From assembly GCA_010094045.1 (NCBI GenBank), contig ML986671.1, forward strand, positions 124,001 through 188,000: DNA of 64,000 bases. The letters are read 5' to 3'. Positions 1 to 64,000 of this stretch are shown here, piece by piece (position 1 is the first letter of the stretch; each line of letters starts with the position of its first letter). Under the pieces are notes generated by a model. It was not told the DNA's origin, did not search any database, and saw only the letters and a program-made list of their open reading frames with translations. The DNA comes from Lojkania enalia. Its lineage: Eukaryota > Ascomycota > Dothideomycetes > Pleosporales. The position numbers and the translations under genes are program-made.

Positions 1-620
1 CGCAAGCGATCTCGCCGGCGATGTCTGTCCCACCTATCGTAGTCTTCATCGTCAGACCTTGACCTATCCCTCCTGTTATGCCGATGTCTGTGTCTCCTCT
101 CCCTCTCTTTTTCCATCTTCTCCTTCCGCTTCACCTCCTTCTGCGCCTCTCGCATCTGCTGTATTTGGAGTTCCATCCTCTGTTTCTGAATGAGGAGAAG
201 CGGGTCATCCAAAACCTTCTTTTTCGTATCTAATGCGTTCACAGCGCTTCCGCCACCAACTGCTTCAATGCCAACTGCAGCACCTTTCCGTAGTGCACTA
301 GTTTCCGCATCGCTCGCCTTCAGCAGGTTATCGATGCGCCGCTTGCCGAGTAGATAAGCTTCTCGCTCTTCGGTGACTCCTTGTCCATCGCCAGAAGGAC
401 CGGCATACATCCAGTCCACGCGCTTCTGGGCTACTTTGCCGCCACTAGCCTCGGCCAGCTTCTGCAGCTCCTCGATTTGCCTCTCCTCTTCGCGCTCTTT
501 TCGTAGCTTTTCGATCTGTTTTCTTTCTTCCAGCGCTGCCTTCTCGCTCTTCCATACTCTCTCCTGATTCTTGCTCAGCCCAGGGTGCCATGATTTCTTC
601 AGATTTAGATCGCCGCCCAT
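1..620 (-). CDS. CWC25: Pre-mRNA-splicing factor CWC25 (3' end outside window)
   Basis: Spliceosome component that acts with Prp16 around the first transesterification step, in the nucleus. Reading the minus strand from the ATG at 620 gives an uninterrupted frame to the window edge (at least 206 residues). It begins MGGDLNLKKSWHP, the hallmark start of CWC25, followed by a charged CIR_N-type segment (about residues 8-45) and the conserved VDWMYAGP block near residue 72. The C-terminal part visible here is rich in Arg/Lys/Glu with an RRHRHRHNRRDRSRS-like tail, as usual in the family. The C-terminus and stop lie beyond the left edge. The start lies 207 bp from the divergent ESF2 start, so the two probably share a promoter. 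No intron is seen in the visible part. Confidence 0.93.
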   Translation of the reverse strand, partial: MGGDLNLKKSWHPGLSKNQERVWKSEKAALEERKQIEKLRKEREEERQIEELQKLAEASGGKVAQKRVDWMYAGPSGDGQGVTEEREAYLLGKRRIDNLLKASDAETSALRKGAAVGIEAVGGGSAVNALDTKKKVLDDPLLLIQKQRMELQIQQMREAQKEVKRKEKMEKERERRHRHRHNRRDRSRSDDEDYDRWDRHRRRDRL

Positions 621-827
621 GTTTGCGGATATCTGCCGGTTGGGGCTGTGGTTGTTGATGTGCGTTGTTTGAGTGAGAATAGTCACGAAAGTTGTAGTCT
701 CCGCCACTGGCCCAGCCTCCCGCGTCTAGCTCGCTTATGTCATGCCCCGCCAAATTTCATCTCCGCGTTATGCTCCGCAAAAAGTTCCATTCAGTAGACC
801 AACGTTATTCTCCCACACTCACACACA

Positions 828-1808
828 ATGACGACGCGGAAGCGCAATGAATTTCTGGATGTAGGCGACAGCGATGAAGATGACCGAGGCTACGACTCCG
901 AAGAAGAAAGCAGAGCGCACATTGTCAAAGGCTCTAAACGGCGAAAATTTGACTACGATTCCGAAGAGGACGAAGATGAAGGCGCATTCTCCTGCACACC
1001 CTCCATCTCCAGAAACGACGAAAACCAAGATGAATTCGACAGTGGTGTTCAGCATGATGTTGATCGCGCAAAAGAGCTCCGCCGCCTAGAATCGCTCTCC
1101 GCGAACCTCCCCACTACCGCCCTCGACGTACCACTCAAATCCCGCAAAATCCCACTAAAGCCCGACAAACCGAAGAAAGATAAATCAGGCGTGATATACA
1201 TCTCCCGTGTTCCCCCATTTATGAAGCCCACCGTTCTCCGCTCCCTCCTGACACCCTACGGAGACATTGGCCGCATATTTCTCACACCTGAATCCTCGAC
1301 TTCTCGCACCTCGCGCCTAAAATCGGGTGGGACGCGTCGCAAACTCTTCTTAGATGGCTGGGTCGAATTTCTGCACAAGAGAGACGCAAAGAATGTTGCC
1401 GCAATGCTCAATGCGCAGATCATTGGGGGGAAGAAGAGGAGTAAGTGGCATGATGAGGTGTGGAACATTCGGTATCTGAAAGGAGTTAAGTGGGGTCACC
1501 TTGTCGAGCAGATTCAGAATGAGAATGCGGAGCGTGCGGCAAGATTGAGGAGTGACATTGCGCAGAGTACGAGAGAGAATAAGAGGTTTCTTGAGGACAT
1601 AGAGAGGGGGAAGATGGTGGCTGGTATACAGGAGAAACGGAAGAAGAAGCTCGGCGAGGCCATGGAGGAAGATGAGGTTGTTGAGAAGAATGTGGAGGTA
1701 GAGGAAGGTGGCCCGAGAAGGACGTTTAAGCAGAGAGAGATTAGATTGAAGGGGGAGAAAACGGAGGATGGACAGGAGGTTCAAAGGGTACTGAGTAAGA
1801 TATTCTAG
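828..1808 (+). CDS. ESF2: ESF2/ABT1-type pre-rRNA processing protein
   Basis: Nucleolar SSU-processome factor required for 18S rRNA maturation; in yeast Esf2 stimulates the helicase Dbp8. This is a single-exon frame of 326 residues. The N-terminus is acidic and low-complexity (DSDEDD, DSEEDEDEG; residues 10-60). An atypical RRM follows at about residues 118-225: the RNP-like SGVIYISRVPPFMKP, then the C-terminal half with GWVEFLHKRDAK and the family signature KWHDEVWNIRYLKGVKW. A basic coiled-coil tail (NENAERAARLRSDIAQ onward) ends the protein. Length and order match fungal ESF2. It diverges from CWC25 and converges with SYF2 (242-bp spacer). The ATG at 828 is the first in frame and directly precedes the acidic domain. 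Confidence 0.93.
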   Translation: MTTRKRNEFLDVGDSDEDDRGYDSEEESRAHIVKGSKRRKFDYDSEEDEDEGAFSCTPSISRNDENQDEFDSGVQHDVDRAKELRRLESLSANLPTTALDVPLKSRKIPLKPDKPKKDKSGVIYISRVPPFMKPTVLRSLLTPYGDIGRIFLTPESSTSRTSRLKSGGTRRKLFLDGWVEFLHKRDAKNVAAMLNAQIIGGKKRSKWHDEVWNIRYLKGVKWGHLVEQIQNENAERAARLRSDIAQSTRENKRFLEDIERGKMVAGIQEKRKKKLGEAMEEDEVVEKNVEVEEGGPRRTFKQREIRLKGEKTEDGQEVQRVLSKIF

Positions 1809-2050
1809 TTGCAGCCTGAGATATTGGGTTAAATTCCGAATGTATACCACTAATATCAAGCAAGTCTGCACGAAAGCGGATAATGGAAAGGATCAGAAAT
1901 GTCCATCAAGATATTTGATGTTGAACACATGTTGAATTTCCTGTGAAAAATGCATGTACTACAATATCAATGCTAATGGCAACCCTTCAAGGCCTGCTCT
2001 GGGCACCGAACGCCAGTCATGCCCTACCCATAACCGGGGTATAACTTTAT

Positions 2051-2935
2051 TCAAATCGCCGTGCCCCGCTCAAAGCTCTCCCGAATTTCTGTCGTATACC
2101 TGTTATAAAACCTCGCTAGTTTCTCATTAAACTGCTTGTTTTTCTGGTTGATATACGTGACATCGCCCCGATCGTCATCGTTAAGCCCTCTCTTTCTCCT
2201 CGCCTCGAGTCGTGCCCTCTCGCCCTTCTCTAGGTCATTCACTAGTCGGTCGATAGCTTCCTTGGTAGGCTTATGGTCGCAGTTATAACTCTCCTCAACC
2301 GGGGTATTAATCCGTCCTTGTTTATCAACCGTGAACACCTCGCCATTCTCATCCTCCACAAGCTCCAACAGCCCATTTTGAACCTGCCTCTGCAATTTCT
2401 CCGCTCTCTCCTTGGTATACTCTTCTAAGTCTACCTTCCCCATTTGCTTCACCTGCCTCTTATACACCTTATTCGCCTCCATTCGCCAGTCCTGAAACGC
2501 ATTATTATCCTTATTCCTCTTCTTCTTAGTCACCCTTCTATCCCAACTCTCGCTCTCGTCAATAGTATAATCCCACGCCCGCTTTCGTTCGAATCCCTCG
2601 CGATCCTCGTCTCTCATCATCTTCACTTCGGTCCGCTCTTGGATGCGTTGGAGCTTGGATGCAAGTTCATGGTCTCTTTTCTTTGAAGCGGCTTCGAGTT
2701 GAGTTGCTTCGCGGTTTGCGGCATTACTGACGGATTTTGCAGATTGGAGTGCTTTGAATCGCGCCATTCGAGCGGCGAGCGCCGAGTTTTGGGGTGGGGA
2801 TGTGGATACTGGTGGAGAAGGATTTGGGAGAGGAGTGGTGTTGGTTTGCGCGTTAGAGGGAGCGCTGGGTGACAGAGGTTTGCTTGATGAAGCATCCCCC
2901 ATGCGTGCACTATCCTGGGCTGCAGCGTCTGCCAT
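2051..2935 (-). CDS. SYF2: Pre-mRNA-splicing factor SYF2
   Basis: Component of the Prp19-associated (NTC/Cwf) complex that stabilises the activated spliceosome. This is one uninterrupted frame. I favour the start at 2935 (MADAAAQDSARMG, 294 residues), because the 33 codons upstream to 3034 look like leader sequence; the longer 327-residue reading cannot be excluded. Ser/Pro-rich residues 1-55 precede the SYF2 domain: ARFKALQSAKSVSNAANR, a basic coiled coil, RAWDYTIDESESWDRR, then NAFQDWRMEANKVYKRQVKQ and the C-terminal GDVTYINQKNKQFNEKLARF block that ends close to the stop. These are the conserved family blocks in the right order. Neighbours: convergent with ESF2. With CWC25 at the left edge, this is the second NTC/Cwf-type factor in 3 kb. 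Confidence 0.93.
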   Translation of the reverse strand: MADAAAQDSARMGDASSSKPLSPSAPSNAQTNTTPLPNPSPPVSTSPPQNSALAARMARFKALQSAKSVSNAANREATQLEAASKKRDHELASKLQRIQERTEVKMMRDEDREGFERKRAWDYTIDESESWDRRVTKKKRNKDNNAFQDWRMEANKVYKRQVKQMGKVDLEEYTKERAEKLQRQVQNGLLELVEDENGEVFTVDKQGRINTPVEESYNCDHKPTKEAIDRLVNDLEKGERARLEARRKRGLNDDDRGDVTYINQKNKQFNEKLARFYNRYTTEIRESFERGTAI

Positions 2936-3035
2936 GGTAGGGTGAAGTGGTGTAGTTGTAACTAAGGGTTCCGGAGACAATGTTGTGATTGTGATTGCCA
3001 AGACTGCCAAGATATTGCGATGGAGTCTCATCACA

Positions 3036-3426
3036 TGACTCTATCATTCACAAATTGACCAGTGGATTGTGATAAGATTTGACTACTAAAAAAAAAGAAC
3101 TCTGCTAACATATTCGATATTGCACAGGGTGTTAAGCTTCATTTCAATAAGCAAAATTGTACTAGAGCCATCTGTAAAAGAAACTTGAATTAAAGAGTCT
3201 TGAGCCGCCAATGCTTCACAGGACCTCGTATTTCCATTGTTTGACTTAGCTTTAACGGATTTGTGCATCAAATAACAAATTATTAGCGCTTATGAAGCAC
3301 CATAGCATTGCCCTCATACAAAACACCTCGAATGAGCCTCTAGCAGCCTTGAGACACCAGTAGTCCATACACGTCGGGAGACTATGCTCTTAACCTCATG
3401 CTGTGTAGATCCCTTACGCTCTTTAC
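3036..3426. other. Intergenic, upstream of SYF2
   Basis: No convincing coding sequence on either strand; only short frames without family resemblance. It includes the SYF2 5' flank. Confidence 0.5.
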
Positions 3427-4144
3427 TTGCCTCTTACTCGCGGACTTAAAAAAATTTGCCAGCTCTCTTTCGAAGAATCAATACTTGGGATGATGTTGGC
3501 ACTCATTCTTCTCGTCTTGTCGCTGTACAATCCATGGTCCTTATCCATCCACCCTCGCAGCAATGGCCAATTCGAACACTTCTTCGGAGATTTTGACGAC
3601 CGCATCCAGCCCTTTTCAGAGACAAATTGCCCCAAGCAAGCATTTCAGTGCTTAGGCAGAGAACCCGTAACATTTGGGTATGACTCCGCGGCATGCATTC
3701 TATCCCATTTGCGGGAAATTCACAAAGCAGAAATTGCTACCTGCTCCTTCATACTCGGCATACTACCCATTTCTCTCCAGATTGTTGGTCCAAAAGTCAG
3801 TAAGATCTCTATACTAACTTTTCGAAGACCTGTGTTGGCATTTCTTATCAGTCTTGGAGGTCCTTGTGCGACGCTCGAGCATTTACAAGCAGGACTATAA
3901 CCTCTCTAAGAACAAGAAGAACCTCTATAGCCTCCATTCCTCAAAGAAAAGAAGGTACCGATTTATCTAATCGTATCTGCTACTATGTATGACATGGCTG
4001 GCTTCGGGGCTATCAACTCTATTCTTCTGGGATATAAGCTGGCTTTCTGGACCGCTCCGCTCCTAAGTACATACATGGGTACATTGGGCAATAAATTAGA
4101 GGCCTTTGCCCGCTCCTCTGGGCATTCCGCTCCATCCCTATTCA
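3427..4144 (+). pseudogene. Remnant of a fungal multi-pass membrane protein of unknown function
   Basis: The first piece (3427-3900) encodes about 157 residues with a hydrophobic start (MMLALILLVLSLYNPW) and the block CILSHLREIHKAEIATCSF, then hydrophobic segments around ILGILPISLQIVGP and RRPVLAFLISLGGPC. I associate this pattern with an uncharacterised fungal membrane-protein family, seen from memory and not confirmed. After the stop at 3898-3900, a second open piece resumes in another frame (about 3958-4144, MYDMAGFGAINSILLGYK and on), as expected for a lost or mutated exon junction. There is no good splice pair restoring one long frame, and the downstream sequence becomes AT-rich and stop-filled. 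I therefore call it decayed rather than functional. No function is assigned. Confidence 0.4.
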
Positions 4145-5459
4145 CATAATGGGTATTATACTCGTCTCAAAACCATACATATCCCTGATATCCATGGCTC
4201 AAACTCAACTAGTTCCACTATCCTTGAGTTTTCTCATAAAGCTCTATTGTTAGATATCTTGAAACATTATGCCAGGCGCATATCAACAATACATCGATCT
4301 CTCGAGAAAGGTCGAGTAGAGCTATTGGCAGCTCGCTCTAAATTAGGCCATCAATATCTGCGTTTCGGTTCAGGCCATCTGCAGAATTTTCATCTTCTCT
4401 AGTATATTTTTTATTTCGCTCTAGGACTAATCCCTACATGGTAGTTCAGCATGTCGAATAGTGTGGGAGTTCGGACTGTATGGCCTGCAACGCATCTCCA
4501 AGCATGGGAATGAATTGTGAAGGCAAATATGGGTCTTCAATAGTCGTAAAATGTCGCAGAATTACCAGATTATGCTCTACGGAAATAATAGAAGAAAATA
4601 AAATTAATACAGAAAAAAGTAGTGGTGGCGGTTAGGTTCGGGAACCCGTAAACAAATCTCGCCCTGAGGATGAATAATTACATGTTACGTAGCTGTGAAC
4701 GTAATAACTAATGGTGCTATTACCCCTGAGAACCCAGCATGAAGTCCATTTACTGTATGGACAAGGTGCTATTTGCCGAACTATCTAGAGCGGATAATTG
4801 TATTATTGCTGGTATCAAGAGTCTAAAGTCTGCTTTGTGTACCTCAGAGTCGTGAACTCGGAGCTCAACCCAATGTAGATTGCGCCTAAAAATAATAATA
4901 AGTCCGTTACGATTCCTTCTGAACCTTCTCCTCGTTTTTTTATTATGCCGCGAAGATCGCTATTCCAAAAGGGTCTGGATCATTTAGGAACTCATAGTTT
5001 CCACTGCTATACCTTAACTTCTGGAAAAATTATCTAAAGGAGAGACTAGAAGTAAAGTATAATGTTATCCAATAAGATAATCCTACTGCATATATTGGGT
5101 GGACTATCAATACCATACGGGTATTCGAACTTACGAATCAAAATTCTAAGTACTTTCGGAGTAGAACTGGTATAGAGAATTTTGAAGGTAGCGATAGAAA
5201 TAGGGACATAGAAAAGCTGATTCATAAATTTTTATGCTAAGGACGTAAAATTTGTAAGGTTTTACTAAGATATTGTACACCTTAAGGCAGAGTAATTAGT
5301 TATGCCGACAATATGCATATTGGTCTTGAGTCTATCTTAAATACGGCTTCAAATAGTGAAAATCCGATAGGGCTATCTAAGATATTATCTCGCCTCAAGA
5401 AAGTCAACGAGAATAGAAGCCCTATCAGGCAAATGTGCCTTATGAGGATTTTATTTGGC
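4145..5459. other. AT-rich degenerate DNA
   Basis: No intact gene. A stretch around 4945-5260 keeps protein-like fragments broken by in-frame stops in all frames, which suggests an old, mutated repeat or gene. I cannot name its family. Confidence 0.4.
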
Positions 5460-7528
5460 TCACCATATCTGATATACTTTCGTTCCATGGCTCTTTGCTT
5501 TTTCAATAAACAGCGGAGCTTCAGGACTGGTATAAGTTCTCTCATACGACACAACAGCGGGCCCAATCAAGCGATAAAACCCGCCTTGCTTTCGCAGGAT
5601 CATAAGATTCCTCGTTCTCTGAAGAATAGTGATGCGGTCGGATTTGCGAAGGGCTGCTGGCCCTATACCAACCCATCGTTCGTTATCACACTGGGCAATG
5701 AATAACCTCCTACCTCGCAAGCTCATGCTGGCTAGTTCGGCAAAATATTCAGGTCTTGCGGTTTGCCGATCACCTGTTTCACCAAGGCCTGTCTCCAATG
5801 ATCGAAGCATCTCTGATGCTAGTGCCATATCGATTGACCGGCAATCTTGACATCGACTGATTGTACCCCGGCAGTGCTCTATTAATAACCTAAGTGAGCC
5901 CCTTAGAACAGGGGTTGGATAGCCCCAAAATAGGCATGCTGTGAGGGCGCCACAGAACTCGGCGTTCAGGTCTTGACCCATGTGAGCCATAGTTGGTTTC
6001 ATGCATTCAGTCCAGAATGAGATTATAGCGTGGAATGAAATCGACCCTGTATCGTCATCGTAGAGTCGATCTTGGGAGATAGATATGACTTTCGCGAGAT
6101 GCAGGCCGGGAATGCTGAGAAACCTACCATAAACATCGGCCTGATTTTGCTTGCTAATATTCAAAGTTGAGCGGTAATATACTTCGTTCGGCGGATCTAA
6201 GGCATTCGTGAAACTGTCGTAAAATTCGAAAGGCCTCAGGTAATTCGCATAATTGATGTCCCATCGAGGAACTCAGGAGGGTAAACATCCCTTCGACCAC
6301 TCTTCCAGTTCTGCCCCGTGTTGAACAGCATCGAGTACTTGATCGACCATCCCAAGTGAAATTGCCTTAGACGCTAGTCTAAAATACAACTGAGATATTG
6401 AAATAGTATAATCTGGGTTGATGAGGTATTGTAATGCGACATTAGAACTGTAGCGTAATCCAAGCACGCCGAAAAGTCGATCGCGATCATCCGTACACTC
6501 GAGTCCCCTAACTAGGCGCAGGACTTCAAAATATTCGAGCCCGGCATAGCTATTAACTTTTAATATGCAGAGCTGGATAATTCGATTCAGAATAGCTTGA
6601 GGACTACAACGCCACTCTGTTGTTATGAACCGCCGATTGTCCCGTAGGTTGTATGCCATGCGACTAACGTCTGCCCAGTCAACCTCTCCTTCTCCCCATA
6701 ATACGATAGCTTCCTGTGCCAACACGCATTCTTGCACAACCCAAAGGCGTCTGAACCATTGGCAGCTGCCAAATTCAAGTAAAGGGATCCAATCATCGCT
6801 CGATGGCGCGGGCATTTCGTGTTTATTGTTGATTCCGTGGATCAATTCCAGTGCTTTAGAGACAATATTTTCATCGGCAGGCCCCAAGTGAATCAACACT
6901 CTGGTCTCTTTACGATACACGTCGCTCATTAGATTTACCTGGTGGCCACGCTCATTGAGATCTTCCTGATTGATACATGCACCATCAGCCCATATTGTTC
7001 GAGATACGTGGGTACGTCGCACTCGGAGGAGCACATCTCTCAGGCTTGGCGTAATCATGAGAATCTGGTCGTTACAGATAAGAGAATAGGAGTATACCGG
7101 CTCCCCCCAGACGTACGATATCGCCTCGTACGCCTCACAGCTTATTAAAACAGCATGTTTAAGTCGGCACCGTAGAGGGTCTTCTCCTATACCAAGCTCA
7201 ATTGTAAATAAGCGTATCGACGTCGCGGTTCGAGTGGATGATAAAGAACTGATTCGGAATCTTCTCTCTGATCCCGTTCATTCGCCGGTTGAATTGAATC
7301 ATCGACAGATTTGGCCAAATCAAGTTCATTGTCCTCATCCCGATAGTAGGGTTCGTTGGAAACACTGGTCTTTTCCGATTCCAAGATGGAAAAGAGATAG
7401 TCTACTTCAGATTCGAAAGGCGGGGTAGAAGCCCCCAGTTCATCCTCTAATTTCCAGCTACGTACGCGCCTATTCTCCAATCCGGTTTCGGTTAGCGAGA
7501 ACGTTCGCGAGCGCTTCATGGATGGCAT
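5460..7528 (-). pseudogene. HET-domain (heterokaryon incompatibility) gene, broken
   Basis: HET proteins trigger programmed cell death when genetically different hyphae fuse. Reading the minus strand, the first piece (7528 to about 7215) ends in ...LYHPLEP. The frame then shifts and continues as IRLFTIELGIGEDPLRCRLK, YEAISYVWGEP, TIWADGACINQEDLNERGHQ and VYRKETRVLIHLGPADE, the classic HET core. It proceeds through WFRRLWVVQECVLAQEA and DRLFGVLGL. At 6273-6275 a TGA replaces the tryptophan expected in the conserved LPSWVPxWD motif; the same frame continues (VPRWDINYANYLRPFEFY) to the natural C-terminus at 5460. Lesions are thus one frameshift near 7215 and one nonsense codon. The two HET motif words around residue YVWG would be split by no plausible intron. 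Everything else reads as a nearly full-length HET protein, so inactivation looks recent. Confidence 0.85.
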
Positions 7529-7896
7529 CCAGCATGTATTAAAAATGGCTCTGGCCGATCAAGGCTGTATATAGATCTCATTCTTCCAATCGATCTGATC
7601 ACTATACTTTGCTGGGAATGATTTTGTCCCGAAAATTCGTCTGATAAATTCTCATTGCTAACTGGCATATGCCGTAAACCACTGCCATGACTTCGTCTAA
7701 GCCTGGTTAGTGCAATATTTATTAGTACATGCTGTATCTGAATTATGTATGCTCTCGACACCATTGCGTGTCCGTGAACATGATTCACGTAGTCGTAAAT
7801 GCAACGCCGAAAACTCCATGCAATGCAGGAAATGATCCATCGCCGGTCCGTGCAAAACCCAAGCCTATAGAAATCGAAAACGCCCTCCTCACTCAA

Positions 7897-8769
7897 TTAT
7901 AACTTGACTTTTTTCTTAGGTTTTTCTTCTCCATTTTCCCTCTGTCGCTTGAAGATGCTTTGACTCTTCATCTGACCCAACCCGGTTTTCACCGCGGGGG
8001 TAGCCTTCGCCTTCAAGCCAAAGCTAACTTTGACGGGCGCTGCTTTTGGCTTCGGTTCCTCGCCGTCGGCCTTTGCCTCCTCGCCTGGCTCTTGTTGCAC
8101 AGGTATGCCTTCAGAACTCTTCTCTTGGACCTGCTTTGCCTCAAGGGTCTTTACTTTCGCCTCTGCCTCCATCCTTGCCCTTTGAGCCATCCTTTTCAGC
8201 ATCTTATCTTCACCGGCTTCATTCCTCGCTTCTTTAGCCTCCTGCTCTGCAATCTCTTGTCTCCTCCTCACAGCCTCAACACTCGTATCCCGCCACGCAA
8301 TCATCAACCCATCTTTCTCATCCTCCTTAACATTGCAAATACCCTCTCTTCCTAGATACTTCACAAATTCAGTCAAACTACTCCACCGCGTTGCATTCAT
8401 GTGAATATGCTCCTTGTCCCGAATATACTCGTTGTAGAATTTATTCGCACCAATCCATTTTTCGCCGTGTGCGGTGCGCAGCAGAGCGATGAAGTCGCGC
8501 TGGAAATCGCTGCTGAAGCCCTGGATGAACTTTTTCGGGTCCTCGCCAACAAGCTGCATTTGCCGGACGTGTGATTCGGATTGAACATGGCACTTGAAGC
8601 CGTTGGCGTCTCGGCATTGCTTGTTACATGGTTGGCAATCTGGTTATTGTTAATATATCATTTTCTACGTTGCAGGATTATATTTCTTACACCATCTGAG
8701 TCTCTGGAGTCCCTTGGACTTCATCTGATTAGAGAGGTGTTTTATGCTGCCCGCTTCGGCGCGCGGCAT
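7897..8769 (-). CDS. KIN17-like nuclear DNA/RNA-binding zinc-finger protein
   Basis: Conserved nuclear protein linked to DNA replication/repair and mRNA processing. Two exons: 8691-8769 and 7897-8639, with a 51-bp intron (8640-8690, GTAAGA...CCAG). Together they encode 273 residues. Exon 1 gives MPRAEAGSIKHLSNQMKSKG..LRW, the family's N-terminus. The codon for Tyr spans the junction, followed by the C2H2 finger CQPCNKQCRDANGFKCHVQS (two Cys, then His pair ending SESH), essentially identical in layout to metazoan KIN17. The winged-helix-like domain follows (FQRDFIALLRTAHGEKWI, YNEYIRDKEHIHMNATRW). The C-terminal third is a charged Lys/Glu coiled coil ending in KPKKKVKL, a likely nuclear localisation signal. 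The C-terminal KOW-type domain of the animal protein is not evident. Divergent from KRR1. Confidence 0.92.
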
Positions 8770-9085
8770 TATGGCGATTGTAGCTGTGCTTTGAAAGGGA
8801 GTCTGAGGAGTGGCGTGCGGCAAACGAATTAGTAGCTATGGAAGGGTGGCGATAAGTGAAGCTGTGTTGTGGTGATTGAAGTAATGGAGCAGTGGAGTTT
8901 GCGAGCTATGCATGCGGGAAGTCGAACGCCACTTCGGTGAACGGAAAATAACTGTATCCGGTCTTGGCGCGCTAGCGCTAGCGCCTTCTTTCTGCCGAGG
9001 CGGTGACAGAAAAGTTCCCACCTTTCATCCAACCACCGCTGCTGCGGACATTTAATCGTCGAGTCGCTCATCTTGAGTAGCAAAT
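8770..9085. promoter_or_regulatory. Divergent KIN17/KRR1 promoter with a 16-bp palindrome
   Basis: 316 bp separate the two start codons. At 8969-8984 lies the perfect palindrome GCGCTAGCGCTAGCGC, roughly 100 bp from KRR1 and 200 bp from KIN17. Its centre is GCGC and each half contains CTAG. It could be a binding site for a dimeric factor coordinating both genes; this is inferred from position and symmetry only. Confidence 0.5.
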
Positions 9086-10166
<1,081 letters not shown>

Positions 10167-10736
10167 GCCTCTAATTTCTTAAGCCTTGGTAATAGTTTCC
10201 GCACGCAGGAATGAAATCTCTCTAATTACGGGGAAAGGAAGTCTACGGAGGATCTCCACGCACTCCATTGCCGGTGCGAAGGAAGACCTGATGAGGAGAG
10301 TGAGAAAAGGGGACCAAATGGGGAGGGGCACGGGTGGATTGGCGGACAGAATACGGCCAAATCACGCAAATATTGGTGGATTACAACTGCGAAGAGCTTT
10401 GGCAACGGGGTGAGCTGGGAATATGATTTGACTTTGAGCTAAAGATATGCTTAGTGAGGGAGTGGTCGCCCTTGTTATTGTAGTTCAATATACCCATATC
10501 TCCTCAAGTATTTCTCCACAGGTGACCCATATCTATAGTTATGTGTGAATTACCAAAATTGCTCGACCGAAGCGTGTTACTAAGCCATTGCTTGGCGAGC
10601 CAAAAATAAACTCCGCCAATCTCACATTGTCAGTTTCAGGTCGACGGCTATGGAACCCGGGACGCTCTTCTCATAAGATGTTTGCCTGAATGATCCCTAA
10701 CTCAATACACTTCTTACTAGCGTTCGACTTACCGAA
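10167..10736. other. Intergenic
   Basis: No gene recognised between KRR1 and the SET-domain gene. Short frames here show no family resemblance. The 3' part is the presumed promoter of the SET-domain gene. Confidence 0.5.
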
Positions 10737-12127
10737 ATGTGTCTTATTCTGTTGTTTCTCATATTCGTCTCGCTTCTACCAACTTCACTAGCTAGTTCAG
10801 ATTCGCCATCCACACAAGCGCTAATCCAACAGTGTTGGCATGAGTATCCCTTAACAACGGCGTTATTCCAAAGCTCACAGAATGGAGAACATGATATAGT
10901 TTTCCAACTTAATGGCCTAATCCAATCAACCGTGCATTCAACACAAGATAGTAGGGAGAGCTCCGCAAGATCCAACTATGGACCCTGGACTCATCAACCT
11001 GCCTGCACCAAAGTTCTACAGTCAATAGGCAGTAATCTTTGCGTGTACACGAACTCCTCTTTTAGTAACGGGCGGGGCATTTCTATCTTTACCACGCCTA
11101 CGTTGGCTAACCAGTTTGCTGCGTTACCAGCATTCATGGATCCTGCTGCCTTGGATGGAGTCAATACCTTTTCAGGAGCTTGGTATACAGAGACGCTTCC
11201 AGGGAAAGGAGTGGCGATGTTAGCGAAAAAGAAACTGAAGTTTGGGGATCGCGTGACCGCTTACACGCCTGCTTTGATTGCGTATTTGGAAGATGAGCTC
11301 GACACTATAGAGCGAGAGAAGTATTGGAGGATTGCGATTTCTCAGCTTCCGGAGGATACTCGGAATGGCTATTTGAGTCTCGCGTATATCTATGGGCAAG
11401 AGAATATTCGTGTTCAGGATATTGTGAAAGCAAATACCTTCCAACTAGATATTGGGGGACAGAACCATCTAGCTGTGTTTCCGGAGACGTCACGTCTCAA
11501 TCACGCTTGCTCTCCAAAGTAAGCGCTAATACCCGTCCTATCTACTTCTCGCTGACTATTCAGTGCTCAATACCATCTCGATCCATCGCTGCTAACACAT
11601 TTCGTGGCTGTTACTCGCCCAATTTCACCGAATGAGGAAATCACAATATCATGTATAGTTGAGTTGTCTCGCAATTCTTAGCAACAACCTAACGACCTCC
11701 AGACACGTCGCCGCTGGAACCGACCGAAATCCGGCAACAGCATCTTCAGAGTGGATTTCACTTTAGCTGCACGTGTCCACGGTGCTCCGCCAAGAGGACC
11801 ACGGACAAAACCATCCAGCAAATCCAAACTCTGCAAAAGTCCCTGAACGACTGGTCCGCTACCTCATCTGGGAGCCCCAAATTGGCCGAAAAGCTCATCC
11901 AGCTCTACCGAAAAGAGGGGCTGGAAGGCTTTCTTGACGTTCCGTACGGATTCGCTGCACTCGCATACAATGCCGTCGGCGATGCCAAGAGAGCGGAAAA
12001 GTATGCGCAGCAAGCAAGGGAAATAATCTTGATGAAGGACGGGAAGTGGACGCCGAATATGCAGCTTTGGTCCGAGTTGTTGAGAGATCCAAGAGCGCAT
12101 TGGAGTTATGGTAGGAGGAAGCGCTAA
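10737..12127 (+). CDS. SET-domain protein with N-terminal signal-like segment
   Basis: Three exons: 10737-11518, 11564-11652 and 11703-12127, with introns of 45 and 50 bp; 431 residues. The SET domain occupies about residues 140-310: start GKGVAMLAKKKLKFGDRVT, catalytic-core motif RLNHACSPNAQYHLDP (Asn-His, cofactor site, rebuilt across intron 1) and EEITISYTSP (rebuilt across intron 2). A post-SET-like zinc cluster CTCPRC follows near residue 325, then a helical TPR-like tail. This is the SMYD/SET5-like fungal group. The odd part is the N-terminus, MCLILLFLIFVSLLPTSLAS, which has the form of a secretion signal. The catalytic tyrosine motif ISY is present. The substrate is unknown. If the signal is real, the product would enter the secretory pathway instead of modifying nuclear proteins. 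Confidence 0.85.
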
Positions 12128-12664
12128 ATCGTAGCTCCTCCATGATTTCTGCGTATATGGCTTATAGCCAAGGTATTAAATAACATGTGGTCCTCCATGA
12201 GACCAATAGCCAAGACGGGCCCCACGGGCGGCGGAAACATGGGGCCTTTGTTAGCTTAAGTGAACGAGGAGGAAGTCCATGGATAAGATATCGAACCTAG
12301 TGTAGAGATCCTAACCGAGCGATACTGGTAAGCGCCTCAAAACATGGGCGGTCTCAAACCTCAAAGCCTCTACCGAGGATCAGAGCATGCGGGTATGATT
12401 TAGGCTTTACGCCCTTTTATCGGCTTCAGAATGTAGAGTTGACTCGGCTGCAACTAAATACCATACAAATAAAGAACCAGGTCGCGGCTGATTTCTGCAG
12501 TTGTTGAATTCTAAGAGCCAGGCTACGTACTGTAGAGAACATGGTCCACCTGCGGAAGGACCACCCAAAACTAAGCATGACTACATCTACTCCTGGCCCC
12601 AATAATATACATAACCTAATTATCGGTCCTCCATTCTTGAAACTTTGCACCCAGTAGAGCCAAT
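12128..12664. other. Intergenic
   Basis: No gene recognised; promoter side of the following secreted-protein gene. Confidence 0.5.
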
Positions 12665-13558
12665 ATGCGTGTTATTACTTATTCCTACCTCGCCGCTGCT
12701 GCGGCGGCAACCCCAACTTCTATGCTCCGTCCAACCTCCAGCGGCCTTAAGGATTCGCCGGCGTGCCCCTCAGGCTACGAATACATCACAGTACCGCAAA
12801 GCTGTACCAACCGTGTACCCCAACTCTGCTCTGGACTCCAACCAGATCATATCTGCGGTGTTTGTGCTGCCGTCCCAACGAATGCCAAACATGTCGCATT
12901 CCGCTGTCCGCCGGACGATATACCGACTCCTACTAGCCCGAGAGCCATGATCACAAAGCGGCCTACATTTAATGGAAAGCGAGATCGAGACCTACGCCTA
13001 AGAACAATGTGGATAGAATCGTGTCCTTCATATCACCGCAATCTAATAGATGAAACTCTCACTCCTGTATACTCGACGCAGGGGGCCACATCTGTTATTA
13101 TTGATTGCGTATGGCGAGAACGGATTATTTGTCCCGACGGCCAGACTCCTCAGTATCAATTTTCAGGGACTATGACTATAAATGTCCAATGTTCCTGGAT
13201 TCGGGAAGAAGACGCTTGGGATTGGGCATATCCAGATTGTGAGCCAGGTGAATGGCCGGTGATGCAGATTTCTCAAGGGTATTATATGGAACAAGGCATC
13301 ACACATCCATACGTTGACCGGTACTTAGAAGTACCCACTCTCACTGGATTCCCTGGCCAACCGCACGAGACAAGGCTGGACTGTTATCCCTGGAATCCGA
13401 TAACGGCACAAACATTTCATATGAGCGGGACGATGACAAAGACAAGAAATTATACCCCATCCCAACCGGTAATTTTTCTAGTGAGAGCTATTAATCCAGA
13501 GCCGTTTGTGGGTACCTCAAGATACTACTTTGCACCAGAGCCCACGGACGACTGGTAA
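12665..13558 (+). CDS. Predicted secreted Cys-containing protein, function unknown
   Basis: Single-exon frame of 297 residues. It starts MRVITYSYLAAAAAATPTSM, a plausible signal peptide with an alanine-rich core. The N-terminal part (residues 33-85) is Cys-rich: CPSGYEYITVPQSC, LCSGLQPDHICGVCAAV, FRCPPDD. The remainder is rich in Trp, Tyr and Pro with a few further Cys (WIESCPSY, IIDCVWRERIICPDG, YPDCEPGEW, RLDCYPWNP), suggesting a disulfide-stabilised beta-rich fold. I do not recognise the family. One potential N-glycosylation site is visible (NYT near residue 262). It is followed by a long AT-rich spacer and stands alone. A secreted effector-like or cell-wall-associated role is possible but unsupported. 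Confidence 0.6.
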   Translation: MRVITYSYLAAAAAATPTSMLRPTSSGLKDSPACPSGYEYITVPQSCTNRVPQLCSGLQPDHICGVCAAVPTNAKHVAFRCPPDDIPTPTSPRAMITKRPTFNGKRDRDLRLRTMWIESCPSYHRNLIDETLTPVYSTQGATSVIIDCVWRERIICPDGQTPQYQFSGTMTINVQCSWIREEDAWDWAYPDCEPGEWPVMQISQGYYMEQGITHPYVDRYLEVPTLTGFPGQPHETRLDCYPWNPITAQTFHMSGTMTKTRNYTPSQPVIFLVRAINPEPFVGTSRYYFAPEPTDDW

Positions 13559-14555
13559 TTCGATATATATTTTGTGGAGAGCTCGATTTAGGGGCTAGGA
13601 TTTTTTAATTGGCAATATTTAGCCATACAAGAACGATAGGTTCTCTTCACTTATAACCGATGTAGCGTCATAGTAGCTCAGGCATCGGCTGACCAGCGGA
13701 CAATAAGCTGTTAAGCGAGCTTCATTGATAAATTTAACATTCCCCTTCTAACATAGTCCCAGGTGGTGTTTTCAGTTCTAGGTGCTAGTCTTAATGTCTC
13801 TTGAGACAAATAGAAATCTTAATTAATCTCGTTCATAAAGCAATGCGTCAATGCAACCTGTACCAGTGCATTCACCAATGAGTGTTCTAAAGACCTTTGC
13901 GCTTACAATATCCCTTTCTTACTGCTCAGCTTCATTGATTCCAGACCCCCCGTGAAACCAGCAAACCTCTCTTGGGCCCGAATTGCGCATAGTCCCTGGG
14001 CTTATCGCACTGTCATTGCCCGCGCTACGTGAACAATTAGCCAATATCTCTCGTCTAAACGCAATGCTTACGTGAAGATCCGGCACCTCATGCCGGCGCG
14101 TTATGCCTCTATTGTGATACCTTTAGCGCGTCAGTAGCAAAAATACTCTTATATATCAATTTGCCTCTCTACAAATCCTAGATCTCCCAAGCATACTCAC
14201 TAAGTAGCCTTCTTCTCGAACGTCATCTCACAATAAGATAACATGCGTGACTTTCTTCGTGTTTCGAAATTATATGCTTTCTAAGAACTGCTTGCTTCAC
14301 CAAATGGTACTTCCAAGAAATAACGGCAAGAGGATAATTGTCTCTACCATAAACAAAGGAACAAAAGCTGCATTATCGTCTGCTAATATGATTACTTTTG
14401 AAGTCACATTATCAGATGGCGAACTGCTCCTTAGATATAATTTAGACGTGTCTTGATGCTCGTATTATTCTTCCAATTCTCTACTAGAGAGCTGGAATCT
14501 ACTATTCGAGCTTACCATAATCTTGGTTAACCAGACTTAGTCGCATATTCTAATT
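13559..14555. other. AT-rich spacer
   Basis: No gene recognised. The short frame at 14247-14456 has no family resemblance and poor coding character. Confidence 0.5.
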
Positions 14556-16723
14556 ATGGTAGACGATACAGTTGGTCTAGCCAATTAAGCGCTCCTAGAC
14601 AAGATTGATAAACTGCGAGAAATTAATGTCAAATTACTCGACTGTCCACAACTTGTCGTCGTTGGGGATCAATCGTCAGGCAAAAGCTCTGTCTTGGAGA
14701 GTCTAACAGGATTCTCATTCCCTCAGGCTCCTACAGTTGTACACGCTATGCGACCCAGATATCTTGCCGTCGCGAAGCTGAGAATAAAGTCTCTGTATCT
14801 ATCATGCCACATGTCGGAACCGAACCTTCTGTAGAGGATCGCCTTCGTAGATTCAAGCGCACTCTGACCGGGCTCATCAATGAAGCGCTGACTATGATCT
14901 TCGATGATGCAGACCAGGCCTTGGGAATTAAGACGAAGGCTGATGGCGCTGATAGTACATACCAAGCTTTCAACCAACATATCCTTAAGATCGAGATCAG
15001 CGTTCCAAATCAGGAGCACTTCACCGTCATTAATCTGCCGGGCATTTTCCGAAATCCATACGGCTCTACCACGGATGGCGACGTCACTCTAGTACGGAAT
15101 ATGGTCAAGGAGTACATCGAGAATGAACGAACCATTATCCTTGCGGTTATATCATCAAATGCCGACATCGTAACACAGGAAATATTGAGTATGGCGGAAA
15201 CAGCGGACCCGAAAGGGAAGCGCACGATGGGGGTGTTCACAAAGCCAGACCTCGTGATGGAAAAAACTACGCAAGAGCTAGTCAAAAACCTTGCTGTCGG
15301 AAAACGAAACTGCCTCTGATTAGGCTACTGCATCGTGAAGAATCGGAGTCCGGGTGATACAGAGTCCGGTGTGGAAGAATGCGTTGCTCAAGAAGCTAAA
15401 TTTTTCTCCAAGCCAGAGTGGCGTGAAGCCGTGCTATATTGAAGGTGCGGTATTGCTTCACTGAAAATTTGACTTAGCGAGCTTTTAATTAGTATTTCTA
15501 AGAAAGAGTTTCCAAACGTGAGGGCTGAAATTGAAGAATTGCTGAGAGGGTATGAGAATGAACTTGAGACAATGGGACCATCGCGCATCGACCAGAGCTC
15601 TCAAAGAGTCTATTTGGGCAAAATTGAATCTGTATATCGGAAGATCACTCAATGCGCATTGAATGGACACTATGATAGTAAAGATGTCTTCATGAACACG
15701 CCAAGCTTGAAATTGATAACGCAAGTGACGAAGATGAACGAAAGTTTCTCGGATACTGTTTATGGAAAAGGCCGTAAGAGGCATCTGTCTCCGCAGCAAT
15801 TAGATGATGGAGGAACGGCCTACGGCCTCGTTGAAACCGATGACAAACCAAACTTTGATTGGCTTTATGGGGAGTACCCTGAGCTGCACGCCATTCTCGT
15901 CATGTATAATTACGAGTGTCCGGCGCCGCCGTCATTCAGTAACGATTCCATCATTGAATATACTGACAAAGTTTTCTGGGGCCATTCTTTCCGTCATCTT
16001 CAAAGAGCAATCCGAGAAATGGGAGCCTCTAGTACTTACTCATGTTAGTAGGTCAATCATGTTAGTTCACAATTTCATTCGGCAGCTACTCCATTATGTC
16101 TTCTCGGAGGCTGAAGTATTAGAAAGACTCTGGGAGACTGTCCTCGTTGAAAAACTCTGCGAAGCCTATTCACACGCCATGGAGCATACTCGCTTCCTAC
16201 TGCGAATCGAGCGAAGTAGCACGCTGTCTACTTACAACCATTAATTCAATTCACAAGTGCGAAAAAAGCACCAAGAAGGGATTAGTGCAGCAATAGAAAG
16301 TAAATCTACGTGGTACTGGACGAACAATAGCAAGAGTGGATGCACAGTTGAGGCTATTCCTGTTACGAACTTGAAGAACCTCATGGTTAACAAAGGCAAC
16401 GCATAGTAAGTGTGAGACGATATCCTTGATGTTCTCGCGAGCTACTACGAAGCATCAAGAAAGCGCTTCGTGGACACTATATGCAGGCAGGTTATCGCCC
16501 ATTTCCTTCTAAAAGGCGACAAAAGCCCACTCAAGTCTTTTGCGCGGAGTTGGCGATGAGTCTAAAAGATGAAGAGCTAGAGATAATTGCGGGAGAAGAT
16601 GAGGGGATAAGGGCCCAACGAGGGATGTTGGAGACTGAGATTGAGAATCTAAAAAAGGCGATGAAAGTGCTGCGCGGTGAGAGCACGGAAGTAGTGGTGG
16701 GTAAGTCCGTGGAACTAGACTGA
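14556..16723 (+). pseudogene. Dynamin-like large GTPase gene, multiply broken
   Basis: Dynamin/Mx-type GTPases remodel membranes. The presumptive start at 14556 is followed by a TAA at 14586-14588 where LAN(Q)ALLDKID is expected (CAA to TAA). The G1 P-loop VVVGDQSSGKSSVLESLTG is intact, but a frameshift near 14730 displaces the switch region; the second frame resumes at ...ENKVSVSIMPHV. G3-like INLPGIF and G4-like FTKPDLV are seen at 15030-15250, the first with Asn-Leu-Pro-Gly where Asp-Leu-Pro-Gly is usual. A TGA at 15317-15319 follows, probably a former Arg codon (CGA). Stalk pieces are in two frames (15518-16048 and 15960-16244). A GED-like end covers about 16400-16723 (YYEASRKRFVD, CAELAMSLKDEELEIIAGED). 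At least three stops and three frameshifts make it non-functional. Confidence 0.88.
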
Positions 16724-17535
16724 TTTACCTATGGCATCCTCCTCATCTCATTATCATGGCCTCATATCTACGAACCAAACCAAAGCTGTTCAAACATATC
16801 TACAGTCGAATATGCTTCAAGTCTGATATGCATTCATTCTAGTGAAACCCTATTTTGCCTACACGAAAACGTAATATTTCATTAAAATTAATCGCTAGAG
16901 GGAAACGGCAAGCGTTTTTCACGATTTCAATATGTTAGCACATCTCTCTTTTTTTTTTCAATCAGTCTTCCTGGCCTTCTTTCAATAACGCTGGCAAAGT
17001 TCACGTTAATCTCGATGTTCCGGGTTTTTGAAGTGAGATCCAGCTATGTCCGGAACTTTAACAGGTAAATCTGGCAAGGAAACCTCTTCACTGAATCTTC
17101 TATTCAAGCACTAAGCCCCTACGCTTATAGCGCGTCGTTTTAGGTGAAAATTGAAGCTATGTTGGATGTTCACGGAGCTTCATTTGCGGTTAAGCAACCT
17201 AGCTCTCGTACAGAAAATTTCGCATAAATCGTGCAATACCAAGGTAGGTGCCTCTATTATTGAATGCACTCTTATACTAGACGAAGGAAAGAAACGCGGT
17301 CAATGCCAGCTTCAGTGTTAATTTGAAGTTTCTTGCTTCTATAAGACGCCGTTAATGTTACATAGCGGCTTCAGCCACACCCAACCTGCCTAAAGTTTCC
17401 AGTATTTGTCAGAGCTGGCTGGCTCTGATGAGGGTTGGAAAAACTGCGTCTATTGACTAGAAATGCGAGACATGCTACATATATATCCCTGGACCTGCCA
17501 AGGGGCTAACTGTGAATAGCTTAGCCGTAACAGTA
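16724..17535. other. Intergenic, AT-rich
   Basis: Nothing recognisable on either strand. Confidence 0.5.
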
Positions 17536-19149
17536 TTAGCTCGAGGTATAACTGCTGTCCGCAAACCTGGCAACAATTCGGGCTGCACCATCGCGCCCAG
17601 GCGATGCTCTCGAGATTTCAGCAAGCTTGTCCGCATTCTTACGGATTCTTTTAGTGTTCTCATTTGCCTCGACTAAGCTCGCAATTGATCCATGAAGGCA
17701 TTCAGCTGTCCACTGCGGGCTACTTGCCCGACAGCCCCAGATACCAATGTTCAGACGCTCGACCAATACTGCAATGTTGTAGTGGTCAACCCACAAAGGC
17801 AGGACCACGTGAGGCACCCCGGCGCTAATGATACCCGGAGAATGTCAGCGGGGGCGGTTTCCATTACTGGTTGAGTTGGGTTAAACTTACGCCAGACCCT
17901 CATGGTACGAGCCTGCACCGCCATGGTGTACAAACGCAATCACATGTCCAGTCTCCAATATAGCGAAAGGATCAATCTCAAGCCATGAAACTATGCGAAA
18001 ACGTCCGTCCACTACGTGCTTCTCTGCAATCTTTCTAAAAGTGTCTTCAGAGTAGTTGCCTGCTCTTTGATACTTCCAGAGAACCTGAAGGCGCGGGTTC
18101 TCATCTAATAGCAAGCTTAGTGCTTGCGTAAGGGCCAGCGCCCGCTGTTCGTCGTACGAAACTGTATTACCGAGATTAACTAGTACTGTGGGTAATTGAG
18201 CGAGCCAATGCGCCATTTTTTCATCCTGCTCCGTGGCTAATGCTACGTTGACCGTGATGGGGCCTGTGCATGTGACATTCGGCGGTATATAGTCAACAGG
18301 GATGCTCGCTTCAGGCAGAGTCTGCGTGATCCACGGCGTATCTGGGCGATAAAGGCCATAGAAATCCATGGATTTACTGCGGATACCGCGCTTCTTCAGG
18401 TACGCTTTCTTCGAACGAAGATTTGGGGTCCATGATAGCACATATCGTACTCGAATGGCATACCAGATTTCGGCCAATTTCGAGGCAAGCGGGATGGGAA
18501 ATTCTGAAGGGGATCCTAAGGCGGGGTACTTCCAGAACCCTTTGGCCCACCATTGTGCGTGAGGAAAGCTATCAGCCAGCATATTAGGCACAATGAATGC
18601 ATGCAGGCGATTCTTCTCTCGAGCTGCAGATATTGCTGGCCACATAAACGTATCCAGAACCACGACTGCCGGATCGATAGTGTCCATAAGCTTGCCGGTC
18701 TCCTCGATGAGAGCGAAATGCTCCTCGTTAGACCATGGCGACATCCATATTTGCATAAACGCAGTGAACTTGGAAATACCAGATAGACCAGGACCCATGA
18801 TACCGTCAGTTATTTCTGTGGTGCCACTTATAGCAAGTACGGCTTCTAGATAGCCCTGGCTTTTTAGACCATGGAAATACGCTTTATCGGAGATGCGCTT
18901 TAGTTTGGCTTCGACCCCGGGCCATGATGCGACGTGAACTTCCACCTGTGGGTGATTCATGCGTAGCGATTGAATGGTGGCCATGTGTACATTATGGAGT
19001 CCGCTGAGCTCATTTATGATGAATAAGGCGGTGTTATTGCGACCTTGGACCTGCTGGACAAGAGACGGGCGCTCCGAAATTCGCTGCAAGATGTACGCAG
19101 CAAAGATAGCGCTAAGAATCAGGACAACAGAACGAATAGATCTCAACAT
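17536..19149 (-). CDS. UDP-glycosyltransferase family protein (GT1-like)
   Basis: Transfers a sugar from a UDP-sugar to a lipophilic acceptor. Two exons on the minus strand: 17891-19149 and 17536-17824 with a 66-bp intron (17825-17890); 515 residues. The N-terminus MLRSIRSVVLILSAIFAAYI is a signal-anchor-like helix. The N-terminal acceptor domain covers residues 35-270 (INELSGLHNVHMATIQSLRM; VEVHVASWPGVEAK). The donor domain includes VLVNLGNTVSYDEQ and the GT1 signature region FVHHGGAGSYHEGLAAGVPH followed by VVLPLWVDHYNIA, where the junction rebuilds GLAAGV. The histidine and HGGAGS motif that hold UDP are present. It has an unusual luminal-type anchor for a fungal GT1. The acceptor is unknown; sterol, sphingolipid or secondary-metabolite glycosylation are options. 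It stands alone, next to the protease gene. Confidence 0.9.
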
Positions 19150-20435
19150 ATTGATCTAGTTAAATCAAATAGAAGACGACCGAGGATGCTGTGTTGTAGA
19201 TTTTGATTAACACAAAGCGCTGATTTAAACAACGTAAGATATGCAATATTGGAGTTCCTAGGTTACTCACACTATCAATTTCAGATTCTTTTCCAACCCA
19301 GTTACCGAAATCTTAATGAGATCAAGGATAGTAAAGGAGCATTGCAAGAACACATCTTTTTGCCTGGGGCACGTAATGATTTATAATCTAATTTTCGAGC
19401 ATCAGCATCCGAGAGAATTGGGTCGTATGGTTAGAGCATATCCTAGCGTGCATGGGTAAAAGAGAGGCCAAGAACATGAGCGACCCAGCAGTGCGGACAA
19501 TACTGCGCGTTAGTCCAAACTGATCGATGATTCGCGTCTTAGGCACTGTTAGATGCAAGTAAAAGTCTTAGCGCTGACAAGCACAATTTATTCTGCAGCG
19601 TCACCGACGAAGTAGATATTCGAAGGACCTGGGTCAAACCTACGCATCTGTATGAGTAAGATATTAGCGAGGTCTCGGCGCATTCTTATTTGTGAATAGT
19701 CACACGATCCTTCCAGAGCGGTGTGAAAGCTTCAGGAATCTTTTCGAAAGCTGTAACATACAGGAGAAAACATTGCCGGATCTGAGGAGACTATATCTTC
19801 CTGCTTATTCCGTCAGGTTCTTTCCACATTTTCTTTGAATTTTTTTTAGCCTCTCTTTAGTCAATAGCATCTTTTATCATATGTAATTCTGTCGCATATC
19901 AGGTAGCATCAATTTCTGAGGCAGATATTCATGTATTGAAGGAGGTTAAGTGGCTTGCCTGGCTAGAGACTGGCATTGTCGAGACTATAGACCTGAAAAC
20001 AAGCCAACTATAATAGGATAGTAGAAACACGTGACAGATTCCACTATGCTAAGTGGCTGAGATCTTCAATTATAGGACTATTTCCCATCATTCCGATTTA
20101 TTTTAACAACTAAGTTGTGAGCCCTAAATTCCGACACATACGGCAAGTTATTTCCATAAGTACTATTTGCAGTCTTATTCCCAACAGGTCACAAGCCAAG
20201 TCAACTAAGAACGAATCGAACGAATATATTCCAATGTGCGACTAAATATGTTCGGTAAGAACGCGAATAACACTGCGTACTCATCGAATGAACACTCGTC
20301 AACCAATGGGAGAGCGATGGATTTCCTGCGTAAGAATAGAATCAAGTCATTGAATATGCAGCACCAAGTATGCGTAAAGGAGTGTCATTGACAGTATTCC
20401 TCGAATCCAGCAAATGTATCATTACGAGTTCCTGC
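19150..20435. other. AT-rich spacer containing an LTR-like element
   Basis: No gene seen. It holds the repeat copy at 19890-20036; the rest is unremarkable AT-rich sequence between the two minus-strand genes. Confidence 0.5.
19890..20036 (+). mobile_element. LTR-like element, copy A (147 bp)
   Basis: Begins TGTCGCATATCAGG and ends AAACACGTGACA. Flanks are AATTC on the left and GATTC on the right, a 5-bp duplication with one mismatch. An internal CTATAGACCTGAAAAC corresponds to CTATATAGGCCTGAAAAC in other copies. Strand is set so that all copies read TGTC..ATCAGG to GTGACA. Confidence 0.8.
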
Positions 20436-22060
20436 TCACCCAAATGCGATCCAGCCAACCCCAGCACCATAGCATAGACTGTCACTCCACGAATTAACAT
20501 TCCACTGAAAACCTTTCTCAGTCTCGTCGCTGGCAAAAGCCTTGAAACGAACATTCCTTGCAGCATCAAAATCTAGTCGATTAATCGCAACATAAACCTT
20601 TGGCACCTTATCATAGAGGGTGTTGTATGTCAACTTATGTCCATTGTTCAGTTGGGCAGGATACCAATCCCGATGGTGACTAGTGTCATCATTACCGCTA
20701 GTTACCCCATCCTTGGATGATGGATAGGCAATCCAAGTTGCCGTGGCACCATGAAGAATACTGTCGGACCAGGTATCAATATGGATATCAAAGCCATCTG
20801 GCTTGATGTTGTCGGCATAAGCGGCGATGCGTATGTTGCGTTCTTTGGACATGTTGAGGCTAGAAAGCCAAACAATAATCTTTGGTTCTTCTTGATACGC
20901 GCTGGAAAAGGTGATATGCATTGAGTTCGTCTGACTTGGTGGTGCCACAACTTTATAAGTGCCCACTGCAACTTAAATTAGGCGTCTTATAAGTATTCAA
21001 ATTGTGAAAGTGGCATACCTTGGTAGTCTGAATCATTTTGATCAAATTCGACCCAGGTTGCACCCCCAGAGTACAACGCAGTATCGTCCCAAGCATCGAT
21101 TCGAACAATAAAGTCCTTTGTTGTAACACGATCAGCAAATATTTTGACTCTAACGTCGTGCGCTTCGTCTATATCAAGTTCATTTAGCCCCAGCGCAAGC
21201 TGAGGCTTTGTGAGATATTCAGTGTTAAACAGAATCTGCTTTGCATTGAGGGCTACTGGTGGAAACCAGTCACGGGCTTCCCTTGTGCTCCATATGCCGG
21301 AGGAACGGGTCTGGAACGGGTAGATCATCCCGATGAATTCCTTGTCGGTTGGTGACAGGATGACGTTGTTCGATGAACCTTTCCCATCAGTGGTCAGCTC
21401 GGGAGGGAAGAAGTAGAGCATGATGGAGCGATCATCAAATGCAGATGCCCGTGTCGTTGCAATGTCGTATTTGGAGAAAAGATTCCTGTCAACATCTCCG
21501 GGGGGCCAGTAATTTGGTGGTCCAGCAAAATATTCATAGACCTTTGACTTATCCCAATTGATCGTCACATTCGGGCTTTGATGTTCATGAATGCAGCCGA
21601 GGGCATGGCCAAACTCATGTATAATAGTGCGAGAGAACTCCTGATCCCTAGTGTTGTTGTCAAACCAGCCGAAGTTCATGGTAGGCTCGTTCTCAGGAAT
21701 TCTACTATTCGTGGTGCCAATATAGGACCATGATCCCTCGCCCCAATCAAATGAGATCCTAATGTCTGTAGGGCCGGACTCAACGAATCGAAAGTCGATG
21801 TTTGCGTACTGCTCCCATTGCTGGGCGTAGAACATAACCTTATTGCGAACCTTTTGGCTGCCACCACGTAGAAATTTGACACGAAGTCGCTTGCCATTTG
21901 GCCAGAAAGTTTCGATTGGCATGGCAAGACTGCCTGATGAGGATAGAGATGATAGTAGATTCGTCTGCGGAGCATCTTTTGGAATGCGTGCCGTACATAT
22001 ATGGACCTTAGAGCGATCCATGGTCATGTGTCTAGTGTAGAAACTAAATACACAGAGCAA
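20436..22060 (-). CDS. Metzincin-type zinc protease with three H-type lectin domains
   Basis: Two exons: 21019-22060 and 20436-20965, intron 20966-21018 (53 bp, GTATGC...GCAG); 523 residues from the first Met, or 510-512 from the Met codons at 22027/22021, which I favour. The catalytic motif HEFGHALGCIHEH (about residues 148-160) is the extended HExxHxxGxxHE zinc site of astacin-like/metzincin peptidases, and SIMLYFF further on resembles the Met-turn. Three repeats of about 85 residues follow, each with a GLNELDID/WLSSLNMS/AINRLDFD-type strand and a DAWDDTALYSGGATW-type ending (DTWSDSILHGATATW; NSWSDSLCYGAGVGW). These match the H-type lectin fold that binds GalNAc. No signal peptide is evident, so it may be cytosolic or use a missed upstream exon. 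A plausible role is cleavage of glycoproteins targeted by the lectin repeats. Confidence 0.87.
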
Positions 22061-24929
22061 GCCTCAGAATGAATAATTGTGTTCAGAAGTTATAAGGATA
22101 TTTGCACGAGGGTTATTTCAATATTTGGGAGGCGCTAATTCCTTTATACAATACGGAGGACGGGATCACGGCAGGTGTACGATTCAGCTAGCCACAGCAT
22201 CAAACCATATTCAGAGCACATCGTGCTTAGCTGACGCTAGACACGCGACTCTCCACATGCCCCCCTACACATACGCAATGTGGCTTTATAGGTCTGTTGC
22301 CTTTATTTAATAGGTTTTGTAGTGCCGAAAGGACATGCTGGGTCTGCGGTAATAAGCTAGATCAAAACATGAGGCGCCCCGGCTTCACCGGTAAAACTGC
22401 ACAAGCAGGGACGGGAATTGCCGGTGTGCAGCTGAGAAAGTATGAAAGAGCGGCGCGCAATACGGAAGTGAGGTTTTCCACCCAGCTGAAGCATCTGTGG
22501 TCTCTCGGTTCGTTGGCGATATCATTGGATAGACCATTCGCCCATGTTGAAACGCTCTATTGCTATTATCACCCGCTCTCACTATGTGATATAGCTTCCT
22601 ACACGGAAATCTCTGTATATAAAGAGGTCAGCTATCCTCTTCAAACAATCAATATAGTTCTTCACATCTCTTTGACACCTGCTTAGTTGATCGCTGCTTA
22701 CTATCCCAGAGATATTGACTGCTAACTTCGTAGGAAATAATAGACTAGATGTGATTTCGAAGACCATGTTGCGCAACTGTATAAGAGATACTGTGTTAGA
22801 GACTATTTACATCTCATTCTTCTTTATCGGGAGGCTCATATTAAAATACTAAAGGTGTAGAGTGTGAAAAGTCACGAGTTTCCTGGGCTATATCCATTGA
22901 CCATGATTCTCGAGACTACCTTTGCCCTAAATATGAATATCCTGCCATTTCTAATTTATCAGCTCCCATCAGTCTCAGAACTAGCATACAAGTGAGTGAC
23001 AAAAGGGGCGACAATTCAGGATATGATGGCGTTTCTTGTTGCCACCTGCAGTGCGTGAGTGCTGTCAGAACCAAAATTCGCTGGTCAGACGGTACGCAGC
23101 TACAAGAATTGAAAAGGCGAGCCAAGTCCCTCGCTAATCGGAGGACAGCGGAGATATAGCTGAGAGGGTTCAGCTGAGTAGTGTGGCTGCCTGGAAAAAA
23201 AAAATAAAGTAAAATATAATATTACCAAAAGCAATCGTGTCCGGATTGGTATTTTGGGGGTTTCTCGCTTCGATAGACTATCGATCACAACCTCCTGCGA
23301 CATACAAAGTACTATTCCGATGATTTCATCTATCGCCGACAAGATTGTGAATTGCTAATTCAATAGTCTTCTATGGTCCTTGAGAGTTACTCGAATAGCC
23401 TGGGAAGATTGATGGCTTGCGTCTGGCAGCTATTAAATTACCAAAATTGAATGGCCTAGGCTCGATTGTATCCCTATTGTGGTATAGTGGTATGGCTTGA
23501 AGATTTCACTCGAAGATCAATAGTCTGGATTTTCATGCCAAAGCTGTGGGCTTACGGGCGAGCGGGACACAAACATTAATAGGTCGCTTTTGCAGAACCA
23601 GACGGAGCCCTCATGAAATCTAGAAAGCTGCCAGATATAAGCGCTATCTTCATCAATACCATGCCGCTCAAGAGCTCGTGCTTCTAATGATGTTGCTATT
23701 GCCTTCGTTGCGTGATGGACCCGGCAAATCGGCGACACGGCACTTGTTCATTTCATAAACATGCGTTAAGCATGTATCCATTCAGTCGTTATTCTGAGAG
23801 TACGCTGCTAGTACGCTGTGATCTGCAGGCGGCAAGCATTGACATGAATGGTTCGCTAATTTTACTTTGTGGAGTATGAGACTTCAAGAAGCCCCCAAAA
23901 AAGCAAAGCAAACGTTATTCGATGATCTACGTGGCTGCATGCCCCACTCGGATGCCGAAGATTAGGTCTGATTTGTCCTAAACCTGATCAGCTGAATCTC
24001 AGCTGAATACCGTAGTCAACCTAAGCAGAATTGTGCTAGGGAGGCGTTGGGGGAACTTCGCGTTCGTTATCTAGATCTACTATCCCTGTTAGCCATCGAT
24101 GATACCTCGTCGTTCATGTGCGTTTCCAGCATCGGTTGAACCTAGAAATTACTTTTTCTAGACTCTATCAGCTTCTTCGTTTGTGATAACTAGGCTATAG
24201 ATCCAAGCACGTTCGCGTGACTGATTGATAGCTTGCTATTCGGTCATACGGAATCGAGCACACCTGGTAGGATCCGTATCTGATTGTCTGGCTAGCGCTT
24301 TCGTTACAATATGAACCGCAAATATCACGATACGATCGATTTTGAGTATTTTGGCAGTAATCGATTTATTGCTTACAAAAAGATGTATAATAATATCCTC
24401 TCTAGCCGGCAATTAAACCAAGGTTGATATTCGCCCATTTAGTTTCTTAGCCATCAAGTATATTTATCAATAAAAATTCCGGCCACTTGCGCTTCCACAC
24501 TCAGTGTCTGCTTCTTCACACTAACCTTTATCACACTATAGTCTTCTTGGCTAGTAAATTACACCCGAAAATGTGTCACATGTTTCTACTATCCTATTAT
24601 AGTTGGTCTGTTTTCAGGCCTATATAGTCTCGCCATTGCCAGCTTCTAGGGAAGCCGGCCACTTAACCTCCTTCAATACATCAATATTTGCCTCAGCAAT
24701 TGATGCTCCCTGATACGTGACAAAATGTCCCCGCTTTGCTGGTCAATGACAGTCTAAGATGCCCTATCGTCTAGTCATTTACAGCTACTAAAACCGTAGC
24801 ATATTCCTCGACATTCTATTTACGCTCTCATATAATCACTATTTGGGAGCCTGATCCTTTCTGATCTCGGATTCTTTTAAAATCGAAATTGAGGAATAAC
24901 ATCATTGGGTTCGAGTGTCGCTCTTTGAG
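22061..24929. other. Gene-poor, AT-rich region with one LTR-like element
   Basis: No supported gene. Several short frames (for example 22297-22686) have no family resemblance. The repeat copy at 24574-24722 lies near the right end. Confidence 0.5.
24574..24722 (-). mobile_element. LTR-like element, copy B (149 bp)
   Basis: Ends TGTCACATGTTTC and GATACGTGACA on the + strand, flanked by a perfect 5-bp duplication AAATG/AAATG (24569-24573 and 24723-24727). Contains the TATA-like CTATATAG block (on the minus strand, ACTATATAGGCC). Confidence 0.88.
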
Positions 24930-26041
24930 ACTCATGTGTTCACCTTAAGCTGCCATTCCAATTTGATCCTGTTCCTCTTCCGAGGTACCGGCTCCCAAAG
25001 GCTTCTTACGCTACGATTTTCCTCAAAACGCGCCCTCAACCAATGACACACTCTGTTCTTCGCAAGACTACCCCTGAGATCCAAACCTTCGTCTACACCT
25101 ATATCGTGAGCCTTCGTGACGCAGGGGCAGTCTACCATATTCACCCTGCACATGAGTGCCTTTCCCACGCGCCTTGCTTATGTAGTTCTGACGAAATTGG
25201 CCATAATAATTACTAGGGAAACCTCAAAGGGATCGTATTTGCATTTGCATATCAAGGTGGTACAATATGCTATGATGGGTACCAGGATCTTCAGTCACAA
25301 GTGTGCAGTAGTGAATCAAAAAAGAAGTAAGCCTTCGAGCTAGCCTGTTACTACAAATCGCCAAAGCGCTACGAGAGGCTTCCATGAGGGCCATTTCGAC
25401 TTTAGATGAGAAGGAATACGAACTCATTCGAAGCTCTTATATAGCAAGCGCAGAATATGTCAATCCCACATGGATGGATTTGGAAGGAAACGTCCGTTAG
25501 TTAAAGGAGGACGGTCTTAGAATAATTTGGACGGGATACCTCACTTGTGGAGCTGGTATTGTAGCCGTTGTCTTGCTCTATTTCCGCTCACACGTCGCCG
25601 ATCGGATTACGCATGCCGGCGTTGTGACGATTATTTTCACGATAGTTCCCCGGTATTTTGGGGAAAGTCCCAATTGACGTCCAGCATGCCCTGGGAGGTA
25701 CCTTCGGAGGGAGAGATTGAGAAATTGAGACTTCAACGAAAAGAGTTTCAAGGGAAAGAACGTCAGACCCCATTTGCGCGTGGAAAGACAATGGAATTCA
25801 TTGGAACCTACCAAGAGATCGAAATGCAATAGCAAAATTGCACGTTCTTCATAACGAAGGGTGGATTTGTGGGCCTAGGAACTCCAGGGATGACTGACAT
25901 ACGAGAAGGCGATCAAATTCTTCTATTAGAAAACGCGAGACTACCAATGGTGGCAAGAGAAAGCATTGGAACGGAGCATATTCGACTAGTAGGATTTTCA
26001 ATTATCCGTGAATTTGTTAACGAAAATATAACAGAGCTATA
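24930..26041 (+). pseudogene. Decayed gene with a membrane segment and HET-C-terminus-like tail
   Basis: Protein-like pieces appear in successive frames. One piece, around 25362-25500, is QIAKALREASMRAISTLDEK and EYVNPTWMDLEGNVR, then a stop. Next is RIIWTGYLTCGAGIVAVVLL (a probable transmembrane helix, about 25518-25575). A frame change leads to EIEKLRLQRKEFQGKE. After a TAG at 25830-25832 comes the tail TKGGFVGLGTPGMTDIREGD, QILLLENARLPMVARES and HIRLVGFSIIREFV, ending at 26041. The tail has the rhythm of the C-terminal beta-domain found in many HET proteins (xGYxGLGPxxxxxGD...VLRxxGxxYxLVGExYVHG). No single frame spans it. Identification as a HET-like relic is tentative; that it is a broken gene is more secure. 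Confidence 0.45.
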
Positions 26042-26484
26042 GGATTTCAAAAGGTTGCCGAAGAGGGTGATTAAGTTCGCGTGAAAATGCCGGATCTAGG
26101 CACAGAAGAGCATTAAAGGAAGCTGCAACGGGGAGGATGAAAGGCTGGATGGAGTAGTATATGGCTTGCAATGGGTATAGAGAAATTTGGTGAACACGAT
26201 GGATTGGTGATCTATCGAAGTGGCACACCTCAACCCCCAAAAGACAAACCCCTGGTCAGTTAGTTCAGGGGCAGACTTCGGTGTGCTCGCGGGGGCCCGA
26301 ATGGGATTAGAGCGGGCGACTAGTTCTGAAACAGATCTCAGCCTCAGCTTGGCGTTATGCGTACTTTTTCCTCAGCTCCGATCCACGACGGATGTATCAT
26401 CAAACTTGCGGATTAAAGGAGAGTTTGGGCGACGTTTTCTGTCAAAAAAGTCTAAGACACCGTGCGCATACAGTATCTCACCAA
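26042..26484. other. Intergenic, upstream of the CorA-like gene
   Basis: No gene recognised; presumed promoter region of the following gene. Confidence 0.45.
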
Positions 26485-26520
26485 ATGATCAAACAGGACA
26501 GCTCTGAGAGCCGGTTCGAC

Positions 26521-28251
26521 ATGACAACAATCAACGTGACACAGGATGAAAGGCCTAAAAAGACTCTACCCTATACTCTCAATGATCCATATTACATAGG
26601 AGACTGTTACCAGCCTTCTGAGGTCGTACGGGAATGGGAGATCGACTCGTAAGTTTGACTTAATGGAAATCCGAACATTTCAGTGTCATTTTGCTACGCT
26701 AACTCCTACATGCATAGAACGACTATGCCATATTTGGCGCATATAAAATCACTACGCAGCTCATGGAAACCCCTGCGGCAATTAGCGGATTTCATGGAGG
26801 TCGGTACAGAACCGGTACGATGGAGGGACGTAAAGAACACGCCAGGAGAACGGGAGGAACGTATCACAAGAACAAACGTTACGTGCCTAGAGTTTTCCGT
26901 AGGTAAAAGAACTAGCAAATCTCGATTTGAGAATTCTAGAGACTTGAAAAATTACGTTGACGGGTTAGTCCGTGCAAACGGGGGCCAAGGAGCAGCTCGG
27001 ATCTTTGTTGTTGAGGATCTCTCTCGTGATGTTGTCGAGATCCTAGGATCCGCTTTTGATGTGGATCCTCTATTCTTCCGAGAGCAAATCGATGATTATA
27101 CCTGGTATAATACACGAGACGCATCGGCAATGGCTTCAAACCTAATGGTAGGAATGAATCATCGGAGCTGGTTTCGGGTTCGCAATGCACGACTTCGCTA
27201 CTTCGAGTCAAAGGATGCCTTTGAAAAATCACGTCACGAAACGCGTACGTTTAATGTTAGTCGTCGACACGATAACGACGAAAATCACTGGAACTACAAG
27301 GATAAACCAGGCTCGATTGTTTCAATGACAAGGACGAGAACAGCAATCTGGGTCGGAAAGATGGGAGCGAATGATGAAGTGATGGTCGGTATTGTCCTTG
27401 TTGATCCGACCGTGGAAGGTGGGAAGCCGCTCTGGTATGGTCATGTCAACTGGCTGCTTCCGCCGGGCATGGAAATTGCAAACACAAACCCTATAGCGTC
27501 CGATGCCACATTATTCCAGGAGATAATTCATTGGACAGAAACGTATCCATGGTTTGAGTCGGCAAAAAGGGACACACCCATCGACACACGGATCATTGCT
27601 AAGCCTACTCTGTTTACAATATGCGCCGAATGGTTAGTAGTCTGCGATTATGTCAAAGCACGGCTAAGTCAGATCGAATGGGAACTCGAAAAGCCAAGTC
27701 TATTCCGCTCCCAAGGGGACCATATCGATACATCTCTCAAGCGACTGCACACTTGGCGTCGCGTTATACCTGTGTTTAGAGAAATGGTTTCCGAGACACT
27801 GGAGCAAGCGCTCCCCGCAGCATCGCGGCTCACATATCTACCCGTTTTAAGCAAAGATTTTAAATTCATACCCTCAAGCCCACCGCCTGGCTTCGAAGAT
27901 ATTGTTCCAGATTTTCAGCGCGTACAAAGAGCCCTCGACGAACTCCAGTCCCGCGTCGACAGATTATCGTCCGTTGTTACTGCCGAAATATCTATCGAGG
28001 ATGCGAGGCGGGGACTAGAGGAGAATCACAATCTTGCTCGTTTGACCTGGTTGGCCACAATTTTTATTCCTTTATCATACGTATCAGGGCTATTCAGCAT
28101 GGCAGAGGATATAAGTACGATGAGAGAGACCTTTGGGTGGTATTTCGCAGCGGCTTTACCTCTAACAGTTATAGCGATGGTGGTTGCGAGCGGTGTCGGG
28201 CAATCATGGTGGAAGCCGAAATCGAGTCTAGCTGGGCAAAATGGCCAATGA
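26521..28251 (+). CDS. CorA-like (Mg2+ transporter-like) membrane protein
   Basis: Exon 1 is 26521-26648 (MTTINVTQDERPKK...), intron 26649-26717 (69 bp, GTAAGT...GCATAG, with CTAAC branch point), exon 2 is 26718-28251; 553 residues. An in-frame Met at 26485 would add 12 residues. The large soluble N-terminal domain contains ITRTNVTCLEFSVGKRT, RIFVVEDLSRDVVEILG and FDVDPLFFREQIDDY, typical of the fungus-specific CorA-like group. A helical stretch (residues about 420-480) leads to two C-terminal transmembrane helices: RLTWLATIFIPLSYVSGLFS and GWYFAAALPLTVIAMVVASG. The GMN signature of true CorA channels is absent (SGLFSMAED in the loop region), so ion transport is unproven. An earlier acceptor at 26683 would put exon 2 out of frame; the chosen one keeps it open. 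Confidence 0.85.
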
Positions 28252-29759
28252 TATGCCCTTAAAGTGAGCAAGGCCGAATAGAAAGATGTGGAGTTGATAT
28301 AGATCTAGCTTCGGGTTTTTATCATCTACAAGGCTCGTAGTTTATGTCACTTGAACCTCTTAACTTACGTTAGAGTAGGCATAAGCCGAAATGTTAGTAA
28401 GAAAATAGAAGATCATATTAAAACATTTTATAGTAAGGCGAGCGGAGGGATAGAAGGTTGTTGACCTCTGTTGAGATTAGTAGTTAGATGTTAGTTTGTT
28501 TAGTGCTGAAAATTTGTCTACTTTGCTATATTCAGTATCTTTTGACTCACTCAATGTTTCTGTATCTAAGCATCAACAGGCTTCATACAATACCATGAAG
28601 AACTCAAAAATTTCAATTTTTCCTGTTTTGGGTCCTCCTGCCTCAGCCCGCCAAGCATTCTAGTGCTAGATGTCCGAATTTAGAATTACATGACGAAGGT
28701 TATTCGGCATCAAGACGCTTACTCTCAAGCTTATTCCTCGCCGGTACTATGATTTCGCTCAACTTTTCATAAAACCTAAAGCGAAATAACAATAAATAAT
28801 TCAGTGAAACAAATTCATCGTTCTGCGTGATGAAATAAGCATTCCCAGGCATTCTGTCACATGTTTCTACTATCCTATTATAGTTGGTCTGTTTTTCAGG
28901 CCTATATAGTCTCGCCATCGCTAGCTTCTACCGAGGCAGGCCACTTCAATACATCAATATTTGCCTCAGCAATTGATGCTCCCTGATACGCGACACACTC
29001 AATTGCAGTTACACAGCTTATACCGCGCTCGAGGGTATATTATACCTCGTAATATTTAAATCAAGAATTTCTAGGCTTTCGGGACCGTGTTTGTCCACGC
29101 AGGCTAGTATTACCCGACCATCCAAAAATTTCCTAAGCACATTTCCGACATCACTTATGCACCGACGCGTAGGAGATTCGACGAACATGAGCGGGAAATT
29201 TGACGACCGATATTCATCCAATAGTGTGAATTTCTGCCTTTGCGGATTTTCCGCAACGGGGAAAACTTCATTTACAGTATGTGAAAGATTGCAAACCTGT
29301 GTCGATGCAATGCATAAGGTATCAAAACGAAAACAATCTAAATCTCCTGTATTCGAGGGTGGTTTGTCTGAGATTGGAATCAGACAACAGACGGAAGGTT
29401 ATGTATGGGGAGATTCGACCTGTGAATAGATATAAGAAGGCCCAGATTCATGTCACAGGGTCGCTTATCAGATCAGCTTGGCTGATCCAGAACGGACAGC
29501 ATTCCCTAATTTCTAATGTAAGCTCAGGTCACGTGCCTGGTCAGCTGTGTAGCCCTTGACTAAGCAGTCTCATGTACTATATATTCCCCCGCCGTACCTT
29601 GACCGAGAGGTCAAGGAGAACACCACAGTACACCATCAATACATCTATCTATACCACCTTATACAGACTCCACCCCCTCCTGCTTACATCTAATTTTCCT
29701 TATTTCCCTATCATTGCATTGAATCACTTCATTACCTATTTCCCTTCTGATTTCGCTCT
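28252..29759. other. Gene-poor spacer with LTR-like element and a possible minus-strand coding relic
   Basis: The repeat copy lies at 28855-28995. Just beyond it, on the minus strand, about 29018-29400 is an open stretch without an obvious start (KFTLLDEYRSSNF, GNVLRKFLDGRVILACVDKH) that may be the end of an old gene. I recognise no family. Confidence 0.35.
28855..28995 (-). mobile_element. LTR-like element, copy C (141 bp)
   Basis: TGTCACATGTTTC ... GATACGCGACA on the + strand; flanks CATTC/CACTC (4 of 5 identical). It lacks 8 bp (the TAACCTCC stretch) present in copies B and E. Confidence 0.83.
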
Positions 29760-30292
29760 TGGTTTTAATTAGTCCTCCCCCATATTGCGCGAGCAACGTC
29801 TTCCGCACTAAATTGCATTCCCTTATAGTTATTTTCATCACTCTCCTCACCCTCCCAGGCATTCATTTCCCTCATATTCCCCCACCAAGGCTGCAGCGAC
29901 ATCCTCGAATCCCAAAAAGTCATCGTCAGCGACCCCTTCGACCAACCCCCAGTAATCGTCACACCAAAGACCTGAAGCGCGCCCTGCTTCTTCAAACAAG
30001 AGGTTCCCTATATCGAAAAAGTCGAAAATACATCCGATATTAGATTTAGCGCTATCCCTAATCTTGCAGAGATCTTGGATATTAGTGTTGACGCTGGACT
30101 TATGCAAACGTTTGCTTTCCCCATTCCCAGTTCTAGAGCCAATGCCAAAAGTACTTGGTGGTCAACCGAGGACTCAACGACTTCTAGCACGAGAGTTAAT
30201 TGCACCGGCATATGGTATAACATGGAGCTCGAGTCACGGCTACTGTCGTTAGCATCAAAGGCAAGGCACACATTCTACCTAGAGGCCTAGGT
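29760..30292 (+). pseudogene. Fragment of an unidentified protein gene
   Basis: One frame keeps protein-like sequence: DILESQKVIVSDPFDQPPVI, a TGA near 29971, then VPYIEKVENTSDIRFSAIPN and LAEILDISVDAGLMQTFAFP, ending with a stop at 30288-30290. It resembles beta-rich extracellular fungal proteins whose name I cannot fix. There is no start, and one internal stop. An intron could explain the interruption, so a diverged real gene is not excluded. Confidence 0.3.
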
Positions 30293-30924
30293 CGCGCGGG
30301 TAATAATGATTTCCATCCTTTTCATATTATTGCTCCTCTCAAGAACTTGATGCAAGTGCACCGGACGGTTAAGATAGTGTGACGAACTTCGCGGCTGCGT
30401 GGCAGAGTGAAGGTGGGAGCGCGCTTAAAATTTGTGTTGCGACGAATGACCTTGATGTTCACCCTCCCTAAAACATCCATGCAGGCATGAAGAAGTGGGT
30501 TTGAGGTGAGTAGTAAAGTGAGCTTGGGTCTAGAAAACTGCTCGATGTTGGAGAGGTATGATATTTTAGCGTCTGCGTAAAAGTGTCCGCAACGAATTAA
30601 ATTACCTTTAAAACGGTCCCTATGTTAGATCCTCGGGAGTTATTTTGTCTCCATTGAGCTATGCTATATTCCCCTTTCTAAGTCTAGACTCAATGCGAAT
30701 ATCATTATAATTCCGTGATACATGCCGCGATAGAAGGTCTCTAAAGCTATGTGAGAAAAACTACCCTTTGGATTGCAATGAAATATTCCACCTTTCAAAC
30801 TTCAGCCCTTATACAGCATACTATAGTACTAGCTCCATTCGCAATAAATACACAAATATCAAATTGGGAAGCACTATGTCTTCAAGCCTCTCACAACGTT
30901 CACTCCACATAACAATATCTCTCC
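30293..30924. other. Intergenic
   Basis: Nothing recognisable; 3' flank of the sugar-transporter gene. Confidence 0.5.
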
Positions 30925-32904
30925 TCATAACGATGCAGTCCGCATATCATTAACACCTTCAAGATGATACAATGGCTCCAAATTAGCATTCTTCTTCCAA
31001 AAAACATATCTCTTAATCCACCACGGCAACCAAGTCCGAATCTGGTAGGCCATATGCCTGCGAGTCGGGACGCCAAAGATGAAATCGAGTTCCTCAAGTG
31101 TGCGTTGCCTATAGTTCACTCTTTAGTAACCGCCCTCTATCGAAAGCTACATCTGGGCGGATTAAGTAACTTACATAGTCTCCGGCACCAAAAAGAAGAT
31201 CATCAAGAATGCGAGTATATTGAGTCCAGCGTAGAATGAAAAAGCACCCGTTGGTGTAATCTTAGCCAACAGTGATGGGAAACTTAATGTTAGTGCTGAG
31301 CCAACAGCATTGTTGACGCAGATAGTAAAAGCGGCGCCAATTTCGCGATGAGAAAGGGGAAACGACTCTGAGAAGTAGATCGAAGGAAGTGGCCCCATGC
31401 CTAAGCAAGGTGTCAGCATCTATATACCGATGCTCGATATTTCAAGACGAACAGGGAACTTACCAGGCCCGTAGAGCGCCGTGAAGAGGAAGATAAAGAA
31501 GGCGATGAGCGGGACTCTGGCGGGATTGCTCTCGTTCATGAGGAAGCAGAACCCTGCTGCCAACAAGCTCCATGCCATGTTAGGGAACGTGGTGAGTAGC
31601 AGGTTGCGCCGACCGAAAGTATCCATCGTATACACAGCTGGGATCGCAAAGACGAACATGATGAGTCCATATCCCATTGAGACAAGAAGACATTCCTTCG
31701 GACTATATCCTGCCTCGGCGAAAATCGTTGAAGAGTAGAATGCCATGATGTTAATGCCAGAAAACTGTTGCGAGATGACAATAACAGCGCTGCCGACTGT
31801 CGCGCGGCGAAGACGGGGTATAGTGAAGAGATCCAGCACACGACGGCCGAGAGAAATACCGGCAAATGCATTGTGCTCTTCAGCGATCTGACAGTGAGCA
31901 TAATACATCTCTCGGGCGGCGATGACCTCACTATTCCGAACACGCTTGAGAGATCTGAAAGCGTCCTGATACCGCCCTTTCTTCAGCAGCCATCTTGGAG
32001 ATTCTGGACAAAACCAGACGAAGATGCAAATCGGGATAGCAGGTGCAAAAGCAGCGGCGAGCTGGAAACGCCAGGCATTGTCACCAATGCGGAAGAAGAT
32101 GAGGTTCGAGCATTGTCCGACGAAGATTCCAAACGCAACCCATAGCTGGAAACTGGTAACCATACCGCCTCGGATAGAAGCTGGCGAAATCTCGGCACTG
32201 TAGACTGGGATTGTAGAGATCTTGATGCCCATACCGAGACCCATGAAAAGACGACAGAGAAGCAGTCCCCACCAATTCTGTGTAAATGCCTGAGCAAGCA
32301 CTGGAAAGATACAAAATAGGCCCGTAACGAAGATAGCCCCGCGTCGGCCGAGATAGTTGTTTACCGGATCCGCCGCCCATGCGCTGGCCAGACCAAAGAG
32401 TGTTGGACCGGAGTTGATCACTCCTACAAGCCATGTATTGTCCGCAATTCCAAATTCTTGAGGGAATGACAAGTTTGCGCCATTTGCACCAGTGTTATCC
32501 CAGCCTTGTATGGCCGAACCGAGAGAACACAGTGCAATGGCAAAGTACAAGTCCTTAGGTAGATGCCATCGATGAGTCCTCTCGCGTCGAATATGGTATT
32601 TATCTTCCTCAAGCAACTCGTGGATCTCTTCAAAGTCTTGGGGATTCTGGGCGGCTAGTGCGCCCCTCCAGAACTCTTCAACTTTGTTCTGGAAGCCCCA
32701 CGATTCGCAGAATGCTTCCACTTTGCTACGGAGTCGATCCTTTGGAATGCCAGCGAGGGGGTTGACGATCTTAGCATTCACATTTCGAGCATAGTCGAAG
32801 GCAGCGTCGAGGCTTTCTGTGTGGATGACTTCCTCGTCCTTTAGGCAGTTAGAATGAGCAGAATGAATGCTGGGGGCAGCCATGATGAGGATATTTGAAG
32901 ACAA
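30925..32904 (-). CDS. MFS sugar-porter family transporter
   Basis: Three exons on the minus strand: 31464-32904, 31175-31400 and 30925-31108 (introns 64 and 66 bp, joining ...LYGPG|MGPLPS and VPETM|QRTLEE); 616 residues. A second Met at 32883 is a possible start. After a soluble N-terminus of about 120 residues, twelve hydrophobic segments can be followed from DLYFAIALCSLGSAIQGWDN to FYAGLNILAFLMIFFLVPET. Sugar-porter motifs are present: NNYLGRRGAIF, the signature PESPRWLLKKGR, the QQFSGIN motif of helix 7 and the VPET end of helix 12. A conserved C-terminal tail QRTLEELDFIFGVPTRRH is seen. Plasma-membrane proton-coupled sugar or polyol uptake is the likely role; the substrate is unknown. 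It diverges from the transaldolase gene, which suggests shared regulation in sugar use. Confidence 0.9.
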
Positions 32905-33889
32905 GGAGTGGCTCTAGTCGATGAAGCAAGTAAGCCATACCTTGCGGCGACGAAGATGGCCTTATATAGGATTGTAGGGTTGGCATCGGGCGTGAGGCGA
33001 CCCCTAGAGCCGATCTCCAAACCATGCCCTGTGTGCGTCCCAGGCATGGTTTTTTCATCCCGGGATGACACCAAAAGGGGCATCACTCGCGGATATAGGC
33101 AGCATAACGTGACATCTTGATCGTGTGATTACCCGAAGTAGTTTAGGTTAGATTCGAAATCTGGGGAACCCCGCGGGGGTTGTTCCGATGCCTTGATGGT
33201 GGGAATAAGAACCTGGAACCTCCAACCGCCGGCACGTGGCCCTGTGTGAGCGATCTCATCGCTGAGGCGGCAATGACTCGCCTTAGGTCGGCAAGGCATG
33301 AGAATTGGACAATCATTTACGCGGTAGACGCATTGATATCCCGGATGGCCCAACATAACGGACTAAGCATGGCATATGATAATCGTTGAAAGCGCGTCGT
33401 TCGAACAATCTGTGAGCTCAGTAACGGCACCCGTTCCGATAGCCTCTACCATGGCCCTCATGATCTTCCTCTTCCTACGTAGGAAGGACAAGAGAAAAAT
33501 CCATTGTTAGTGCAAAAGTATCGGGATAATTCGCCGAAAACAAGACCGAGCCCCACAGTTGCCCTGTGTGCAACACGCGCCATGTTTGCCGTGCCCTGTG
33601 TGCAACACCTCGTGAGCATGCTGTCATCATTGGATGTTCCGTGCTGTTTAATCCCCTCGCCGATGAGTCGACGTTTGAGGGCTTTCTGTTGGAGAACAAT
33701 GAGAAGGGATCCACATAAGCTCCGCAATGCCCTGTGTGTGCGCGTTCCACCCAGTGGAGCGCGTGTGATGTCGCCAAAACAGAGTAATGCAAATATATAG
33801 CTCAAGTGATGCTGCATGCACGGCAGCAACATTTCAATTCCTTCATTATATCCAACATTCTAGTATACAAGAGACTTTAAACCGACAAG
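32905..33889. promoter_or_regulatory. Divergent sugar-transporter/transaldolase promoter
   Basis: 985 bp between the two start codons. TATA-like sequences lie at 32961-32969 (TATAAG on the minus strand, about 60 bp from the transporter start) and at 33790-33800 (AATATATAG, about 90 bp from the transaldolase start). Five + strand copies of GCCCTGTGTG occur at 33026, 33239, 33561, 33593 and 33729; the second directly follows a CACGTG E-box (33233-33238). CTGGGG (33162-33167) and GCGGGG (33173-33178) fit the CreA consensus SYGGRG, and there is an AGGGG stress-type element at about 33074. Inverted repeats: ACCATGCC..GGCATGGT (33021-33050) and CATCCCGGGATG (33056-33067). Confidence 0.65.
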
Positions 33890-35153
33890 ATGGGCAGCAT
33901 CGGAACGCAATCATGGCTTCAGAAGCTCGAGGAGCAGTGTAAGACCCTCGTTAAATCTACAAAGATTGCGAAAAGGGGCTGACAGATGATAGTGAACGTT
34001 GACGTTGATTGGATGGATCCGGAGTTCTCCAAGCGAATGCAAAATGAGTTTGGAGTAAAACCGAATGATATGACCAGCAACAACCTTTGGGTCAACATTC
34101 AGATGTCCCATCCCGACAATAAGAAGCTTTTCGATCGTACAGTAGAAGAGCTCAAGTCTGAAGGATGGTTGGCCATCTACAATCGCATCGCTGTCGGACT
34201 GTGCAAAGCGAACATTGATAACATCAAAGGCCGCGTCGCTCTGCAGGTCAACCCACACAAGGCCTACGACGAGCAGGCCGTGCTCGACCATGCGCATGCG
34301 TATGCCCGGGAATTCGAAAGGGCGGGTATTCCAAAGACAAAATATTTCATCAAGATTCCATCCACAGGCCCAGCGCTCAACGCCGCCCCAAAGCTAGAGG
34401 CTGGAGGAATTCGAACTTTGGGTACAGCACTATTCAGTTTACCGCAGGCTATTGCATGCAGTCAAGCTGGAATGCTGTATATTAGCCCATACTACAATGG
34501 CAAGTGACTGCTCTTGTTTCCGTGGGAAAGAAAATATTAAACCGCTGCAGAAACCCGTGCGCATGACGACCTTAGCCTTTGGCCTGATGTAGAAGATCCC
34601 GCTACACAACACACTATGTCTGCCCGTGTGGTCCAGATTCTCGATACATATAAGCGATTGTACAAGGAAACGGGCAAGGAGCAGCCGCTCCTAAAGAACG
34701 CGAGGTAAGTGAAATGCTCTCCAAGTTAAGAACTGAATTGCTGACCGCAACAGCTTCATCTCACCTAAGGAGGCTATGGCCGCAGGAGAGATGGGTTGTC
34801 ATTCTGCCACCATCTCACACATGGTGATCGAGCAGCTCGCAAAGTTACCGTATGATGGTTCCAAGCAGCCCGGGGAAGGCGTTCCAAAGCCGTTACTGTA
34901 CTATAAGCAGGGAGGGCCAACTCCAGAGCGACTAAAGAAGCTTGCTAGCGTCGATCCTTTGGCAGCTGCTGATTGGGATGGCAAACTCGCTAGCACGGAT
35001 ATTGACTACCTTGCCAACAACGGTGCGGAGCTTGATAAAGCAATAAAGAACGATCCGATCACGGCCGAGAGATTGGATATTGCGCTGAAGCTTTTCCAAG
35101 GCGGCATTGACGAGAGCAGAGCTAAGATCAAAGCGGCCATGGGAAAAGAATAA
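33890..35153 (+). CDS. Transaldolase family protein
   Basis: Four exons: 33890-33938, 33993-34499, 34551-34704 and 34754-35153; 369 residues. Introns 1 and 3 are GT-AG (54 and 49 bp). Intron 2 (34500-34550) starts GCAAGT, a GC-AG intron. Junctions read KLEEQ|LNVDVDWMDP, SPYYN|ETRAHDDL and LLKNA|SFISPKEA, all as in fungal transaldolases. The Schiff-base lysine lies in TKYFIKIPSTGPAL, with NPHKAYDEQAVLDHA upstream and GTALFSLPQAIACSQAG downstream. Transaldolase interconverts sedoheptulose-7-phosphate + glyceraldehyde-3-phosphate with erythrose-4-phosphate + fructose-6-phosphate in the cytosol. The LNVDVDWMD and DLSLWPDVEDP blocks mark it as one of the divergent fungal paralogues, not the canonical housekeeping TAL1, so its exact substrate may differ. 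Convergent with the bHLH gene. Confidence 0.9.
34500..34550 (+). other. GC-AG intron in the transaldolase gene
   Basis: 51 bp. The donor G|GCAAGT has near-perfect U1 complementarity apart from the C, and the acceptor is CTGCAG. Removing it restores ...YYN-E-TRAHDD in frame; no GT donor within reach does so without losing conserved residues. Confidence 0.8.
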
Positions 35154-35213
35154 ATCAGCGGGTTGAACACCATATAGGATTCCTCTACCCAAGTCTGAAA
35201 ATGAGTGTATAGG

Positions 35214-36156
35214 TCATGTAGGAAAAGGCCGCTGAGAAGTGTTCGTCAAGTCATTATATAGATCATAGAGATTTGGGGGAACGTCGATCCCGGTAAAGGT
35301 GTCAATGGGTATTTGAACATTCTGAGTATATTGGAAGCCAAGACCACTATGTTCGTGAGAATGCATCTCAGGACCTGCAATATTCCCTGATAAGATTTGC
35401 GAGTGAACGAGAGGCTCCACGGTAGCCGGGCTAAAGCCCAATTGTTGTTGGCCCATCGTAGCTGAGCTAAGTAAATCAAAGCCTTCCTGGCCATCGAAGT
35501 AGGGAAGATTATCGAATGTGAAAGCGGTCTGATACGGAGCGGTGGTTGCCTCGGCGTCTGACTCGGCAGGAGTAGTCATTAACTCGTCGTTTTGTACTCT
35601 AGGCGGACGGAATTCGTGTGAGTTACTGTAGACCTCATCTAACCCTACTTCGTCTTGTTCCTGGTCATCTGGGGAACAACAATCAGTGGGGTTGTCACCA
35701 AATCCATTCGGGAAGGTCCCGAAGGTCTCATTCCCGGCGTTCATGAGGGTCTGTAAATGCTTGCCCACCGGCCTAGCCTGCCTTGGCGTGAAAGGAGCCC
35801 CACTAGCCGATCGCCACTGGTTCACCTCCGCAAGCAGTTCATCCCGCTCATGAATTAGGTGGGAGAGTTCATTTGCAGCAGATAGGCAAAGCTGTCTCTG
35901 GGAGTGCAACCGCGCAATGCTGTGATTCACAATTAGGTGCTTGTTGAGACGACGTGTACCAGCCAAGGATGGAACACGCCTTGCTAGATCCTGCATCTGT
36001 CAGCACAAGGGATACTACTAATAGCTAGTAGAGAACCTGGAGACTTCATACAATAAGGCTGTCGTTGAAAGCTTCACGTCTCGACTTCTCGAAAACACGA
36101 TGGGCGGCTCGGTCCTCCGAGGTCCATACCCGGGTGCGTTTCTTTTTGGTTACCAT
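35214..36156 (-). CDS. bHLH transcription factor
   Basis: Two exons on the minus strand: 36052-36156 (35 codons) and 35214-35996, intron 35997-36051 (55 bp, GTATGA...GACAG); 295 residues. The intron sits inside the DNA-binding domain. The basic region is TSEDRAAHRVFEKSRREAFN with His19, Glu23 and Arg27, the H-E-R triad that class B bHLH proteins use to read CACGTG. Helix 1 and loop: DSLIMQDLARRVPSLAGTRR; helix 2: LNKHLIVNHSIARLHSQRQL, continuing as a zipper-like helix to ELSHLIHERDELLAEVNQWR. The rest (residues 110-295) is acidic and rich in Ser/Pro/Gln, as in activation domains. It ends 61 bp from the convergent transaldolase stop. A CACGTG lies at 36614-36619, 458 bp upstream of its start, allowing self-regulation. 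It is the obvious candidate regulator of the adjacent sugar genes. Confidence 0.85.
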
Positions 36157-36900
36157 GGAGATGAGTCAGAAAACTCGCCACAAATGATGGCTCGGGCTTG
36201 ACGAGATGTTTCCGGAGGTTTGGATATCGGGGGTGATGTTAAGGTTGAGGAGATGCATGAATGGTGGAGAAAGACGCCAATCAACCTCGGAACCTCGGAT
36301 AGGCTTGGCCCGTTCACTTGGAATGAAGCATGACCACTTTTAGAACTATAAGGCAGCGGACAGAATTTCGAGTCTGCAGATTTATGATGCCTAGCTGTGT
36401 GGTATGTGCTGTGAGCATTTTTCTAGACCGCTCCACAATGGAATGGTCTTGGGCCCTGCATTCAGTAATAGCTAACTATAACTTCACCCATGGTTGAACG
36501 CAATATATTCGAAACTTTCTCGGTATATTTTATATTTTGAAGTTTTTTAGATTCTACTAGTATCTATCTTGGCAATAAAAGCCATGGGTTCGCTACGGGA
36601 GAGAAATATTGGTCACGTGCCCAGGTTCAAAATTTCATCTCCCTCGATTTTATTCTACAGAACTCGAGAGGGTCGAAACTCGGGCGAGGTGTGTTAAGAT
36701 CATAGAATATAATCATATGGAAGGGCTATCATGGCAATATCTACAGTGTCTTCTCTCTAATTGCGGGGAAGGCGTAAAATGAAGCTGACGACTTCATACC
36801 TAGTCGAAGGCTTAGGATAAGTAGCTTGGTAGGCCTATGACTCACTTAAAAATATAATTTATCCTATTTAAAAGGAAAATATACTCTAAAATCCCTTCAC
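36157..36900. other. Intergenic, promoter side of the bHLH gene
   Basis: No gene recognised. An E-box CACGTG is at 36614-36619; the rest is AT-rich. Confidence 0.5.
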
Positions 36901-38000
36901 CTACTCATTAAACATGCTCATAGATCCAAAATTATACGTCCGGATATCACAACAGGCCAGCTCCGTCTCAAAGCATCTGGACTCGCCGTAGATGCACTTA
37001 TAATACCAACTGACGTAGCATCCCAAATCAGCTAAGCAGCTCCTTTCACCGAAATTGCAGTTTAAATCGTCTACGGGCGTAGATGTTAGAGTTTGGCGAC
37101 GCAATATCGCTAGGCGTTGGGAACGGAAGCTAGGCATATCCGTCCGGCAGTTTGCATGCCTAACATACGCACTCAGAGTTCGGCAGTGATAAGTCTTTCG
37201 TAGAAGGACTGCCATCTGTCTCAGGGATGTTACATGTGTAGTGCGTGTAGGCGGGGTCTACGGTTCCTTCAGCTGAGGGATAGTAGCATTCTAAACTAGA
37301 TACTTGCCTCAGCTTACTGCGTAAGTCTAGGTAGGGTAGATACGGACATAGTAATGCAATCTCCCTCCGTGATCAAGCAGTTGCGGCAGTTATTCCTATA
37401 GTAGGTTGTAGCATCTGGTAGACCATCTGGGGACTCATCCTGATCAGACAATGTGGAATCGTCCACCCTGTCTGGGTCAAGGGGAAAGACTTTTTACAAA
37501 TCAGTCTACTCACTTGGGTTATTATCTAGTGCCTTCAACTAGGTCTCCGGCTTCAAAGAACTGTCAACACTCCAACCAAGATGTCCCTTGTACTAGTTGT
37601 AGCTAACTATCTAAGCAAAACTGCCGGTGTTTGCTCTTTTCTAAAACGTTCCTAATGCCTCTACTTTTTAAGACTCGTCTCTAGGCATAATGCTAACGTG
37701 CGCAAGAGCCATAAATATTACAAGTGAACCCGTCACCATAGTCGCCCTTTAAATCTGTCACGTCGTATTGTCCGACACCAGCCTTTGTGTAGTGTAACTA
37801 CTCGTGAATTAGGACATGCTCGTAAGAATGAAGATCGTCAGTTGCAGGAAGCCGACATCTGTCCATGGTAAGTTCATTGACGGATTTGAATCTGGTGTCC
37901 AAAATCTTGGGCAGAAGATAACTAAATTAGAGTATTAGTAAATAGGGCTCCGTGAGGGAACCGCAGGCGTATGTGCTAGCCTGGTAAAAGGCTAATCTCA
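36901..38000 (-). pseudogene. Secreted zinc-metallopeptidase gene, decayed
   Basis: Minus strand. One frame reads ILDTRFKSVNELTMDRCRLP, then ATDDLHSYEHVLIHE-stop-LHYTKAGVGQYDVTDL. The interrupted word is an HExxH zinc site in which the third residue is now TAG (37798-37800), most simply a former TGG (HEWLH). Downstream pieces keep Cys patterns: GDGFTCNIYGSCAR, YYRNNCRNCLITEGDCITMS, SECVC and ERSCLADLGCYVSW, spread over different frames down to 36901. This suggests a secreted fungal peptidase of the broad HExxH type with a Cys-rich C-terminal part. The exact MEROPS family is not determined. Multiple stops and frame changes exclude function. Confidence 0.6.
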
Positions 38001-40834
38001 ACGAATCTTTGAAAGATACAGTATTAGCACTCATCGTTTGTTCGGCTTCTCGCAATCCGCGGATCACGATGGTTGTGTGCAGCTGTACACGGCCTTTTAC
38101 TCCCGTTCACTCTTCTTAGATGTCCCATTTTGGCACTCGTAAATTTTTTTTTTTTAAAAAAAAAAAATTTCGCTGTACCTATTAAGAAATAACCTAACAT
38201 TACCAAAAAAAGTGCTCGTCATATAAATAGCGAGTTCCCAAATCCTCAATTTAAACCACTCGGGCGTCTTCATGAAGTAGTGGTTGAGTCCCGTTCTACT
38301 ATAAGCGATTCGTAAATCCTTGCCGGAGAATTCATCCCTTCCCAAGTTCATGCGGGTTGACTCCACGAGGAGAGCAAATCGAGTAGAGTCGCAACCTGTA
38401 GTTGCCGTCATATCCGAACTAATTTCCGGGAACATACTATTTGTAGAGTCTATCTAAGATTGGGACGGAGGACTTCGTTTGGATAAGGAATATGAACGCA
38501 GCTCCCAACCTTGTGTAGGCGAAGCAAGTGAGAGGTTAAAAATAGTGAGAGGATGAGTAACGTCCGTGCAAAGAAAATGTGTGAATGCATCACCTTGATT
38601 ACCACTATTGAGGCCGAGTGAAGAGTGAAAGTATTTTCAGGGCTAAAATGTGTTACAGTCAATCATATGCATTCCTGTAAAGCTTTAGAAATTGCACGAT
38701 GCACTGTGCAAACCCTTCGAAGCGAGGGTAGATTAAAGCAGGTTAGAGCACACTTTCCGATTTATTTGCACATTATGAGCTAGTTATAAGGTCCGTTCAA
38801 GCGCTAAAATTCTGATTGTTTACTAAGACGCAAGTTGAAAGCTTAATGAAGGAATCCTTTGTTCGTGAAATGTCATCGTTAGAAATATTATTACACACAC
38901 ACTTGAATAATCGCGCAACCTAGAACCCAAATATCAATTGTCAAAGATATACGCAAGATCAGGCCCGTGGTAAACCGAACGAAATTTAGTCGTCCTGTGA
39001 TTTTCTGGATCCACGTACATAAGCGGCTTCCGTTAACTCTTAAAGCTAAGATTAAAAAAATACCTGACCCATGCTCAGGACATCTGATCCTTGAACTATT
39101 TGGCAGGATTTCCAGCGTGTAGCGAAAAGTGCGCAGCTGTCCAAGGAAACACATCCTAGCCTATCCGATTAACGCTCAGTCGATCTCGCGATCCCTGCAA
39201 GCACCGATAATGATTAATCCAACCGCAGGCTCTAAGATAGTGCGGTTAGACGCAATCAGGCCATACTCCATCAATGGACAAGCCTCCGTCTCCAGAATGT
39301 GGGCCTAGACCCGAAGATGGACGACCATGATCGACCGTTTGCCTTGGTTCTCTTGTAAGCTAGATTACTCACTGTAGGGGAGACCATAGAGAAATGAATG
39401 CAGCATTGATATGCCCGAGGACTGGGAAATTCGTCCGCTGATCTCGATCGCGTATCTCCAATCGTACCCGGTAGACGACCGTTACGGAATATCCGAGCCA
39501 GAAAGACCTGGAGTAGCCGAGAATGAGAGAAACAATGAACGATCTGGTTGCTAATTACGTCGGAAATTAGGCAATAAGACTTCCCTTAGCACTGCGCGTG
39601 TCACATCGAGCTTATTTTTCCCTAGGGCATATAACAAGGATGTGCTTGAAGTCTTCGATGGAGTCCATCAGTGTAATATAGAGGCTTCTCATTATTAAAG
39701 AGTTAGACAAGGCTCTCTAGATTGTAACTGCATGGTAATAGTAACATCCGTCCTCCCAATTCGTCACTTGACTATGGAATTATAGGATCGGTCTGCGGAC
39801 GGTACCCAAAGGAGACGCCTGAAGTACCGCAGGTTAACCTTAGAGTTTTCCTACAAATGTGCTAATGTTCAATGAAGCTTCTAAAAGGAAGCACCGTCGT
39901 TTCAAGCGAAGGGTAATAAGATATGGCCGCCAGAATAACTTTGAAAACAGCACCAGCTTATCGTAACTATGCAGCGAATTCATCCTTAAAAGATTAAACT
40001 CATACGTCCACCTAGATGACTAGCGTATGTTAAGGTTGCTCCCTAAAGTTCTGGGTTGGCATTGGCCGCACCATATTTGCGAACGTAGCTACCTTCAGGT
40101 ATTTAGCGGCAGCTGAGATGCCTCATCATCTTTATCTTTCTTTCCTTCTTGGCCAAACTAGGTATTTGCCTGGGTCTTAGCTGATGAATTAAATGAATGT
40201 CGATTTCTATAATAACAGTGTGTTAATTTTACATCCCGAAGGGGGCAAAGAGTTGCTAGGTATGATGTCTCAGTCACGTGATGAACAAGTTGGTGCTACT
40301 CGTAACTGCATATTTGTTGTTTTAGTAAGGCTGAGCTCCATAAAAATTCCGCATAAGAGAAGAAATGGATAGCAATTAGTTCCTATTCTAGATGAAGTGG
40401 CGGTATCCTGTGACAATGAATCATCGCTCCTGCCCCGCTGATTCATCGTCGGGAGTAAACACCCATCACTGAGAAGCTTAAATCGGCCCAGGTCCCATCC
40501 CAAGCCCACCAAAATTGATCCGGGCCGGCCGCATTTGCGACGCAACCAGACCCCCTTAAAACAAGTCCGCTTTCTAGACTCCCCAAGCGAAATGGCTCTC
40601 GGTCCCCGCATGCCGGAAAAGCTAACCCAGCTCTTACCCCGGATTCCAGACCCCGGAGTCTCGCTTGAATTGTACACACGCCATACGCAATGTGGCGGGT
40701 TTTATGGAGGGGACAGGCCAAAATGATAAATTCTCGTTGAACCCCAGTCCTGTGAACGATCCCTTGAGGACTGTTACTCATCGCTTGTCCAACAAATCTT
40801 TATTTCGCTAGCTCGTTCTGAGCCGTAAGAAATC
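38001..40834. other. Gene-poor AT-rich region
   Basis: No supported gene. A 30-bp perfect A/T palindrome lies at 38141-38170. A minus-strand stretch around 38891-39154 has fragments such as DPENHRTTKFRSVYHGPDLA in one frame and SLTIDIWVLGCAI in another, perhaps an old gene (a kinase-like ending was considered), too weak to call. The right end is the promoter of the MFS gene. Confidence 0.4.
38141..38170. repeat. 30-bp perfect A/T palindrome
   Basis: A3-T12-A12-T3, self-complementary over its whole length. It can form a hairpin or cruciform, or result from polymerase slippage. Confidence 0.9.
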
Positions 40835-42668
40835 ATGTCTGAAAAGTTGTCGTCAGGTATAGAGCATATCGAAGCTCCGAATCATAAATTGCACGATGCA
40901 GAGAGGCAACACCACGAGGACGCCGCTGTCGGTGCTAATCTCGAACTTGACGCAGGTTCGCTGCCCCCGGGATACTTTCGCAGTAGATTTTTCCTTGGAA
41001 CCATGGCAGGCATTGGATTGGGCTTGATGGCTGGTGTTGCGGCATATGGGTATGCTGCGCCAATCCTAGGGCTCATCAATGCGGACATTGGACCAGTAAG
41101 TGTTACCAAATTTGTCACTTTCATGGAATTCTACATATGCTGATCAATTGCAGGACCCCAACGTCGTATGGGTAGCCTTATCCTACACCCTCACCTCTGC
41201 TGTCACTCTAACAATCATTGGTCGCGTTTCCGACATCTTCGGTCGTCGATGGATCTTCGTCGGAGGAGCTGCCCTCGGAGTCATCGGAAGTATAATCTGT
41301 GCAACGGCCCAAAACGTCAACACCCTCATAGGCGGAACCACCATCATGGGAATTGCTGCTGCGACCCAGTTGTCTTATTTTTACGTCATGGGTGAGCTTG
41401 TGCCCATGAAGTATCGCTTAGCCGGCAATGCTTTCTGCTATCTTTTCTGCTTTCCGGGATCTGGGGTCGCTCCCGTTATTAGCAATGCCTTCATCAAATA
41501 TCACCCCACTGTTGGATGGAGAGGCTGCTATTACGTACTCATAGGGATCAATGGAGCTAGTTTCCTCTGCTGGTTCTTCTTCTATCACCCTCCGACTTTC
41601 GCCATGAAGCATGGACGAAACGCCTCCGTCCTCGAGTACGTCAAGCAGTTCGATTATGTGGGCACCACACTATACACTGGCGGTCTCCTAATATTTATGA
41701 TGGGCCTATCATGGGGTGGGTCTGTTTATCCATGGGAGAGCTCTCACGTCATCGCAACCCTTGTTGTGGGTGCCGTGGCATTAATCGCATTTGTATTGTA
41801 CGAATGTTACGTCGACCTCGAGGAACCGCTGGTGCCGATGAAACTCTTCTCAAACTATGGATGGAACGCCTCAGTTCTCTTAACCGGCCTTGGGGCATCC
41901 GTATACTATGCTTTCGCCATTGTATGGCCGTCAATGGTCGCCGTGCTATATTCTGATGGGGGTGTCATGAACTCAGCTTGGCTTTCCTCCCTCGTAGGAC
42001 TATGTATTGTTATGGGCCAAGTCGTTGGCGGATTTGCCGGCAAAAGTATCGGATATTTGAAATGGCAAGCTGTGGTTACGTTTGTCCTTGGAGGCATATT
42101 CTTCGGATCCATGGCAACGTGTGGTGTGGGCACGAAGAGCCGTGCGAGCGCTTTACTAAGCTTTGGTGTCTTCTTTGTCGGCTGGGGTGAGGGCCTTGCT
42201 ATCACGATTGTTACGCTTGCTGCGAAGGATCAATTCGCTCTGGGGACAGCATCTGGTGTTGCCGGTTCGATCCGTTTTCTCATCTCTTCTATCGCCTCCG
42301 CCGTCTATACCGTCATCTTATCGAATCGTCTTGCCGAGACCATCCCAGCGCAAGTACCTCCCGCGGTTATTAACGCTGGATTGCCAGCCTCATCTGTCGC
42401 CGACTTCATCGCAGCCTTCTCTGTCGGAGCACCAGCATTTCAGGCGGTACCAGGCATCACGGATGAGATTCTTGCAATCGGGACGAGCGCGTATCAGCAC
42501 GCTAATGCGGACGCATATCGTACAATATTCTTCTCTAATATTGCGTTCTCTGGTGTGGCAATCATTTGTAGCTTGCTTTTACCGAACGTGGATCATTTGC
42601 TTACAGGCTCTGTGGCAACTACGCTGCATCAGGGACGGAACGGCGACCACGTGGACAGTGAGAAGTAA
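40835..42668 (+). CDS. TRI12-type MFS multidrug/siderophore transporter
   Basis: Exon 1 is 40835-41095, intron 41096-41153 (58 bp, GTAAGT...TTGCAG), exon 2 is 41154-42668; 591 residues. The junction reads INADIGP|DPNVVWVALSYTLTS, matching the DHA2/TRI12 pattern in which helix 2 begins after a D-P-N block. A soluble N-terminus of about 50 residues is followed by around 14 hydrophobic segments, from FLGTMAGIGLGLMAGVAAYG to IAFSGVAIICSLLLPNVD. The motif A-like GRVSDIFGRRWIFVGG after helix 2, and GELVPMKYRLAGNAF and KDQFALGTASGVAGSIRFL are typical of this group. Family members export trichothecenes, siderophore complexes or xenobiotics by proton antiport at the plasma membrane. No biosynthetic cluster is adjacent, so a general efflux role is more likely than toxin export. 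Confidence 0.9.
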
Positions 42669-44120
42669 ATATTGGTATAGCAGCAAGTATCGAAACTGCT
42701 TCAACATTATAAGCACTGTGGTTCTACGTTTTTATTATTCTGTCAGAGCAAATGGTCGCATGATAACCTTGTTCAAGTACTTAACTGTCTCCTAAGCTTG
42801 TGAAGTGCCGCGGAAGCTTCCATATAAAAAGGCTTAATTGTTTAATTACCTGTTTTCTTGCATCATATAATCACTAGTGCTTGCATATGTGCCAAAAATC
42901 GGCTTGGTATTTAATCCTTGAGTAGCTCGAGCAAACCAGACGATTATGTGTCGAGCGATATCTTATGTCTGTACCAACGACATCCATGGATATGGGAGGT
43001 TGTCGTTAAAAGGCGATAGCACGGATATTTCCAATAAGAGTATTATATAGAACGCCAAACTGATGCCCAAGCCACTAACACTACTGGTCTCTTCATCATG
43101 GCCGGGGACATTGTACTCTATTTTCCGTAATAGAATTCCCCTCATTCCTAATAACGAGTAATAACCTAGCCCGGTTGTCTTGGTATTACCTTTCAAAGAG
43201 GTAGTAGAATTCAAAGTGGTTTGATTATTTGTTCAGATCAAGTCCTTGTTGCAATACAGTACTGACGACACTCCGAATATAGAACACATCTGCCTATCTA
43301 CATGCTAAGCTATCTAATTCTATATGATCATCCCCTTGCACATAGCAGGTTCAATTCTACACAAAACTCGTCATTCAGATCCCCCTTCATACGAACCAAT
43401 TAGAAAATAATATTCTCCTTCACGTTCTCATCCACTCATGTCCAAAAAAAAAAAAAAAAACCCCATCCTCGATCCTACGATGAACATTCAAACCTATACC
43501 GAAGTTCGGGTAGAGTTGACAGCAAAGCCCGACTTCTGCATGCAGACTCAACCCCATTCGAAGCTGTGGCTAGCGCTAACGGCCGTTAAGTCGTTAGCCT
43601 CGATTCTGCATGTAGACTCAGATCAGGCATCCGCTTTAACTCAATTTAGCTAAGCCATAGTTCCCCAAAAGGGTTAAGTCGGCATGCCGCAGTGAGAGAA
43701 GGAAGCGATGGCAATTATGGGGTTACAAAACTAGGTCGGAAGGCTGAAACCGAGTGGCGGCTCCGCCTCGGAAATTTCCGAGAAGGATTACATGAAATGC
43801 AGTACGGCATTTAGACGTATAGTTGTACAAAATGAACGCTGTGTTGGGTTATGGGAACACAGTTGAGCCACGTTCACGATAATATTGTGAGGATGGCTTT
43901 TCATTCTGATGCAGTATTTGCTTCTATTGAGTTCTGTGCCAACGATTTTTGCGATTTTCTAGCCTAACTCCACGCTAATAGACCTCTAAATAGTAAATGC
44001 CTCCAAGAAGGTCCCTACTTCAAAGAGCATACCCCGGGTATTGAATGCCAGAAAAACCATAGAGTTACATTTCTATCCCAAAGCCTGAGACGCCCAATAC
44101 CGTCGAAACACCTGCCATGA
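42669..44120. other. Intergenic with small repeats
   Basis: No gene recognised. Contains an A17 tract (43444-43460), a pair of near-identical 17-mers TTCTGCATGYAGACTCA exactly 70 bp apart (43534-43550 and 43604-43620), and between them the palindrome TAACGGCCGTTA (43577-43588). Confidence 0.5.
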
Positions 44121-45532
44121 TTACCGTAGTTCATCCCTCATACTCTGCCAGTAATTCTTTGTTAGTAGCCCTTCTAAGCTCTTTCTAATCGAGTTCTTTA
44201 ACCCTATGCTCGTACCGGCTACGTTGCCTTTACTCTCCATCGGTTTTGCTGCAATATCCGCATTGTTATCGCTATCTTGCGCGCCACCAAGTCTCCACGC
44301 GACAATCGGGGGCGGAGACAACGTATAGCCTTGCATCACACCCTCTGCATTCCTCCAGGCAAGCTCGTTATCCACCGGATTTCCAAACGGCCTCCAGCCG
44401 CCAATGTGGTATAACGCACGAAGGGCGCCGAGGCGTGTAAGACCGTAGCCCATGAGGCAAATAGGATCGTAGACGGGGGCAATAACGCGCACGTTTTCAG
44501 AATCGGTGAGGTTCCAGATGGTCTTGAATTCAGTTTGCCACCATTTGTGGATGTCTGAGATTTTGGGACTGTGTTCATCGGGGACGACCTGGGAGAGATC
44601 GAGGCGGTCTAGGTTGGGGCCGCCGCCGCATTGGCCAAGGAAGAGATCATCCCAGTCGCAGCCTATACGTCCTATTAGCACAATCCCGCAGCCTATATAT
44701 ATATTGAGTCTCCAAACTTTTTACTCTCAAGTTTTCTAAGGTAGCCGAGGAAATGCGAGGAACTTCGAAGACGCAAACAAGATTGTGTACATACCATAAG
44801 GGCACTCCTCATCCCACCCCTTCTCCACATTTTGGCCCCATCTTATAGTGTTGTTATATCTGAGTTGCCAGTCAAAGTTCCCCATGATCTCTTTAATATT
44901 GACATCCCAATCGACATCATCCTCTAGGATTAGTGCGCTCTGAATATCATTGTCCAGCATGTATTTCCAGACATTCGCGTGGGCGCGCCATACGCCGAGC
45001 CACGGCTTTCCAGTCCAGTCGTGTGGGCCAACATGTGGCGGCATAGCTTTGGGATGAATGGAGTCAGGAGTGACCTAAACATTAATATTAGGCCCATGTA
45101 ATTTAAATTGCATATTTTTTGCCTTCTACTCCGACGATTTACCATCCGCCGGTTCAAATGTGTATTGTTGGTGGTTGTCGTCAGCAGTGGGGAGAGGCTA
45201 CTCACACCAGGCATCATAGTAAGTTTTAGCCCACTCGCTGCGGCAATTAGACTCAAACTATCCTGCCTATCTGTCCGATACGGCATGCTCAAATAAATAA
45301 TTTCTTGAAAGTTCAACGTCGCATTTGCGGGCTCCATAGCCGGCGGTTTCCTGCCTCCAAAACCGAAGCCTCCCGCTGGCTTGAAATTATTAGAGATCTT
45401 TCTCGCATGGTCTGTTATCGATGAGGTCTCGGGAAAGCTTGCGGAGGTAAAATGGCTGACGATGAAGAACAGCACGAGAGCGATGGCGAGCGCTTGCAGT
45501 ATGCGAACGCCTTGCACTGTAAGGAGCGGCAT
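44121..45532 (-). CDS. GT25-type (LPS-biosynthesis-like) glycosyltransferase, type II membrane
   Basis: Three exons on the minus strand: 45206-45532, 44795-45074 and 44121-44662, introns of 131 and 132 bp; 382 residues. The N-terminal anchor VRILQALAIALVLFFIVSHF indicates a Golgi type II topology. The luminal domain starts IIYLSMPYRTDRQDSLSLIA, the opening strand of GT25 enzymes (colourless I-N-L-x-x-R-x-D-R pattern). Next are KPWLGVWRAHANVWKYMLDN and ALILEDDVDWDVNIKEIM, with the acidic EDD metal-binding motif, then WDDLFLGQCGG and PVYDPICLMGYGLTRLGA. Junctions (PG|VTPDSIHP and ECPYG|CDWDDL) were set by frame and family pattern. Such fungal enzymes probably glycosylate proteins or cell-wall polymers; donor and acceptor are unknown. 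The second-intron donor follows an in-frame alternative, so minor isoforms are possible. Confidence 0.85.
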
Positions 45533-46395
45533 GGTGTGATACTGTATAGCCTAGAAGCACCTCAACTGGTGTATAGGGAAACGAAAGTGGGAGGACGGCG
45601 CGAAGTCCTAGCGGACATCCCCCCATTATAGTGGGCGGGCAAAGGAATGTAGATTTGGCTTCGCCTTGCACGTGGGGGCTGAGAAATTCGCCTGCTGCAT
45701 TCCATAGCCTCCACGTTATGCTTCCATTTACGTGCTTAGGCGCAGTACAGTAAGTTATGCTGATTCGAAGGATGTTTAAGTGTTGGCGTGATAGACATGG
45801 GTGGTGTAATCCCAGTTCTCATTGGTCGTATGCAGCTTAGTGAACGAGAACATTCAAGACGCACGGATAAGCGAAGCGCTGAAAATAGAAGGGTCCTGAG
45901 CAACGCCGAGGCGCTGAGTGAGCACGGTGAGACGACACTTGATGGAAATGACAGACGGACAGGTTTGAAAATGGGCCAGCAAGACAACCTAGCAAGACGG
46001 AGGGGCGTGCATCCCAGACACCGGACGAGGGAGCAAGCCACGCGATAAGAAAGGAGATCGGTATTGGCAAATGCGGTCGAATGCCCTAGCTAGGATACGG
46101 TCTGCCAGATCACCATGATCGTGCGCGCAATCCTCCAAGGCGGGATAAGCTCATCGGACTAGAGTTTGAAATTCAAAATTGCAGTCATCTTTCGTCAATC
46201 GAAATAGTGCGACACGACGGAGGGCGACCGTACCGAACGGATCGCGCAACGAAGACGAGGCGCAAGAAAGCGTCATCAAGCGGGACTCGTGAGGATTAAC
46301 GACGATCTGACTATAACGGCATGTTGCCTAGACAATTTAAGAGGCAGGTGGCTGCTTTTAGCGACCGGATAATGACGACGGGCACAGTTTGAGAC
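45533..46395. other. Intergenic
   Basis: No gene recognised; promoter side of the GT25 gene. Confidence 0.5.
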
Positions 46396-47275
46396 TTGGC
46401 AAGTTCTCGAACAGTCTATTTGGCGCCAGCTAGCAATTTCTCCGATACGAGCGCCCCCCGCAAGCCTCAGGTTCTCAATGTCGAAGCGCCATATTACAAT
46501 ACAGATTGGGGAAAAGACATGCGCGGCACTAGGTATGGTTCACCAGCATATAGACTAGTCTTAATTTACTCAACCGTTACCAGGACACAGTTCCAAATCA
46601 ATCCGTAGTGTACTATCGTGCCATTACGAGAGCAGTGTGGTTGAAATAAAGTTCTATAATGCCTTCTCACTGTCAGTTGGTTCCTTGGGAATCCTGGTGC
46701 CGCATGCAGACATGGATGCCCGGAAGCGGCACGGTTTCGCTATCATTATGTGAGCCTACGGATAATGGATCGAAATCAAATCTCAAGACATCAGACCTAG
46801 ACATAGAAGATTTCAATTGGCGATTTGGCAGCCCGTCCTGACTTCCAGGACGTCATTTGTCAATCCGCCCATGAACCAATCCTACTGCGTTGGCCATAGA
46901 ATGATTGCGGTCTTTTGGCTGCTCAGGCAGCAATCCACAGCTAGTTATGAAGTTACCAAACATTCTATGGTAATAAATAAAATGGCGCAACAGATTCAGA
47001 AGATATGGATGGCTGATGGAGGAACCTTACAAATCTGCTCCCGTCTAGTTACACTTTCACGCAGTCAAGTGTTCTCTCAATCTCATCTCGGCAGCCGCCA
47101 ACCCATGTTCCCCATCCTCATAGGCATACAGACGCGATCCATAGTCTCGACTCGGATGACTGCAATTGCCCTATACAGAACAGAGAAGACGGATAGAATA
47201 TGTTTTGAAACATATTTTGTAATGCCTTATTATTACTGTGTCAGAGGCTCCGGATCTAACAATCCATTCTGAAAA
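46396..47275 (+). pseudogene. Scattered coding relic, family unknown
   Basis: Protein-like pieces in several frames: SSRTVYLAPASNFSDTSAPR and VLNVEAPYYNTDWGKDMRG (46396-46560), then SVVYYRAITRAVWLK and, after a stop, FYNAFSLSVGSLGILVPHAD with MDARKRHGFAII (about 46650-46750). Stops and frame changes follow. It may be one decayed gene. No family recognised. Confidence 0.3.
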
Positions 47276-48362
47276 CAAACTCCGTTCCTACTCGTATCAT
47301 TCACTTCCCCATATATTCAATGTACCTCGGTCCCTTGATCCGAGAAGCTTTCCTCACGTGCACGCTTGTCAGGCGAAGCGGTCTAAGATCAGGCGCCTTT
47401 CCTAATCCGTTTAGAGGCTTTATTTTTAGCTAATACCGAGGACAGCTCCCACTATAGCACCTGATACAGTGTGCCGCATGTACGTAACAACTTTTCACTA
47501 GATACCGCCTATACTTGGCAGTAGTGATATCAGGAGATAGCTAAATTTAATGTCACGGAACATGCAATCGTCTCTTGGCTGGAAATCACGTGTACTTGGC
47601 AGTGATGCCCAGCATCAGGAGACCTAGTGATGGTGTTTCTGCATATCTTTTATTCTTCTATTTTTCCCCTTTAAAATAAGTAAGCCGTCTAGGAAAAGTT
47701 TCTTTTCAGTCTAGCATAGACTACAGGATTTTAATGCAGCCTACTTCACTATAACATTCTCGTTGAATATCTCTGGGTAATTGATTAATTCGATGCTTCC
47801 CAGTTTGTTTATATAAAGGTACTTCTCAAAGCGAGATCTCGTGCCGTGCTATTGATATTGAATGGCAAAATTTTCCGCGTCTTCCGTCTTCGAAGTCTAA
47901 GCATTATCGTATAGCCTGCTAGTTGTCACCGTATTCAACTCCGTCGTATCCGGCTAACGAACCCGCCAAGCGAACCATTGCATCATAAACCCTCGACTTG
48001 GTTAGATAGTGTTGTGCACAGGGCGAAATACAGCCGGGTACATCGTTGTTTCAAGATTTGGTTGGCACACGAGAATCTTGGGATATCAAAACTCAGGCAC
48101 TACAACCAAACATATGTTCATGAGAAAGCGGCGTGATGGTTTGGCACATGACTACAACTCGATAATCAAGCAGTGGCGAATACAACCGCCCAGCATCCTC
48201 GATGCTACCTTCTAAATAAACTTGACATCGAGCAGATGACTTAAGACGATAGTTCAAGATATATATATCCACTGACTCGCCAACGAGACATTTTTGAGCA
48301 AACACCATTGAATCAATCAGTTACGTTACACAAATCTCCAACTCAAGCCCAAAATCGACAAA
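47276..48362. other. Intergenic
   Basis: No gene recognised; the right end is the promoter of the secreted But2-like gene. Confidence 0.5.
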
Positions 48363-48956
48363 ATGCTTCTATTCGCCCTCCCACTCCTCTCTTTCCTCGT
48401 TAATGCATCCCCACTAGACCGCCGCGCCTGTGCCGTTGAAATCCCAACATACATCGGCTGGATCGACTCCTCGCAGCCCCACTTCAACTCGAACCCTCTA
48501 GCAAACAACACCCAGACCGTCGTCATTAAGGAGCCGGGTCGAATGCTAGACACGCTCGTCGAGTTCACCATCCCACCGGGTTCCTGGGGCTGCCAGCTCG
48601 AACTCTTCTTCCAAAAGGGGTACTGGCCTCTCGCAGACTGGTACGGCGGCCCGACCAGGGTGAACATCTGGAACGTCGATCAGCCAATTCCATGGGGTCC
48701 GTATAATTATAGCGTTACGTGGGACAACGCGCCTAAGCCGGTCAATTTGTTTGGAACAAGTACGGAGCTTCCGTTGCCGCCGACTGGCGGCTATACCGAG
48801 GATGTCAAGAAAATTATTAATTCGGCGGCTTGCAAGGAGAAGATGACGTATAGGGTTAAGGTGCCGGAGGAAGTTGCGAAGGGGGGTGTGCAGTTTTGGC
48901 AGCTTTCGGGGCCGGTGAATCCGTTCGGTGGGTGGCGCATGCTACATAATTGTTGA
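48363..48956 (+). CDS. Small secreted protein, But2-C-terminal-domain-like
   Basis: Single exon, 197 residues. It begins MLLFALPLLSFLVNASPLDR, a clear signal peptide followed by a Kex2-like site (RR at residues 20-21). The mature part is beta-rich: IPTYIGWIDSSQPHF, QTVVIKEPGRMLDTLVEFTI, GCQLELFFQKGYWPL and YNYSVTWDNAPKPVNLFGTS. It has four visible Cys after the signal, and NNT and NYS glycosylation sites. The layout resembles secreted fungal proteins with a C-terminal domain like that of Schizosaccharomyces But2; I judge this from pattern only. A role at the cell surface or in interaction with a host or substrate is possible. Codon use is GC-rich and C-ending, in contrast to the AT-rich flanks, consistent with an expressed gene. 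Confidence 0.75.
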   Translation: MLLFALPLLSFLVNASPLDRRACAVEIPTYIGWIDSSQPHFNSNPLANNTQTVVIKEPGRMLDTLVEFTIPPGSWGCQLELFFQKGYWPLADWYGGPTRVNIWNVDQPIPWGPYNYSVTWDNAPKPVNLFGTSTELPLPPTGGYTEDVKKIINSAACKEKMTYRVKVPEEVAKGGVQFWQLSGPVNPFGGWRMLHNC

Positions 48957-50400
48957 TTCATAATTTGGGAATATGTTCTTTCGTTTTGAATAATGAGATT
49001 TCCTTACTTTTTGAGTTTTTTCCTTCGCAAGTTGGATTGGTTTGTGATTGTGGGCTCGGCAGGTGTTTTAAAAGGTAGGATTTGGTGGGTAGCAAAATCA
49101 GAACTTGGAATCTACCAACTTCGCTGGATAATGGACCATGTGATATGAAAAGACTGTACGAGTTAACATTCTGTACTATAATTCGTTGGAATAGCACCAC
49201 CTAAGCATAAAGTGTGGTAATATCCCGGAAGGATATAGTATGTCAATGACATATTTAAAAGCTTTAGCTAGTTAAACATATGCATTGAAAATCTTCCCAA
49301 GCTTCAACGCCCTAAACATATCTAGAAACGCTTCCTATAAGCGCCCCAAAAGTTGAAATCCTTTTACTCGTAATATAATTAAGAGGTTATACATTCGTTT
49401 CAAATATTTTCATGCTAAGAGAAGCCTTCTAAACGCTACATACCGCCAACAGAAGCGTACTCATTGCACAGAATAGAAAATTGAATTTCCCCTTGACGGA
49501 GACCTGCAATTACCTCCTAATCGGAAAGAGGAAAAACAAGGTTAGCAGATATGTAAAGCCACGAATCAAATGCAACAAGATTTACTCCTTCCTCGATGAG
49601 GGCGTCATTCTTCCACATGTTTCATCTTTCTACACTTACTTTTGACCTAAGCCAACCACAATTCAAGCAAGTTGCAGGAACCTGTTGGGATGAATTGAAA
49701 AAGTTGTTTACATTACTACCTTCCAGAACAATATTCAAGCTCATTAAAGTTGTTGAAGACCTAGACCTTGTTAACACGTAGTGAAAGCATGAGTATTGTT
49801 GTTCTGTGGGAATGTCTTTCCGATTTATTCCCGAAAAGACAGTGGAGAGAAGTATATTCCTAGAATTTCTTCGCTCCCCATGTAATTCCCTTGCGAACCC
49901 CTTCCAACAATGGAAAGAAGCATAATTGATAATCGCCGTTGGTTATGATGAATCGCGCACAGATACGAGAGGAATTAGCGGAAGTATTGCAGACCCGGAG
50001 ACGATTGTTGTTGGCTTTGTTATACTTGAGTGTGTTATTTAACCAGGAGATAATTGCATTGCTAGTGTAGACCCCATTTTCATAGTAGGTTCTTCTGTTT
50101 TGGTTACGCATCATTCGAATAAACGTGATATGATGGTTGATACTAGGCCCCCTGCCACTTGAATTGAAATCCTCATCAAAGCTTTGATGTAAAACTTGTT
50201 GGGTTAAAACAGGGATTTCGTTGCATGGGATGTAAAACTTGTGTGCACGACGTTGGATGGTACGAGCAAGGCCTAGTCGACTAGATCTACCACAGCAATA
50301 ACATGGTGATTCTACCTGGGTCTAGTCCCAACAGCCTTGGCTTAGATGAAATGGATAAGAATAAACTAGAGTTATTCATAAGTGAAGGAATTGAAGAGGA
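48957..50400. other. AT-rich spacer
   Basis: No gene recognised. Confidence 0.5.
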
Positions 50401-51248
50401 ATGCGTGGCATCATCGATACTTTGACGGCGGCCGGTGGTGTTGGCTTTGCTACGCTAGGGGCGTGCAGAACGGCAAAATTGTTGGATATATTACTAGCGC
50501 TATTTAAAGCCCTCATATTGACTTTGTTTTCTTTTTCCGAGGTGTTTGTCTATGCAGAGTTAATTATAGCCTTCAGTTCCTCATGTTTGCGGCGAAAAAG
50601 TTCCAGCTCCCGAATAGTATCTTGGGTCTTGTTTAAGGATACCAAATTTGCTTCGGCCTTTTCTTAAATGTTTTCATTGGAGAAGAAGAGGTTTCTAACC
50701 CGAAATCTGTTGCGCGGAGTTCGGTATTGGCCTCCCAAACTTTGGCTTCTCAGTGGGCGTGAATGATATGGATCTCCGGAAAGCCCCTGACGGTTTCCGA
50801 TAGGTTGGCGATGCTGCCAGAGTACAATTGAGATACACCCACATCGCTGTCGGAGTCATGATGATTATGACTGATGGCTAATGGCTGATGACAGTAGTGC
50901 AATGAAGGAGATTGGGTTGGATGGGGCGAGAAGTTGGGCGGAAAACAACCTACGCGATTGAAGTGGAAGAAGCGACCCAGGTACCAGAAAGAACGAATCC
51001 TGGCAAGCTGGGTTATCGCCGGGAGAATATAGCGCCTGTGTAACTCGTAGAAAGAGAAGCGATTTTAAGTTACTGATGGCAATTAAGAGTTTTAGCGCCC
51101 GGAATTTGTGTGGGTATGTGAAATCATGAGGTGGCATCGGTCCGACACCTAAGTAGGTCATCCGATCTCGGAAGTTAACCTGAATTAAAACCTTTTTGCC
51201 GCCTTCCAAATGTAAACTTAGCGCCTCATTACAGATGTCTACCGTCAA
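50401..51248 (-). pseudogene. Relic of a fungal protein with NLR-N-terminus-like features
   Basis: Minus strand, from 51248: TVDICNEALSLHLEGGKKVL, IQVNFRDRMTYLGVGPMPPH and DFTYPHKFRALKLL are well conserved in appearance. The sequence then falls into several frames with stops. Farther down, the coiled-coil-like pieces KVWEANTELRATDFGLE and TIRELELFRRKHEELKAIIN (about 50570-50760) appear in different frames. It may belong to the same class as fungal STAND/NLR-associated proteins, but that is a guess. Confidence 0.35.
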
Positions 51249-52041
51249 CGTTGATTCCTAGAAATTCGAATATAATCATAAGAACTGAGCAAGTTCTAAG
51301 GCTGGCTAGAGGTGTTTGGCATGACTTGGTATACTTCGTCGTATTTCTGTTCTTCCTGGCTAGTCTTGGCTCATGAACCCCTAATTCGCTGCAATCAAAC
51401 CCGTCAATTGATTCTTAGAATAACAAAGTGTTAACTTTACACCCTGAATCGGGTAAAAAGCGGAATGCAACATTCGGTTGTTTAGATAGTTGCAGTCCCG
51501 CTACATAAAAATGACAGTGTGCGAAGAGAAAAAGTACAATCCATTCCTCTTCTTGGGTAATCGCCATTACATTGTGACGTTTCCTTATGGTCGAACGTCT
51601 TCGTAGGTCAAGATTATGGAGCATATCATAAACTGAAATATTGGTGTGTTATCGCATGTCTTGTATGCGCTTTTACAATATATGATATGTTAGGTAGGCT
51701 ATATTGTAATGCCAGATCTTCTGTAATGCAATGCTTTGGAATCATGTCGGATGGGACTCAACCCTAAAGATTTTGTCACGTTAGATATTCGGCTATTACG
51801 TCAGCTACATCCTGCCTATATATAGACCCTCGATATCCCTCAATTCACACCACTTTTGGCTGCCATTTCTCCCCTCTGGCATCGCGACAGATTTCCTTAG
51901 AGAATGAGTGTTGCAATTAATTTTCGGAATAGTAATTGTGAAAATAACTAATAATAATTCATGAAGGGTTCAATAAAAGCTGACTTCTGATACATAAGTC
52001 CTCCCCAGATACCACTGTTTCAACATATTGACTTTACGCAA
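51249..52041. other. AT-rich spacer downstream of the NACHT-ankyrin pseudogene
   Basis: No gene recognised. Confidence 0.5.
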
Positions 52042-55000
52042 TTAATTGATACTAGAAACGCCATACACCCTCGGAAGCGCTTTCTTGACTGTCTGAAAGC
52101 CTGCCCAATGTTTGATATCTTGCCCTTCTGTTGTCTTATCTGGGTGCTGACATATCCTCTTTTGATCTGTAAATCTGCCTATAAGCAGCCATCGAATCAC
52201 TAAGGGATGGTACTTTGCGAGTGATACCCCATTGAAATTCTGTCCACCTTTTTTTTCATAGCTTATCGCCGCACCTCTATGTACTAGTAACTTAACTGCT
52301 TCGAGATTACCGGCTTGACAGGCTCCCATGAGCGGCGTGCCAAATGGTCCACCCTCAAGCTCGATAATCGCACTAGCATCTAGGAGCAGAGCCACATTCC
52401 GACATGGCACTTGTGAGGCGGCTATGTTAAGAGCTGAATGCCAATTTTCACCCCGCGAGTTTATTAGGCGCTGGCATGTACTGTATGTGAAGCAGCGAAT
52501 GATACGTCTGAGAGGAGTAGCGAGATCGTTCGACATTTGCTGAAATATATTGCCCTTAGCTTCAGTACAAGCCGTCAAGTCGTAATCCTCATTGAGAAGG
52601 TATGTGTCCATTCTCGTAGAGGATGCGAATGCCTACTGAACATAGGGGCCGCCGTCAAAAAATACGGAATGAAGACAATATCGATCTTCTCTGAAAAAGA
52701 GAAGTGCCGATGGTTTCCCACAAGATATAGCATGCCACAGACAAGAAATTCCCTCATTTTCTAGGATGGAGAAGTCGGCTCCCGCATGGCGAAGACGCAA
52801 TATCACCTCCTCATTGTACGAGAGGAATGCAAGTATGACAGGTGTTTGAAGATATGCGTTGCGCGCATTAGGGTTGGCTCCGTTGCCGATGAGGGTTTCA
52901 ACAATTCTTAAGTTAGCTTCCTTAGCTGCGATGTGTAGAGGAGCGTCTCTCCGTGAGTTTGTACTGTCAGCAAGAGCACCATGCTTCAGCAAAATATCCA
53001 CAGCTTCATTATTTCCTACCCGGGCGGCGATGTGTAGTGGGACGCCATTTACGTCATCGGTCGAGCAGTTCGCCGATTGCCAGTGGGTGACCATGCCCAA
53101 TTCAAGTCTTCAAATTGTATTTGTGCTTCTAGAATGACTGATAGGTCTCTCCAGGAGTTTTCACCAGAATTCCGGGACTTTTTGGATTCAGTATCGGTCG
53201 GGGCTTTTTGATGACGTTGAATAGAATCTTCAATTAAATGAATCAATGCTTGATTATTAAAGCTTGCGACTGCGACATGGTTTGGGTGGACAGCAAAGCT
53301 GCGAAAATCTGGATCAGGCATTTGGTTCATCAAAGAGACAAGGATAGACCCGGGATATTCATCCAAAACTCCAAAATGAAACGGCGTATAACCTCTGGTG
53401 TTGCCAGATTTACAGTACTGTGCCTGTATATCTGCACCGTTCTCGATGAGGAGCTGGGCAATGCCAAAGTTTCCCTTGCGGAGGGCAATAATTAGGGGAG
53501 TACAAGTTCCAAACTTGCATCCTCCGCAGGTAGGCGATAATGGTAAACTTGTGTCGACAACGAGTGCAATTAGCGAACTGCATAGCTCCATGTCGTCTGT
53601 TTCTATAGCTACAGTTAATCCTGAGACAAATGCTCTTTTGTAGTAGCTACTAGGTTTACTCTCGTTTCGATCATTGTCACTTAGATCTACCACTACTGTG
53701 AGAGTTTGATATCTAGTGAAATATAGGGATTCATACTTTTCTGAAAAGAGTACTCGAGTATTTTCTTTGCGACATGCTTGTGGCCTTTTCTTAGTGCAGC
53801 AATATATGGGCTTTCCTTTGGGGAGTCCCTAATGCCAGCTCCTCCATTGTGCTTCAAGAGCATATTTACTATCTCCTCGTTCCCCGAATGCGCCGCGAAG
53901 TAAAGAGGGGTTAAAGCCCTAGTCGATTCAACATTGATACCCGCACCTCTGGCCAACAAATGCTTAGCACATATGTTGTGACAATTAATCACTGCATAAT
54001 GAAGTGCAGTCTGCCCAAATTTGCCTTGAGTATTGATATCCAATGTTTGTAAGGATGATGACGAATGTTCGACAAGCTCGCTTTCACTGTGGTAAGCGGG
54101 GAATCTTTGTTGTTCATCATTGCCTCCTTTCAATTTATCTACAGCCTTGGTACTGTCATTCAAGGTGTTTCGCAAACATCTGGCAACGAGGAATTCAACA
54201 ACATTATCATGCCCATATCTACATGCGAAGTGCAATGCGTTCTGGCCACTGTAATCAACCAAGCGGGGAGAAGCTCCCCGATCAAGGAGAGCTCTTAGGT
54301 GAACTAGTTTCCCCGATGTAGCGGCAGTCATGAGGGGCGTCCTGTTGTCCAATGATGTGCGTTCGTTTGGATCATACCCATGGTCCAATAGTAATGCTAA
54401 AGTATGTTTGTCCGTGTATCCCGAGCAGGCATAATTAACGAGCTCCATTGTATGACAGGGTTCTTGGTTTATGGTGTGATCTAGCATGTTACGAATAACT
54501 GTATTCTGGCTGTAGAGGCACGCGCTTTGCAGTCCGCACAATCGGGAAAAGGAGTCTGAGCCGCAGTCTTCCACAGAAAAATTCTTTCCCAAGAAGCGCT
54601 GATACAAATGATTCACGATTCAATCTACAAGCAAAATGAAAGACTCGGCTGCTGTGTTTGTGTAAAGTAGAGAGCTGGGGAACCACGATACAGCTGAGCA
54701 TGTTGATAAGAAACGAAGCAGCTTTGTCGAGGGAAGGCCAAGAGGACTGGGAACTAGACAACTCTTGTTCAGCAATCTCTAAAGTGAGTTCGAAACATGT
54801 CTTTCCTTCCCCATCCTTGAGAAGTGGATCGGTCCCAAGAGCCACGGAGGTATTAAATGTAGAGACCTCTATCATGGAGAAAGAGGAGCAAAGATTGTGA
54901 ATTGGGAACCGATTATCCTTATCCATTTTGACAACCACCTAATCAGAGATCAAGAGCTGTATAGTCTGTTCCAATCTGATAGGGTCAGGAGATTCTAGAG

Positions 55001-58000
55001 GCTTTAGCACGTGTAGTGCGGTTTTTCCATTCTTGCGAACGGCCAATCTACCCCCTTGGCCAATATTACCTTGATACTCTCAGGGGAGGAGGAAGCCGTT
55101 CTCTAGCCAGTGATGAATGGCTGTCGAGCTATCTTCCGTCAAGAAACATGAATCTGCTCCAAGTTCGATCAATAGGTTCAAAGCCTTCACGTACTGTGCC
55201 TCTAGAATTTGGGATGATGACTGTCTCAAGAGATGGTCCCCCGGTTTCCTATTGAAGACCAACGCGCCAAATAAATGAATAGGTGTGCATCTATTTGACT
55301 TAGTGGCAGAGAGCGATATTTGGGGATCGGGATCGTACTCCGAGAGTGCCCTAATCATCCTCTCGTTACAGCTAGCGGATGCGAAGTGCCAGGACGTCCA
55401 GCCTTGCGAATCTGCTAAATAATATCGTGATCCTACTTCGAGCAAAATTCTGGCCTTCGTTGCCGTTAAATCCTGTGAAGATAATGAAGAGCAATTCGGC
55501 GTTCATCAGTCGCTCGGTGGGGATTCGCACCAAAATCCAAAAGGCATCTAACCAATTCAGGAGAGCCATAAGCTGCAGCTACGTGTAATAATGTAGCTCC
55601 AGTCACGTTCAGTTCCTTATCTTCAATGTTTTTCTGAAGATCGACTTTGCAATGTTCCATCAGGGCCTTTACTACTTCGACATGGTTATACTTGACAGCT
55701 AGCTTTAGGGCTACCCAATGTTCTTCCTTGCCACCAGAGAACACCGAATCAATTTGTGCTATTTCGTTGGCATTTATTCCTGTATAATTGGTCATTAGGC
55801 AAAGCTTGGAGAAGCTAGCCTTAGTGGCTCCTGTAAGATGTTGGACTGCTATCGCATCCAGGATTGGAGTCATGTCCCCTGGACAATCACAAGATGCTTC
55901 TAATCCTTTTATTAGGTACTGTAACGTGTCTTGATCAATGTATGCTCCGGCCTTGAGAAGTGGAATTAGTCTCGAAGAGCTTATCCTAGCCGCAAGTTTT
56001 AGAGCTGCGTCCTGAAATATAGGTCCTGATCTGCTTTCTAAGTCTGCCTTGGATCGAAGCAAAAGCTCAATAATCCGAGAGTATTGAAACTTCATCTCCT
56101 CATGTCTTTGATTTACATGAGTCAAGGATGGCTCATAGGGCGTCATCGGAATACTGCCGGGTGGCGGTGGCGGCGGCGGTGGTGGTGGAAGAAGCTCAAG
56201 GGACTGGCTCGGATGCCTTATATGGTTAGTGACGAAGTAACTTCCGCTGTCTCCAGCTATGGCGAGGTGTAACGGCTGGCCCAGGTCACTGATCTGGTTT
56301 GGTGAGCAACTGGATTTTAATAGCCAGGAACATAGCTCCACATCATGCAGCATAGCAGCAAAGTGCAAAGGCGTGAGAGTCTTGATCAAAAGAGTAATAA
56401 TGACAAAATCATCGACTAGCCTTGCTTCCTTATCTTCAAGATAAAGTGGGTAGGCAGACCAGAACGAATGCTGCACTAAGGAGAAAAAATTCCCTGACCC
56501 TCTGGGATGCGTTAAGCGTTGAACAAGTAATCTAGATACGTCATCGGGCCAATTTGAGCGCCAGTAGTATGACCGGTAGGTAACACAGTGGCTCTTGAAC
56601 GTATAAATGTTGTTGAGCCTTTCCCACTCGACTAAGCTCTGGGCAGGGCCTTCCTCGGGTTTTCTGTGGTTAAGATAGGTGAGGCATATCTTCGATAGAT
56701 CAAGAGTGCTGCTCTCTTCCTCCATGTAGTAGGAACTTAGCTTTGGGAACCGCTTGGGATCGAGGCTAGAAAAGAACTCTTTCACAGTGAAGTGAGCCAG
56801 CTCATATCCATAAGGTGAAAGTCGAATCAGGCTACTACAGCATCTAAGAACTTCGTCGTCCTCAGGGACAGAATCCAGGTCTAAGTCTTCATCGCCCAAA
56901 TTAACAGAAATGGCTTGGTATAGCTCGGGTGCAGATAGTGGTGCTTGGGAATAGATTAACCATTTTAGAGTTCTTCTGACAATTCTCTGAATGGAAGGAT
57001 CACGATCGTTTAGCCGTCCGAGTATGCGCTCATAAGTTGCGTTCAGATCTGGTGGGAGAGAAGCCAAAGCTTGCCTACGTTCACGATCGTTTAGTAACTC
57101 GCACAGATAATCGATCTGACATGTGACCCATCGAAACCTATTAATTCTGTCAGCCCACGATATTTCCAGAAAGGGATTATTATATTATAGCGTACATTCC
57201 ATCGGCTCCATTGACTAGTTTCTCCATTATATGTTGTCTCAGTTCGTTGGACTTGAGACGTAGTCGTTTAGTTCTAATCCGCTGTTCTATGTCCGACGCG
57301 ACGTATAGTTTCAGATCGCTACTCTTCGCTGCAATAGAAACCTGTACGTATTCCTCTAAATTATCTCTTATGTGAAGTTCGTCTCGACTCAAGAAGAGAC
57401 TCTTAATGTTGGGTGTTATAGTACTAAGATTAACCAAAAGCTCGACAACTTGGACGGTAAATTTTCCGCATTCATCAAGGCCATCCACGAGGATTGCAAC
57501 GTCTTCAAAGTGTTGAGCCATATCCCGGATCAATTCTCGCAGAGCATGTTCGTTCGGCAATCTACCTAAGGCACCGTTGGGATTGCAATCTTCATAATAT
57601 GCTCTAAGTTTATCGAAGCACTGCTGGTATTGCTAGGCAATTTGACTCGCAATAGAGCCAAGGATATTCACTGGGTTCTGGCTTTCAGGATTCTTGTAGT
57701 CGCAATAGAAGAAAGCAACCCCATAATCTTTGCTGCATCTCTCCATAGCTTCTTCAATCACCAAGGAAGCAAGGACTGTCTTGCCCAGCGCCGGGCATGC
57801 CATACAGCCAGAGTCGGGAATTTCTTGAGATCATTCAATTCAGGAACTCATGACTTTCCGTTAGCCTAGTAGGGTTAGATTTCACAGTATTTAAAATACC
57901 TGGAACGTACCAGAGTCCCGTTCCCGGCTGTCTCAGCTTTAGGCCCATCTCATGATTTTGCTGGGGATTAACCTTAGGAAAGAATGCCAAAACTTTCTGC

Positions 58001-58593
58001 TGATATGCTGATAAAGCTAGACGATCCCTCTGGTCCCATCTCTTGCGCATATCTCCCCTGATATCATGTACACTATTTTCTATGACTTCTTGACGGCTGA
58101 GGGCTTTGAGCAGATGTGATAAATTCTCAGCTGACAGTGCTAATGTCAATGCTCACTTGTGTCTTTGAATGTCGTCTATTAGCTCCTTGGTTTCGGATGC
58201 GGAGAATGGCCATTTTAGTTTTCCTAGAAGGTTTGCACCGGTAGATGCTCCTTTCTCTTGAGGGGAAGCCTTCTGTAGCTTATTTTTAATAGATTGAAGT
58301 GCTTCATAGCAGTAATATACATGGTGCACTTGAATTGTATTGTCACTTTGCTCTCCCTCGAGCTGACAAGCAATTAGATGAAGACTATGAAGAATGCCGC
58401 AGAGGTCCCGAATTTCCCTCAAAAAGGCTGAAACATCTTTCTCGGCACTCTTTGTCGTCTTTATGTACCAAAATATTTTGCCAAATACCAAACCCGCAAG
58501 CGCGATAAGACCGGCGATGCCCGCAGCAACGTCCATCCAAGATGAGATGGCCTTGGATGATCTCGTGAATCTGGGTGATCGAAATAAAGACAA
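52042..58593 (-). pseudogene. NACHT-ankyrin (NLR-like STAND) gene, multiply broken
   Basis: Minus strand, about 2,000 codons. The N-terminus (MDVAAGIAGLIALAGLVFGK) is the fungal STAND N-terminal domain. Walker A reads YGMPGAG then a one-base insertion near 57784 (GGGC for GGC) before KTVLASLVIEEA. Walker B is DVAILVDGLDECGKF. A WHD-like segment (LPPDLNATYERILGRLNDRD; PLSAPELYQAISVNL) sits in an intact 533-codon stretch (55466-57067). Ankyrin repeats follow (TPLHFAAM, GATLLHVAAAYGSPELVRCL, QNALHFACRYGHDNVVEFLV, GVPLHIAARVGNNEAVDILL). Lesions: stops at 58153, 57633, 55080, 54939 and 52633; frameshifts near 57784, 55467, 54588, 53700 and 53100. At least two normal introns remain. Such proteins sense non-self and trigger cell death; this copy cannot work. 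Large open stretches imply recent decay. Confidence 0.88.
56158..56192 (-). repeat. Polyproline-coding trinucleotide tract in the NACHT-ankyrin pseudogene
   Basis: GGN repeats on the + strand encode about 11 consecutive prolines on the minus strand (LLP11GSIP), inserted within the ankyrin region. Confidence 0.8.
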
Positions 58594-59734
58594 TAGAAGT
58601 CGTTCAGACGATGAAATATGTTGAGTAATCGAAATTTCTTGGTTTTGAGATCTATTTCTAATATATTGGTTTGCGGTTAGTTAAGGCAAGACTGAAAGAA
58701 GAGGCAGCAAGGCAGATTTACGCATGAGGGCGGCTTGATGTGAAGCGCCTCACTATGGAGAGCCAATCTGTAACGGTTAATGGTGAAGGAGCTATGGTTA
58801 TATTATATGATCATGGCTTGTGTGGCAGACACCACCTGGAAATACTAGAGAGAGCTGCCGGCAGCAGCAGGGAACAAAGAAGACAGACACAAAAAATAGA
58901 CAATCAACCATTTTATGCCCCATTCCCTTACACAATCCAATAAAACAACATTTGATCAATCATCCCAGCAAATAATAACCAATTAGGGGGTTTAGTAATT
59001 ATATCTGTCGCGCATTAGGGAGCATCAATTGCTGAGGCATATATTGATGTATTGAAGGAGGGTAAGTGGCCTGCTTCGGCAGAAGCTGGGGATGGCGAGA
59101 CTATATAGGCCTGAAAACAGACCAAATATAATAGGATAGTAGAAACATGTGACAATATCCACCGCTGACTGGTGCTCGCGTAAATCAAAATTACCTTAGC
59201 ACCCAATCATCCCTAGTATTGACGTGAAACCAATATCATACCAGATATGGAGGCATTGAAGTAGCGTTGCGCAATTTGCTTCAGCCGGAGAATGCAGGTG
59301 CAATCGATAGGATAGATTACTCTACCGTACATTCCCGAAAGGTTTTGCGAAGTCGATGCATTTAGAGTACAACTGATATGCTTCCAACTCTAACTAGATT
59401 TATGTATTTTGGTGCCTACTTCCTTTTTAAAATGAGTCCTATAGGCAGTAGGATTTGAAACGACGGAAAGAGCGACACGAAGTACAAGGCAGCAGGACAC
59501 TATTTACAAAAGCAGCGCATTCTCTATTAATATTATCCCGCAAAGACGTATATAATAACGGTTGGAGAGTATCAAGTTCGACACAAGGGAACCCTTTATC
59601 GAATAGGGGAACTAGTAACCATTTGCTCATCATCCTGCGTACCGTTGATCCTGAGCTTCCATTTCTCGAGGATCATAAGGATTCAATAACACAGACGGGT
59701 GGCGCTGCGGAGTTGTCGAATCTCTGCCTTGTGG
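58594..59734. other. Intergenic with LTR-like element
   Basis: Repeat copy D at 59006-59154. No gene recognised. Confidence 0.5.
59006..59154 (+). mobile_element. LTR-like element, copy D (149 bp)
   Basis: TGTCGCGCATTAGG ... AAACATGTGACA, flanked by a perfect 5-bp duplication ATATC/ATATC (59001-59005 and 59155-59159). It contains ACTATATAGGCCTGAAAAC. Confidence 0.88.
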
Positions 59735-60997
59735 TTAGCACACTTTCCACAGATCCAATGCATAGGTAGCTTGCCTAGTACGTCCTGGTCTTCCCCCAGC
59801 ATATCCAAACTCAGACTCCGGACTCCTTGTATCTCTTCTCAAGTATCCGTTTTCTCCCGCACCGACGTAATATTCCGCCTTCGACTCTCCCTGTCCGTTG
59901 AGGCTCCCAAAGTTCTGATATATAGAGCCGCTCGGTGGTGCAACAGCGCTGTTCCGGGAACTCTCGTTCATCATGTTGCTCTTTGGGGAGAAAATGGAGT
60001 GATTTTGCCACATATGCGGAGATTGTGGGAGGTTTGTAGTGCTTGATCGCTGATTCACCTCCTGTTTTAGCGTTCTCGATCGACCGATGAAGAAGAATAG
60101 CGCGGCGGCTAGAGCAAGAACGGTTACTGCGCCAACAGCGATTCCGGCAATAGCACCTTTAGATAAAACTGGTTTACTCGTTGTCATGGCGGCATCGGTG
60201 CCTGAAGTGGCAGTCGTTGGCGTGGCCGATGTTGGGGTCGTCGAGGATGCTAAAGAGCTTGAGCCCGTGGACGAGACACTGGGAAGGGGGCTGAGAGTAG
60301 CCTCTGGTGGAAACGGCTCCCCAGGATTGAGCATATATGCAGAATCCATCGCGAGTTGCCGCTGGTTCTCTAGAGAAGTATTGGCGCTCTGTCTACCTTA
60401 GTGTAATTTCCTTGGCCTGTAACGTAGGCAATTATCAGGAAATAGGAATAGAGAAACCTACCGGATTTATTACACCGACCATTCCGTAGCCAATGCAAGA
60501 GCCTGGAGCCGAACAGTAAAAGAATATTGGATCGGTGTCATTGATCTGAAGAGTCCACGATGGGGGCTATAATTGTTAGAAAGCACCAAAGGTGCGGTAC
60601 CCTATTGCCTCTTACATCGGGCAAGATAGCATCCACAGGGCGAAACCCAGAAAAGAACCCGACCTTCCCCCGGCCTGTCATTTCGTATGGAATACATGGA
60701 AACTCATATTCCGCCCGCACTACGGAGTGATTAGTGGGGAAGAATTCAAACTTGATCAGCTTAAAGATGTCAGCAAACTCTAGGGTAAGAGCATAAGGTG
60801 TAGCTCACATCTCCCGCTTCAGCCTGAGTAACTTCTGGCTTGAACTTGTGGTCAATACCAACTTGAATTGTGTATGTTTGGGCCAGGGCTGAAGATGTAG
60901 CTGTAGGTGTAGTAGAAGAATCTTGCGCAACGACTAATGGGATCAGCTGTATTAGAAGAATTGTTAACATAAACAGAAACGGCTTCGAATTTTCCAT
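59735..60997 (-). CDS. Membrane-anchored extracellular cupredoxin-like protein
   Basis: Four exons on the minus strand: 60809-60997, 60616-60759, 60462-60566 and 59735-60388, introns 49, 49 and 73 bp, all in phase 0; 363 residues. Signal peptide MENSKPFLFMLTILLIQLIPLVVAQ is followed by a Ser/Thr linker and a cupredoxin domain (about residues 40-150): YTIQVGIDHKFKPEVTQAEA, FEFFPTNHSVVRAEYEFPC, GFFSGFRPVDAILPD, INDTDPIFFYCSAPGSCIGY and GMVGVINP. The copper-site pattern His (NHS), Cys (YCSAPGSC) and Met (YGM) fits a mononuclear copper fold. A Ser/Thr/Pro-rich stalk and one transmembrane helix (AIAGIAVGAVTVLALAAALF) follow, then a cytosolic tail of about 110 residues. Surface copper binding, cell-wall or adhesion roles are suggested for this fungal family. 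Confidence 0.88.
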
Positions 60998-62322
60998 ACT
61001 GAAATAAAAAGGCTGAGGAGACAGAAAGAATGGGAAAGAGTGGGAGCACGAGTGCGATTGCGAATGGGAAAGTCGTTGGAGAGCTCAGCCGCGTTAAGGC
61101 AAATGCTCCTCAGCCTGATTCAGCCATGTGCCTGATAACAGCTTTGGATTGGTCTATATAGATAGTTCATCATGGATCTTCCATCTGACTTCCCTACTGA
61201 GTTCTTACCTGTATGCCACAAGCAGAAAGGCATGGCCCGCGGTATGTTTTGTCTATTTATGGCACTACAGTCTCGATCAGTGAAAATTTTTCGCTGGCGG
61301 GCATCGCACGATTGATATTTAGTATTTTAACTTACTTAAATTCGAATTATATCGTATGAGATCCAAACGGTCATAATGGAGGTTATAGTGAAATGGCTAC
61401 AGAATTTGTTGATGCGCGCGGCCTTCAGCTTGGTCAGCGCCTCGATAAGGGCGGCTACACGATCTGTAGTATTACCTCAAGTACGAACACGGGCTGGGGG
61501 CGGCTTACTTAGGGAGTAGAATAAAGTGAGCCTAGATTAGCCGCCTATGTGGATGTCTTTCTTTCATAATGAGAATATCATAATGACGTTCTGATTGTCT
61601 CTATTTGGTATTGTAGCCTTTTTAAGTCTTCAGTATTATGGCTCCTCCCTAATGGCCCTTGATAATTTTCTGATTTTCGTACTCTTCATCTCCTGAAAAC
61701 TGGTTTGGGAGATAATGTCACGTGTTTCTACTATCCTATTATAGTTGGTCTGTTTTCAGGCCTATATAGTCTCGCCATTGCCAGCCTCTAACTAGGCAGG
61801 CCACTTAACCTCCTTCAATACATCAATATTTGCCTCAGCAATTGATACTCCCTGATACACGACAGATAATACACCCTAATCGCGCCTGTCGCGCGACTCA
61901 CACATTTCGACCAGTATTGACAAGCACGCTAAGACCCGTGGTGGAAGGGTCCCGGACCATTGCAAATTAAAATTCGGAACTTACATATGATATAGTGAAC
62001 AAGCTAAAAAGTTCTTTTCCATTAGTTCGTTACTACATCTGAGTGGCTCAAACGGATCATCGTCGGGAGACACTGTGACAAATCATGCCGGGCTACCGTA
62101 GTAAGCTTTAATCGAAAGCCAGGCCTTTATATATGCATTCCCATTCCGAATAACTAGACATTTTTGAGCGAGGGTAGAGAATTAAATATAATAGATAATG
62201 TCATCTCTAGATAATCCAAGTTCTGCTTAGTTCCACTACCAGCTCATGCCATCATATCACACCGTTACCGACTCTTGTTGCCTTCAGATAGACGTTTTAT
62301 CTATTGCATTTCACCTCTTTAT
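60998..62322. other. Intergenic with LTR-like element
   Basis: Promoter side of the cupredoxin gene, then repeat copy E at 61716-61864. No gene recognised. Confidence 0.5.
61716..61864 (-). mobile_element. LTR-like element, copy E (149 bp)
   Basis: TGTCACGTGTTTC ... GATACACGACA on the + strand, flanked by a perfect 5-bp duplication GATAA/GATAA (61711-61715 and 61865-61869). Confidence 0.88.
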
Positions 62323-62865
62323 CTAAGGTGTGGTTGGAATACTCGGGTTAATCTGTCTCATAAGATTGTTCACCACGGCATCCGGATTGTTATAAAAATT
62401 CGAAGCCGGAATCACAATCCCAATTCTAAAAGTAGTAACCTAACAAGCCATTAGCACTTTTCCCAATACAATTGAAATCTAATTTTATACCTCGTCCGAC
62501 GGAATCCAGAACCTCGCCAGAGTTGTTATATATCCGAGACTGTTACTTGTATCCAAACCTCTCAGTGATTCCATTACAACATCGCCGGTGGGGATTCCTA
62601 AGCCGTATGCGATGCCTTGGGGAAGAAGAGAGAAGATTTGCTGGGCAGAAGACGGGTTTGAGGAAACGAAGTCATAGTTTAGAGCCGCATTGAAACCGAC
62701 TTGGACAAGCGTGCTACCGGCTGGTTGGGAATTTGGAGGGGAGGGATAGATGTCGGGTGGGATGGACTGACGGATGCTCATGGCGTTGGAGTCCGGAAGA
62801 GAGGGGAGACTCAGAGTGGTACTGGCCAGGGACAAAATGCTAAGAATAGCCTGGGAGAAACGCAT
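62323..62865 (-). CDS. Short secreted protein resembling fungal mucin-like surface proteins
   Basis: Two exons: 62491-62865 and 62323-62439, intron 62440-62490 (51 bp, GTATAA...GTTAG); 163 residues. Signal peptide MRFSQAILSILSLASTTLSL. The core has STLVQVGFNAALNYDFVSSN, SAQQIFSLLPQGIAYGLGIP and DTSNSLGYITTLARFWIPSD, then across the junction FRIGIVIPASNFYNNPDAVV and RQINPSIPTTP-stop. I recognise the pattern from N-terminal domains of fungal surface proteins that normally continue with a Ser-rich stalk and a transmembrane helix. Here the stop follows at once, so it would be released as a soluble domain. Whether truncated or a genuine short form is open: the coding sequence is otherwise clean and the splice sites are good. 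Confidence 0.72.
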
Positions 62866-64000
62866 TGTTATTCAGCTGATTTTGTGTGGGATTGGAATAC
62901 GGAAAATGGTCGTTGGAAAGAGAAACTATCCAAAGTTTGGTAATAATCGAGAATTTATGGACTCCATGTAGTCTTTTATACATAATCGGTTCAGCCTCTA
63001 ATCTAGTAGAGGAGCATGAGATAGCATAAATCTCTTTGTCATTGTGATGACGAAGCAGCACTGCTATGGTCGAATTCTAAGCCCACAATCACGCGAATGA
63101 GTCATAAATATAATGATAATATCAAGGAGATGCTTCCTTCAGCTCGGAAATGATACCAGGCAACAGCCGAATCGTCTGTTAGAGTCGGTGATAGGACCAT
63201 TTTGATTCACAACACTCCTTTGATAATATTGAATACCATATGTAGTTAGACGAATTATGCAATTCTGTCTAAGACACTCATGGTTTGTAGTTGCGTGCCG
63301 TGCGAGGTTACATTGAAGTTGAACTAGGGTCGTCAATCACATGGTCTTAGCATTGCCGCTTACTCCAGCATAATTTGGTAGTTCCAGTGATTATTGGTTT
63401 AGAAGAGTCACTTGATTAATTTAAGGGTTAGTACAAGGAAAACGCGTGGCTATGCGGGGCGGAATATTAGATGGGCGAGGGCCTTAAAGGATCTTGTTTG
63501 CGAGGATTCTGGTCCTGAATCTGAGGTGCGTGCATAATTAGTTTGTTCGAAATGATCCCTCATGGATGCTTCACTGAACATGAGTAGAGTAGAATCGTTC
63601 CAAGCCCAATCCCGTAGCATTTTAAACACCTCAGGGACCTAGAATAGAATCTAGCATGGATACACTAACAGCCATTACCCCTTCGTCTAAACCCGTTCGT
63701 CCTGTCAAGTGGCTACTATAATTTACCAGCCAGTAATATCAATGTTATAAAAATTTAGGTTTATCGACAACATGGGAAGCAGCAACTTCCATTTCAGGTG
63801 AGCCATGGGCTAGTCAATGTCCTAGTCAGATTTGTTAGTTAGAGCGCTTCAATCCTCGGGATCACGGGGAACAAATTGTGTCTTTGCAAACATTGCAAAA
63901 TGTTCTTTGAGTATGTATGGTATGATCTACATACCCTAAGGTATTTGAATATATTGAGGATGTCTCATCATCCTATTCTATTTGGGCGGCCACTATACGT
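62866..64000. other. Gene-free right end of window
   Basis: AT-rich; no coding sequence recognised on either strand. Confidence 0.5.

What the first reader, a model, noticed from the sequence alone, without database searches (positions are those of the whole stretch)
32905..33889. Five same-strand copies of decamer GCCCTGTGTG in a shared sugar-transporter/transaldolase promoter
Exact copies begin at 33026, 33239, 33561, 33593 and 33729, and I noticed none elsewhere in the window. A specific decamer is expected far less than once per kilobase. The copy at 33239 directly follows CACGTG (33233-33238), giving a composite CACGTGGCCCTGTGTG. Spacing and single orientation look like a regulator-binding array. 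The adjacent bHLH protein has the H-E-R residues for CACGTG.
Basis: partly seen in the sequence, partly recalled or inferred. Interest (0 to 1): 0.75.

Follow-up and report, generated by a model that had tools for sequence, protein, structure and literature searches.

The report
Repeated decamer in shared fungal promoter
In one fungus, the stretch of DNA between two back-to-back genes (a sugar transporter and a transaldolase) carries five identical 10-letter words that look like landing sites for a gene regulator; this is probably an ordinary kind of control switch with an unidentified regulator.

Summary
In detail: GCCCTGTGTG occurs exactly five times in the window, all on the + strand, at the stated positions. 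The genome (58.1 Mb, evidently Lojkania enalia, Pleosporales) holds 46 other copies, the closest two 15 kb apart. Chance is excluded: elsewhere in 264 kb examined no complex 10-mer exceeds three copies per kb, and 0 of 2000 simulations reached three. Flanks are unrelated except between copies 3 and 4; no second copy of the region was found. The outer copies lie 57 and 55 bp from the two genes' TATA-like hexamers.

Best reading: a homotypic regulator-site array in a bidirectional promoter. Linkage of the transporter, transaldolase and bHLH genes recurs in many filamentous ascomycetes, which makes the bHLH protein a plausible local regulator. But the decamer contains no E-box, and one CACGTG in 1 kb is weak evidence, so its binding to the decamer is not supported. 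Conservation at orthologous promoters, the decisive test, could not be run. New member of a known kind; modest interest.

The parts
33026..33035 (+). decamer copy 1 (57 bp from the transporter TATA-like hexamer; overlaps a 10-nt-arm inverted repeat)
33239..33248 (+). decamer copy 2, directly after CACGTG
33561..33570 (+). decamer copy 3 (shares 17 bp TGCCCTGTGTGCAACAC with copy 4; a CAGTTG at 33556-33561 overlaps it by one base)
33593..33602 (+). decamer copy 4, start 32 bp after that of copy 3
33729..33738 (+). decamer copy 5 (55 bp from the transaldolase TATA-like hexamer)
33233..33238 (.). E-box CACGTG, the only one in the intergenic region
32963..32968 (-). TATATA hexamer, 79 bp between it and the transporter ATG; putative TATA box, no transcript data
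33794..33799 (+). TATATA hexamer, 90 bp between it and the transaldolase ATG; putative TATA box, no transcript data
33019..33052 (.). perfect inverted repeat, 10-nt arms, 14-nt loop, spanning copy 1
   Evidence: 2 of 200 mononucleotide shuffles hold such a repeat
30925..32883 (-). MFS sugar transporter gene, 609 aa, two introns; protein identical to CC78DRAFT_522784 of Lojkania enalia
   Evidence: the last coordinate was worked out by hand from the exon positions
33890..35153 (+). transaldolase gene, 369 aa, exons 33890-33938, 33993-34499 (GC donor), 34551-34704, 34754-35153
   Evidence: protein 100% identical to P0087 over 100%
35214..36156 (-). bHLH protein gene, 293 aa, exons 36156-36052 and 35990-35214
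   Evidence: the start of exon 2 was set by homology, coordinates read by hand off

Best explanation
The five decamers are a homotypic cluster of binding sites for one sequence-specific transcription factor in the bidirectional promoter shared by a sugar-porter gene and a transaldolase gene, so that sugar uptake and its entry into the non-oxidative pentose phosphate pathway are switched together. The outer copies lie promoter-proximally to each gene and the inner copies are shared. Shown: the array, its rarity, its boundaries, the divergent genes, the TATA-like hexamers. Inferred: that a protein binds it, that both genes respond, and that the factor reads about 10 bp with little tolerance (for example a zinc-finger protein). 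The neighbouring bHLH protein is a plausible second, local regulator acting through the single E-box.
For: Exact copies far beyond chance. All ten positions identical in all five copies while flanks are at random identity (0.25 upstream and 0.27 downstream with pair 3/4 left out), as expected for constraint on the word itself. No second copy of the region found in the genome (that search skips simple repeats and very common words). Outer copies 57 and 55 bp from the two TATA-like hexamers; random placement gives gaps equal within 2 bp in 1.5% of trials, a post hoc test. Recurrent linkage of transporter, transaldolase and bHLH genes argues for joint control.
Against: No degenerate copies in the region, whereas natural site arrays usually hold some (recalled). 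No other cluster of exact copies in the genome, so no regulon is visible from exact matches. The outside copies show no common gene class: of 20 ORFs, one from each of the 20 loci fetched (of 46), 11 had a Pfam family over its cut-off, of mixed function, 2 only weak matches and 7 none; 5 of the 20 copies lie in ORFs of more than 190 codons. The listed papers that hold the decamer or its complement (20 of 55, 10 of 72) show no such fungal site in title or start of abstract. No expression or binding data.
Confidence: 0.6

Rival explanations
1. The adjacent bHLH protein itself binds the decamers (with a divergent partner, as ARNT-class heterodimers read asymmetric sites), together with the E-box at 33233.
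For: Linkage of the bHLH gene with the pair; invariant H-E-R-R basic region; the only solved chain matched at E up to 0.01 is the bHLH domain of ARNT-like protein 1 (E = 0.0011; the profile still held my first gene model). The decamer ends in GTG, the half-site of such proteins (recalled).
Against: No CANNTG inside the decamer. The four CANNTG sites of the region touch copies 2 (adjoining) and 3 (one base shared) only, and their density is that of the window. No data on partners.
Confidence: 0.12
2. A neutral relic: a short word multiplied by local slippage or microhomology copying, without regulatory function.
For: Copies 3 and 4 share 17 bp at 32-bp spacing; the perfect identity and lack of degenerate copies would fit recent copying; one genome only, so constraint over time is not shown.
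Against: Flanks of the other copies are unrelated and boundaries are sharp at 10 bp, save a T before four of the five; spacings 213, 322, 32 and 136 bp are not tandem; the word shows no sign of multiplying elsewhere in the genome.
Confidence: 0.2
3. Part of a transposon or other repeat (subterminal repeats).
For: Same orientation of all copies.
Against: The 985-bp region matched only itself in the genome (with the limits of that search); within 32883-33890 no pair of inverted repeats brackets the array as transposon ends would (longest pair 18 nt, 78%; wider flanks not scanned).
Confidence: 0.04
4. An RNA-level element (5' UTR or non-coding transcript).
For: Copy 1 overlaps an inverted repeat.
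Against: No Rfam match in the window at gathering score; the copies lie upstream of both TATA-like hexamers, hence probably outside both messages; no transcript data.
Confidence: 0.04

Closest known systems
GAL1-GAL10 divergent promoter with Gal4 sites (Saccharomyces)
   Same: One intergenic region with several copies of one site between two divergent sugar-use genes (recalled; one search gave search listings only).
   Different: Gal4 sites are CGG-N11-CCG palindromes (recalled); here an asymmetric 10-bp word, and the factor is unknown.
niiA-niaD bidirectional promoter with NirA and AreA sites (Aspergillus nidulans)
   Same: Divergent pair of one pathway under a pathway-specific factor in a filamentous ascomycete (divergence and shared sites recalled; NirA consensus CTCCGHGG from passages of PMC3020322).
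   Different: The motif is unrelated; NirA consensus sites are common (more than 800 genes with a site within 1 kb), while the decamer is rare.
Class B bHLH proteins that bind CACGTG (binding rule recalled)
   Same: H-E-R-R basic-region residues in the linked protein; one CACGTG in the promoter.
   Different: The repeated word is not an E-box.

Membership tests
Homotypic transcription-factor site cluster in a bidirectional promoter | Several copies of one site, more than chance, in one regulatory region | tested here: met
   (that the word is a site is inferred)
Homotypic transcription-factor site cluster in a bidirectional promoter | Lies between divergently transcribed genes | tested here: met
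   gene models; CDS starts 32883 (-) and 33890 (+)
Homotypic transcription-factor site cluster in a bidirectional promoter | Sites conserved in relatives | not testable with these tools
   the genome has no relatives in the genome search (output); the other DNA collections offered are viral, bacterial, archaeal, phage or plasmid, and metagenome scans are capped at 0
Homotypic transcription-factor site cluster in a bidirectional promoter | A factor binds the sites and both genes respond | not testable with these tools
   needs the bench
E-box array bound by a class B bHLH protein | Repeated CANNTG/CACGTG core | tested here: not met
   decamer has no CANNTG; one CACGTG and four CANNTG in 1006 bp, at window density
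E-box array bound by a class B bHLH protein | bHLH protein with H-E-R basic region | tested here: met
   invariant in the 18 sequences aligned; Pfam HLH 23.6 bits, cut-off 20.7
Dispersed repeat / transposon | Similar copies elsewhere in the genome | tested here: not met
   only self match
Known fungal sugar-regulator sites (XlnR GGCTAA, AraR CGGNTAAW, CGG-N8-CGG, CreA SYGGRG; all recalled) | Consensus coincides with the decamer | tested here: not met
   none of the sites found lies in any of the five copies

The most novel reading that the evidence does not exclude
The decamer is the site of an as yet undescribed, nearly locus-dedicated fungal regulator: a factor whose only clustered target in a 58-Mb genome is the shared promoter of the transporter-transaldolase pair, in a gene group (with a bHLH gene) whose linkage recurs in Dothideomycetes, Eurotiomycetes and Sordariomycetes.
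Probability: 0.15. Interest if true: 0.5.

Novelty: new member of a known kind. Interest (0 to 1): 0.33.

Why it matters
If the array is functional, it marks a testable switch that joins sugar uptake to the pentose phosphate pathway, in a gene group linked in many filamentous ascomycetes, with its own bHLH protein. Among the papers listed by four searches (15 of 219; 35: 1 of 1; 37: 15 of 37; 47: 8 of 55; titles and starts of abstracts only) none was about this group. It would give a concrete motif for finding the factor.

Tried and rejected
Transposon or dispersed repeat: rejected. Low-complexity or tandem origin: not supported. Known sugar-regulator motifs at the copies: none. Other words enriched in the region: apart from parts of the decamer the best were ACGCGC (4 copies, p = 1.5e-4 of about 2048 words) and ATCCCGG (3 copies, p = 1.1e-4 of about 8192), neither convincing. 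A coding repeat: not pursued; by arithmetic on the positions the copies fall in two different frames. A regulon through the other copies: 20 of 46 fetched with 10 kb each; Pfam on one ORF per locus, some more than 2 kb from the copy, gave no common class. One of them (L032) lies upstream of an alpha-L-arabinofuranosidase ORF, but one in 20 is no evidence. Degenerate clusters elsewhere: the one-mismatch search gave 1391 places against 1061 for the reversed control, but only about the first 100 were listed, so clusters could not be looked for. Searching the papers for the decamer and its complement gave 55 and 72 papers, of which 20 and 10 were listed and none opened. Conservation in orthologous promoters: not testable here. 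Lojkania enalia is named in no paper of the library.

My first bHLH model had two residues too many and gave no Pfam match; the alignment and the PDB search still used it. Note 2 gives the bHLH start as 36158; it is 36156.

Full report
Observation. The whole genome (58,143,767 bases, 400 contigs; the window is C94:124001-188000) holds 51 copies, so 46 lie elsewhere; the word read backwards occurs 25 times. The two closest outside copies are 15,384 bp apart. At the outside rate, a cluster like this is expected about 2e-13 times for this word and about 1e-7 times for any 10-mer (Poisson, an approximation). As a harder control I scanned 264 kb of real sequence (the window and 20 loci of 10 kb, which were chosen because each holds one copy) for any 10-mer, low complexity left out, repeated within 1 kb: apart from this array and its overlapping words, the most was three copies; none of 2000 first-order Markov simulations of the region reached three.

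Organism and genes. The transporter and transaldolase proteins are identical to entries of Lojkania enalia whose contig length, 196,292, equals that of C94; this is a pleosporalean fungus. The transporter (609 aa, - strand, Sugar_tr) and the transaldolase (369 aa, + strand, TAL_FSA) are divergent, with 1006 bp between their start codons. Both reading frames are intact after splicing; one transaldolase intron needs a GC donor. A second transaldolase lies at C41:306811-307816 (one TAG in the matched frame, introns not excluded), with weaker matches with stops in frame at C222. Beyond the transaldolase, convergent with it, lies the bHLH gene.

Gene group. Homologue searches suggest that the linkage is old. 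Of 69 named bHLH rows (of 86), 6 share a contig length with both a transaldolase and a transporter row, 12 with a transaldolase row only and 9 with a transporter row only; 42 showed no linkage in the lists. Twenty contig lengths are shared by transaldolase and transporter rows, the window's own among them. Only the best 120 rows were shown, so these are lower bounds; on the other hand some contigs are megabases long and same contig is not adjacency. Locus tags are consecutive for all three genes in Cosmosporella (080940, 080950, 080960) and Aspergillus hancockii (011770, 011771, 011772), and for two of the three in Fusarium zealandicum, Rasamsonia, Aspergillus avenaceus, four Xylaria species, Metarhizium acridum, Cercospora berteroae and others. 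The classes of these fungi are recalled. Orientation of the genes in these species was not seen.

Anatomy of the promoter. TATATA hexamers lie at 32963-32968 and 33794-33799, with 79 and 90 bp between them and the two start codons; the outer decamers are 57 and 55 bp from them. Random placement of five sites gives gaps equal within 2 bp in 1.5% of trials, but I saw this before testing it. All ten positions are identical in all copies, and T precedes four of the five; beyond, pairwise identity falls to 0.25 upstream and 0.27 downstream when the pair 3/4 is left out. Copies 3 and 4 share 17 bp. Copy 1 overlaps an inverted repeat with 10-nt arms, seen in 2 of 200 shuffles. The region has no other match in the genome in a search that skips simple repeats and very common words; the window holds no tRNA and no Rfam match at gathering score.

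Who binds? The bHLH protein has an intact basic region (RAAHRxFExxRR; H19, E23, R26 and R27 invariant in the 18 sequences aligned), passes the Pfam HLH cut-off, and its profile matches one solved chain, ARNT-like protein 1, at E = 0.0011. That such proteins bind CACGTG is recalled knowledge. The decamer has no CANNTG inside. Four CANNTG sites lie in the region, at the density of the window; one (CACGTG, 33233) adjoins copy 2 and one (CAGTTG, 33556) shares a base with copy 3, while copies 1, 4 and 5 have none. CACGTG occurs once in the region and 13 times in the window, so a single one is weak evidence; another lies at 36614, 458 bp from the bHLH start. I therefore think that the decamers belong to another factor, with the bHLH protein as a possible partner at the E-box. 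The recalled consensus sites of XlnR, AraR, CreA and CGG-N8-CGG factors do not coincide with the copies; CreA-like SYGGRG words are about twice as dense in the region as in the window (six sites), which would fit carbon repression but is a small count.

Other copies. Five of the 20 lie inside ORFs of more than 190 codons. Of 20 ORFs scanned, one per locus, 11 had a Pfam family over its cut-off, from photolyase and inositol polyphosphate kinase to a GH92 enzyme and an alpha-L-arabinofuranosidase; 2 had weak matches and 7 none. I see no regulon in them, but 26 copies were not read.

Verdict. A real, non-random array, best read as a homotypic regulator-site cluster in a bidirectional promoter, of a known kind with an unknown factor. 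What keeps the score low is that nothing tests function or conservation here, and that such promoters are well known from GAL1-GAL10 (recalled) and niiA-niaD (recalled; search listings, passages of one paper). What keeps it above nothing is the perfect copies, the absence of a second cluster of exact copies in the genome, and the widespread gene group in which it lies.

Noticed in passing
window 33019-33052: Perfect inverted repeat with 10-nt arms and a 14-nt loop around decamer copy 1, followed by the 12-bp palindrome CATCCCGGGATG at 33056.
   Followed up: partly
window 32884-33889: Six CreA-like SYGGRG words, about twice the window density; would fit carbon repression, small count.
   Followed up: no
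window 36614: CACGTG 458 bp upstream of the bHLH start codon; could be a self-control site, or chance.
   Followed up: no
L032:5001 (G000:C30:92798): A single decamer copy 976 bp from a - strand ORF of an alpha-L-arabinofuranosidase, on its upstream side, with an unassigned 225-codon ORF between; a lead for pentose use, one of 20 loci looked at.
   Followed up: partly
L013, L014 (G000:C222:17605-18167): Weak transaldolase matches with stops in frame; a decayed copy or unspliced introns.
   Followed up: no
window 34500-34550: Transaldolase intron with a GC-AG boundary.
   Followed up: no
window 20987-22063: ORF with an astacin/matrixin-like protease domain and an H-type lectin domain.
   Followed up: no
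window 52633-53109 and 57180-57632: Ankyrin-repeat ORF and NPHP3_N ORF on the - strand, perhaps parts of one NLR-like gene.
   Followed up: no
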